Shown: piece after piece, positions 1 through 64,000 of the stretch
Layout: every line of letters starts with the position of its first letter
Numbering within the stretch: position 1 is the first letter of the stretch
NCBI RefSeq assembly: GCF_030253575.1
Contig: NC_080569.1
Coordinates: 21,698,001 to 21,762,000 of the forward strand
Source: Rhododendron vialii
Lineage: Eukaryota; Streptophyta; Magnoliopsida; Ericales; Ericaceae
Reading direction: 5' to 3'
DNA: 64,000 nucleotides
Notes under the pieces: model-generated
What the model saw: only the letters and a program-made list of their open reading frames with translations
Told to the model about the DNA's origin: nothing
Databases searched by the model: none
Position numbers and translations under genes: made by a program

Positions 1-429
1 AACTTAGTACAAACTTTAAACTTCAACAAGTAAAATACATCACTGTGGCCAAAACACACATGCCACTTATCATCACATCCTTTTATTATTTAGGCATAAC
101 TACTGGAATCTTCTACATATAATGAAAACCTTAACCTTGAATACCTGAAAAGATTTTATGAAATCACAAAATCAATTCAGTAAGTTACGATATACTAAGG
201 CCACATAATAAACATGAGATTATATAGGATAAAAAAAACATAGTATAATAATTCATCAGCTTGCAAAATCATAAGAGATAGAACAATCATATTTCAGTTG
301 CAATAACCACAAGTGAGACAAAGAGAGATATAACAATCATCATCATAGTCATCATATTATCATCTTAACCATCATAGTTTCACCCTGACCATCATCTTGG
401 GCGGTAATCCGGTAGCCCAGGGAGCGACC

Positions 430-1406
430 CCAGCAAAACAATGGAATTGATATCAATCCAATAGATACCTGACCGTATCCTTTCCACAATCCATAGGCGC
501 CAAATTCAAACATAGCTCGTCAGAGCTCTTCGCCGAGATGTTACACCAATATCCATTAAACTTCTTTTTAAGAAAAATAATCTCATGTCTTTTTATAAAA
601 ATCTTTTTCTTTTCACAATTATTCTTATATAATTTATTTTTATTCAACACAAGTTTTAATAAAACAATCAAAAAACGAGTTTTAGAAAAACAATATGTAC
701 TCAGTGTATATTCGTAACTCACCTCGACAGTGAGGCACACGATTTATCGTGCACACAACTGCTTAATTATCGGAACCGAGGAGACCTAGAGAGTGTTGCC
801 TAAGTGGCGTGTTCTTGCCGGGGTTGTGTCGGAAATGGGGTGTTTATTTTGGTGGTGTAGCCGTGCATGCAAGTGTGTGCTTGTGCCTTTGGTGTGTTGT
901 GGTGTGTGTGGAATGAGATGGAAAGGACTAGGCATGCCTATTTATAGTAGGATGGCAAGAGTCTAGAATTATCCTAGAGTATTTTATATAATCTAGCAAG
1001 TCTTATCTAATCTTATCCAAACAAAATTTTCATTATCTAGTAATATCTAAAAAAATCTAAAAAAATCTTTTATTATCCAGGAATATCCAATAATATCTAG
1101 ACTAAATCTTAAAAAATCCAACTATATCTATTGAGTATTTTATCCGATTCTTTCCGGATTATTCCTTACGCCTTGCGAGAGCACATATCGCGTTGTTGTT
1201 AACAAGGTTGGAAAATATTTGTAGAGTTTAATAAAAATTGCCACCTAGAAAAAAAAAACCCCTAGTCTTTAATAAACCCTTAATCATGATCGATATACTC
1301 CTCAAATCCTAACGGTAAGCGGCCCATTGAAAATTAGCTCCTTATTTGTTATTTTTTTCTAATTCTTTTTAGCATTTTATTTGTTTATAAAAGTTGGGGT
1401 GTTACA
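430..1406 (-). mobile_element. LTR-like retroelement fragment (tentative)
   Basis: Read on the minus strand, the segment begins at 1406 with TGTAACACCCC, a typical start of plant Ty3/gypsy-type LTRs. It has a TATAAATAG box at 938-946, about 460 bp inside, where an LTR promoter would lie. A strong splice-donor-like GAG/GTGAGT follows near 720. I could not find the matching CA end, a tRNA primer-binding site or a second LTR, and the small minus ORF at 453-740 resembles nothing I recognise. It could equally be the promoter and first exon of an unrelated gene that leaves the window on the left. Bases 1-430 show only AT-rich sequence with CATCAT-type simple repeats. Confidence 0.3.
938..946 (-). 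promoter_or_regulatory. TATA box, minus strand
   Basis: TATAAATAG on the minus strand inside the LTR-like segment. It would drive transcription toward lower coordinates. Assigned from the motif and its position only. Confidence 0.3.
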
Positions 1407-2039
1407 AACCCCAACCACAATTTGTAGACAATCAGAAGAAAAAAAAGCAAGCACCTCCCCAAGAACTCCTATGACGAAAGCAGATGAAGGTCCACTTTGA
1501 ATGAAGCTACTATGACCTGTAAAGAAGAAGAGAGAAGACACAACCAAATAAAAATATAACTCACTAACTGCAATCGAAATAACGTCGACGAGGGGTCAGA
1601 AAAAGATACGGGTAATTGCAACTGTCTTCAATAACATTTAATGGGAATTAAGTGTCACTTTTTTGTATTTCTATATTAACAACCAACAATGCTACTCACA
1701 TAACAATCCAAACACAATAACTTTTACAACCTCTCACATACATATGGGGTCCACACATAGTAGTATGTGTGGAGCCTATATGTATGTTAGATGTTGTGTT
1801 TAGTGTTATATTTGAATTGTTCTATGATTATCATTTTTATTAACAACACCTCTTTCTCATATGTAATGGGCCTACACGTTTAATTGTGAGATTGATGGGT
1901 GTGTTTTTTATTGGAGAAACTTTTTGGTATAACAGGTATATAACTCACATGGTATCCCCTTCACAACAAAATTGACACGTGGCAAACAAAATCTGAGGAC
2001 TTCAACTGTAATTTTTGCACAAGCTATTCCTCTTCCCGT
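1407..2039. other. intergenic, no gene seen
   Basis: AT-rich spacer with no supportable ORF. A short region around 1740-1790 contains a complementary pair of CACATA / TATGTG-rich segments that could form a small hairpin. Nothing else recognised. Confidence 0.4.
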
Positions 2040-2790
2040 ACAAAGGTTTGGTTCTCTTTAATTATTTTTTTCGTTTTACATGTTTTGTTCGTCTTTTCTG
2101 AATTTTTGGTAGATTCGCGTGATATTTTTTAGATTATAATCATCCTTCTACACGAAAGACATCTAAAAAGTACAAAATTATAACTAAAAACAAAAACAAA
2201 ATCACTAAAAACGAAAAAAAGTATCAAACAACTGTTTTTTAGAGCTTAAGTGTCGTTTTATTTGAATTTTTTCATCGGTCCATATTTTTATAGATTGGGT
2301 ATTTTTCATTTTTATATCTTTCAATCCATATATAGGGTATTTTTAGCAATATAAATTGAAAGATATAAAATATTTCTTAAAATGTTCTGAATAGTAAAAT
2401 AGACACTTAATATGGAACGGAGAGAGTATTTGTTCGAAACTTATTTCGGTATTTTTTACATTTCGCAACTTTCCGTTAAGCTTTTTGTCGTAATTTTTAG
2501 GGTTAATCGTTAATTTTGATGAGATGAATCGGTAGAGTATAAAAATATGGACCGATGAAAATTTTCAAATAAAATGACACTTATGCTCTAAAAGATAGTT
2601 GTTTGATACTTTTTTTTTGTCTTTATTGATTTTTTTGGTTATAATTTTGTACTTTTTAGACTTCTCTCGTCTAGACGGATGATTAATTTCAAAAATATCA
2701 CGTGAATCTAACAAAAAATCAAAAAAGACGAACAAAACAGACAAAATAAAAAAAAAATTTAAGTTAGAGATAACCAAGCCCCCTCCTTGT
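2040..2790. mobile_element. long foldback (inverted-repeat) element
   Basis: Two arms of roughly 250 bp, about 2040-2292 and 2538-2790, are reverse complements of each other with scattered mismatches. For example, CATCGGTCCATATTTTTATA in the left arm matches TATAAAAATATGGACCGATG in the right arm. A loop of about 240 bp lies between them and contains no transposase ORF. The structure fits a foldback or MITE-like non-autonomous DNA transposon. I could not fix target-site duplications. The minus ORF at 2565-2795 is a by-product of the arm sequence. Confidence 0.65.
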
Positions 2791-3106
2791 TTCATTCAAA
2801 AAGCACAAATATTTACGCAAATAATTGGATTCACAAGTGTCCATTCCAATCCAATCCAATCCTAGGCAAATTATTGGATTCACAAGTATTCATTCCAATC
2901 CATCCGGACCGTGGTGTGACATACAGATACATACAGTCGGTCAATATATTTTCGACTTGCTAACCAGAAACCCTCTACTTCCCCTCTGTTTGTTTCTCTG
3001 GAAACATATAGGAGTACATTCTGTTTCGTTCTCTTGCATTCAAGTTGGAATTTCACTTCTATTTCTCTGCAACCTCGTCGATCGGAGAGAGAGAGAGAAA
3101 GAGAAT

Positions 3107-6100
3107 ATGGCCGTTTCTCTCTCTTCTACGGTTTATACAACAACGGTGTCAGCATCGGCTTCCTCCATCAAAGAGGGATCTCACAGGAAGTCGTGTTCGC
3201 TTACCAAACAAATTCCCTTCAGTTTCACTCCTCTCTCCTCCCGACCCAGGTAATCGAAGCTTCCACTTTTGATCTCTTGGATTTTTCTAATATTATCTAG
3301 AAAATAGCAATATTTGACTTTTCAGAACTTAGGATTTCCAGTGAAATGGTTAATTTTTCATTGTCAGTACTTTATTTAGTTAACGAGAAAATGAAGTGAA
3401 ATTGGTAATTTGAAGGTAAATTTTTTTGAGGGTTCGACAGTCAGGGTTGTCTAGGCCGGCTTATGCGCAATTCGACTAATCCCCTCCCTGTCTGGTCAAA
3501 GGAAGGCCATCCACGCTGGGATTAGGGAATTCACCAAAACATACTTTCTTGTGGCATGACCCCAAGAATGAAACCCTCATCAATTGACCGTCATCAATTG
3601 TGTGAGGAGAAAACCCACCAACCAACCCGACTAACGGTTAGCGTAAATGTATTTGCACTTGAAAAGACACAACAAATTGAATCTTGTACATTTTTCCAAC
3701 TTAGGTTTATACAAGAACAAAGAATGTATGTGTTTCTTTGTGGGGAACTTTTTAGAACATTTTAGGAGTGTATGGAAATTAGGATTTTCCCTTGTCGATG
3801 TGCTATGGTAAAAAAATTTCAAGTTTGTGTACTTGGAAAACTGGGATATTTTTGACAAGTGATTTCTTGTTTATAAAAATTCTGGGTTTTGTTTTCTTCT
3901 AGCTGCTGCTACTCTGATTTTGCAACTTCGCTGCAATATGTGCAGGAAGTTATTTAGAGTCCAAGCAACAGTCTTGCAAGAGGATGATAAGAAAGTGGCT
4001 GTTGAAGAATCCTTCCAACCAAAGAGTATTTGTGACGATGATGGGATAGGAACTCCCGGGGAGTCATCTGAGAGTTCATCCTCCAGTGGGTTGGAGAGTT
4101 GGGTTATTAAGCTTGAACAGTCAGTCAATGTTTTTCTCACGGTAAGTTTTCTTATTTTTATTCCTCTGAAATTCCATTAGCAATATGGTAATAAGGATGT
4201 TTGCAATTAGATCGCCTTAGACGTTTCTGAACCTTGAAGGTGTTGGAATGTAATTTTATGAAGTTGCATTGCAAACAATGAGAAGTTCGATGGGGATTGC
4301 CATGTTTGATACGAAACTTGAAACATGGATTATTTTGCATAGCCAATATGGATGGTGGATGTACTCGAATTACTGCTGGACTCCTAACATTAGAAGGTTT
4401 TTAGATTTCAAACAATCATTTGATATTTGCTCTGTGCTACTGATATCTACAATTCATTGTTGAATTGCATAGTAATGTAATATTTTAATTGATTAATTCT
4501 CATATTTTACCTATGTGTGTATAATATTGGCATTATGAGAGGCATGCAATTTCCTTATCAGTTTATTCTATGGGTCAAAAACTGTGTCTCCACTCCAATG
4601 TTTTCAATTATGATTAAAGGTGTTCCTGAAGGGTTTTTTGTGGGTAAGAGAGGACTTAGGCAAGGGGATCCTTTATCCCCTTACCTGTTCTTATTAGTGA
4701 TGGAGGCTCTCTCAGCTCTTTTCAAGTATAAAGTGCACCATCAGCCCTTTAGCTTTCATCCCAAATGCCAGCACTTTCCAATAACTCACCTTATATTTGC
4801 TGATGACCTCTTTGTTGTGTGTGGTGCTAAAGAGGATTTCGTTTCTGTTGTGGTTGAGGTTTTGAGGGACTTCCACTTGTTTTCTGAATTACAACCAAAC
4901 GTGCTTAAAAGTTCTATTTTCTATGCTGATGTGGATATTCCTACTAAAACTAGGTTGCATTCCATTCTTCCTATTCCAGAGGGTTCTTTGCCTGTGAAGT
5001 ATTTGGGGGTTCCTTTGATTTCAACTAGATTAAAGGCTAGTTATTGTTCTCAATTAAGGAGTAAAATTTTATCCAGAATTCAATCATGGTCCAATAAGTC
5101 TTTGACATATGGAGGAAGAGTTGAACTTGTTAATTCTGTACTATTTAGCATCCAAGTTTACTGGGCTTCTATTTTCATGCTACCTCAGAAAGTCATTCAG
5201 GATTTAGAACTTCTTAGAGCCTTTCTCTGGTCTGGTTCCGATCTCAACCACTCAGGGGCTAAAGTATCTTGGAAAGACATTTGTGTGCCTAAAGAGGAAG
5301 GAGGGCTTGGCTTTAGGCTCATGAAGGATTGGAACAGGGCTTCTATGATCAGACATCTTTGGGCAGTCTGCAAGAAGAGTGATACTCTATGGGTAAAGTG
5401 GGTGAATACATATATAAGTAAAGACAAATGTGTTTGGACTATGAATATCCCTCCTAATGTTTCATGGACAATGAGGAAAATCTTGAAGCTCGGAGACAAG
5501 GTTCAGCCTTGGATCACATACAAGGTTGGGAATGGAAATGATACTTTTCTATGGCTCGATAATTGACACCCTTCTGGGCCTCTGTACCAGAAGTATGGGA
5601 AGCAGGTGGTACATAATTTGAGCAGGTCTTTGTTCACCAAGGTCAGCTCCATTATTCAAGGGCACACCTGGGCTTGGCCTAGACAAAGGAATCCTATAAT
5701 CATGGAAATTATGCGAGGTGCTAATTTCTTTCCTGATCCTAATGTCCCAGATCAAGTTCACTGGAACCTCACAGTCACAGCCACAAAAACATACTCTGTA
5801 AGGTCTGCTTGGCATGCTTTTAGGGACCCTAAACCTCCTTTTCCTTGGTACAAAGCTATTTGGTTTAAACATCACACACCACGATGGGCACTTATTCAAT
5901 GGCTAGCTGTTTTGGAGAGGCTGTCTACTAAAGACAGACTTGCTTCTTGGGGAATGCAGATGGATTCTCAGTGTTGTCTCTGTTCTAGAGAAGATGAATC
6001 CCATTTCCATCTCTTCTTTACTTGCGCTTTTTCACAGCAAGTTTGGAGTGCAGTTCTTTTATTTAATGGGGTTAGTAATGTGGTCCAACTGATCTTGCAA

Positions 6101-9100
6101 GTGTAATGGCTTGGACTAACCAATGTTGGGGTGGTAGATCATTGTTGCATTCTGTTTTCAAGCTGTCTTTGGCAGCTACCATCTATTGGTTGAGGAGGGA
6201 GAGGAACAGCAGAATTTTTCAACATCATTGTAGAGATTTTTCATTGTTACGAAAGCTTATTATAAATGACATTCGCGGATGTATTAGTTCCTGGAAAAGG
6301 GTTAAACTTTCTAGTCGAAATTTAGGCATTGCTTCCTCTTGGAGAGTTCACAAGAGTATTTTTGATCCCTAATTGTACTGTGGATTGTTTTTTCATATGT
6401 TTTGAAGATTGGATGTGTCTGTACGAAGGGCTTGTCACTTGAGTTCTTTTGTTGCATGGTGCTTTAATAAGACTATGAGTTACCAAAAAAATTATTGGCA
6501 AGTATAGAAACTGTACACAATACGATAGCAATATTTAGCTAACAACATACGGATCTTCACTCACTCACTTACTCTTAATTTGCTTCCTTTGTCAGTGTAT
6601 GTGCCGTGACTTCTGTTTATGGTGGGTCCTATTTGTTTATCAATTGTATTTGACTTTATATTCATTCCAGGATTCAGTCATAAAGATTCTTGATACTCTG
6701 TACCAAGGCCGAGACTATGCAAGGTTTTATGTACTAGAAACTATTGCGAGAGTTCCTTATTTTGGTGAGTGCCAATGTTTCTTTACCTTCCATTTTTTGC
6801 TTAATTCCCTTCAAGAGGAATCTAAGGCTACATTAGCAGTTTCTTTATAGAAGAGTACATATTTTTGTCCCCAAAGAAATGGTTTTCTATGATTCATATT
6901 GGAGAACTGATCTTCTCAATTCATGAGAAGAAAGGGAAACTTGACTGCTAGAGGCCATTTTAAGTGCTAACCATTTTTCTTTTCTAAGTAAAGCAAATCC
7001 AATGAACATGATCCATGGTTAGGATATTCATCAGTTGCTACAAACTTTTACTGGTTTGTACTATCCCCTTAGAGAAGTGCTTTAAAACATATCAGGTTCC
7101 TGAAGAAGCTTTTTGCTTTCAAAGTACTTTGTACATTACTTTATATCCTGCCATTTGAAGTGTATACTTATGGTATCATTAAAACCCTATGGCAGCATTT
7201 ATCTCTGTTCTACACTTGTATGAGAGTTTTGGATGGTGGAGAAAAGCAGACTATCTGAAAGTGCACTTTGCTGAGAGCTGGAATGAGATGCACCATCTGC
7301 TTATTATGGAAGTAATGCTCTCGCTTTCAATCTTCCTTACATAATATCTGACCAGTCCTTTTCTTTTTATTTCCTTTTCCGATGTTTAATGAGAAAGCAA
7401 ACATGGTCCCAATAAAGTATATGCGTGATTAGTGTTGGCTTCTCAGTTTCTGTGTCTTTTCCATCCACTTCATTTTTACAGTTAATAACCAACAGTAACA
7501 AGCGGATGTCATGACACGCTTTTAGGAGGTAGAGATAGGCATGAAAATGTAGTAGTAATCTTAGGAGGACAACTGATGATGCCAACAGGACAATCACACA
7601 AATTAGTAGTTTCTTACTTGTAAAAGCTTGATGGCTTCATATGATTCCTAATAGCCTACAATACCTCATGACACTAGCTCCAAACTACTCTGGACTCTGG
7701 ATTTCTTTATATCACGCTTCCTTAGTTTATCCGACTATTATTGACGCTGGTTATTTGTTATTGTAGGAATTGGGGGGAGATGCCTGGTGGTTTGATCGCT
7801 TTCTTGCTCAACATATTGCAGTCTTCTATTATTTCATGATTGTCTTCATGTATGCTTTAAGTCCAAGAATGGCGTGTAAGTATATCTGATTTTCCCCAGC
7901 TACTTATTTTTCATGAATGTGATGGCATTCATGACACATATGTTCTCTTTGGAACTGCTCATATCTCTATGAAGAAGCAAATAGAGGCATCTGTCTAGAT
8001 TTAAAACCACAGCATGATTTTTTAAAATGCTTCCATAGGGAGTCCTGTTTTGTCAACTCACAAGAGGATAAAAAATAAGAAAAGAGAAAGAAACCTTTGA
8101 GCAATCTAAGTTAAGCAGTCGATCAGAGAGATTAGTGTAAAGCATTCTTCTATTGTACTGTTGTTTTAAGCATTTTGGTCTTTGGTGCAGATCATTTCTC
8201 TGAATGTGTAGAGAGCCATGCATTTGAAACTTATGACAAATTCATCAAGGCACAAGGAGGTATTTTCAAGTATTCAAGTGTTGGAAATCTACATTTAGTT
8301 GCAGCTGCTTGTGTTGTGGATGACCACAAAATTTGAAATAAACCAGTTTTATAACCATTGTGACCTTAGGTTTTTAATAGGCACGCCCAAATTCAAAGAG
8401 ATTATGCTTCTATACGTAGCTCATGTAAAGATCTTGCAGTATGCCTGGAATCTATATATCTGCTTAGCTCCTGAATGGTTTACTTTGCCCTATATTTTCA
8501 TCTCCTCCGTTAGATTCTTATGACATGAATCGTTTACCCTCGATAGAGCTCAATGGAGAAAACGGAATAATATAGCGACCCCAATTGATTCCGACTTTAA
8601 GGCTCAGTTTGGTTTGGCTTGGTACTGATATATCATCTGTCTTATCTGTTACAGAGGAACTGAAAAAAATGCCTGCACCTGAGGTTGCTGTGAAATACTA
8701 CACTGGGGGTGACTTGTACCTGTTTGGTGAGTTTCTACTTCCACTGCCTTTGAAGGAAAAGGAAAACACATGAGATTTAGAGTTTTTTTTTTTTTTTTTT
8801 GGTCTTTTTATCTCTGGTTCTCTGTCTTCCAGATCGGATATTTACAATTTTCAATCATTTTTTGTCCAGATGAATTTCAAACTTCAAGAGTTCCAAATTC
8901 TCGAAGGCCAAAAATAGGTAAAGCCGTAGTCTGATTTGATTGGTTGAGTATTGTTCAGATTGCTACATGCTTTATGGAAAACTAACATGTGAAAAAGTAT
9001 TGTTTTCGCAATTTTTGTTGCAAGCTACAAGTTTCTGTGTTATACTCAGTACCCAATCCACAAAATCAGTAAAGATATAGGTACCGAAAGGGAGGGGGGG

Positions 9101-10801
9101 GGGGAGGGAAATCGTACCGACCGACCGCGCCGGGCCATCCAAGAATTCTAAAAAAAAAAAACCGATGGGGCCCACGCAAGAATCAACAGCATCCGATGTG
9201 TGTAAGGTGTTTGATTTAAACACCCTTTTCCGGTGGCCGGAGACAGCCCTGCGCGGTCGGTCGGTACGATTCCCCCCCCCCCCTTTCGGTACACATAGCA
9301 TGACTCCCACAAAATTGACAGCCTCGTGTCACTGTTGCGTTAATGAGAGTAGGATGATACCTAGGTGGCTAGGTGTACCTTGGAGTTACCAATTCACGAC
9401 AGTTATCTGGTAGGATCTAGTCAAATAGGTGCCCGATTCATGTGCTTTTGATAGTTTGGAAAAAGATTATTGCAATTTCACATCTCAGGTTGTCATAAAG
9501 TCTATGACGTTTTTTTAGATTGGAAATGGTGAAAGTGAGGTGGTCTTGCATGTGATGGATATTTTTTGGTGATTTATATTTGTACATCGTGTCCATACCA
9601 ATCATAACTAGTGGATACCTTGGGCATTTGGGATCTGCAGTGCTCACTGTGTTGTGTGCTACAATTATGATCGTCATGATCAAACATCCTACAAAGGTAG
9701 GATAGGCATCGCACCATGTCTTATGCAATGGGACTTGAATTTAGTCGCTTGAGTCTAAGAGCTGTGACTTGATTCAACTCTTTCTTTTTATTTGATCTCG
9801 TCTTTCCATTATCATGGCTATTACTTGGCAAAGTGTCACTTTTTCGCTGTAGTCTTTGTCCTTGTTTTTTTTCTTTTCCTTTGTTTAGTTATGCCTACTT
9901 TATGTGCGTGTATTGGTAAGTGGTAAGCTCACTGCCGTTTGAGCGGGTAGCCTTTTTGCATTTGGACAGTAGACCCAACTTATTGTACATAGATTTTAAC
10001 CGAGAGGTCTGCAGGCGCAACACTTCCCTGAGGGAATGCTGCAAATAGGCCTGTCAATGGGCCGGATCCGATAGATCCGATTCGAATCCGATAGTGATAA
10101 TCCGAAAAATCCGGATCCAATCCGAAAATTCGAATCCGACCCGAAAACTCTTTTACTTCAAAAATTTTAGCCAAAAAAATTATATTTTTCAAAAAAAAAT
10201 ATTTTCCTAAAAAAATAAAAAATAAAAATACAACTTCTTAAACATTTTTTTTTCAAAATAAAAAATTTACTGTTTTTTTAAAAAAAATTAAAAAAAATAA
10301 TGTTCGGATTCAGATTGATAACGGATTCGGATTAATCCAAATACCGATCTGAATCCATATTTGGATTACCGGATTCGGATTATCAGATTATCGGATCGAC
10401 GTTATCGGATTCGGATTCGGATTTTTCGGATCGGATCCGGTCCTTTGACAGGCCTAGCTGCAAATTCTATCTGAGCCATTGTATCACTTTGTTTTCGGAT
10501 AAGTTCCTTGCATAGTTTACTACACAATAGCAAAAGTCTTGTTTACTTGAAATCTAACTTTTTGTTTCGTGACATGCTTTCGGCCAAAAAAAAAATGCAT
10601 ACTCTAAGTCTATGTTGTACTCAGCTCCCTGTATTTGTCATTCTTTCAGAGAATTTGTACGATGTGTTTGTTAACATCAGAGAGGATGAAGGAGAACATT
10701 GCAAGACAATGAAGGCCTGCCAAATTCATGGCAGCCTTCGGTCGCCTCATTCTTTTCAAGAGGACACCATTGAGGACGATTCGGGTTGTATCCCTCCCTG
10801 A
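3107..10801 (+). CDS. PTOX: plastid terminal oxidase (PTOX / IMMUTANS, ubiquinol oxidase 4), nine exons, premature stop near C-terminus
   Basis: Exons by frame and GT-AG sites: 3107-3249, 3946-4141, 6671-6764, 7196-7311, 7767-7875, 8191-8259, 8655-8726, 8870-8917, 10650-10801. The joined CDS is 999 bp (332 aa). Known role: a thylakoid di-iron quinol oxidase that passes electrons from plastoquinol to oxygen, needed for phytoene desaturation and for relieving over-reduction. Residues 1 to about 50 are Ser/Thr/Arg-rich, like a transit peptide, before KLFRVQAT. All six iron ligands are visible at E136, E175, H178, E227, E296 and H299, the same numbers I recall for Arabidopsis. Exon 8 encodes the conserved 16-residue block described as essential in IMMUTANS. 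Oddity: TGA at 10799-10801 is followed in frame by 21 family-like tail codons ending at TAG 10865-10867. Intron 2 holds a LINE; intron 8 is 1.7 kb with two MITEs. Identity is very sure; functionality is uncertain. Confidence 0.93.
3425..3640 (-). repeat. Au-SINE-like copy in PTOX intron 1
   Basis: On the minus strand the sequence contains GGGGATTAGTCGAATTGCGC followed by ATAAGCCGGCCTAGACAACCC. This resembles the 3' module of the plant Au SINE family (GGATTAGTCG...GCGC.AAGC.GGCCCGGACA). Three related pieces occur at about 11150, 52030-52190 and 52830-53030. The tRNA-related half is not clear here. Confidence 0.45.
4533..6372 (+). pseudogene. LINE ORF2 remnant: reverse transcriptase C-terminal part and zf-RVT domain
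   Basis: One frame runs from before 4533 to 5566 and shows the RT motif RQGDPLSPYLF, the catalytic FADD box (4797-4808) and the downstream YLGVPL and GG-type motifs. The frame is broken by TGA at 5564-5566, inside a WLDN.HP motif where plant LINEs normally have Trp, so TGG to TGA is likely. The same frame then continues to 6106 through the zinc-binding RVT domain (C-x2-C ... H-x4-C around 5975-6030). A shift of frame near 6105 leads into the last ~88 residues, ending at 6372. The RT N-terminal part and the endonuclease are absent. It cannot move on its own. Confidence 0.85.
4533..6491 (+). mobile_element. 5'-truncated LINE (non-LTR retrotransposon) in PTOX intron 2
   Basis: The element begins abruptly inside the reverse transcriptase palm domain and ends in a short A tract (TTACCAAAAAAA) after a TTTAATAAGA-type 3' end. 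An 8-bp direct repeat, TATTGGCA, lies at 4525-4532 and 6493-6500, as expected for a target-site duplication. The coding content is described under the pseudogene entry. It lies in the same orientation as PTOX and within intron 2 (4142-6670), so it makes up most of that 2.5 kb intron. 5' truncation and an A-rich end are normal for LINE insertions made by target-primed reverse transcription. Confidence 0.85.
9081..9292. mobile_element. GC-rich TIR MITE, copy 1, in PTOX intron 8
   Basis: Ends GTACCGAAAGG ... CCTTTCGGTAC are perfect inverted repeats. The pairing continues through a G/C homopolymer tract and TCGTACCGACCGACCGCGC versus GCGCGGTCGGTCGGTACGA. The centre carries GCATCCGATGTGTGTA, which recurs in the copies at 17.76 kb and 19.57 kb. 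There is no coding capacity. A candidate duplication, ATATAG/ACATAG, is imperfect. Confidence 0.75.
10046..10456. mobile_element. hAT-type MITE in PTOX intron 8
   Basis: The inverted ends TAGGCCTGTCAA ... TTGACAGGCCTA match perfectly. They are flanked by the exact 8-bp direct repeat GCTGCAAA at 10038-10045 and 10457-10464. An 8-bp target duplication is the hallmark of hAT transposons. The inside is rich in GGATCCGA / GGATTCGG repeats that fold back, with an AT-rich centre and no transposase. Confidence 0.85.
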
Positions 10802-10867
10802 GCAGATTGTGAAGGTATTGTAGATTGTATGAAAAAATCTTTAACATCTCCACAAGCAAAGGAATAG
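10799..10867 (+). other. in-frame stop and conserved post-stop tail of PTOX
   Basis: After the TGA the same frame continues with GIVDCMKKSLTS and ends at TAG 10865-10867. Plant PTOX proteins, as I recall them, end in a closely similar GIVDC.KKS.TS tail. The stop therefore looks like a recent single-base change or an assembly error rather than the natural end. Confidence 0.75.
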
Positions 10868-12254
10868 AGAGATACATTTGAAAGAAACACACGAGAATAA
10901 TTGTTGTTTACGAGAACAATACAGAGGAAGAAGTAATGATAATAGCATAGTTTCAATACACGGTTGTCTGCTCTTTTGTTTGCCCTTAATTACGTCCTAC
11001 GCGATTAAAATGAAACTATAATGTGCCCATGTTGGATGTATGGATTTCTCAACTCCTTGCAGCCATTTGCATGTCACTTGTTTTCCCAACAAACCCTGTG
11101 ATCTTGTCTAGTCTCAAGTCCATTTGTTCATGTATGGTGAGGAAGTCTTACAGGAATTAGTCGAGATGCGCCTAAGCTATCCCGAACAGTCAGAAGTATC
11201 CCAAAAAAAAGAGTCTTTTGACAGATTTGAAGGCTTTTTTTATAAGTTGTTAGTTGGTGCTTACGGCAGAGTACTGCTAAGTGGGGAGTTAATTTGATAT
11301 TGGATGAGTGAGGAAGTGTCCAGATCTATACCACATATGTAAAGCAATATGGCTTCAGAGTGCAGATACGATGAACCAATACCGTGGTTTTGTATTTACC
11401 ACTTTACATTTTTTTAAAATGCATCCAGCATATCTATGCTAACAAGAGGCAGCCGCAATTTCAGTTCCAACCACCTCCCTCCCCCATATGAACTATGGGG
11501 CATTTTCCAAGCCACGATTTTTCCTACCAACTGTCTAAAGTATTTTGAGAATTCACATGCTGCCACCAGCTTTCCCAAAATAAGAGGAGAGCCCCTTAGC
11601 CAATACACAAAAAGACTAGAGTTGACGAAGTGTATCATTAAAATATGGGTTTTGCTAGAAACAGCCCAATGGGCGTCTACATAGGGAAGACAATTGACAG
11701 CTGTTTTCATAACAATGGTACACGTGTAGGGACTTTACTTTCATCCCGTAGGCCTTTTGAAACATCTGCAGGGTAGGCTTTATAACTTCATTAAATGTCT
11801 GTTTTAACCTTCGAACTTCAACCTTTTTTCTCTTTTAGCAAACACCTCATCAGGCCCAGCTACTCTTTAATTTTTCTTTACTCCTATGTCTTTTTGGATC
11901 AATTTCTTATGCCTTGTATTTTTTACTCCTGAAATGAGACAGCTAGTAAGGTATACTACGAAAAATTCCTAAATTTTTGGATAAAACATGAAGTCCTTCT
12001 GTGCACAATTTTTTAAATTTCTTCAAATTATTATTTTTGAAATATCTAAGATAAAGCAGGCTTTTTGCATTTTTTGGGCTTTATCTTGGATATTCAAAAA
12101 ATATTTGGGTAAAAATCATATTTTTTAACTTTTTTGGTTCCTTTTGTCGAGATGAATCAATAATCCAAGAAAGTTTGTTGCAAAATTAACAAATATGAAA
12201 AAAATTGAATAAGGACAAAAACAAAAAAAGCCCAATAATCTCTTAGGGGAATGC
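10868..12254. other. PTOX 3' flank and spacer, no gene
   Basis: Contains the PTOX 3' UTR and AT-rich spacer. Around 12035-12100 a small hairpin pairs GATAAAGC...TTTTTGCA with GGGCTTTATCTTGGATAT. The overlapping ORFs at 11414-11710 on both strands mirror each other and show no family motif. Confidence 0.4.
11100..11215 (+). repeat. Au-SINE-like 3' fragment
   Basis: GAATTAGTCGAGATGCGCCT followed by AAGCTATCCCGAACA resembles the Au-type 3' module also seen in opposite orientation in PTOX intron 1. Only the 3' part is recognisable. Confidence 0.35.
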
Positions 12255-12675
12255 CACCTTAGGCTTATTTTGGCCAAATAATCCAAATGGATTAATTTTT
12301 TTGTCCTTATTCAAATTTTTTTCACATTTGTTAGTTTTTTGTCTATTTTTTCGAATTATTGATTCGTCATGACGAGAGAAATCTAAAAAGTAAAAGATTA
12401 CAATTGAAACCCAAATTTTTTTTTAATAAAGACCAGATCAAACCCAAGTTTTTTTTTTAATAAAGACCAAAATATATAAGCCAATAAGCGGCTTATTTCG
12501 TCTTCTTTCAAAAAAAATTGAGTATGAATGTTAATTTTTACTACTTTTAGATTCCTCACGTCATGATGAAGCAATAATTCACAAAAAATCGACACAAAAT
12601 TAACAAATGCAAAAAAAATTAAATAAGGATAAAAAACAATCCATTTGGATTATGGCCAAAATAGGCCTAATAAGT
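12255..12675. mobile_element. AT-rich foldback element
   Basis: Arms of about 140 bp are inverted. The left end AGGCTTATTTTGGCCA.ATAATCC is answered at the right by GGATTATGGCCAAAATAGGCCT. Inner parts also match, around the GATTCGTCATGACG and CGTCATGATGAAGC motifs. There is no coding potential and no clear target duplication. Confidence 0.55.
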
Positions 12676-12883
12676 ACTTACAATTGTCTGGATGGGCTGA
12701 TTTTTTACAAGGTCACTTGAAAAATTATTTTAAAGTAATTGGAGTTTGTGGTGAAATTGAAAAAGAAAGTAAAATACTTCATCAGGGAAGGGAAAAAAGA
12801 GGAGAGAAGTGTCGACTGAAAAAAAAAACAGAAGAAAAGATTATAAAGTGGAGGAGAAGAAAGAGAGAGGACAAAGTGCCTCA

Positions 12884-13230
12884 GGCTCCGTTCTAGAAAT
12901 CTTCTTAAAAAATAAGTACTTATTTTGAAACTTCTCAAACAAAAATAAGAAGGGTCATTCCATAGAATCTAAATAAAAAGTTTTTTTTTACATTTTCAAA
13001 CTCAAAAATAATGTAAATGAAAAAAAAATTCAATTTTTTTCACTGTATTAAAGATCTCAATGAAATCTATCAAATAAGATCCATATTGATAAGGAAATTA
13101 TTTGCGTAAACACATGATTTTTGAGCTTGAAATTGTCTTCTTAAAAAATAAGGAGTTGTGCTAGGAGTTGTGGAACAAGCCTTATTATTAAACAAAAAAT
13201 AAGAACTTATTCGTGTTCTGGAACGGGGCC
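12884..13230. mobile_element. Tourist/Harbinger-like MITE
   Basis: The 347-bp element has ends GGCTCCGTTCTAGAA ... TTCTGGAACGGGGCC as imperfect inverted repeats and a 3-bp flanking repeat TCA (12881-12883, 13231-13233). A second inner pair, CTTCTTAAAAAATAAGTACTT and AATAAGAACTTATT, extends the hairpin. A 3-bp duplication fits PIF/Harbinger-type elements, although TTA or TAA is more usual. Related inner pieces recur at 16.97-17.17 kb and 19.37-19.56 kb. Confidence 0.6.
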
Positions 13231-13965
13231 TCACATGCATTCAGTGTTGATAAAAGAAAAAATTATTCAGTGTTGTTCTATTTCTGTTAATTTTTTATTT
13301 ATCAAGCAAAAATGAATAAAGTAGATACTACGATGAAAACGAGAAAAAATAAATAAGAACCCAAACTTACTGGAAATGGTTCTTCCGTACGGAGCTGCTA
13401 TTGGCACAAATTTTATGTGCACAGATCGCAATATTGGGTCTATTACAGGTTGCACACAAATAATTCGAGCAATTCATTGAAATTTTAATATTTTTTTGAG
13501 AATTCACACCAAAAATCACCTCAATACGATACCTATAGATACTCGATCCAATCATCTAATTTTTCATTCATGTTTTAGGATTTTATAATTTGAATGAAAA
13601 GTGAAATGATTGAATCAAACATTTATAGGTATCGGATTAAACTAATGTTTTGCGAGTGCTTTAAAAAAATATTTTAAATTTAATAAACTACTCAAATCAA
13701 TTTATGTGAGATCCGTAGTGGACTCTACATCACAATCGGTGAAAGTCTGTGGGGACAGACTTTTCGTGGAGGAATCAGAAATGTGTTGCTTTAAGGTGCC
13801 CGTTCCAAGAAAAAAAAGGTGCAAATAAAGCAAGTGATAGAAGGGCAAAAGTGTCCAGTTGAAAAAAAAATGATAGTCAATGGTATCAATTTTGGTCGTT
13901 AGGTAGTACACGTGACAGAAGCAAGTGCAGGCCTTAAAGTTGATTGAAATATATAATAAAATATA
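13231..13965. other. spacer, no gene
   Basis: AT-rich sequence with no supported coding region. A weak inverted pair is visible: CAATACGATACCTATAGATA near 13520 and TTATAGGTATCGGATT near 13622. Confidence 0.35.
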
Positions 13966-14110
13966 TAAAAAATTAGTTTATGGTCCACTATAGAGAACTT
14001 ATAACCCAATTAGTCCACTTCTAATGTTTGTAACCCCTCTAGTCCACTAATATAGTTTAATAAGGCTTTAAGTCCACTTCTTTTAAAAAAGAAATTAAAC
14101 CAAGACAAAA

Positions 14111-14420
14111 ATGTCCTCGTATATAAGCTGTCATATAGAAAGAAACCCTAGACCACAAACAAATCTAGAGCACAACCTCCTCTCTCTCTCACTCAAACTC
14201 ATGACCTCCAAGCTTCTCTCCCTAGTCGCCGACCTGATATCCCTTTCCGTGCCCACGATGACCACCGTCACCGGTCACGCCTCCGCCGCCGACGATGGAC
14301 GGGCTCATGATCTGGTCTGAGATCGAGAGCTCCAAGCTTGGTATGCCGAGTCCATCAACGTGGGCCATGCCGACTGCCGCCACGAGAAATGGGTCACAGT
14401 TTCAATTAAACAAAGAAAAG
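14111..14420 (+). other. GC-rich coding-like patch inside the 14-17 kb element
   Basis: An open frame of 69 codons starts at ATG 14111 and ends at 14320. Its composition (Ser, Ala, Thr, Asp; GCCGCC/ACCGTCACC codons) is quite unlike the AT-rich surroundings, and similar composition continues to about 14400. It could be a captured exon. No domain or family is recognised and the frame closes quickly. Confidence 0.3.
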
Positions 14421-15009
14421 TGAGATTCTAGGAGCTTTGTCCGGTATTGCCATGCCCCTGAATCATTCAAAATCAAGATAAAAACGTTCGTTAGTTAATT
14501 TGGTTTTGCAATACTAACAGTATTTCTATTTTTTCCATCCCCTGAAGTACCCTAATCAAATCCTTCCCAACAAATCTCTCTCTTTCTCTCTCTAAAGAAC
14601 CATCTGTTCGTGAATGGAAGCAATCAGGAAACAAGCCACCAAGCTGATTGTTTATGACGACTTTTAGAGCCCTACTTTGATCCATGTAAGTTCTTGTCTT
14701 TGTAGATCCGTTGGAAAGTCTTAGTTGTTTTTTTTAATTTTTTTTTCTATCGATTCATGGTGCCCAGGTGCATGAGGTCCACAAGAGGACGGTGAAGGTG
14801 GAGGCCATGGCAAGGTTGAGATCTCTGCCACAATCTGCAAGGTCGAAGGCGACAACCACCGTAAAGATCTGTTTCTATCTATTTTCCGTCCAAAAGCGCC
14901 GCCCTGCCCTGAATAAATATATAAGGTTATATTTGTGCTTTTCATCAATCACTTACTGATTTGGTCCGCGCAGCGGCCTCCCCGACTTACTTATGATATA
15001 TTTGGAGTT

Positions 15010-15470
15010 TTTTGAATAAATATATAACGTTATATGTGTGTTTTTTCTAGGGCTAGACATACAAAGTTGGAACATGTTGTGTTTTTGTTGTTATTTAATG
15101 TCTTTTTTTTAAAACATTCTTGTTAGAGAGAGATATAATAATATATAACCTTATATTATAACATTCTAGAATAGAAATATTCTATGTTATTTAATAAAGA
15201 GAATATATAACATTATATATGACCTTTTGTACCGTGTAACGTTATATATGAGCTTGTTTTGACATAAAAAAATATTTTAATTTGCATAGAGAACATATAA
15301 CGTTGTATATGATATTTTGTCCTGTAAAACTCAAAAAAGAAGAAGAGAGGAACTAATAACGTTATATGTTCTCTTATTGAATAGGTCCGCGCAATGGCCT
15401 CTCAAAAGTACATATGAATATGTCCATATATGATTATATATGGTTATATAAAAATATTTGTGACCATATG

Positions 15471-15516
<46 letters not shown>

Positions 15517-16645
15517 CTTGTATTAACATAAAAAAAATATTTCAATTTGCATAGAGAACATATAACGTTGTATATGAGATTTTGTCCTGTAAAATTCAAA
15601 AAAAAAAAAAAATAGAAGAACTAATAACGTTATATGTTCTCTTATTGAATAGGTCCACGCAATGGCCTCTCAAAAGCACATATGGATATATCCATATATT
15701 ATCAGAAGCAAGTCGAAGAGGCCTTTGCGCGGACCAATTCAATAAGTGATGGACAACGGAGCATATAACGTTATATGTGAACTTCTGTCATGTGTAATAT
15801 GAGTTTTTCCTAGGGTTAGACATATAATATTATATCTCATTTTTGAGATATATTAATGTTGTTTATGTTGTTTTGAATATGTATATATGTAGATATAGAG
15901 GTTATGGGAATGCTATTCGAAGGCAGAAAATCACAAATTTTGAAGGTTTTGATGAAGAAACGGTGAAAAAATGAAGCTCGACCCCCTGTGGCCTCATCAA
16001 TATTCAACTTGAGATTCAAGGCGCGACTGAAAACAAGGATAATGGTGGCATGATATGTGAACATATAATGTTATTTTTTGAGATATATAATATTGATAGA
16101 AAGATATGATGTTGTTTTGAGAACATATAATTTTATATGTATGTTTTGTGAGACTTAGAGCTACAGAAGCTCAGATATAATGTTATATATTCTATTTTTT
16201 TGAAAGATTTAGAATTACAAAAGCTCACATATAATGTTATATGTTTTGTTCTATTTTTTTGTGAGATTCAGAGTTGCAGAAGTTCAAATATAATGTTATA
16301 TGTTCTGGGTTTTTTTTTTGTTGCTATATTTAGATATTCAAAAACTCATATATAATATTATATATTTTGTATGGATCAACATATAACGTTAAAGACTAAA
16401 AACAAGAAAAATCAAAAAGAAATGTTGCATGTTAGAAAATTTTTGCCACACATATAATGTTGTATGTTAGGAAATTTTTATCACTCATATAACGTTAAAA
16501 AATCAATACAAGAAAAATAGGGAAAAAAAAAAAGAGAAATTTGTCACATATATAAGGTTAAATGTTAAGTGTAGCCGGTTCAATAAAAAAATCGAGAAAA
16601 ATGAAAAAAAATACGTTTTTTATTACACATATAACGTTATATGTT
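15010..16645. repeat. dispersed array of the palindrome ATATAACGTTATAT and variants
   Basis: More than twenty copies of a short palindrome centred on AACGTT, AATGTT or AATATT lie in 1.6 kb, usually as CATATAACGTTATATG or a close variant. Clear copies are near 15018, 15234, 15290, 15353, 15555, 15622, 15760, 15820, 16060, 16118, 16170, 16225, 16285, 16345, 16379, 16447, 16482 and 16624. Spacing is irregular (roughly 40-100 bp), so it is not a simple tandem repeat. Confidence 0.85.
15244..15703 (+). repeat. ~200-bp direct duplication separated by (AT)n
   Basis: Segments at about 15244-15445 and 15506-15703 match over ~200 bp. Both run from ATATATGAGCTTGT, through AACATATAACGTTGTATATG and GTCCTGTAAAA, to AATGGCCTCTCAAAAG. 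An (AT)n run (about 15478-15513) lies between them. A third, inverted piece, GGCCTTTGCGCGGACC, sits at about 15719-15735. Confidence 0.75.
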
Positions 16646-16949
16646 GCGTGATGCAGCGGCGACGGTGGTGGTGGCCGCGGCGGCAGCGGCAGTAGTGGTG
16701 ATGGTGGCGGCGGCGGCTTGATTGCAACAAAAACAAAAAAAAAATGAAATATATATATTTTCATGTTAGTCAAACAATACCCTTGTTTCTTAGGTGGGGT
16801 ATTTTTGTCATTAAAATTATTAGTGAACTTAGTGGGTTATAAAACTTAGAAGTAGGCTAGATGGGTTTAGAAAGTGCTATAATGGACTTATTGAAAATTC
16901 TCCCTAAAATATAAAAGATAGTGATGCCCTTTGGGCATTATGTAGCAAG

Positions 16950-17180
16950 ACCCTTAAAATATTTACAAGATTCATATTGACAGGAAAATTATTTGTAGAA
17001 AATTATTTGCGTAAACACATGATTTTCCGTTTCAGAAACACAAATAAGTACTTGTTTTTTAATAAGACAATTTCAAACTTAAAAATCATGTGTTTACCCG
17101 TTCCAAAAACCCAAATAAATACTTATTTTTTAAGAAGGCAATTTCAAGCTCAAAAATCATGTGTTTAAACAAACAATTCT
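16950..17180. repeat. partial copies of the 12.9-kb MITE inner sequence
   Basis: AAACACATGATTTT, ACAAATAAGTACTTGTTTTT and CAAGCTCAAAAATCATGTGT occur in direct and inverted order here. They match the interior of the Tourist-like element at 12.9-13.2 kb, so this is probably a rearranged copy. The two ORFs here are by-products. Confidence 0.5.
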
Positions 17181-17329
17181 TGTCAATACGTGAGACTCAT
17201 ACACTTAATGTTTCGAAGGATTTCGAAATCAATAGTTCTAAACCACGTAGTAACAGTTTTCCCATGTATGGCCCCACCATTTGATCCTAAAGAGAGCTTA
17301 TTGTCTCTTATTTTTGACCCACACTATTG

Positions 17330-17545
17330 CCATTTGGTTTAGGTCTGCTTTACAATATGTGTTAGAGAGCATGAAGCTTATGTCTCTATAGAAGAGATAT
17401 TTCTCTTATTTATAGTGATTTGTTGTTTATCATGGGCTTGTTAGGTTTTTTTTTCTAGATTTTATCATTGTATTTGTATTTCAAATGAAATCCTTCACAA
17501 GTGCTGCTAGGCAATGAGAATCATTTCCTCTCATCAAAAAAAAGA
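17330..17545 (+). repeat. retroelement 3' end-like tail
   Basis: T-rich sequence with AAATGAAATCC and a terminal ATCAAAAAAAAG tract resembles the 3' UTR and A-tail of a non-LTR element. No coding region remains. Confidence 0.3.
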
Positions 17546-17758
17546 AGAAAGTAATAATCTGAGCTGGCTGTGGGCTAGTTCCAAGTCTATTTGATGGTAA
17601 CATGAAATATCAAAAAACCAGTAACATATCAAGAATGAAACAAAACAATCATGATAAGGTTGGCATTACGAAACTCTAGAGTTTTGTCAACCTAATTTCA
17701 CATTAATGCCACCTACACCTTTTGCTCTGTATGCCATATATCAAACCCGAAAGTCTAA

Positions 17759-17966
17759 GGATACCGACGGCACGCCGGGCCCACTCCGGCCACCGGACGG
17801 CTGATCTATTGCATACAAAAAAATGGAGTGTTTGTATCGGCCTCCTACACACATCGGATGCTGTTAATTCTAGCAAAACCCACTCGGTTTTTTTTTTATA
17901 AAATTTTTGGTTGGCTCCGATCAGCCATCCGGTGGCCGGAGTGGGCCCGACGTGCCGTCGGGATCC
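17759..17966. mobile_element. GC-rich TIR MITE, copy 2
   Basis: The ends GGATACCGACGGCACG ... CGTGCCGTCGGGATCC are inverted. The pairing continues through GGGCCCACTCCGGCCACCGG and CCGGTGGCCGGAGTGGGCCC, giving arms of about 50 bp. The centre carries CACACATCGGATGCTGTTA, the reverse complement of the motif in copy 1. Confidence 0.75.
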
Positions 17967-19565
17967 CGAAGGTTGGGATTTGTAGCACGGCTCATATCAA
18001 ACAAATACAGTCACTGAATGCAACCCTCCAACCATATTCCCCGCTAATTTTGTTTAGTAATGTGAAAAATGACTAATGGAACTTTAGTTTCGGTCTTGAC
18101 GTAGCTACTGTGGAGTCTTCTACAGATAATAGTATAGAGTGTGTTGGGGTAATACTCTCTAGCGGAGATGACGGGTACCATACATGCACTTTCATTTTGT
18201 AACCGAGGAAAAAAAATACATTTTGATAAGAGAAAGTCATAAACTTAAAAATATGCTATTAGCACCACACAAGGTGGAATAGATTAATCTAATTAAAATT
18301 AGATCATAGTATGTTATTCAGAAATAAAACAGAATTATCTCGGACACATTTGGAAACCTATTGCAATTCCACACGAAACTTAGGTCATGATTAAGATTCC
18401 CCACCAGTCAATGGAAAAGGTTCAAATAATTAGTAAAAAAATTTCCCCAAACAATTTCTTACCACACATATATTGTTTAAAATTTCCAAACTCGGTTTTG
18501 AACTTAACCACTGCGCAGTGGAGTGGTTGTGGATAGCAGTCATCAACTTTAATTAAACTAAGAGGCCAAATATTGTTTAATATCTGGCCTCTCAACTTCG
18601 ATCTCTCTAATCCCTCTTCATGAGTGTGTTTGACGGGTTCGGCTCCAACGTCGTGCTTCTAGGCAGCTTTTCTTTTTTGATTTGTTGTTTCTGTATTTTC
18701 GAACCGGTAGTGTCCACTTTTATTGTACTATTTCCTCATATATAATATCTACATTTGCTGGTTGGTAAAAAAAGAGTTGGTTTCATTTGCACAACTACCC
18801 ACTAGCGTCTTGTTCGATACATGGGGTCGGGAAAAAAATGAATGAAAACTTTTTTCCTGTGCATCAATTGGCCTATATGTATTGACTCTTAATGTACTCC
18901 ATTTTCTCACACAAAATAAGAAAATTTCCACAACAAAAAAAAAAAACAAAGACAGAAAGGAATAAGATAGGTTTCTTGAAAAATAAAATATATACTTGTT
19001 ATGTTAATGTTTTTGGTAAAGATATTTGCTATTGAAATTAGTTTCATTTTTAAGCAAACATTTTTATTTCGTAAAAAGTGCAAAAATCATGAATGAAAGG
19101 ATGAAAATTTGAGAAAATTTCACAAAGGAGAGAGAGAGAGAGAGAGTTAAGGAGAGAGCTTTATTTTATTTTAGGTAATTACATTCGTTTAGTATATGGT
19201 ATAAATAAGCAACAATCAAATAAGCTTGTTAAGCGAGTCTGAGTTGTTTAATTGCATTTTTATAAACAGAGCAATGTACGAAATGCATAAACTCTTGCCT
19301 TGCTTATTCCTCATCAATGCAAAAATAAACAAATCAAACCAAACGTGTTCTAAGATTAGGTAGTGTTCCGGTTTACTCCCTTAAAAAATAAGTATTTATT
19401 TGTAATTTTTAAGTTTAAAAATAACAAGTTTACTGAAATAAAAAAATATATAATATAGATCTTATTTGATAGATTTCATCGACATCTATCAAATCCTGGA
19501 AAAAAAAATTATTTTTGTAAATTCGTTATTTTTAAGCTTGAAAATCGATCATTAGAAATCCTATA
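17967..19565. other. spacer with SINE-like and MITE pieces, no gene
   Basis: AT-rich. It contains a (GA)n run at 19131-19146, the SINE-like copy at 18.6 kb, and at 19370-19560 a degraded hairpin with CTTAAAAAATAAGTATTTATT that is related to the 12.9-kb MITE. No coding region is supported. Confidence 0.4.
18600..18778 (+). repeat. SINE-like repeat, copy A
   Basis: Contains GGTTCGGCTCC (close to a tRNA B box), then GTCGTGCTTCTAGGCAGCTTTT and TATTTTCGAACCGGTAGTGT, ending in a T-rich tail and GGTAAAAAAAG. A clearly related copy lies at 34.2-34.45 kb. The B-box match suggests a tRNA-derived SINE. Confidence 0.5.
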
Positions 19566-19943
19566 GGTACCAACGGTTTCCATAGGGAAACTGTACCGAC
19601 GGCTGCGCCGCTCCGTCTTTGGCCACTAGACGGCCGATCCTAGCCGTCCAAAATTTTTCAAAAAAAAATAAAAATGAGGGGGCCTTCGCGGGAATCATCG
19701 GCATCCGATGTGTGTAGGTACTTGATCTAAATACCCTATTTTTCGTGTATATATGTATATACATGTATATACGAAAAAATTGGGTGTCTGGATTGAGCAC
19801 CTACACACGTCGGATGCCGTTGATTTCCGCCTAGGCCCACTCCTTCCTTTTTTTATAGAATTTTTGGATGGCTTGGATCATCCGGCCACCAGAAGGCTCG
19901 ACGCGACTATCGGTACATTTTCGGTTTGGTACCCATCGGTACC
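19566..19943. mobile_element. GC-rich TIR MITE, copy 3 (longest)
   Basis: The ends GGTACCAACGG ... CCCATCGGTACC are inverted. The inner arms CATCGGCATCCGATGTGTGT and ACACACGTCGGATGCCGTTG match in inverted order, flanking a TATA/GTATATAC-rich centre. It shares the GCATCCGATGTGTGT motif with copies 1 and 2. Confidence 0.7.
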
Positions 19944-20202
19944 AGTAGCAGGACTTATTTTGTAAGTACTTTTTTTTTTTTGAATGTGTAACGGTAAAGG
20001 TGGGAGACCCATTGAAAAATTAAGGCCAAATTACCATAATTACCCCCAAAGTTTCTGAAAATTTTGACTGTCCCCTCATGTGTGAGAAATTACAAAATAC
20101 CCCCCCATCTCATGACAACTTACTCTCTTGTCATGATGTAGCTGTTAGAAAATTCAACGGAATCCATCTGACATCATCAAATCCTAATTATATTAAATCA
20201 TA

Positions 20203-20434
20203 CTCCCTCTGTCCCAAATTATTGTTCTTTTTTGGGTAGTCACGCCACTCAAACAATTATCTATATTTCACAATCCATACTAATATTTTTTATGATTCCG
20301 AAATTTTTGTTTAACAAAATTTATTAAACAAGATCCATATTAAATGTAAAAAATATTATAATTTAAAAGATATAAACAATTTTTGGAGAGATCCTAAATA
20401 GTGAAATAAGAGTAACAATTTGGGACAGGAGGAG
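20203..20434. mobile_element. Stowaway-like MITE
   Basis: The 232-bp element has ends CTCCCTCTGTCCCAAATT ... AATTTGGGACAGGAGGAG as inverted repeats. It is flanked by TA on both sides (20201-20202, 20435-20436), the Stowaway/Tc1-mariner signature. There is no ORF. Confidence 0.8.
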
Positions 20435-20766
20435 TATTACATTTTTATAGCTTGTGAAAGGTTGCAAATGTGAAAGTAGCATTTCACGAGCTAGAAAAAG
20501 AGAAATTGATCCATTGTAATTAGAATTTGATGACATTAAACAAATTCAATCGAATTTCCTAGCAGTTACATCACGATAGTGCATTAATTTGTTATGAGAC
20601 AGGAATATTTTGTATTTCCCAAACATGAGGGGGTAATGTGTAAAACACGAGTGCACGGACGTCGCCTGGTTATTACACTAACTGACATTATTTACATGCA
20701 ACGACTGCGTTGAATTCCCGCGATGGGCTCGATCGATAAAACGACAATGAATTCAAAACCGCTTTT

Positions 20767-20770
<4 letters not shown>

Positions 20771-20804
<34 letters not shown>
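20771..20804 (+). repeat. (CT)n microsatellite in the COP1 5' flank
   Basis: An uninterrupted CT run about 250 bp before the COP1 start. Further CT-rich pieces follow at about 20881-20897. It is probably in or near the 5' UTR. CT/GA tracts in plant leaders can bind BBR/BPC factors; no TATA box is obvious. Confidence 0.7.
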
Positions 20805-20806
<2 letters not shown>

Positions 20807-21052
20807 CAGATTACAAAAAAACGAATCGAATGAGAAACGCCCGCCTAACGTGGTCAGTTTCCACCCTCACAACAAACCCCCTCCCTCTCTCTCTCTAAAA
20901 TCAAACCACATGGATCCACTGTGCCTACAAAATTCACTCCCTCCCCCCTCCCTCACCCTTCTCCACTCGCGTCCGAACCCCAACATCCTCCTCACAACGC
21001 AACACACAACTCATCACTATATTCCATGTAGAGAAAGTCCGTGCACTCGTGT

Positions 21053-24000
21053 ATGGGAGGAGGAGAGAGCTCGGTGGGGCCCCTGGTGCCCTCGGTGAAG
21101 TCCGAACCGACGCCGTCCGATGCCGTCGCGGCGGCGCTGCCCTCTCCGCCGCACGAGGAGGCGGCAGCGGAGGAGAGTGAGCTGGACAGGGATTTCCTGT
21201 GCCCTATCTGCATGCAGGTCATTAAGGACGCGTTTCTGACGGCTTGTGGACACAGCTTTTGCTACATGTGCATCGCGACTCATCTTCAGAACAAGCGCGA
21301 TTGCCCTTGTTGCGCCCATTATCTCACCCCCAAGCACATTTTCCCCAATTTCCTTCTCAATAAGGTGAGATATTTTGTTTTTTAATGCCTTGTTTCCCTT
21401 GTTTGTTGGACTCGTTTGTAATTTATTTGTTTATTGAGTTTGTCTATGACTATGACTCTGATTTGGACCGAAATTCTGATTGAATTCAATTACAAGTCTC
21501 CGGCAATTTTGACATAGATCCCAACTAAAGGTGGGGAAGGACGGAAGGGAAGTTCAGTTCAAGGTATATGGGATAACAAAGCTTTCGAAGCAAGCTAAGC
21601 AATAGCGCACTTAAGTGACTGAAGGAAGAGCGCTATAAAGAAGGATGGTTTGCTCGGGTAGGGAATGAGTCAATAGTAAATTTGAGATTTCCACACCATC
21701 TAATGCAAATATGGAATGGTAGGGGAAGCAACCAAACTCATTCTACGCACCGCATGCTCGCAATAATTTTGTTAATAATGTGTGTTCATATAGGTATCCT
21801 GATACAAACCCTTGGGTAAAACTCACCCTTGAAAACTGGCTTACAAGGGGAGGGTGCCTGAGAGCTTTTATGTACATGGCCAAGCCCATACTTAGCAGCC
21901 GATGTGGGACATTAGGATCGTAACATATTCCACCCCTTATATTTTTTGTATAGCAATACCATGATATGATGAGGCATCCTGTGGTGCTTGTGTATCCCAA
22001 TTCGATACGTAGTCCTACGATTACTTGTTAAAGAATAATCAGACCTTGTTTAACGTATGTGTCCTGAATTCCTGATACATTTCATGGATAAATGAAAAAA
22101 CAATACATGATATGTATCCCTATTGGGCGACACGGCTTATGTTCAAGGGAAAGAGCTATAATCCGCTGCTATAAAAGAGCTTAAAACATAAGACGAATGG
22201 ATACATAATTGAGCCCTTGTTCACCCTGAGTCCAAGCCTCTAGGCTTAGAACAAACTTTTTTTTACTCTCTGTCTCTCTCTCTCTTAGCTTCACCTAAAA
22301 TGAATGATATCTCCTCAAAGACTCACTACACTTATGCACAATGAGACAAATGCCCTAGTCTGACTCAGCCGCTTGCCTTACTAAACCTGTAGATTGTCCA
22401 GTGGATATTATATCTTCGTTGCTAATTTGTTATACTAACATCTACATCTAATTCTGTAGCTATTGAAGAAGACTTCTGCTCGTCAAATAGCAAGACATGG
22501 AACTCCTTTTGAACAGCTTCGTCAGGCATTGCGAGAGGTCAGTTGTTTGCACTTTGGAATATTTTGAACATTAAATTCTGAGCTTTATCATGCTATTTAG
22601 AGTGCCCTTGTTCTCTTTGGTTCTGTTGAGATTTGATTGGCACAGCTCAATAAAGTCCATAAGTGAGTATTCCTGCTGTTAAAACAGAATTGTCTTTTTC
22701 TTTTTGACCCGGCATATAGCTTAGGTTCATTCTCCAATAGTCCTTTGTTCAAACATTATTTTGTCCCTTAGTCCATTTAAAATTCATCAACATAACCGAA
22801 TACGAGTAATATGAAGTGCATTGCACTATGAACAAGATGCGAATATCTTGCACCCTTTTCTTGTGTTGCTTGTTTTTGTTTCATTGTATTTCGAATCTTC
22901 GATATAAGATTTGGTGATTTTCTGGTTGAAATATTTCTGTAGACTTCTTAAGATACTCTAGGCAAGATTGCAATGAATCCTTCTCATTCTAGCATCTCAA
23001 GTTGTTCATATTTAGAGGCTAGATGGAGGGACTCTCTTGGCTTAATAGGAAGTTACTAGTCTTACCTAGGGCTGTTACAAACTTGACCGGACCGAAAAAG
23101 ACCGAAAAAACCGACTGATCGGTTCGGTCGGTCCAGGGGCATTTTTTGGTGGTTCGGGGTGGACCGAACCGAACCGAACCGACCTAGGTCGGTTTGGTCT
23201 CGGTTTTCTGGAAATCTATACGGACCGAACCGAACCGAATGCGGACCGAACCGACCGAACCGATGTAGGACCGAACCATATATATTATATATATTTATTA
23301 TAAATCTATATATAATAAATAAAATAGGTGAAATTGGCCCACTATCAAGAAACACTTTTATAAAAAAACAGGTGGAATGGGTTTTTTTTAAATTGGCCCA
23401 TTTTTAATTTTTTATCTTTGGCCCAACTAGGCCCAATTCGGTCAGACCGAATTCTCAGACTAGACCGAATCCACCCTGAACCGAACCGAACCGAACCGAA
23501 ATTAATACCGGTCGGGATCGGTCCCGGAATTATATACCCCGAACCCGATCGGTTTCCGGCAAATCCACCCCGAACCGAACTAAACCGACCGAATAACACC
23601 CCTAGTCTTACCTTCTCCCTCTAGGGATTAAACTGTAATAATCTAATGGAAAAAGGTTTGCAATTTCTTTCCTTTTGGTTTAATCAGGCGTCTCCTGTTC
23701 ATAGTTGACTGTTGTTGTTTAAGGATGACATATGGCATTTGTTGCTTGGCCAGAATGCAGAAGCCTTCGTATGGTGCCTCAATCTATCCTTGTCTGGCTA
23801 AGAAAGTAATACAATCACTGTTAAGTGTAAAGCATGGATTGTAGCCTTTTTGCTTAAGTAACTCTCACTGATCGTTATGCACGACCACGCTATCAATAGA
23901 TGTTCCCTGTGGAAATCTCTTTGCGAGCTGGGTCCTACATTGGTCAACTTTAGTTACTTCTCCAGTTATTAAGAATACAACAAATTCTAATGGTGGATAG

Positions 24001-27000
24001 ATACAGCTAATGTTATACTGTCCCCACTTGATTGCTTTCTTTCATGAGAATGTGACTCTTGTATGATCGTTAGACAGGGTTGTGAGGTGTCAGTTAAGGA
24101 GCTAGATAGCCTCTTGTCTGTGCTTATAGAGAAGAAGAGAAAAATGGAGCAAGAAGAAGCTGAGACAAATATGCAGATTCTACACGATTTTTTGCATTGC
24201 CTAAGGAAGCAAAAGCTTGAAGAGCTTAGTCAGGTACAATACTACATACATATTATCAGCATTGGGGTCTAGATTCTTGTTTAACAGGGTGAAAATCTTA
24301 TCTAGATAGATTCCTCTTTTGCAACAGTCAGTAAGATATGTTTACAAATGGTAATAAACACAAAATCGTATGTAGTTAATCATGAGATATACAGCTGATT
24401 TACAAAAGAACAGCACTTTTCATGTTTTGTGATAGAGAGTAGGAAATTCAAATGCGTTAATCATGCTGTAAACATGTTGTAAATCATGCTGTAAATAACC
24501 GTAAATTTAGCCAAAAGGGGACCTTAAATATCATGTGGGTAAAACTGAAGTTTTCGGTCATCTGTTTGTGAAATTTGGTAATTTGGGTGGGAACTGTTGT
24601 AGAATTATTTGCTAAACTATTGAACCAAGTGACATTACGCAAGTGCTTGTGGGTTAATTTACCCTACTTGCTCTATTTTTTCTCCACCGCGCATCATATC
24701 TTTTACTTTAACTGTATTATTGTGGAAGGTATATGTAAGATAAAAGGTAGGGAAGGTACAGCCACACGGGCTAGAAGGGTTAACTTTTGCTGGTAGAGTA
24801 ATTTGATTGTTGCCTTTGGATAAAAAATGACACGCCAAATATTAGACTTAGTTTGCTGTGTCTGCTCATCCATTGTAATGCAGTTCCCTGTAACAGATTA
24901 TTAATGAGCAACAAAAAGGCCATTTGGTACATTGCTAACTGTGTAGTGGGTCGGATAGTCTTAAAGGCTGTGGTGAAGTTCGAGGTCACTGACTAGTTGA
25001 AAGAGTTGATTAGATAAGCCTGCAAACAAGAGCTTACTATGAGCTTCATTCTTTTCTTAACCTTACTCAACGAACAAGTTTCCAAGAAGCTATGGACACA
25101 ACCATTGCAGTCCTTGTGTAGGAATTCCTGCCTTAGTGTAGGAATTCTGTTACTAGATGTCAGACTTCTGTTACTCTGCAATTGAGTCACACTTTTCAGA
25201 GTACTTGTATAAATTTTTTGGTAGTTAACAGGGAGTGGAGTAGATTGCTAAGTTACCTATTGTCCACAAGCTTCAGTTGTAGGGAAGTGGGCCACCAATG
25301 GATATCATTCTGTCCAATGTCATCCCCCACGTGCTACCCCATCTTACATACAATCGCACACAGTGAAACATAATGCAAACAGGGGATAGATGCTTACGGA
25401 GAGAACTTGAACTCAATACCTCTCCCAACCTGAGCTCGGATACCATGTAAAATTAAGAAATGGGCATGACATATTAAGCTATCCAACATCCAACGCAACC
25501 TTGTCTTGCATGTAGAGATGCAAACAACCACATGTAGAATGAAACAAAATGCAAACGTGTGATAAATGCATATGGAGAAGACTTGAACTGAGACCTTTAT
25601 CAACCAAAGCTTTGATACCATGATATCAAAGAGAGAAGTCAAGAATGGATCTTGTGATTAGTTTATGGAGAAGGATAAAGAAAACAATACATCACTAACT
25701 ACTAGCTTGGTTACATGGAGTGTAAACCAAAGTTGTCAATCCTGTACCGGCCACGTAACGTTTTCTCTCTTGGTATGGAGTGTGCCGGTACCGGCGTGTA
25801 TCTTGGTACCACTTCAGATTTACCACAACATATATTACATATATTCATTATATTTATGTCTCCTTGTAGAACTTGAAGTAGAGAAATAAAACTAATTGTA
25901 ATACTTCGATATACCTTAAAATAAGTTCTAATGAAAGGTTAACACGATCAACTTATTTTGGACTCCTCGTTTTGTCTAATTATCTTAACATCCAAGCGTC
26001 TCTTTTTTCAAGGGAAAAGCCACACTAATATTATTGTACTGGCCGAGATTCCGGAACATGCCTCAAATGCCCGGTATTTTGGCCGGTGCAGATCACCAAG
26101 CAACTTGTTCTGTCTACCTACTGTCTACCTACAGGTACGGTATAGGATTGACAACACCGTGTAAACTACCCTTATGGAATACAGCAGTTGATAACGAACA
26201 TAATTATATGAACATGAATAAGTTCCCATATGGAACCTACAAATACATCCATAAATATCTCCAGAACTGTATTGCAAAATTTTGATTGCTGAACTATTAT
26301 CTTTTAGTAGACATCTCAAGAATGAGACCCATTTAGTGTCTCATGACTCCTGTCTTGTTCCATGCATTTTTTGGATTCATATTCTTAGATGTTAGATGGC
26401 AACATCATGCCCTCAACCTCAGGGTTCTTATGGCAAAAGATTTAAAACAGAATTTAATGGTCTCTTTCTTGTTTTCTAGATACAAAATGATCTGCAATAT
26501 ATTAAGGAAGATATAAATTCAGTAGAGAGGCATAGAATGGACTTATATCGAGCAAAAGAGAGATATACAGTGAAATTGAGGATGCTTATGAATGACCCTT
26601 CTGCAACGAACGCATGTCCTTCTTTGATTGATAGACGCAGCTGTGGCACAATCTCTGGTCTACCCAGTGTACAGGACCAATGCCAAATGAATCCTGGCAA
26701 TTCACAGAGTAGGAAAGCTGATGTAAATACTCTTGTAAGCTCTCATACGAACCAAAGAAAGGATGCGCATGGTGGGTCCAATTCACAACATGTTACTCAA
26801 TCGGGCCTTGCACTAGCAAGAAAAAAGAGGGTCCTTGCACAGGTCAGTACTTTTTCTTGACAGTTTCCGTAGAAGAAAAAATGAATGTAGTATACCAAAC
26901 TCTAGATACAGAGACCTTAAGCAAGATAAATTGCGTAGAAATGTTTTTTACATCCTTAACTTGGAAAACAAAAACTATGTTTTGTTGAACATACATTGCT

Positions 27001-28342
27001 TGGTAAATTGTCATTCTAACTTTCCAATTTATAGAAGACTACCCCTATTTTACTGAATAGGGTAAGGGCCTTAACCCCTATTTTACTGAATAGGGTAAGG
27101 GCCTTAACCCTTAAGGATGTCTGCCCAGTCTCACAGACTGTCAATTGACCTAGCTTTGTGTCATTTACTTAAAATTTTGTGACCTTTGTTCTTTAATAAG
27201 TTATATCCCAACAGTTCAATGACCTTCAAGAGTGTTACTTGCAAAAGCGACGACATGGGGCTAGACAGTCTTACAAACCAGAAGCAAGGGATGTGAATGC
27301 CATGAATCGAGAAGGTTATCATGCAGGACTTGAAGATTTCCAGTCTGTCCTTTCGACCTTTACACGATACAGGTTCCTTTACTTCGTTAGGAATATTGGT
27401 TTCACTTGAAGTAGCCACTTGCCTCCTTATGCTTTGCTTAAGTTTTTTGTGTTGATGTAAGCCTATTTGCATCTTTTCTATTGGTAGCCGATTGAGAGTC
27501 ATTGCTGAGGTTAGGCATGGAGATCTTTTCCACTCGGCCAACATTGTATCAAGGTGAGTTGAGTTGTTCCGCTTACATATGCACTCAAAATATAAACGAC
27601 TACTTGCACTTACATAAGTCAGTTCAATTACACATGGGTCAAATTTTGTTCTCAACCTTTTTGTTGTTCTTGGACAAATAATACCTATTATTATTTGACT
27701 ACTGAATTAGGACATACAATGGTGTATTTGATTAGGCGAACAGGCGTTGTATGCCTGGTTATGCATAAGTAAGCTACAAAAAATGCAAACCTTTCTCCTA
27801 AGCTGATATCAATGGTAGATGTAACTCCCCAAGTAGACCACTGGCCCAGTACCTTGATTTTGATTCACAAGCCACACCACATGGCTCAAAATGCTTAAGC
27901 CCAAGGTACTAGTGGTAGCTCACATGGTTTGTTACTTTGTTATATACCCAAGATCATCCATGTAGACTTCCGATGTGGGACGGGGTGTTATAATCTCCCC
28001 ACCTTGATACCTCCCCCCTCGCGAGGGGTTAAGCACTAAAATCACCAAACAAAACCAAACCAAATCAAGCCAACCAATTCCAAAGTCTAGGGCCCACATA
28101 GTTGTGTACACGGATTGTTCTGATACCACCTATAACTTCCTAAGCAGACCACTGCCCAGTACCTTGATCTTGATCCACAAGCCATACCACATGGCCCAAA
28201 ATGCTTAAGCCCAAGGTACTACTAGTAGTAGCCTACATTGTTTGTTATATATCCAAGATCATCCATGTAGACTTCCGATGTGGGACGGGGTGTTACAATA
28301 GACGCATTATATTTGTATCTGAATTGAAATCCATTCTTCATT

Positions 28343-28407
<65 letters not shown>

Positions 28408-31400
28408 CTTTGTTCTCTGTATTATTCAGGTCAACCATGGCTTTATTTCCTTCTTGTTTGTTCCAGCATAGAATTTGATCGAGATGATGAATTGTTTGCT
28501 ACTGCCGGAGTTTCGAGGCGCATCAAGGTCTTTGAATTTGCTTCGGTATGTGTTGGACACTTGTTCTGGTCTGAGCAGCATTATCTTTCTCTGTAGGCTT
28601 GATATTGATTTCTATACTGGTTAGGGCAGATACTGGGACCTCAGCTGACGAATATGGTTTCTGTGAAAGAATTTTTAGTGTTTCTGCCAAGGGACTACAT
28701 GTCAGCCTACACTGTGTAGATGTTCTAATGGAAAACATGGGCATACATTCAGCAACAATTAGTGAAAAATCTATTTGTGGTATATCTTACAATAAAAGAA
28801 CATTGTATGGTTTCTTGGTAATGACGATTTTGTTAATTCCTCCAAAATCCAATATTTCATATGGCATTTTACATGTCCTGTTTAAGGTACTTCTAGAGCT
28901 TTGGCCAACATAGCTGAATGACCACGCCAGTTTCATACTTCAATTTTAATCACAGGAATACTCTTTTTCAACATAAAAGAGACCTATTAATATGAAACTC
29001 ATTGTGTTCAATCTTTGAAATAAATTTTTTCATACAAGGCAAATACTTTTGTTTTCTCACTAGGTAATTATTGTCCATTTCTTGCTTTCTAGGTGGTAAA
29101 TGAGTCAGCAGATGTGCAATGTCCAGTTGTGGAAATGTCCACGCGGTCTAAACTTAGTTGCCTAAGCTGGAATAAGTATACAAAGAACCATATTGCCAGT
29201 AGCGATTATGAGGGGATAGTAACTGTGTGGGATGTAACTACTCGTCAGGTAATTTGGCTTCCACTGAGTTCTCTATTTTCCTTGTTCCTTTAAAGCTTTG
29301 GCTCCTCTGGCATCTCTATATAAGTTGGCTTTGTTTTGCGTCATTTGACATCTCTAAATAAGTTGGCAGTTTTTTAGCTCCCGCACTTGCATCCCCAACA
29401 TGAAAATAGCCAGACAGCATTCCAAACAACTTCAGCTTTTTTCGCGCATCTTTGATAGCAGAAAGCCAAGAAAATATTAAAAAGAGTTGGCTTTTGTTGA
29501 TATACCAAACGAGTAGTAAATAGGAGATGAATTTGAAGAGATATGCAAACACTCTTGACCTTTATTAACCCAATCTTTTATTTTCAGAGTGTGATGGAGT
29601 ACGAAGAACATGAAAAACGAGCATGGAGCGTAGATTTTTCGCGCACTGAACCTTCAATGCTGGTATCCGGCAGTGATGACTGCAAGGTACTTGTTACACA
29701 TGAAAGCCTAGTTTTCCTCCCCCTGAAAACTGCATCTTAGTTCACAACAACGAATTCATATTGACAGGCATAGCTTCTAAAAAATGAGGTAGAAGAGACT
29801 TATCTCCGTGTAACATTTGGTCCTTCTGGAAGTATTTATTACAGTAAGTATGTGAAATCAGATGATAGCTTTTGGAAGGAAGTCAGATGATAACATTTGT
29901 TGTTGTTGACTCAAGTATTGGAGGAAGATATTCGATCTTTTTTTGAGAATATTTAGCTGTAAAGCTTTTACCCAAATAGTTCAATGAGCATTTTTGGTTT
30001 GTGTGATAGAGGTAGTAATAGGTAAAAATTCAGCTGAGGTCGTTTAGGTCAGAGGTTATTTATTTTCTCCATATGCCAGCATTTCCTTCGCTCCTTATTT
30101 AGAGTTGCTATTTTAGCGCTCTATTTAGAACTAAGGTCGATCCAATTTGGAGGAAGTTTAATGGATATGTAGTGATCATCTCTTGGAAAGGAATTGGGTG
30201 ATTTTCACTTGGTCCCGTATCAGTTGCACTGAATGTCTGCTCTTTGTTTGCAACAGGTAAAAATTTGGTGCATAAAACAGGAGGCTAGTGTTCTGAATAT
30301 TGACATGAAAGCCAATATATGTTCTGTCAAGTATAATCCGGGATCTAGCATTCACGTCGCGGTATGTCCCTCTCAAATCCTGTCTTCTCCGGTCAGTGAA
30401 TATGGGTATGATTTACCATCTGCTCCCTCTTTACCATTTGTTTGTCAATTTCAGCAAATGTGCCCTTTAATCGGGTCAACAGTAGAGTGAAAAAAATCAT
30501 TGTTTCCATCATCTAAAAGATCCACGTAGTTGTTACAGTTTTTAAAATCGTCTAGAAAAGAAGAAAATGAAAAATATATACAATTTTGTCCTGAATTGTG
30601 AGAAATGGACTAATAAAGTGGGACAGAGGGAGCGGTATCTAGTGTGAGAGTTTTTTTTTTTTTTTTAGATGGGTAGTGACAAGTTAACGACTTATGTTTT
30701 TGCAGGTAGGTTCTGCGGATCACAACATTCATTATTATGACTTGAGAAATGTCAGCCAACCACTGCATGTTTTCAGTGGACACAGGAAAGCTGTTTCATA
30801 TGTAAAATTTCTGTCCAACAATGAACTTGCTTCAGCGTCTACTGACAGCACATTGCGATTATGGGATGTCAAAGAAAATCTTCCAGTAAGTTACAGCTTG
30901 GTAGTTGAGCAATTCCTAGTATTCAGCTCCTTTAGTTATATAAAAAGCCGTCTTTCTACAATAGTTCACCGATTAATATATATTTGAGGGTGATTATTCA
31001 GGAAATAGTAATGTTAACATATTTAGTCGGTGTTGGTGTGATGAGTGTCTCTGGAGGGGAGGGCAGGATGTGCTACACTGGAATGTATGCATTGTGAAGA
31101 AAAGAACGTAATTTTTGGAGGAATGGAGCTCCTCTGCAGTCCAATTCTGGACTGAATTGTGTCTGTGAGGCCCATCATGGATTCCATTTGAATGATCCAA
31201 GCTGTTCCTTCTCTCTGTCCAGACTTCAGACGTGTTGATCAGCCACAGGAAAATATCACTTAAATGGAGGAGCCAGTTTGACTGAATCACACTTGTCTTT
31301 GAAAACAGGGAGGTGAAACCATTAATTTACTCCATGACGAGTGTGGTTAGGTCATGAACCTACCGATATTTTTTCAAGAAAACCAACTTACCTTGTGAGA

Positions 31401-31883
31401 TTGTCTGATCTCTACTGTGGACTGACCTTGATTAGAACACTTCTTTTATTGAAAAATCCCAAAGTTCTAGAATCCAACTAATCTGTCCCCCTTTTCTTGT
31501 TTTTCCACCTCTCAGCTTCGCACATTTAGAGGCCATTCGAATGAGAAGAATTTTGTCGGTCTCACGGTAAACAGTGAATACATCGCTTGTGGCAGTGAAA
31601 CAAATGAAGTTTTTGTCTATCAGAAGGTAAATATTTACTATATACTAGATAGAGCTGGTATATATCTTCGCATTAAATCATATCGTAATTCAATTTCGCC
31701 GTCCACTTGCAGGCCATCTCTAAACCAGCAGCTTGGCATAGGTTTGCTTCTTCGGACTCGGAGGAAGCTGAAGACGATGCTGGATCGTATTTCATTAGTG
31801 CTGTTTGTTGGAAAAGTGATAGCCCAACGATGTTAACTGCAAATAGCCGAGGAACAATTAAAGTGCTTGTACTTGCTGCTTGA
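21053..31883 (+). CDS. COP1: COP1, RING / coiled-coil / WD40 E3 ubiquitin ligase, 13 exons
   Basis: Exons: 21053-21364, 22460-22537, 24078-24233, 26480-26842, 27215-27372, 27488-27553, 28467-28545, 29093-29248, 29588-29686, 30257-30361, 30706-30885, 31516-31626, 31713-31883. The CDS is 2,034 bp (677 aa, close to 675 in Arabidopsis), every join keeps frame and has GT-AG. The start is ATG at 21053; an upstream in-frame GTG was not used. Known role: with SPA proteins and CUL4-DDB1 it ubiquitinates light-signalling factors such as HY5 in darkness. Seen: C3HC4 RING (C50, C53, C65, H67, C70, C73, C84, C87), Glu/Lys-rich coiled coil over residues about 131-225, a basic ARKKR...QKRR nuclear signal near 295-316, then WD40 repeats from about 370 to the end (SVWD-like, [16 protein letters not shown], final TIKVLVLAA). 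No disabling change seen. Confidence 0.97.
21745..22005. repeat. LTR/TRIM-like fragment in COP1 intron 1
   Basis: GCCGATGTGGGACATTAGGA followed by TCGTAACATATTCCACCCC resembles the ends of plant LTR or TRIM elements with a CCGATGTGGGAC box, also present in the TRIM of intron 6. No second LTR or primer site was identified here. Confidence 0.35.
23067..23604. mobile_element. hAT-type MITE in COP1 intron 2, filled with CCGAA repeats
   Basis: The 538-bp element has ends TAGGGCTGTTA ... TAACACCCCTA (10 of 11 inverted matches), flanked by the perfect 8-bp duplication GTCTTACC at 23059-23066 and 23605-23612. Most of the interior is CCGAACCGAAC / GGTTCGGTCGG sequence in both orientations around an AT-rich centre, giving a strong hairpin. 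The ORFs here (FGRFGSVR-type) are translations of the repeat. Confidence 0.88.
25361..25632 (+). repeat. ~90-bp direct repeat in COP1 intron 3
   Basis: Segments at about 25361-25450 and 25538-25632 share GAAACA.AATGCAAAC, GGAGA.GACTTGAACT and a terminal GATACCATG. The GATACCAT motif is the complement of the tRNA-iMet primer site core TGGTATC, so this may be a decayed TRIM or LTR fragment. Confidence 0.4.
25732..26155. mobile_element. MITE in COP1 intron 3
   Basis: The ends GTTGTCAATCCTGTACCG ... CGGTATAGGATTGACAAC are inverted repeats with one mismatch. The interior holds CCGGTACCGGCGTGT and CCGGTATTTTGGCCGG pieces in inverted order. There is no coding capacity, and no clear target duplication was read. 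Confidence 0.6.
27041..27106 (+). repeat. 33-bp tandem duplication in COP1 intron 4
   Basis: Two adjacent identical units beginning ACCCCTATTTTACTGAATAG, each also containing GGGTAAGGGCCTTA. A recent duplication, 109 bp before the exon 5 acceptor. Confidence 0.9.
27820..28297 (-). mobile_element. TRIM retrotransposon in COP1 intron 6
   Basis: Two ~170-bp direct repeats (27820-27992 and 28131-28297) behave as LTRs of a minus-strand element. The upstream LTR (28131-28297) starts TGTAACACCCCGTCCCACAT on the minus strand. Just after it (28120-28129, minus) lies GGTGGTATCAGAAC, matching the initiator-Met tRNA primer site TGGTATCAGA. The other LTR is preceded by a purine tract GGTGGGGAGAT. The internal part is only 138 bp and has no ORF, as in terminal-repeat retrotransposons in miniature. 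The flanks GTAGA and ATAGA form a 4-of-5 target duplication. Confidence 0.8.
28343..28399 (+). repeat. (CT)n microsatellite in COP1 intron 6
   Basis: A long uninterrupted CT run followed by TGTGTGTC, ending about 60 bp before the exon 7 acceptor at 28465-28466. It may extend the polypyrimidine region of that acceptor. Confidence 0.85.
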
Positions 31884-33184
31884 ATGCTTAAACTTGGAAT
31901 GGAAAGTATTTAACATTGCTTTGAGAAGTTTTTTTTATTATTATTATTAAAGAACAGTAAGAGTTATATCCGGCAGTATTTTTTTAAGTCTGATGTCTCT
32001 TTGGTAATTAATTTTGTGCTTACTTTATTCAAAACAGCTCGGGTTTCAGAGACAGTTTGAACTCCACATAAATTTCCACTTATGGAGGAGGATGATACAT
32101 CACGTGAAAGTGGCTCAGGAGTGTATAATAGGTTTTTCTGCGAAAAATTCACGTATTTTTTCCCTTAGCCATTGGTACTGTGTGGAGAGATGACCTAATT
32201 TGAAACTTCTCAAGAATGAGGACAATATATATACCATTTGATGTCTATTGTCGACCAACTCGAACCGACAGAGCTATGAACATTGTGATTTTAATCTTGT
32301 TCATGAAAAAAACCCCCCCAAAAAAAAACACGTTTCTGTTAGTTTTTCATAGAAAGTGAAAACAATTTGAAACCTATGTGCAAAAGTATTCATAACTTCC
32401 ATTGCTAAACATCTTAGAACAGAGAAAATCTCAGAAGATCTGATTTTAGGGCAAACTTTTTAGAGCAACTATAGACTCTTTAAAACATATGCTTAGTGTC
32501 AGTCATATATTCCTCTAGTAGATCTTTTTTAACCCTCAATTCTTGCTCTCCTGAAGCTTTGTAACTCGACATGTTTCAAAATATATTTTCACTCTTGAAA
32601 TCATGCACATGGTCACGCACGCACATTATGTGCTCTCAATCCATATGAACTATAGCTAGTGAAAAGTACATAAAACGTCCACTTATTGTACTGACCATCC
32701 ACATGTTGATACGTTCAAAGGAAATTATCTGTGCATAAATATGTACACACATTGGATACAGGTATACATGAAACTATCCGATGCATGTGAATATTAAAAT
32801 AATTAAGGAAATCTCACGTGTATCAAATGATTTCATACACAGTATCCGAATCTGTGCACATAAATTTGTGTAGCTATATTGTTCATATTTTAAAACTCTC
32901 AATGCAAAATTACTTAACAAACACCACCGGTGCCATTTCCGAAATCGAACAGATCCATTTGGTTGCATAATCCAACCCATAAATCCAATTCACCCAAAAA
33001 AACAAAAAAAGAAGTACAAGACTACTTTTTCCATCCAAACTTTTAAGTTTAGGACTAACAAATAAATCTAACTCAATACAGAATCAAAAAATGCTATGGG
33101 TACTCCACAATTGCACACCAAACGCACGAGCTGAAGTAATAGCTGAGTTGGATTAAAAGGTGGGCCCCCACCCCAAAAATGTTA
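31884..33184. other. COP1 3' flank and spacer, no gene
   Basis: Contains the COP1 3' UTR (an ATTATTATTATTAAAG stretch follows the stop) and AT-rich spacer. No coding region is supported on either strand. Confidence 0.45.
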
Positions 33185-33455
33185 CTCCCTCCGTCCCTTA
33201 TTTATTGTCCAGTATTTCATTTTGAGCTGTCCCTTAATAAGTGTCCATTTTGTAAAGTTAGTGGGTAAAAGTTGGTGCATTGTCTATTTTGTCCCTAAAA
33301 GTAAATTTCATTTTGAAAAGTTAGTGGGTAAAAGAGTAATGATGATGGGTAAGTAGGGAAAGTGGAGGAAAAAATTGATGTGAAAGGTATAATGATGATG
33401 TCTTTTTAATAAGTTGGAGTTACGAAGCAGGACACTTAAAAAGGGACGGAGGGAG
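33185..33455. mobile_element. Stowaway-like MITE, family 2 copy A
   Basis: The 271-bp element has ends CTCCCTCCGTCCCTTATTTA ... TTAAAAAGGGACGGAGGGAG and TA on each side (33183-33184, 33456-33457). The interior GTGTCCATTTTGTAAAGTTA is shared almost unchanged with the copy at 58.0 kb. Confidence 0.85.
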
Positions 33456-34180
33456 TACAACCATTTCAAAATTAGGCCAAAAATTGCTCTGTCCCATTAA
33501 TCTTGGTGGTACACACATCGGACATAAATTTCATTTACAATGAGGACCTTGTCACTGCTGCGAGCAACGAACATAATATGGTAGTACTATGCTTTTCTGG
33601 GAAAGCCTATCTGTGTCCCATAAATATAATCCATACGTATGTTTTATCGAATTTGCTGGTCTTTGAAAAAATGAAATTGATCACACATCGATATCAACAC
33701 TAACGATTACGGTTGTAAGAATAAATTTCTGAAAAGAAATACTTTGTTCATTTGGATCGTAATTTTTGATAAATATCAAGTTTTTATATGTACGAGACAA
33801 ACCTCAACAACCGGATACACCGGACTTCCAACCCTAATTCTTTTTTTGCACTGTTCAGCTAGAGAGAGAAGCTCTGGGTGGGTTCCCCACCACCCCCTCC
33901 GCCCCGCTGCCCCCTCCTTTTTTTCCCCTCCCCCGCTATCTTCCTTCCTCTTCTCCTCTCAATTCCCCATCTCTAGCCTTCTCCTCTCCTATTTTCTTTC
34001 TAGGTCCATGATTGTGAGGTGGTTGAGACTCTCTCCTTAAGAAGATGAGACATCCCACTCTCTTTAGCCAGATCTAAAGTTCTAGATTTAGTTTTTTGGA
34101 ATTAGTTCAACGGTGATGGCAACGGCATCTGCAGCGGCCGGCTTCAGCTTTCAGTCTACTGCAATAGGAATGAGCTTTAA
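33456..34180. other. spacer with pyrimidine-rich stretch, no gene
   Basis: Between 33850 and 34010 there is a dense CCCCTCC/CTTCTCCTCTC tract resembling a plant 5' leader, followed by GTGATGGCAACGGCATCTGC near 34115. It could be the 5' part of the SINE-like or LINE-derived repeat that follows, or a dead first exon. No long frame is present. Confidence 0.3.
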
Positions 34181-34448
34181 GTTGGTGAGCTTAAGTTGGT
34201 GCAGTGGTCCATCCAGGAAAGTCTGCTCTATGTCCATACCTGTCCACTCCAGTCTTGACCACTCCAACCCTCTTTATGAGTGTGATTGACGGATCCGACT
34301 CCGTCGTCTTGGCTCTAGACAGCTTTTAGTTTGTTTTTTGGTTGTATTTTGTTTTCGTTTTCTCTATATTTTCGAACCGATAGTGTCCGCTTTTGTTGTA
34401 ATATTTTCTTATATATTAATTGCATTTTCTCGTTCGTACAAAAACAGT
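34181..34448 (+). repeat. SINE-like repeat, copy B
   Basis: Shares with copy A (18.6 kb) CTCTTTATGAGTGTGATTGA, CGGATCCGACTCCGTCGTC, CTAGACAGCTTTT and ATTTTCGAACCGATAGTGTC, and ends GTACAAAAACAG. AAGTTGGTGCAGTGGTCC and GGATCCGACTCC could be degenerate A and B boxes of a tRNA-like head. Confidence 0.5.
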
Positions 34449-34774
34449 ACGAGGATGATAAGCCCCTAGCTTACAAAGGATCCTTTTTCTTCCATGTTGT
34501 TTAGGGCATCCACATCTCACTCTCTACTCCCCTTTGAAAACTAAAATAGCGAGGAAATATGTGAAAAGAGGACTGCATCAGTCTCGTTTGGGAATCCAGC
34601 AAATTAACATTTGCTACAGATGCTTGCTTCTTCAAGCGAGTCACTATTCACTCCATTAGCAGTATTTTAATATTTTCGCCTCAGATTGAATTTTGTCTTC
34701 ATCCCATATCTTGTTCCACCCCATATCTTGTTCCACGTCCCAATCCAAACAACAGAAAGTCTAAACTAATCGTT

Positions 34775-35098
34775 GATTTCAACGGCACGCGTGTTGGGCC
34801 AACTCCGGATCTTATAAAAATACATAAAAATGTTCATAAATCTTAAAATAATTTTTTATTGGACCCCAATAAAAAATCAGCTCCAACGGATATCGATAAG
34901 TATTTTTCTAAATTCGTTGGGTGAAAATTGTCAAACTGCTTAGTTTCGCCCCTATTAATCCAGAAAAAATACTTACCGATATTCATTAGAGCTGATTTAT
35001 TACAGAGCTCCATAAAAAATTATTTTAAAAATTGTGAATATTTTTTTTGTATTTTTGTGAAACACAGAGTGAGCTCTACACGCATGGTAAAAATATGC
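34775..35098. mobile_element. hairpin MITE
   Basis: Arms of ~130 bp are inverted. TATCGATAAGTATTTTTC on the left answers GAAAAAATACTTACCGATAT on the right, and outer parts CACGCGTGT and ACACGCATG also pair. The loop is short (about 34920-34960). No ORF and no certain target duplication. Confidence 0.6.
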
Positions 35099-35703
35099 GG
35101 TAAGAGTAGCACTGCTAATCCAAACAAACGACTTCTTGGTTGCAATACTAATAAAGAATTTGCAATACTAATAAAGAATGTACAAATAGGCAAAGAAAAT
35201 ATTATATTTGTAAGACCTAGTTATAATAGAGAGTTTGATACAGTAGATATTTTAAAAATGAATAGCTAAAGTAATAAAGTGACTTTTTAAAATGTAAATT
35301 GGTCCAAAATGTAGAAAGGCTGATGCGGATGCTCTTAGTAACTATTTCCTTTGAGGTTATTAAACCACCCAGCCCCAAAGCAGAACATCCAAAAACTAGC
35401 AGGAAAGCTGGGTAACTCAGAATCTCGTGTACAATTTCCATTGGGTTTCAGCCGAGGAACAAAAGACATAGTAAAACTGAGAGACGGTGGACAAATGAAT
35501 TCCCTTTAAAACTAAATTAACCCAGGTCACAACTTTCACCAGAAAACCTGAATCGGCAAAACCGAATTTCCTTTCACAGTTTCAGTATTGCAGTTACAAA
35601 AATTTCACAGTATTGCAGTTTCACTATTCTCTTTATAAATCATGTAGTATTGCAGGTACAAAAATTTAGCATCACGCTTGACAAAAATTGGGGAAACAGG
35701 GGT

Positions 35704-35922
35704 TCAGACCCTCTTCAATGCAGCCAATAGTGCGGCATCGGAACTGTCCATTTCGACAATCAATTGTGCAGATACGTTTGTTGTTAACTCAGGTGAGTGT
35801 TTTAATAAATTTGAACCATTGATTACGGAAACAGGCAGTCGGATGCCGCACTTCCTGGTACACTGCAGGGTCTGGTTGACATGAATCAAAACGAGTGCAT
35901 CAGTTTGCGTACGAATCCTCAT
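35704..35922 (-). CDS. small unrecognised ORF, possible gene or exon
   Basis: 72-codon frame from ATG at 35922 to a stop at 35704. Its composition looks protein-like (LVLIHVNQTLQCTRK, LPVSVINGSNLL, LIVEMDSSDAALLAALK), unlike the low-complexity ORFs of the surrounding spacer. About 520 bp upstream on the same strand is a TATAAATA box (36439-36446), then leader-like sequence. I recognise no family. It could be a single-exon small protein, an exon of a decayed gene, or chance. A splice-donor-like ACTCACCT (minus AGGTGAGT) at 35790-35797 lies inside the frame. Confidence 0.35.
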   Translation of the reverse strand: MRIRTQTDALVLIHVNQTLQCTRKCGIRLPVSVINGSNLLKHSPELTTNVSAQLIVEMDSSDAALLAALKRV

Positions 35923-36438
35923 GGATAAAACAAGTTATCCAATTAGTTCAAAGTGAAGAAATAATTCGGTACTATCATCACTTGCACTCTCGAAATACGT
36001 TAAATATGAGAAGGAAATTTTTTAAAAGAAAAAAAAGAGGGGAAATTATGAGGGGAATGTGGACGAGCAACAATCGAATCGTCAATTCCGAGAGTGACGA
36101 CTGAAACGATATCTCGCCGTAATCATTTCTGTACCTCCTGCTGTGTTTGAAGAAACAGAGGGTGTGTTCTGTTCTTCAATTTCTCAATTACAAACAGAGG
36201 ATTGTTATTTACCACAAAAAAAAAATTGAATTGTCGGAAATTAACGAACGAGAAGAAAGAGTAGCGATTACACAAGCATATATATATATTTACACACACA
36301 CACACGTATACAAAGATGTAGATCTTCCGGTTTACAGCAGCAGCTTTTTGGAAACCAGGAAGAAACCCTGGCTAAAGAGGGGATGAAGATGAAGCGTCCA
36401 TCGGCTTAGAGGTATGTTTGGAAATGCAGGCTAGAGTT

Positions 36439-36446
36439 TATTTATA
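36439..36446 (-). promoter_or_regulatory. TATA box, minus strand
   Basis: TATAAATA in the context ACCCTATAAATAAAC on the minus strand, followed in transcription order by pyrimidine-rich leader-like sequence toward the small ORF at 35.7-35.9 kb. Confidence 0.35.
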
Positions 36447-36449
36447 GGG

Positions 36450-38096
36450 TGGCTGACCTTTTTTCCTTGACTTCCCTTATGCCTCCATATCCAAACCCTA
36501 GATACCTTTGCTTACATGATGTAGAGTTACCACATTACCCTCGTCATGAAATGTTTGATAAAACTTTATTTTATACTCTTTCCCTAAATATTGGTCTATC
36601 TTTTCATCTTTTAGGTTCTAAAAATTGAGGAACAATATTAGAAATTATGTGTTGTATTTTTTGGGGGTGAAACTGTGTTGTAGTTCGAATGCAATTACTG
36701 CATATCTTTTTAAGAAATTAAAATCTCTCAAAAAGTACAAGATTATTGAACAAAAGAGGAAAGATTTGACAGTTACATGCATATCAGTTTAATTAGAATC
36801 CTAAAAAAAAAAATGCTATTTGTGATTTTTTATTTAAATTTCTCTTTGTGACTTCATGTATTTCATTGTTATCTTTTATATTTCTCGTCTAATTTAATAG
36901 ATAAATTGTTATTGGTGACTTCATATATTTCATTATTATCTTTTTACATTTCTCATGTAATTCCATAGTAAGCGCTACACATACATCTAAAATTAAAAAA
37001 GATGCCAAGACCCATTATAACACGTGAAAAGAAGTACTTAAAGTGCGAATGGCGCATGAGTTTTTGATAGTGAGCTTAACTGAATTTATTTATTTATTTA
37101 TTAATATGTAAACTTAACTTGATGGTTTATGTTTAGATTGTTTTTGTGATATTTCTCAAATAACGTAAGACTATGATAATATGGTAGGGTCATAGTACCT
37201 TCAGAATTCTAAAGAAAAACATTTCAAAAAGAAACCTTTACAAATAAAAAGTAAAGATTTTCAAAAATTGGAACCTTTTTCAAATGAGAACAAGCCTTCT
37301 TGTAATATAAGAAACCGTAGGACCTAATGCAAGAAAAAATTATTTATGTATATTTTGCAATAATGTAATGCAAGCATTTCACCTACCTAATATTAGAAAT
37401 CGTCTTGATGACTTTTTGTGATCGGAGACGAGTCTTATCTGAGTGAGGTCCTGAATATTTGTTTGTGAGTTTAGGCCTTATTTGTGGTTGCTTTTCTTGA
37501 TGTATTGTTTTCTTATCAATGAAAGCACCTCTAAACTTTGACCAAAAAAAAAAAAAATTTACACTTATCTAAGATGAATAGGAACCATTTTTTCTTTTTC
37601 TGTTCAACATAAATAAATAAATAATGGGATAAGTTTGTTACGGGTGGCTACTGAAACTTTGTAAATTGCAGAGGCTGATGGTGTAAATATAATTAAGTGT
37701 AGGGTCCATCACGGATATTCAGAACCTACCTTCTAGGGCTTCAAAATGTAGAGAGAGAAAAGGGAGAGTTTTTCGCTTCAATCTCCCTCTCTAGACTCTG
37801 TTCCCCAGCACCTGAAGCAAAACCACCTCAACCCATGCATCTTCTCTGCAATACAGCTTTCGGGTCTTCACATTCCAATTACAAAACTTAAACATCTGCA
37901 CAAAAAAGGTGTTAATTTTTCATTTGTAAGTAGTAAGCTCTTTCTTTTTCTATTTCCTTCTTGTTTTCCATTGATTTTGTCATCAGATTCTCTTCATACA
38001 ACAAAAAGTGTCGTTACCCAATTCGAGATTGCTATTTTTTTAAAATCTTGATTGAATTGAAGAACATATAGTATTTGTTTGGGGTGGGAGAGTTTC
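36450..38096. other. spacer and upstream region of the CLMP1-like gene
   Basis: AT-rich spacer. A retroelement-tail-like piece ends in GACC plus an A-run at about 37543-37556, after TTTTCTTATCAATGAAAGC. The 300 bp before the gene (37750-38096) contain GAGAGAGAAAAGGGAGAG and CTCCCTCTCTAG leader-like tracts. No certain TATA box. Confidence 0.4.
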
Positions 38097-40415
38097 ATGG
38101 GGAAATCTGGGGGTAGGAAAAAGAAAGGTGGTGTTAACCAAAACCAGGTTTCAGGAGCTAATAACCCTATACCATATGCTAATGGTGGTGTTGATTTGAA
38201 CTCTTCAATTTTATTGAAAAGAGCCCATGAGCTCAAAGAGGAAGGAAACAGGAGATTTCAAGCCAAAGATTATGTGGGTGCTCTTGAACAATATGATAAT
38301 GCCCTTAAACTTACCCCCAAGACACACCAGGACCGAGCTGTGTTTCATAGCAACAGAGCGGCTTGTTTGATGCAAATGAAGCCCGTAGACTATGAAACTG
38401 TGATTTCTGAGTGTTCTATGGCGCTTCAGGTTGAGCCCAAATTTGCCCGGGCCTTACTTCGTAGGGCTAAGGCATTTGAGGCTATTGGAAAATATGAAAT
38501 GGCGATGCTAGATGTGCAGGCTCTATTGGGTGCTGAACCAAACCACAGGGATGCTTTGGAGATTGGACGGCGATTGAGGACAGCTCTCGGGCCCCATCAC
38601 GAGGCCCAGCTGGACCTCCAAAGCCGCCCTTCTCCGGCGGCTCTAGGGGCTTCTGTGGTACGTGGAGCACCGGTTTCTGGTATTGGACCATGTTTACCAG
38701 CAAGGCCCATGCCAAAGAAGGCAGCAGCTTCGGCACTTGGGCCAGTTGTATTGCCAAGTGATAATAAGCCGGATAAGCCACAACTGGTTCCGCTTGCTGA
38801 AAGTGGCCCTAAGGTCAACAACCACTTACCAAAGCTTGCTTTGAAGCCTTCAAATGGTTCTACAAAATCCAATGCGACTAAGGGTAACCAAAAGGAACAG
38901 GCAACTTCATCCGTGTCCCTGGCATTGGAGACTGCAGTTAAGTTGAGGCCACTGAAGCTTGTTTATGATCATGACATAAGGCTAGCCGAAATGCCTGTGA
39001 ATTGCAGCTTTAGAGGGTTAAGGGAGATTGTAAGCAAGCGCTTCCCACCTTCAAAGTCAGTTTTGATCAAGTACAAGGATAGTGATGGTGATTTAGTAAC
39101 TATAACATGTACTAAAGAACTCAAGTTGGCAGAGTCGTCTGTTGATGGTGTTATTGTAGAAGATCCTGAGACAGACAAAGTCGACTCAGTTGGGATGTTG
39201 AGATTGCACATTGTTGATGTGGGTCCGGAGCAGGAGCCACCTATACTGGAAGAGGAGGAGGAGGAGAAGTCTCTAACTACTGAGGAGATAAAAGGAGATG
39301 AGAGTGGTTCACATTCTTCTCTGGGTGATTCTACCATGGAAAGTGTGGATACCGAAATAGATAAGCCAGCAAAGGAACCTCCCAAGGAAAAGTCTGGAGC
39401 TTTAGAGGACCCTGAGTGCAAAGAAGTGGAGATGGACGACTGGTTGGTTGAATTTGCTCAGTTATTCCGGAGCCATGTGGGTATTGACCCAGACGCCCAT
39501 ATTGATTTGCATGAACTTGGGATGGAGCTGTGTTCAGAAGCCCTTGAAGATACAATAACCAGTGAAGAGGCCCAAAGCCTTTTTGATAAGGCTGCCTCAA
39601 AATTCCAGGAGGTGGGGGCATTGGCTTTCTTCAATTGGGGCAATGTACATATGTGTGCCGCAAGGAAACGGATTCCCATTGATGACTCCGCTGAAAAAGA
39701 GTTGGTGGCAACACAGCTTCAGGCAGCTTATGAATGGGTGAGAGAAAAATACTCTCTGGCCAAAGAGAAGTACGAGGAAGCAATGAAGATTAAACCTGAT
39801 TTTTATGAGGGGTTACTTGCTTTGGGCCAGCAACAATTTGAAATGGCAAAACTTCATTGGTCCTATGTAGTGGCTAAGAAAGATGATCTCTCAAAATGGG
39901 ATCCTAGTGAAACTATTGGACTTTATGACAGTGCAGAGGAGAAAATGAAAGCTGCTACTGAGATGTGGGAGAAGGTGGAGGAGCAGAGAGCTATTGAGCT
40001 AAAAGATCCAAGTGCAAACAAGAGGGAAGAAGTGAAAAGAAAGAAACAAGGAAGTGGTAACGAAGGTGAGTCCTCTGGGAACAGTGGTCGAGGAGAGATT
40101 TCAGCTGTTGAAGCAGCAGAACAGGCAGCGATGATGAGATCACAGATACATCTGTTTTGGGGTAACATGCTTTTTGAGCGTTCTCAAGTTGAATTTAAAC
40201 TGGGGTTGGATGTTTGGAAAAAGAACATGGATGATGCTGTTGAGCGATTCAAGCTTGCTGGGGCTTCTGATGTCGACATTGCAACCGTTTTGAAAAACCA
40301 TTGCTGTAATGATGATGCAGTTCAAGGGGATGACAAGAAAGTTGTGAAACTAAGTGATGACGTGGCTGATAAGGCAGATAAAAATGCTGACGCAAGTGAA
40401 GTAGTGGTAGAGTGA
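38097..40415 (+). CDS. CLMP1: PHOX/CLMP1-type TPR and PB1 domain protein
   Basis: One uninterrupted frame of 772 aa, starting at ATG 38097 (MGKSGGRKKKGG, the family's usual N-terminus; an upstream in-frame TTG was ignored). Seen: basic Lys/Gly N-terminus; three TPRs at about 41-150 (AHELKEEGNRRFQAKDYVGA...); a PB1 domain at about 285-377 (PLKLVYDHDIRL ... KYKDSDGDLVTIT ... GMLRLHIVDV); an acidic Glu run at about 384-392; a conserved C-terminal helical/TPR region from about 445 (MDDWLVEFAQLFRSHVGIDPDAH, FFNWGNVHMCAARKR, LLALGQQQFEMAKLHW) and a last TPR-like part with HLFWGNMLFERSQVEF. In Arabidopsis the closest match I recall is CLMP1 (Phox family), needed for chloroplast separation and positioning and linked to the cytoskeleton. 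It could be another Phox paralogue; the family is very sure. Confidence 0.93.
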   Translation: MGKSGGRKKKGGVNQNQVSGANNPIPYANGGVDLNSSILLKRAHELKEEGNRRFQAKDYVGALEQYDNALKLTPKTHQDRAVFHSNRAACLMQMKPVDYETVISECSMALQVEPKFARALLRRAKAFEAIGKYEMAMLDVQALLGAEPNHRDALEIGRRLRTALGPHHEAQLDLQSRPSPAALGASVVRGAPVSGIGPCLPARPMPKKAAASALGPVVLPSDNKPDKPQLVPLAESGPKVNNHLPKLALKPSNGSTKSNATKGNQKEQATSSVSLALETAVKLRPLKLVYDHDIRLAEMPVNCSFRGLREIVSKRFPPSKSVLIKYKDSDGDLVTITCTKELKLAESSVDGVIVEDPETDKVDSVGMLRLHIVDVGPEQEPPILEEEEEEKSLTTEEIKGDESGSHSSLGDSTMESVDTEIDKPAKEPPKEKSGALEDPECKEVEMDDWLVEFAQLFRSHVGIDPDAHIDLHELGMELCSEALEDTITSEEAQSLFDKAASKFQEVGALAFFNWGNVHMCAARKRIPIDDSAEKELVATQLQAAYEWVREKYSLAKEKYEEAMKIKPDFYEGLLALGQQQFEMAKLHWSYVVAKKDDLSKWDPSETIGLYDSAEEKMKAATEMWEKVEEQRAIELKDPSANKREEVKRKKQGSGNEGESSGNSGRGEISAVEAAEQAAMMRSQIHLFWGNMLFERSQVEFKLGLDVWKKNMDDAVERFKLAGASDVDIATVLKNHCCNDDAVQGDDKKVVKLSDDVADKADKNADASEVVVE

Positions 40416-43400
40416 AGTTCGTTAATGTGCTTGGCGCCTTCAGTTAGTTGGCTGTGCATTTTCTCCTGATTTTTGAGTTTTGATTGGAGAGAGGCGGTGC
40501 TTTTTCTTTCAACGTAAGGCCAGGCTATTGGATTTTTTTCCCCTTTAAAAATAGAAAGCCAGGTGGCAGCGCCACCCTGCTGTGTACTCACCCAGAAACT
40601 GTGTACTCACCCAGAAAGTACGAGCTTGAATTTTACCTGGTCAAAGAACATTAGTTTTGCAGTATTTATGAGTTTTTTAAGAGAAATATTAAGTGCTTGG
40701 GTGTTGGGACAAGCATTTTGGCTTAACTTTCTATTCTAATTGAGGGTTGGCTTTTGCATTCTTGACTTCGTTGATAATTTTTGTGTTTGGTCCGTCTTTT
40801 TTCTTGGAGTGACAAGTCATTAAATTATTACGCAGGATTCGAATCTGTGGAAACTGACTCTCAACATTGGTCAAACCATGTCTGTATTTTACTCCTCTGA
40901 AGTAGATTTGGTGATGGATTCCTTTGACAAATGTACTCATATACTGCCAGTCAGCGTCATATCAGAGCAACAGAACATTCTCATGACTTTTCCTGTGCTA
41001 GTTCTGCTGCATTTTTTTGTGGCTGGGTTTGCAGTAGATTAAGTGTTGTTGACTCAAAGATGCCAGGCATATATCTTCCCCCAAAGAGTACATTACGACC
41101 TATTAAAGAAATTAGAGGTCCTTGAAACACGGCGATGTTCCAGTTATAAATCAGTTAAAGGTAGTGTTGTCGTTAGAAATTGCGGTTTTAAAACCATAAA
41201 TCAGTTAAGGTAGTGTTTGTCGTTAGGAATTGCTGTTATGGCATGGCCAGATGATAAATACTTTCACTTTTCCGTTTGACCAAAAAAAGACGATAAATAC
41301 TTTCATTTCATTTAGCCAAGGAGTCCTTTTTTATTTAGTGCTGCAATTACCATAGTAAAGGTCAGTAATGTCATTAAAAAGGTCCAATCTCCACCACCTC
41401 ATTAAACTACCTTCGCAGCAGAAGTGCGAGGTTAATTTAGTTACCTTTTGGGATGGTATTCTTTCAGGATACAGATTACTTTTGCCAAGTAAGTGATAAG
41501 CATTAACATAGGTAAGGTATATATAGATAGTTTCCTAGGGTCTGAAATTATTCATTGAGGAAGAAAAGGACTGCTATTCATTGAGTTGTCTTTCATCTTG
41601 TGTTGAACTGGTATTTATGAAGTAAAGTACATCTCTTAATTCTTTTTCAGATGAAAATGATTTAGCGTATTGTTTGGTGTTATTTTGTTAAATGGTAGTT
41701 GTAGAAATGAAATATTCTCTGCTGGTAAAAAAAATGGAAGAGGGTGTGAATTTTCTCTTTTGGTACTTGAATTTTTATTGCCATTTTATGTAGAACTATA
41801 GATTACGGTGGGATTCAGACCCACATCTCTTGCAATAAAAGCATGTCTTGCCTATTTAGACCACATGACAATGTATTCATCTATTGAAACAATCCTTTTA
41901 TTGATTGGGACTTGAAATCTACATTTTTTATGCATTTCAATATCCACGATTTGCAACTGGGCCTTTTCGGTTCTCCATTCAATTCACGATTTGACTGCTA
42001 TGGTATTCTCTACATTTTCGTAAACAAGCCTTGATGGTGGTCTGATGTGGAGAAACTGAGGACATTAATGGTATCTTTATCCGTTTGTTGTTAACTTTTT
42101 AAGAACTTCAGTAAGCACGAATTATTTCTGAAAGAAAAGGTAACTCTTTCGCGCCGGCCTTGAACTTCCCATCCTCTACTACAACTTACAAGGCCACTTG
42201 GACGCTACTCATACTACCGGATGCAGATTTGTGATGGAACTCAACATATTGTCTTTCTTTCTGTTGAAGTTGGATTTTTATGAATATTCCTCATCTGCAT
42301 TGTAAATCTCAATCTGATGCGGTTTCACCTCAATGATGTGTTTTAAGGCTTATGTGTCTATTTATTACACGATCCTGGAGAACTTTCATGTATGGAAGGC
42401 TTACTGGCTTGAACAGCAGTGTTACCCTGCTTTCACCATCTTACATCAATCATGAGGTAAGAAACCCTATGCGTAATAATAAAATGGACTCAGTTATCTT
42501 GCTTGCATATTTTGTACTCAATTGTTGTGTTTATTTGTTGGGTTTTCTATCCAGAAGATTGTGAATCGTCAAAATAACCAGCTAGATTTAGCTTTTCTAG
42601 ATGGAAATCCGTTCGTCTTGGACTTAGTTCGAGGTACTAGTTGTGTTTTGGAAGTGTTTATTTATCCGTCGACATGAAAACTCGGATCACGACTTCTCAA
42701 TAACACAAGTTGTTTTGTAAATTTGGTAGGAAACTTGTGCTTTTATGTGATTTCTCTTCTGTTGACAAAATTTGAGTTGAAGAATTGTTCTTACAGGACA
42801 TTTGGTTTTTGTTGTTTCCTTAGTCCTTACCATGCACCCGATTCTTTTATATGGTAGTACTTTATAGTCATTTTTTTCTGCACAACTATATATTATCGAA
42901 TTTACCGTCATGCATTTGTTTACGAGTCACTTATTTTCCATATAGGTGTGGAAGTCCTATACCATACATGTGTTTCCAATATGTCTAGATTTAACGTCAC
43001 TTGGTAATGGTCCTTGGGTCATATCTATAAAAGGTCCTTGCCCAGCTTTATATGTGCTCCACTTCTACAATGTCCTTCCTCGTGGAGTATGCCCACTAAA
43101 AGCATATTAGACCTAAGTTAGCATGCCTTTAACATGGAATCAATAGGCTAATTTATGTGGAATTTCCTTCATACGCTGAGCAGTTTTTTTTTTCTTTTTC
43201 TTTTTCTGAAATGCTTTTGTTTTTGTTCCTAACTCTTTTTTTTTTTAGTGACGTAGGAACCACCCCATGGCAGGGCCACATTGGACCCACCCTTGTTCCA
43301 AACTCTTGTCTGAGTATCACTCTTTCAGGTGTTTATATACGGAGCAACACTAAACATGTGTAGAAAAACAACTTGAAAAGAGAAATACATTAGTGTAAAT

Positions 43401-44481
43401 AAGTAAATGTGAACCTCTTCTGCTGTGAGGGTTGTTTCATAATTAGACTGGCTATCCCATTTCTCTTCCTGGGTTTTCTGATGTGCATTTTGCATTTGTG
43501 TGGCTATAACTTCTTTAAGCTTTGATGAAAATCTCTCTCTTAGTTGAAACCCAAGGACCAAATATTTGAGCTGTTGCTTCGATTGAAAACTTCCACCTTA
43601 GCGGGATATGTTTTGGAGGGGAGAAGGGGGATAAATAAGATGGGATAAAGAGGTGGATATGATTGGTGGAGGGATTATTGTAGAAGCAGGGTTTAAAAGT
43701 TACTTGGTTTAACTTACCCAAAAAAAAAAAAAGTTGTTTTGTTTAGTTCTTTTAGAAGGGAGATACGAGGGGGTGGATAACATATAATTGAGTGAATTTC
43801 TTATTTTGCCCTTGGTTGTTAAACAACTAATGGGGCCAGAGGGGTGTTTTAGTAAAAATGGAAGCCGGTTAAGAATTGGACACCCCTTAATCCCCCTCCA
43901 AAGGGATATAAATATCCAGGCCAAAACTTATTCGGGTGTTGAGATGAAAACAAACAAAGGATATACACCACCCGGATATTTATATCTGGTCATTGCCCAT
44001 ATCCGGCTTCTATATCCTTCTACCGAAGGAGCCGGAGGTGATTCTGGTGGAGGTATAATAATACTTATTGTTGTTTCCCTTGGCACAAATTTAGAGCAAT
44101 TTGGAACTCAATACTGAACTCTCTACATGAATCATACTCCTTAATGTCTTTCACTTTTTATTTTTAAACTATAGAACTACTCCAAGACAAATAAAGATGC
44201 TTTTCAGTTTTCACCAAACATTTCACATTAAAAAGGCAAATCTTGTTACTGTATATAACACAATACATATACCCCCACAGCCAGACATCAACACCTTCAA
44301 ATCCAAGACAAGCTCTATACTTATTTATAAACTCCAAGACAAGCCAACCCAACCCTCTGATCAACGCATCCGATAACCGAAAGAACTAGGCTAAACTAAC
44401 AATTTAGGTTTGAGTAATTACCTTATTAGCCTTACGAACACATAAACACAGACAAACACGGTTGACTTCTTTTAAACGAAC
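40416..44481. other. long spacer, no gene recognised
   Basis: Contains the 3' UTR of the CLMP1-like gene and AT-rich DNA. A tandem copy of CTGTGTACTCACCCAGAAA occurs at about 40579-40617. Segments near 41140-41240 repeat ATAAATCAGTTAAGGTAGTG and TTGTCGTTAG(A/G)AATTGC. No ORF shows family features. The region 43590-44100 is purine/pyrimidine-skewed with several GGATAT motifs of unknown meaning. Confidence 0.4.
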
Positions 44482-46435
<1,954 letters not shown>

Positions 46436-46439
46436 GGCC

Positions 46440-48823
46440 TCTTAAAGCATCTCTAGCCTTGACCCAAAATTACCCTTATCTATATATCCTCCTTTCTTTT
46501 CCATCCATAGGAACTCGTTCTGGCGGCAGTGGCCATGTGAGAGAGGGAGAGTTGCAGGCATCCAAACTTGAGAAAACCGACGCCATGCTCCCAAAATGGC
46601 ATGGAAGGAGCCGTTGAAAAGATAAAAGAGCTATTAGAATATTGGGAAAAAAATGGGAAGAGACTTGGGTTGTCTCAAATTTGGGAAAAGAAATGGGTAA
46701 AATCCTGAATGGGAAAAGGTTTGGGTAAAAAATTGGAGAGGATTTTTTGTGGGTTTTGGCCAAATTTTAAATTTGAGTCCTAAAATGGATCGAGGTTGAA
46801 GATGCTCTTAGAAGTCGGAAAGTAGGAAAAAGATAAGACTGAAGGAAAAGACAAGAGTGAGTGGTCAATTTGGAATCCTAAACACTTAAAAAGATTTCTT
46901 TTTTTTTTTTTTGGTTTTTTGTTTTTTTGAGAAAAGAGACACTGATGGCTCATATATCATTTCGATATTGTGTTACTTTTATAGCAAAACGTTTTCCGAA
47001 ATGCGAAAACATTTTTTTGGTTTATTTTCCTTAAATATGATTCTTTTCTTTCAAGAAATTCCTCAAAGGCTCAAACACAAGTTATCGAAGTCTGCCAACT
47101 CAACGAGTTTTTTGAAAAGCATTCTCGAAAATTGATTTTCAAAGCTATAGCCAAACAAGCCTACGTGTGAATACTCTTCGAAGTTGGCACTACTGAAAAC
47201 TCTTTAGACAGGGTTCGAGTCTCACCAACAAACTACCGATTTCTACGTTGGGTTTAGGGATGAAATCAGGATTTAAATTTGGATTTTGTAAACGGGGGTG
47301 AACAATGAAGAGCAAGCACATGTACCACCACTTTGTAGACAAGTAAGTAGGTTGCTGGTCTTCTAGTCTCAATCAACCATTGACATAACCCGGAAATACT
47401 TTCCAATTGAATTCAGGATGTCGAACGACATTACGCTCAAAATGATTAAGCTCTATTCTTGAAAATGTTGTTTGAACTTCCCAATCCCTGAAAATACTTC
47501 CCAATTGATCATGTGAACTTGAAATATTCATATTAAAATTTAAAAAAAAAAAAAATGAAATTACGTGGGGGCCTTGGTCCTCCATAGCCCACAAGTGGTT
47601 TCGTCATTAGTTGGATTAGTTTATACAAGAGTATGCCTTTCTTTAATTGAACTTGATAGTGGATAGTGGGATTGATTTTCAAGATTAATCGGTATATCCG
47701 TGAGAGGCCTAGTTATAAGAAGAAAAAGGCCTAGTTAAAAGCACCAAATCCAAAGAAAGAAACAAGCACTTGTGGACCATGCATGTGACTACATATCCTT
47801 ATGGACCCCCACCCATCATCACTTGCTGTGCCTGAACAGCCATGGGGTCTGTCGCCATCTCTTTGGCTAGTGGGGGTGGGGGGACCTGGGTTAATGGTTT
47901 GCCCTTTTCCTTTCCTTTCTTTGGGGCTTTTTTACCTTAGTTTGTTTGCTACTTTCTCCTAACATATATACGCAGTACGCACGCGTTATTTTTCTTTGTG
48001 CATTTGCTTTGGTTTCCTGATTTGACATTCTATGGAATTGTGGCCTGGGAACCATTTGTTGAAGATTTCTTTTTAGACATGGCTCATGTAGCTTTTTCAA
48101 AAGAGATTTTTTTTTTTTCCAATATTGTATACATCGGCAGAAGTTAACAGGGTATTAGTATGTTAGTCAACAGGGGTTCAGAGACTGCATATTAGCGGGA
48201 GTTAGCGGGGTGTTAATATGTTAATCAACAGAGGGTCCAAAGACTGTCCATAGCCCTAAACCCCAAATTCGCCTCCCATGGAACTCAAACCTCTGCCTCC
48301 ATTGAAGAGGGAAGGTGAGAAAACCAACTTCACTAGGAAGGGTTTCTCTTTTAAAGAGATTTTAGATACTTTTTTGGTACATGTGTTTTTATATGTTGCA
48401 CATTGGATTTGAAGGATCACAAGTCGGCCGTATCCAGTTATTACTAAATAATGAACTGAATTAGTTGCTAATCCCGGCCGACATAACTTTTTTAAGTTGC
48501 GGCAGAAGAAGACGGCTTCCAATAGAAAACCGATACGATTTACGGCTGAAATGTGTATTCTAGTTTCTGCGTGCTCATTGATTTAATTGATAGTCGGAAA
48601 GTTAATATACATATGATATTTTTGTTCATACCACCAACTATATACTTTTCGAGTACGTTCAGCGGTTCAACTTCAACAGCCATCGCTCAAATATCATAAA
48701 ATGACGAAACCGTGAGATACTAGAATATTTTGTAGTTATGCTTTGGACAATTAAAATGATACAAAATCAAATCTTTCCAAAAGGAAAAAGGCGAAGAGAG
48801 AGGCTACTTCGATTAACCTTCAT
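46440..48823. other. ACC oxidase upstream region and spacer, no gene
   Basis: At 46590-46760 there is degenerate repetition of GGGAAAAG.AATGGG / TTTGGGAAAA. A pair of near-copies, AGGGTATTAGTATGTTAGTCAACAG and GGGTGTTAATATGTTAATCAACAG, lies at about 48150-48230. No coding region is supported. Confidence 0.4.
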
Positions 48824-49430
48824 CTAGGGCTTGAATGGAGCGAAAACAACCACCACATTATGCCCACCAAAGCCAAATGAGTTGGAGATACCTGCACAAA
48901 ATAGGCAAATTTGATTAGTGAATGTTGAAATATTATTTATTTGCTAAGCAATGTTGGAATATGAGGAATTTGGATAACAAAATGTTCAAATGTTTAATTA
49001 TTATAAAGGTTGCGAAAGATATATTATCTTCATTGCCAACAAAGCAAAAACATGTAACAAATGTACTTAAAGGCCCTTGGTTGTTAACCAATAAACCGCA
49101 TGTATGGATTAAGCATTATGCTTCTGCAGTTTCATAATTTCCGAAAAGATGGACAAAATACTTACCAACATGGACTTCATGCTCTTCACGTTTGGAACAA
49201 TTCGACTGTGACATCAGACTCCAAGTTTTGCAAAATTAGAGAACCATAAGAATATGAAATGCATCATAAAATTGAATAACTGAGAAAATTTTAGCATAAT
49301 TAGAGGAATGGGCTCTCGATCGATGTAGTACACATTGGTTAATGGTTGGATGCAACCAGCTAGTGTTGATTGCTTTTATGGTTGTAATAGCTTCCAATCC
49401 TCGTGCAGCTCCAACCGCATGTGAACATTC
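48824..49430 (-). pseudogene. 3' remnant of beta-ketoacyl-ACP synthase I (KAS I)
   Basis: Three minus-strand pieces match the last part of plastid KAS I. At about 49424-49330 there is GAARGLEAITTIKAI followed by WLHPTINQ. At about 49210-49170 there is KREEHEVHVG, with a splice donor GGTAAGTATT just after it. At 48889-48824 there is ISNSFGFGGHNVVVVFAPFKP, ending at TAG 48824-48826. The intron between the last two pieces is still GT-AG. The active-site Cys/His part and the rest of the gene are missing. GHCLGAAGG is degraded to SHAVGAARG, and the stretch between TINQ and KREEHE is not continuous in one frame. Known role of the parent: elongation of acyl-ACP in plastid fatty-acid synthesis. This copy is surely non-functional. 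Confidence 0.75.
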
Positions 49431-49571
49431 AAAAATATGAATACGGCAATTTAATGCCAACAAATTTATGCAATACTAAATTAAACAACATATGAACTAA
49501 AAAAGAGATTGGGACCTTCTAAACAACGATGGAGACGAATCTGCAACTGAGAACAATGTGAGTGAGCAAGA

Positions 49572-49573
<2 letters not shown>

Positions 49574-49626
<53 letters not shown>
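49574..49626 (+). repeat. (GA)n microsatellite
   Basis: An uninterrupted GA run followed by a G-rich GCGAGGGGGGGGGG tract. Lies just upstream (transcription sense) of the KAS I remnant. Confidence 0.9.
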
Positions 49627-49631
<5 letters not shown>

Positions 49632-49683
49632 GGGGGGGGAGAAGGAGAGAGGTTTTTATATAGATTCAAAACCCTTAAATTAT

Positions 49684-50519
49684 GGAAAAGCCTTTTCTTC
49701 TTGACTATGAAAAGGAGAACTTAAAATACCTAAAATACCCTCGAAAAGTCTTTTCTTCTTGACGAAGAAAAGGAGGACTTAAAATATCTAAAATACCACC
49801 GAAAAGCATTTTTTTCTTGACTAAGCAAAGGAAAACAAAAATACCTAAAATACCCCACATATTAAATCTACTATTGCCAAACTACAAAGGTAATTTCGTA
49901 TATTCATGAAATGGCTATACTTGCCACTCTTCTCCCTTTTGCCCTTAAACCCAATACCAAACTACATAAAATACCTCAACCTCTTGAATTCATCCTTGCC
50001 AAATTAAAAGGGCAAATTCATCTTTTCACAATGTACCTCATTTTCTTCTTGACAAAACAACATTTGTCATAAATTAAGGGAATAAAAAGTGATGAAAGTA
50101 CTTCAAAAGTTAAAAGTAAGCCCTAAATTAAGGAAAAAAAGTGAAGGAAGTACTTTAAAAGTCAAAAGTAAGCTATAAAAGGGGGAAAATATAAAATAAG
50201 GATAGTCACTCAAATTTTCTAACAGGATAAGTCCAAAGTACTCTGAAAATTCCAATATGATCCCCTTTAAAAACTACAAGGGCAAATTCGCCTTTTTATG
50301 ATGTGGCTATGCCAAACACAATTCCCTCTTTTGCCCTCCAACAAAATACCAAACTACAAAAATACCTCTTTTATATCATAAATAAAGGAGAGCATTTATG
50401 TCAAATCACATTATGGCTATGTTTGGTGTAACCACTCTCCTAACAAACTACAAGGGCAAATCGGTCATTTCACCAAGTGGCTTGGTTTGCCATCCAACAT
50501 TCTTTTATTACAAGTGTAT
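49684..50519 (+). repeat. degenerate minisatellite region
   Basis: Units of about 60 bp at 49684-49855 share GAAAAG.CTTTTCTTCTTGAC, AAAGGAGGACTTAAAAT and ACCTAAAATACCC. Further on, AAACTACAAGGGCAAAT.CG followed by TTTTCACAATG/GTGGCT recurs near 49875, 49995, 50271 and 50451. A related unit lies at about 51090-51169 on the far side of the mitochondrial insertion. Confidence 0.6.
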
Positions 50520-51030
50520 ACGCGAAGGGGATGGATGTCTGAGCGGTTGAAAGAGTTGGTCTTGAAAACCGAAGTATTGATAGGAATACCGGGGGTTCGA
50601 ATCCCTCTCCATCCGCGAGGTCATAAGTTCTCTCTTGCCTTATCCATAGATAAGAACGAAGCGGATCGACTCGACGATGGAATGGGTAGCTTGTGTTATG
50701 ATATAGACGGAGGTTCTTGTCTTATGATTTAGTTAGGATTTTGTCTCCCTTTCGTTATCTTCCGCTCTCCTTACTTGATCTAGAACCGCAGGCAGATGAA
50801 GAAAAGGCGAGGGAAAGGGCAACCACGTTATACGTACCCGGCTTACAACGATCCTTTGAGCAGAAACCACTTGCGGATGCTCTTGACTCAGGGATTTGAA
50901 AGCAGATACGGAAGAAGAGTCCTACTTTCGAGGGAAAGAGAGGAGCGACAAAAGGATGAATACCTGAGAAAAAAACCTATAACTAGAGTCAAGGGAAGGA
51001 ATTAGATCCTTGGCGTGAGCTAGTCGATGG
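50520..51030 (+). other. nuclear insertion of mitochondrial DNA (NUMT)
   Basis: The segment starts with a complete plant-mitochondrial trnS-UGA and continues with balanced-composition sequence (AAAGCAGATACGGAAGAAGA type) unlike the AT-rich flanks. The flanks carry the same 19 bp, TCTTTTATTACAAGTGTAT, at 50501-50519 and 51151-51169, part of two related minisatellite units. The insertion therefore lies between tandem repeats or was captured during their repair. The ORFs at 50487-50732 and 50796-51005 are translations of tRNA and flanking mitochondrial sequence; neither is a gene I recognise. The right boundary is uncertain by some tens of bases. Confidence 0.75.
50529..50615 (+). tRNA. trnS-UGA: tRNA-Ser(UGA), mitochondrial type, in a NUMT
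   Basis: 87 bases including the discriminator G. The acceptor stem GGATGGA (50529-50535) pairs with TCCATCC (50608-50614). The anticodon loop is CTTGAAA with anticodon TGA, the variable arm is long (class II, as for Ser), and the T loop is GGTTCGAATCC. The sequence agrees closely with the native mitochondrial trnS-UGA of flowering plants as I remember it, and differs from the chloroplast one. All stems look intact, but a nuclear copy is probably not used by the mitochondrion. Confidence 0.85.
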
Positions 51031-51169
51031 ATTGATAACATCAAATACCAAAACTACCCAAACACCAACACTTGCAAGGGCAAAATGAAAAGGAAAAGTT
51101 TGCAAGGCAATAATGTAATTTCACACAATGCCTTGGCTTACCATGCTAGGTTCTTTTATTACAAGTGTA

Positions 51170-52020
51170 TTAATAAGGGGACGGGAAATGCTTTGTCGCT
51201 GTTATATGTCGCTGCCTAATGCTTAATTGGGTACTTATCATTAGTTCCATAGTCGGAGAAAATTATATGCATAACAATCAAGACAAATGATACGTTACGC
51301 AAGAAGGTAGAGCAAATTCGGGGATATAAGAGTATCCCTCGTTAGATTAGCGATGACATAAATTAATGTCCCTTTTTGTCCCTTTTTGGAAATGTAAAAT
51401 CTTAGGGACTTTGTTATTTTTGGGTAAGATGTCATCTGTTTTTGCACCGTGTGTTATTGGTTATAAAGCATTTGGAAAACAAAGGAGAACAACATTATTA
51501 GCTAGAAGCCTAAAATGATCGCTAAGTAGCTCATCTTTTAATCGGATCATTGGATTGGAGTTATCAAATTCGGATTTTTTTTTTAGATTGGATTGAATCC
51601 GATCCATTGACAGACCTACTTTAAGGTAGTTAAATTACGTTGGTGCACCAAAGCAAGCTGGGCACATCAAAGGAGCATCCGGCAACTAAAACAAAAAGGA
51701 ACGGTGCTAATAAGTCTTATAGAACACATTCGATAGAACGCTAGCGAGATTGTGTTTGAATTGTAGATTTATGCGAAGATTTATAAAGGAAAAGCAAGAA
51801 AACAGATCATGAGTTTCAAGGTCGCATAACAAATTGGAGATCCAAACAAAGAAAGAAGTTCGCAAAAATCTCGATCAAGTGAGCTTAAAGAAATTTCATG
51901 AGGCACCCATAGTGCTGGTTTTAAAGGGCCAAAAGGGGATCGATGTCATATTGGACTAATGCAGGGTTTTTTTTTTTTGCTAAGCTGGACTAATGAAGGG
52001 TAATGCTAGTAAGATTGTCC
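51170..52020. other. spacer, no gene
   Basis: AT-rich, no supported ORF. TTCGGATTTTTTTTTTAGATTGG / ATTGAATCCGATCCATTGAC near 51570-51615 resembles the end of the GGATCCGA-type hAT MITE of PTOX intron 8. Confidence 0.35.
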
Positions 52021-52029
52021 TCTATTTTT

Positions 52030-52190
52030 TTTGGTAATATAGGGTGTGTTAGACGAACTTGTGCACACCACGGACTAATCCCTACAACCATTTTAGCTTA
52101 CGCGTGGGGTGACCCCAAGACTTGCTGACAAGAAGAATCGAATTTCAAAGATTAATTATTTTTTTTCGCCAAAAAAAAAAAAAGAAGAAT
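52030..52190 (-). repeat. Au-SINE-like copy
   Basis: The minus strand reads GGTTGTAGGGATTAGTCCGT, GGTGTGCACAAGTTCGTCTA, ACACACCC, with GGGGTCACCCCACGCGTAAG upstream. The order and wording match the inverted copy at 52.83-53.03 kb. Confidence 0.5.
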
Positions 52191-52429
52191 CGGATTTGAG
52201 ACATTAGGAGGGAGCAAAACAAAAAGTTCCAGAAAGACAACCAAGCCAACCCGGTTGTTTTTTTTTTCTTCTTTTGATGTTTACTATACGAATGCTAATA
52301 ACAGTTCAAGTCATCGCCATTAGTCTTGATAGATGTGAGGAATTAAAGTACTTGAGCATCTATGAAAAGGGTTTTGAAATATGTCTAAAAAATAGTTTTT
52401 TTAAATAGTCAAAAGTATCTTGAGTCCTA

Positions 52430-52515
52430 TTAAGGGGGTGTGTATTGTAGTATTTCCCTTGATCTTGTGACAATTTTAAGATTAATGAAAATTTTTTACC
52501 TATCAAAAAAACACT
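52430..52515 (+). repeat. non-LTR retroelement 3' tail-like piece
   Basis: GATTAATGAAAATTTTTTACC followed by TATCAAAAAAAC resembles the terminal part of plant LINE 3' ends such as those at 6.48 kb and 56.2 kb. No coding part is attached. Confidence 0.3.
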
Positions 52516-52829
52516 GGAGACTTGCTTTTTACTCATGACAATGGGTTCTGTAGCCTGTAGGCTTATGGTTACACTCTTCATTTACTAACCTACTCTTTAG
52601 GGGAAAGATTGATTTTGAAGGGGCATGTGATCTCAACCAATTATAAAATGACCTTATAACCAAACCTTGTGTAAATTAGGTTTCACTAACGTGCACTTAA
52701 CGAAAGTATTAGTCGTCGACTACTCTCTCAATATACTACTGTTTTGCAAGCTTTGAATGGATCCTTCCATTGTCCTAATTCATAAAACTCTGGTTGAAAA
52801 AGAATGCCTACTTGAATAGGTTTGAGAAA

Positions 52830-53030
52830 AAGAAAAAAAAAGGTTATCGAACACTAAAGGGGAGATTTAAGAGTTTGTTTTCCTTATAAGGTCTTAGGTT
52901 CGATTCTTATTGCCAACCAGTAATTCTTGAGACCACCTCAACCCCACGCGTAAGTATGCAAAAAGGCTGTAGGATGGGTTGTAGGGATTAATCGAGGTGC
53001 GCACAGGCTGACCCGGGATACGTTGCATAA
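52830..53030 (+). repeat. Au-SINE-like copy, best preserved
   Basis: Contains a B-box-like GGTTCGATTCT at 52901-52911, then CTCAACCCCACGCGTAAGTA, GGGTTGTAGGGATTAATCGA and GGTGCGCACAGGCTGACCCG. This is the usual order of an Au SINE: tRNA-like head, then the GGATTAGTCG...GGCCCGGA tail. Confidence 0.5.
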
Positions 53031-53539
53031 CATTACAGGAATAAAACAATTGTATCAAACACAATCTTGAGTAGTAGACTTTAGTAGCCGGTGGGATCTT
53101 TGAGAGACATTAATGGTTTTCTTTCTTTTTGATGTAAACTTCAAACTGCCTAAGCTGCCCTAGGCTTTTATTTATTCGGTCATATGTTGATTCATTGTCC
53201 ATTTGGGATTGGTCTGCGTGTTCGATCTAGAAAGGACTTGAGAATTAATCCTATGAAATAGGTGTTTGACTAGTTTGCAAAAAGATAGAACGTTCGTTCT
53301 TGTATTTATTTGGTCATATGTTGATATATTCATTAATCGGGTGGATTGGACGTAGGTTTAGTTTATGCGAGTAGCGGTTGTAGAAGAATATGTACTATTT
53401 GAGACTCTCCCAATGTGTATCTTCTTCTATTGTATTGTTTTCATCTCTTGACCTTTTACGATTAACAAAAATATTTCACCGTTTAAAAAAGAAGAAGATA
53501 AAATCTCAACAAGACCGTTAGAAATAGGAGTTTTACCAG

Positions 53540-53887
53540 TTGCAAAAAGGTGGAACATTTTGTTGTAGCTTGCAACTTGTAGTTCATTTGAAAACCAACT
53601 TGTGTATTACCCACCACCTTTGCTGCAACCATCACTGCCAATGCGCCACACTTTCAACGGCCACCACCATCGTTAAGGCTCCAGATGACGAATCAATGAC
53701 TTCAGCGAGGAGCGCAGAAGATACCGACACCGACAATAATCCTTTTTCATGCTTAGTAGGGAAATCTCAAGACCCCTACGAAGATGACAGGAATGACCCT
53801 ACTTTAGGTGATTATTGGGATAGTATGACCCAAATTATTGCCGAACAATTGTCCTCTAAAAAGGAGAAAGGACCCATTGGCGGCTAA
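53540..53887 (+). other. unrecognised ORF, 115 codons
   Basis: Open from ATG 53540 to a stop at 53887. The second half is acidic and hydrophilic (TDTDNNPFSC, DPYEDDRNDPTLGDYW, IIAEQLSSKKEKG) and looks more protein-like than the first half, which is a Cys/His/Thr-rich low-complexity stretch. It might be a retroelement gag or captured-exon fragment, or chance. No promoter or family support. Confidence 0.25.
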
Positions 53888-54824
53888 TTCCAGATAAATT
53901 TGAGTGTATTTTGTAATTTGAATTTCATTTTCATTTGCATTTCAGGATCCTCTATATATATAATGGGGATGCGTTTGTATTAGTAGGCAGGTTTTGGATT
54001 TCCCTCCTACCAACTACTCTCTAACCAAATGGTCTAAACCTCTCTCACATATGTGTGCGCCCCACACATTTAATTGTGAGCTGAACCCCACACATATGTG
54101 AGAGAGGTGGTTGGAGAGTAATTGGTAGAAGTGTTCCTAGATTTATTGGTACAACCAGACTCTGAATCCCAAAAATGGGGAAATTAGAAAAGGCAGGGGA
54201 GGCTTCATAGTCCAATCCGTTGAACTAGCTCTCTCTACCTCTAACCAAACAACCAGCTTCACTATCAATCTCAATACCAATCCCCTTTAACATATAGCAC
54301 GCATCAAACGAGGCCTTTAAGTGTTCTAGCTCGTCTTGCTAACTATTAGACGAAATCAAGCTCGAATATTATTTTAGTAGCTCGATATCATGAATTCAAG
54401 ATGGAATGGAGCATAGATAATAAAAATTCAAACACAGATTAGATCTTGAGGATGGAATGGAAGATTATGGATATTAACAAATGTTCACAGTATTGAGAAG
54501 TTTAATCACACAATGATGTAGATTTAACAAACATAAGCTATTAATTAAAGAGTACAAAAATATAAGTATGATTGTGCCTAAGTGCACCCCTAATGCTGCT
54601 TGACCAAAGGATTCTTGGCTATTTACGAACTACTTTGTTCTATTCTAAACTTGCGCCTAAGAAAGTTCCATAAAAAAATAAATTAAAAAAAAAAACCCTA
54701 GGCCTAGGCGTGTTTTGCTCAAACTCTTTACCCATGTTAAATGTTTCCGAAGGTTGGGCAAAGAGTAATAAAAAAAATTTGCCAAAAAAAAAAAATTTGA
54801 TTTGCTATAACAAGTATGATTGTG

Positions 54825-54940
54825 CCTTTTAGTTTTGTTTCTTGCTACTTTATGTGGGTTTCTTTATTTAAATGCGAACTGTAACCTTTTAGTTTTGTTT
54901 CTTGCTACTTTATGTGGGCTTCTTTATTTAAATGCGAACT
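54825..54940 (+). repeat. 60-bp tandem duplication
   Basis: Two adjacent units start CCTTTTAGTTTTGTTTCTTG and contain TATGTGGG(T/C)TTCTTTATTT, differing at one or two bases. A recent duplication in spacer. Confidence 0.9.
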
Positions 54941-55194
54941 ACAGTATATGTTTTGTCTAAAAGGAGACCTAATTAATGCCAAAATGGGTCCTCTTTGCTG
55001 GAAGATCCCCACAACTCAGAACATGGGTCCGAATTATGATAAAAAGGAAGAATAAATGGGTCTGAACCTCTTTCTGCCAATACGGATCCTACACGTGTCA
55101 CTGCGTTCAGTCTTGGTAGATTCTCTGAATTTTCTTTTTTGTGGTCCCTGCTATGGATACACCACTTGGTGTACACGATTTGCATACCGCGTTG

Positions 55195-55383
55195 TGAGGG
55201 ACACATCTCATGATTTCACACAAATGATCGGAGCCACTCAATATGCTTAAAATATTTTTCAAAGTATTCTTGTAACCAATATTCGGTTGAGCTGATTTTT
55301 TGACGGATCAAAATTCTTAAAAAGATATTTTAAACATATTGAGTGGCTCCGATTATTTGTGTGGGATTCCGAGATGGGTCCTC
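55195..55383. mobile_element. short hairpin MITE
   Basis: CACACAAATGATCGGAGCCA then CTCAATATG on the left is answered by CATATTGAG then TGGCTCCGATTATTTGTGTG on the right. Outer parts ACACATCTC and GAGATGGGT also pair. The loop is about 60 bp. No ORF; target duplication not clear. Confidence 0.7.
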
Positions 55384-55479
55384 CACAACGTGGTTTACAT
55401 TTGGTATAAATCAAATGAAGTACCCATAGTTTTATTGGTTCTTCACAATCTATAGGAAGTGTTTCTTCTAATGAATAAG

Positions 55480-55680
55480 TTCGTGTGAATAAATTGTTGA
55501 TTACAAGTTGTTAGTTGTTCACACTAATCAACAACTTGTTGATTAGTGTGAATAAGATGCAAATTTTGGTTGTTGATTGTTATTGACATAGTGTGAATAA
55601 GTTGTTGATTAATGGGAACAAGTTGCTAAAATGCCAAAACTTGTTGATTAGTGTGAACAACATGCTATTAGAATTGATTG
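55480..55680. repeat. local repeats of TTGTTGATTAGTGTGAA
   Basis: The 17-mer or close variants occur four to five times in both orientations, including CACACTAATCAACAACTTGT next to TTGTTGATTAGTGTGAATAA, which forms a perfect short hairpin near 55520-55555. Confidence 0.65.
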
Positions 55681-56215
55681 ATTCAGCATGCTGCGGAGTT
55701 CTATTTATATTGAAACTGCTATTTCCAAACTGAGTTTAGCTGTGGATGATGCTGTGTTGTTTAAATTGTTCCGAGAGGGTTCTTCAATGCTGATTATCTA
55801 CTGGAACCATGTTCGAGTCCATGCTGCGGTCATTACCTACACTCTGGTGCTGAAGTTGCTGGTTGCATTTTGATGCCTCTTATAGGTTATCTTTTCTGGA
55901 AGATCTTGGGTGCAACCTGATGCTGTTTTGTGTTCTATCTAATATCCCGGGCCTTAGTGATCAATGTTTCTTGTGATAGTTATATTCTAGAGCCAGCCAT
56001 TGGGCTAGCATTTTGTTTTTTCTCAGCGATTGGATGAATTCACCTCTGCTTGTGGATTCATTCAATCTCTTGTTGGATGTATCATTTTCCTTTTTCTATT
56101 TCTTTTGACCTGCTCTATGTTTCAATTTTCTAACTTGAATATAGAGTCAGGTCACCTCGATATATCCTTTGTCGAGCTTTAATAAAATCTTGTTGCCTAT
56201 CAAAAAAAAAAAAAC
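55680..56215 (+). mobile_element. non-LTR element 3' end with A-tail (tentative)
   Basis: The segment ends in TTTAATAAAATCTTGTTGCC then TATCAAAAAAAAAAAA, closely resembling plant LINE termini. A 61-codon ORF at 55688-55873 shows no RT or RNase H motif I can name. The 5' limit is unknown. Confidence 0.4.
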
Positions 56216-58011
56216 ATGAACATGCTAAAATGCCAAAACTTGTTATGCAATTTTGGCACAATTGTTCACCAAAACATTAGTGGAAACGCCCTATGTGATC
56301 TTCATTTTTTTTTTTTTGAGGGAGAGCAAGAGATTAATTTCACCTACCAAACTCACTTAGGCATAGGCATTGATATGTAGGTTTTTATTTTTATTTTTAT
56401 TATTATTATTTATTTTGGACATGTTTTTGTTTCTTTCCTCGAGCGTACATTTAAGGTATGAATAGGAGAATCTTTTGGATGAGACAAACTGGTGACTGGT
56501 GAGTGAATAGCTGGATTGCTTGAGTAGTCTGACAGAAGGCTATGGTGTTTGGGTTGCCGATAAAAAAGGGAAAGACCCAATTTCTTGGAAAATACTGTAC
56601 CCCACCAACAAATGGTAATGGTACACAGTGCACATGCCTTGTCTTCTGGCAGGTCAAAAAGTTGACAGGTACATGAATTCCCATATCTCATCTACCAAAT
56701 CCTTCTCCATAGAACCCAGCACGTGACTTGTAAACCCAGTATTTGTAGTAGTATATAGTTGTTGTGTTGAATAGCTCTAGATTTTTTAATGTGCATCTAT
56801 GTATATACATATGTTTGAAAGTGAAAGAATAATTGATTCGTGTGTATCTCTATCTAATTCTAGCACGGCAAGTGACTTGGAGTTAACATATCCACTTAAT
56901 AAGTAGAATCTTGTGCAATGGCCCCTACAATGCAGGTTTTAGTGCAGTGCACCTTGGTGGGGATTCAATTCACCCAGAGCCCATCACTGTAATTCCAATT
57001 TTGGCTTCTTATTTTTCTGGGATCTTTTTACTGATCATGAATGCAAGAAAATCTTGTTGAGTTAACATTTCAGTAGCACCACATACGGTTAAAAAAAAAA
57101 AATTTTAAAAGTGTACGCATCAAAGAATGAAGCGTAAGATAAATATTTCAATCATAAGGCCGTCAATCATGCTCCACGAAATCTACTAAAATTTGCCGTA
57201 TGATATGCTCAACGGATCTTGTAAAAAGAGCATTTTAGATCATCATGATGGACCATGGGTGGAAGAAAATGATGTGCACTCACGACTATTTAGTGCATGC
57301 ATTTGAGAGTGCATTATACATAGGTACCTCGTTGGTAAGATTATGGTGATTATATTTGCACACCCATGCTTAAATTTTTAGCTAACGTCACCGTCTTATC
57401 AGAAGCACTCCAATAAAATACATTTCAAGCATTGCAAGTTGTCACATGTTCTAGTAAATATATGTATCCAAATATCGTGGATCTAGCATTATTAGTTGTT
57501 GGTAGGTGTTGTCTCTTGATAGGTTCTTGGATGGTACCAATTATTTAGAGCCTTCTATATTGGCCTTTCTCGTCCCTTCGGATATAACTTGGCCAAAAAT
57601 GCTACTAATAGATGCAACAAAGCAAAGGCATTGTCCTTTCTCACAAGTGGAAAAGAGCACATTCCTAAATCAACAGTGTCCATAGATTCTTGATAATTCC
57701 TTCCAATTCAAGCTCATGGCGCGCCAGTTCTTGTCTTACTTTAATAATAGGTACAAAGTTCTCTTGTGGGTTTGGCCATAGAGTGATGGAGATGTATCAA
57801 AAGGATTGAGCTAGTCAACTAGACATAAAATCAGATTTGCTCCTTTGATTTCGTATAATGCGTATGTACAATCATTCATATTTTTTTAGCAACAAAAAAA
57901 ATGTATCCGCTCATGGATGTGGCTAGGAGGAAGTTGGAGGAAAATAAATCTGCATCTTGGAGTTCAATGTCCCTTAATTACTAATTCTCATTATCAATTC
58001 CCTTAAAACTA
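56216..58011. other. spacer, no gene recognised
   Basis: Several short ORFs without family features, including two overlapping minus frames at 56410-56691 that cover the same DNA. No clear repeat ends were read. Confidence 0.35.
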
Positions 58012-58282
58012 CTCCCTCCATCCCTTTTTTTGTGTCCAGTATTTCATTTTGGCTGTCCTTTAATAAGTGTCCATTTTGTAAAGTTAGGGGGGTAAAAGTT
58101 AGTGTATTGTCTATTTTGTCCCTAAAAGTAGATTTTATTTTAAAAAGTTAGTGAGTAAAAGTGTAATAATGATGGATAAGTAGGGAAAGTGAAGGAAAAA
58201 ATTGATGTGAAAGGTATAATGATAATGTCTTTTTAATAAGTTGGAGTTACGAAGCAGGACACTTAAAAAGGGACGGAGGAAG
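58012..58282. mobile_element. Stowaway-like MITE, family 2 copy B
   Basis: The 271-bp element has ends CTCCCTCCATCCCTTTTTTT ... TTAAAAAGGGACGGAGGAAG with TA on both sides (58010-58011, 58283-58284). It has the same length as, and close identity to, the copy at 33185-33455. Confidence 0.85.
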
Positions 58283-58960
58283 TAACAGTTATCAAATGTG
58301 CCCTTCGAATGTTATGTTGACAACACTGCATTCAAGGTACAAGGGTGGGCCACACTCCACCACGATGAACGTAGTGAAAAACCAAGTCAATACTTTCACG
58401 CCTATATGTGTGTTTATAACTTTTACATGGAGAAATAACTTTGTTCGTGAGTGGAATTTTTGGATACAGGGAGATAATGCATGCAATGTGGAAGCCACAT
58501 AAGTTCAAGCTAGTATACTTGATTGCAACACTCTATGTCCTCACACAAACCCTAACATCGGCTAGTCCTATTTACTGGGCTTTTCGGGACACATGCTAGC
58601 TTCTAAACCATGCCAATGCCTTGTCTTTGCTGCCAAGGACTGGATTCGGAGACACTGTTATCATCCTAATGCTCATGCGTCGGGTGATATCGTCATCACA
58701 ATCATTCATCTATATGACATGGAAAAAGAATGAGATCGATTAACCACAATGGTTAGCTCTTACATAAAACTCGAGCCATCGGGTCCCACCTATAACATTA
58801 TGGAGGTGGGAGAAGAGAGAGAGTCTAGAAAAGTAGGGAAAATTGAAGGAGGACGAAGAAGGAAGAGAATCACTAGAAATTAAAGGGTGGGGGGGGAGGA
58901 TGGGGGGCTTAACACCTAAACTCTCTCTTAAGCTCTAGAACTCTCTCGGCTCTCACAATA
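58283..58960. other. spacer, no gene
   Basis: No supported coding region. A G-rich tract GGGTGGGGGGGGAGGATGGG lies near 58885-58905. Confidence 0.35.
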
Positions 58961-58984
58961 TCATTTGAATTATCTAGTACTAGT

Positions 58985-59345
58985 GTGGGTACCTCGATTC
59001 CGTACCCAAGGGGTCGTTCTTCACCTTCCTCGCTCGAAGGATTGATATCGCTCCTTGCTATTTCGGGAGCAGATGCTTGTTCAGCGAAGTTATCGTGTCC
59101 GCAGCTGTCTCATCATCCCCTTTCCAGAGATTATCGCTTGTCTTCCAAAGCGGACGCTTGTTCAGCAAATTATGGCGTTCAATGCTTTATTAAGCAAATC
59201 ATCTCAACACGTGGCTTTTCTATTCTCATCCCTTTTTCAAAGGTCATCGTCTGTGCTTCAAGGCGGATGCTTGTTCAGCAAATTACGGCATCCATGCTTG
59301 TAGTATTTTCCATCTTCATCCCCTTTGAAAGGCAGTCTGTGTGCC
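58985..59345 (+). repeat. degenerate repeat unit around CTTGTTCAGCAAATTA, inside a 121-codon ORF
   Basis: GCGGA(C/T)GCTTGTTCAGCAAA occurs near 59150 and 59262, and a weaker form AGCAGATGCTTGTTCAGCGA near 59068. Each is followed by TTATGGCGT/TTACGGCATC-like sequence and by a CATC.TCATCCC-type block. Spacing is ~80-110 bp. The ORF starting at 58985 (ADACSANYG-type repeats) follows from this. I recognise no protein family. Confidence 0.45.
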
Positions 59346-59520
59346 ATTGAGAAAAGAGCTTCTTCTTGCCAAAAGAAAACTAAAATCCAGTTACAATCAT
59401 GCTTATCGTGGTATAATTACAAAAGAATGGCTGATAAGTTTTCCCGAATACATTACTTCAGGTGCACACACATCAACTAAATTGCAAGTTGCATGCATGG
59501 CTTTGCAGTAAAAATGCAAA

Positions 59521-59583
59521 GTCAACAAATCTCGTAAATATATCAACAAATCTCGTAAATATATCAACAAATTCGTTGATATA
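59521..59583 (+). repeat. 21-bp tandem repeat, about 2.5 copies
   Basis: Adjacent units of TCAACAAATCTCGTAAATATA with a partial third unit TCAACAAATTCG. Confidence 0.9.
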
Positions 59584-59659
59584 CACAACATGCACATTTA
59601 TCCAGAGTAACTACAAATGTACTAACATGAGTGAAGTGTTTAGTGCTTGCGTTGCATAA

Positions 59660-61720
59660 AACAAGTCAATTTATCCTAGAAAACAAAGAGAATAGCTTAA
59701 TTGTGAATATCAAGTTGTCTCCTTAAATTGTTCATGTAAGAAATTAGGTGAATCTGATGCATACGAACAATTTCTAGACGTGGCTTATGCGTATGTACAA
59801 TGGTTATTGACAAGGTCAAGGATACATACGCTAAATTAAGAAGGGGGAATAATAACTCTAAGTTCATATATGTTAGATTATGCAATGCCCCTAACGTATG
59901 ATCCAATTTCACTCTCCTCCTTAAGGAAACATTATTCCAATTTGGTCCCCATAGAAACTATTTTTGCAATGTAGTCCAACTATTAGCACCATCAACATCT
60001 TTGACGACAATAACACATGACTTTGACACTCTAAAATAAAGTTCGGGAAATCAAAATCTCTCAAAACTGATTATATATCGTGTGCAAAAAATATAACTTC
60101 GAAATCAGCATTGCTCTAGTTTATAAGAATGGCCTATGGCTCACTTGTGAAGGTTGATATATGGGAATCCAACGTTGGGGTAACCTATTTACCAAAGAAA
60201 AATACTGGGTAACCTGTTAAGAGCCAAAAAAAAAAAAATTTAAAGAAAATTTTGTGAACAAAAAGAATTTTCTTTTGGGGGGTAAATTAGTTTGAAATAG
60301 AAAGAAAAAAAGAAAAAAAAAGACTAACCGAATATACAACCTACAAGGGGCATAACCCAAAAGGAACAAAAGAAAAGAAAACAAATAAAAAATAAATAAG
60401 GCCCAAGCCAAGTGGCTACATAGAGCTAAAGGGACGTAAACAAGAGTTTCAAATCCATCTTGGAAGAGGATAACTTGGGACTGTGGGAGACTGGTATTAT
60501 GCAGAGTACTTGAGGCTGAAGATAAACTCGAACTTGTGCGCACATAATCAGTTTCCCAACAACGGTGAAAGCAAAACTAAGACTGAAAGCAAACAAGGAG
60601 CCACCACATCGCCGACAAAAAAACAATAAATTCCATGGACCCCTATGGATAGGACTAATACAGAAATTCTGACATTTCCATTGGACAACCCCATATGGAT
60701 AAGTCAAAACCCAAACAATAGGACACACCAGGTGAAGACAGACACGCATGCCAAATAGAGCACAAACTCGTAACAAAATCAGTGCCCGAATGAAGCAGTG
60801 GTACTTAAAAGAAGCAAACAAATGAAGCAATGGAGCACAACCATTATGGGCACAAAATGTATATCAGTGGAACCCAAATGAAGCAAATGAAGTGGATCAA
60901 CAACAACAGCCACTGAATTACACCTAGAAAACACGACTTCCAACATTAATTGTTTCCAAAAATTTACAACACAGCCTCCGAAACATTAAGCCAATTATGG
61001 TTCAGAGCATAAAAACCTGCATTTTCAGCACATCAAAATACAAACTGAGGGACAAACAACCATGAATGCAGATTTTCAGCCTTAAAAACTGTACCAAATG
61101 GCAATGAACTCCGATTTTCAAGTTGATTAGCTAAGTGAAACAAGAACAAGAAACAAGAAACCCCTTTGCTTATGGTGCTTACACCAGTCTCCCTTGAAAA
61201 CCTCAACTCCCACTCTTCTTTTCAATAGATGGCAATAGGGGAAATGGCTCCACCCCTCTCCCTCTGCTAATGCTCACATGATGCCCCCCACTACATATTA
61301 CCTCCTCTCACAAAAAAGTATGAGGTTCAATCACACACAACTCACATGGGAACACACATCTACTGGCACACACAGATCACGTACATAGTAACCAACAAAA
61401 GTATCCAGTCAATCCAACTAAGTACTTGAGTCAAAGAATAAGATAACTACCATCCATTTTAGAAGTATTAGTAGATCCAAGCACTGAGCCTCCAATTGGG
61501 ACACAACTAATCTACTCCATAATCGGCATTTGCACCACTTGAGCACTACAACACAGAATGCAAGAGAATGATCTGCAATTGGATATGATATTTAGTTAGG
61601 ATACAATCAAAACCACAGCTGGACCACAGCTAGCTGCATCTAAGTAGTATTCAGACTCCATTTGTCAACAAACCAGCTAGCCTGGGCTCCTTGAGGGAGT
61701 TTGCTAAAGACAAAAGTCTA
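59660..61720. other. spacer, probably including the 3' UTR of the minus-strand LINE piece
   Basis: An A-rich run AGCCAAAAAAAAAAAAATTTAAAG lies at 60221-60244 and further A/T tracts at 60300-60400. No convincing ORF; the frames at 60217-60830 (minus) are leucine/phenylalanine-rich by composition only. Confidence 0.35.
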
Positions 61721-61723
61721 AGC

Positions 61724-62300
61724 CTAACCTCTACGCAAATTTTGTGAGTAATAATAACAGAGGGAGAGCAACAAGTGTTTCTGGAACTTCCTCAAGTTCC
61801 TCTCCTTCAATAATTGGTAAATTGTGACTGTGAATGCCAACTTAATGGTAGTTACCCAAAGTGAATTGCCTCTAAAAGAAGAAAAAATAAGAATCCAGTT
61901 GGACCAAGACTGAGGAGCCCGAGAGACATTCAGGGTAGCAGATATGGAATTCCATACTTGACAAGAGAAGGGACAATTAAAGAACAAGTGATCATGGCTT
62001 TCACTACCATTGCATAAACTACAACAGGAAGTAGGCTTAATACCAAAGAGAACAAGCCGATCTTCAGTAGAAAGCCTACCAAGAATAGCCAGCCAGGAAA
62101 TCATACTGCAGTGTGGGATATGAGCCGGAAACCATACAAGATGGCTCCAGTTGACCTTAGGGCAACAAGGACGCAGCTTGTTCCAGAGCGAAGAGATGGT
62201 GAACTCTCCATTAGATGAACGAGTCCAAACCCTACAATCATCTAAGTCCAAGTTTGGTACAACAAGGGGCGGAAGAGCATTTCTCGCCTCATTCAGACAA
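61724..62300 (-). pseudogene. LINE ORF2 3' fragment (zf-RVT domain)
   Basis: The minus frame runs from about 62300 (LNEARNALPPLVVPN) to the stop at 61724. It has the zinc-binding RVT core WFPAHIPHCSMISWLAILGR, LSTEDRL, C-x2-C in CCSLC, then SHDHLFFNCPFSCQVW. The same domain is present in the intron 2 LINE (6.0 kb), where the matching part reads ALIQWLAVLERLSTKDRL, so the two belong to related but distinct families. RT and endonuclease parts are absent. Confidence 0.85.
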
Positions 62301-62395
62301 AAGGAGGACTACTCCTAAAGAAAAAAAAGTGAATGGACAGAAGAGTTGCTCTGATACAGCATTGACGAAAGACGACAATAGGATAAATTATACCT

Positions 62396-62627
62396 GAAGT
62401 TCCTCTGAAGTTAAAGGCTCCCACTTTGAGAGTAAATAATTATACTCTCGTTGACAATCTAAGAAATAAAGGTAGGTAAGTTTTGGACAAGATTCAACAA
62501 ATATCCACAAGTTTGTGTGTAAGATATGGAGGAACCTTAAGGTAACTGTTTCCATTACTCCAGTTGTTCCAATCTCTGATATCCGGTTTAGCAATCTCAT
62601 TACCTGACTTTCATTGCCGAGGATCAC
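62396..62627 (-). other. orphan exon candidate, minus strand
   Basis: A 232-bp minus-strand segment is open in one frame and bounded by a good acceptor (ATATCTTTCAG before 62627) and donor (CAG/GTATAA after 62396). The predicted peptide includes ILGNESQVMRLLNRISEIG and CPKLTYLYFLDCQREYNYLL. I recognise no family. Leader-like CTCTTCCTATCTTCCTCCTC lies upstream on the same strand near 63570-63590. It may be one exon of a gene interrupted by the neighbouring LINE fragment, or chance. Confidence 0.3.
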
Positions 62628-62639
62628 CTGAAAGATATC

Positions 62640-64000
62640 ACAAAAAAGTATGCAATTTATAATATACAAAATCACCACAAAATGTGACTATCAACAATCA
62701 CCACAAAAAGTTTGGAATTATTGGAATGATAAACTTTTGTGAATCCTCTTCTTCCCGGGTACATTTCAATCCGAGTAGGTAGAGTGACATTTGAATTACA
62801 TTGGATTCCCTTTATAGCGAGTTGCTCACCAACCAAAAGTCAATTCAAGGAAAGAAAAAATAAGGATCCTGAACATCTAGGTTTGTTTTGAAATCGAGCA
62901 AAATTCATATGGTCGGCTTTATTTTCTTGGTTATCATGCAACAAGAACCAAAGTTGATAACATTGTGCTTGGTTAGAAAATTTTGAATCAGTTCAAACGT
63001 AAGGATCAAGGATTAGTTAAGAAGGATCTGTTTGGCTACTAAAAGAAGCTACAAATATTAAACGAATAAACTACTTGATTATGGAACTAAACTCAAATCA
63101 AACTCGATTGCAGAAGCAAAGAACAGTATGCCACATTGCTTTTCCTTTTCTTTTGGGAATTCTATTTTTCTCTTGCCTTGGTTTCTATGCAACCAAACAG
63201 ACCACGAGCAAACGTAAACACATAAAGTCAAAAAACTGGAGAATTAATTGGGAGTTCTGTAAAGGAAAATTAAGCAAAAATTAAACGTTCACTTCATAGA
63301 AAGAAAACTTTCAAGCGTTGTCGCTTTCATCTTTCTAGATATAGCCTATCTCTGTTTGCCAAGAATTTGAAATTAATGGAAGTCAATCGGACAGAATTTA
63401 TGCAACCGACACATCAAAAGACTAGGATAATGGAAATACATGCATATATAGAACATACACATCGACAAGTAGATCTAGATAAGTACACTTAGAGAGAGAC
63501 AGGGGGATCATCCGCTAAAGAATATACTAACGAGACTCTGAGGCTCGAAGTGAAATTAGAAACTGAGAGAGGAGGAAGATAGGAAGAGCACAGAGGGAGA
63601 AGATACTAATTATGAGAATGGGAGGAAATTTTGACTAGAAAATTTGAGACAAATAGGATAATGTCATAACGTTTACAAGTGCTATTTCAGGTGCTTCGCA
63701 CCATAAGTCATGCCCATATCTTGTGCACATTGTTAAGAGTAAGACAGATGGAAAAAACTAAAAAAGAAACACAATTTGGATCTACTTGATAGACCTGTAA
63801 CAAGGAAAGAGGATGGTTTGACAAGTGGCAATGAGTGTATTGTAATAAACGTCAATTTGGAAAAGGGGGAGCTCTCAAATACATTTAACTACATCCCAGC
63901 TCTCACTCCATGTCATGGCATACCCAAAATAAACAACCTGTACACAAAAATAAATATGAAAAGGCTCTGCTAATATGCAATGGTCAGAAAGAAAACAAAG
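62640..64000. other. right end of window, no gene recognised
   Basis: AT-rich; short plus ORFs at 63075-63284 and 63776-63973 show no family features. If a minus-strand gene exists here, its first exon would lie around 63500-63660. Confidence 0.3.

Follow-up and report, generated by a model that had tools for sequence, protein, structure and literature searches.

The 64,000-nt stretch of DNA analysed here, referred to as the window, contains a nuclear PTOX gene of the IMMUTANS type. The exons were located, joined and translated, resulting in nine exons with in-frame joins and 332 codons before the first stop (Table 1). GT..AG borders were found in all eight introns. An earlier note on this DNA had described a nine-exon PTOX gene; both its identity and its exon count were confirmed by the joined in-frame exons and by the match of the product to Pfam AOX (PF01786).

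Table 1. Coding exons of the window PTOX gene, the in-frame stops and the coded tail (positions in the window).
Feature	Position	Strand	Remarks
PTOX exon 1 (coding, beginning at the start codon)	3107..3249	+	Transit-peptide region; a targeting role would be expected from the family
PTOX exon 2	3946..4141	+	
PTOX exon 3	6671..6764	+	Holds E136
PTOX exon 4	7196..7311	+	First ExxH, E175/H178
PTOX exon 5	7767..7875	+	
PTOX exon 6	8191..8259	+	E227
PTOX exon 7	8655..8726	+	
PTOX exon 8	8870..8917	+	48 bases, presumed PTOX-type block; similar block in the cyanobacterial L001 and L002, none in phage L004
PTOX exon 9 including TGA	10650..10801	+	Second ExxH, E296/H299
In-frame TGA	10799-10801	+	After 332 codons ending GCIPP; C before, G after
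Tail, 21 sense codons, ADCEGIVDCMKKSLTSPQAKE	10802..10864	+	Same frame as PTOX exon 9
Second in-frame stop, TAG	10865-10867	+	

The Pfam AOX profile matched the 332-residue product at residues 122-306 (profile positions 46-214 of 216, E 1.8e-39), and the match stops 26 residues short of the TGA. All six di-iron ligands, four Glu and two His, were located by motif position, and the residues which we take to be these ligands are E136, E175, H178, E227, E296 and H299. The ligand columns were invariant in an alignment with two cyanobacterial PTOXs (L001 and L002, both from Symploca MAGs) and one cyanophage PTOX (L004, Synechococcus phage Sf-FS3). The complete set of ligands and the Pfam AOX domain are situated upstream of the TGA. 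The ligands and the exon 8 block had been described previously as intact, which was the case for both; exon 8, with its 48 bases, is taken here to be the PTOX-type block, which presumably defines PTOX and is required in Arabidopsis. The solved-structure matches up to E 0.001 comprised three distinct sequences, all of them of mitochondrial alternative oxidase. The AOX-type di-iron domain, the six ligands, the exon 8 block and the nine-exon plant structure were all present and, judged by its sequence, this is a PTOX of the usual plant type. Its membership in this family suggests that the product would be imported into the plastid and would act as a plastoquinol oxidase.

The gene resembles land-plant PTOX, as represented by Arabidopsis IMMUTANS and Liriodendron LtuPTOX, in its nine coding exons, its AOX domain and the location of its two ExxH motifs in separate exons, with the second one in exon 9. 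Nine exons were reported for Arabidopsis PTOX (PMC3794819) and also for Liriodendron LtuPTOX, the product of which has 358 aa (PMC6896000, section 3.2). In the Liriodendron gene the first ExxH was assigned to exon 5 (PMC6896000), whereas it is in coding exon 4 here; the two genes agree in the second ExxH, which exon 9 carries. The window PTOX differs from land-plant PTOX in that it ends at 332 residues, with the TGA inside the C-terminal tail.

Additional elements were detected in two introns of the PTOX gene. Intron 2 contains a region at 4493-6369 on the + strand with a reverse-transcriptase stretch (RVT_1, E 5.3e-14, ORF 4493-5563) and more open stretches up to 6369, which we consider to resemble a remnant of a non-LTR retrotransposon. 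Two elements with inverted-repeat ends were found in intron 8, at 9068-9305 and 10040-10462, with arms of 38 nt at 92% complementary and 33 nt at 88%. Elsewhere in the window, an open 784-codon ORF with PB1 and TPR matches was detected at 38061-40412 (+ strand), and four open exon-like stretches with 2OG-FeII_Oxy and DIOX_N matches at 44485-46430 (- strand), the latter gene being labelled ACC-oxidase-like on our assumption. A RING finger stretch at 21032-21382 (+ strand) and a WD40 stretch at 30688-30984 (+ strand) were also observed; taken together, we consider them to resemble the E3 ligase COP1.

The TGA of PTOX is found in the context CCC TGA GCA. The earlier report of a TGA after GCIPP, followed by 21 codons up to a TAG, was exact. 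The frame uninterrupted by the TGA would give 354 residues. With a stop-triplet frequency of 0.056 in the window, an open run of 21 codons has a chance probability of about 0.30, and the open frame past the TGA is therefore unremarkable by itself; it is the sequence of the tail which makes it exceed chance. In BLASTP with Arabidopsis IMMUTANS, for which a provisional sequence taken from no database was used, 13 of the 16 partnered residues of the tail were identical, and the claim that these codons specify the plant PTOX tail was right to this extent. The plant C-terminal tail is coded at this locus, but the TGA cuts it off. The identity between the window PTOX and the same provisional Arabidopsis sequence was 76% over 300 aligned positions, so the tail appears to be conserved about equally to the rest of PTOX.

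As the tail is approximately as conserved as the remaining protein, constraint would have acted on it during most of the separation of this lineage from that of Arabidopsis, and a tail constrained for so long implies that the stop is either recent, or false, or bypassed. The recent change proposed in the earlier note is thereby supported only indirectly, through the agreement of the tail with the provisional Arabidopsis sequence. The conservation also suggests some role of the tail in plants. Extra C-terminal sequence was named as a feature distinguishing PTOX from AOX (PMC8336870). A literature search with the peptide strings of the tail and of the adjoining upstream peptide gave no match.

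The relatives found among the genome contigs were 3 of the 36 matched stretches, all of them cyanobacterial (L001-L003), and L004 was the one phage PTOX examined among 102 matching phage records. In the viral contigs, nine stretches matched the pattern of the PTOX protein and none of them was a relative, two stretches matched the DNA pattern of the tail and neither was PTOX, and the exon 9 pattern gave no matches. L001 and L002 have the same ligands as the window PTOX and a similar exon-8-type block, and they have no plant tail; the identity of the window PTOX with L001 was 60%. They differ from the window PTOX in being single ORFs of 219 aa each, with no transit-peptide region. In the case of L004, the ligand motifs align and the tail is likewise absent; in contrast to the window PTOX, the protein has only 167 aa and no exon-8-type block. 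The number of residues past the last ExxH was 27 in both L001 and L002, 12 in L004 and 33 in the truncated window PTOX. The alignment revealed no plant tail sequence in L001, L002 or L004, and the tail is therefore regarded as a plant trait and not as a family-defining one. The PTOX of L003, a Thermosynechococcaceae MAG, at 1501-2066 on the + strand, is broken by an in-frame stop and a change of frame, representing either a real loss or an assembly fault, and was omitted from the alignment. Its last frame continues for 39 residues past the last ExxH with no plant tail sequence; the ends of prokaryotic PTOXs, as far as their sequences indicate, are variable, with L003 running longer.

If the stop were bypassed in translation, programmed readthrough would produce a minor tailed PTOX isoform. 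The retention of the tail in frame counts in favour of this, as does the stop itself, since TGA was reported to occur among Arabidopsis readthrough-positive mRNAs 25% above the expected frequency (PMC9293766, section 6) and the PTOX stop is of this over-represented type. The surroundings of the stop, however, are not of the permissive kind. According to the same section, A and U are the commonest bases on both flanks of the Arabidopsis readthrough stops (PMC9293766), compared with C and G at the PTOX stop. With the leaky stop of TMV, the replacement of the following base C by G abolished readthrough in planta, as described in PMC2754532, and G is also the base following the PTOX TGA, the TMV stop used in this comparison being UAG and not UGA. 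The 69-base RNA spanning both stops had a folding energy of -12.3 kcal/mol with a z value of -1.58, and 13 of 200 shuffled sequences were equally good; such an ordinary fold also counts against readthrough. The main text of PMC9293766, as distinct from the gene lists of its supplement, contains no mention of AT4G22260 or IMMUTANS. Judging from these features, programmed readthrough of the PTOX TGA is unlikely, and very little probability is assigned to the tailed isoform.

A splice form or RNA editing might also remove the TGA from the message, which is the most improbable of the explanations considered. In exon 9, 16 in-frame GT..AG pairs span the TGA, and half of them (8/16) retain the last ExxH and reach MKKS of the tail. 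These eight pairs, however, enclose only 15-39 bases, which is far under the lengths of plant introns, and with the eight longer pairs the product would lack the ExxH or the greater part of the tail. A hidden short intron across the TGA was rejected due to the length of the candidate pairs. C-to-U editing in plants is organellar and could not remove a TGA.

A false stop would be a fault of the consensus or of the assembly, in which case the true PTOX is full-length, with 354 residues. This explanation is possible, at a rather low level of confidence. The frame is identical on both sides of the TGA, and the agreement of the tail with the provisional Arabidopsis sequence is what would be expected if the tail is still translated. 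The residue aligned at the TGA in the provisional Arabidopsis IMMUTANS sequence is Glu, and a single base change cannot turn a Glu codon into TGA; consequently, if Glu is ancestral, two nearby changes are needed, which also speaks for an error. A fault typical of long-read consensus is a pair of neighbouring indels within short base runs, and short C runs are present immediately 5' of the TGA. On the other hand, the error would require two exactly cancelling faults or, if the true codon is not one for Glu, a single substitution. The coding stretches examined were otherwise unbroken, including the 332 PTOX codons, the 784-codon ORF and the four ACC-oxidase-like stretches, the latter taken singly with their joins not assembled. 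These open stretches argue against a generally poor consensus, and one local fault would still be compatible with such a sample. With Glu as the ancestral residue, a single simple nonsense mutation would fit poorly, as two or more base changes, or else paired indels, would be required for the TGA. The TGA could thus have arisen through two real events or through paired consensus errors, or the ancestral residue of this lineage may have been a different one.

It is also conceivable that this PTOX, as an allele or a duplicate, has been weakened or is degenerating, and is tolerated owing to an intact PTOX elsewhere in the form of a second copy, a homoeologue or the other haplotype. The loss of the conserved tail end with no other damage resembles early relaxation, and the reverse-transcriptase stretch of intron 2 and the inverted-repeat elements of intron 8 may be regarded in the same way. 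Transposons in introns are, however, ordinary in plants, and the remainder of the PTOX gene is intact. The tblastn search of the 64,000-nt window with the product detected no second PTOX copy beyond the nine exons. A degenerating allele or duplicate is considered doubtful.

The earlier note had named five options and given them no order. Among the possible explanations, a truncated but active enzyme is placed first, a consensus error second and a weakened or duplicate allele third, whereas readthrough and RNA editing are unlikely. According to the first, which we hold with somewhat better than even confidence, the TGA is real and terminates translation, yielding an active PTOX precursor of 332 residues without the end of the plant tail. 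The intactness of the remaining 332 PTOX codons and of the eight splice junctions supports this explanation. Counted against it are the conservation of the tail, the two or more changes needed if Glu is ancestral, and the longer end of L003. Translation would end at the TGA, and the TGA position together with the 21 downstream codons would be lost from the protein. Nonsense-mediated decay was reported to be triggered by an exon junction located 50-55 nt or more past the stop or by a long 3' UTR (PMC12652563). No coding exon follows the one with the TGA, and the distance to the second stop, by which the 3' UTR is lengthened, is only 66 bases; decay of the PTOX mRNA is therefore not expected from the structure of the coding exons, and the mRNA would probably escape it. 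The 332-residue PTOX would then be imported, fold and oxidise plastoquinol as usual, and the tail would be an accessory segment which may be lost. The still undecayed tail suggests that the loss is recent.

The Arabidopsis im mutant was rescued by chloroplast-targeted AOX1b, 1c, 1d and AOX2, and partially by AOX1a (PMC8336870). These are distant transgenic enzymes, and the rescue therefore serves only as an analogy. Considered together with the short-ended L001, L002 and L004, it suggests that a catalytically competent tail-less enzyme is the most likely product. The titles and abstract starts of the literature matches listed contained neither a tail-less plant PTOX nor any assay of a truncated one. 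The window case is probably a natural loss of the end of a non-catalytic tail, possibly a sequencing fault, and a recoding mechanism is unlikely. Two cysteines are coded downstream of the TGA, and both would be lost from the protein. A more speculative proposal, to which we attach little confidence, is that the conserved cysteine-bearing tail is a regulatory, non-catalytic segment of plant PTOX, and that this lineage either has lost its end at the protein level or makes both tailed and tail-less forms through rare readthrough.

If the stop is an error, the value of the finding is limited to a warning for annotation. If it is real and fixed, the plant represents a natural C-terminal truncation of PTOX, and would show whether attachment to the membrane, stability or redox control depends on the tail.
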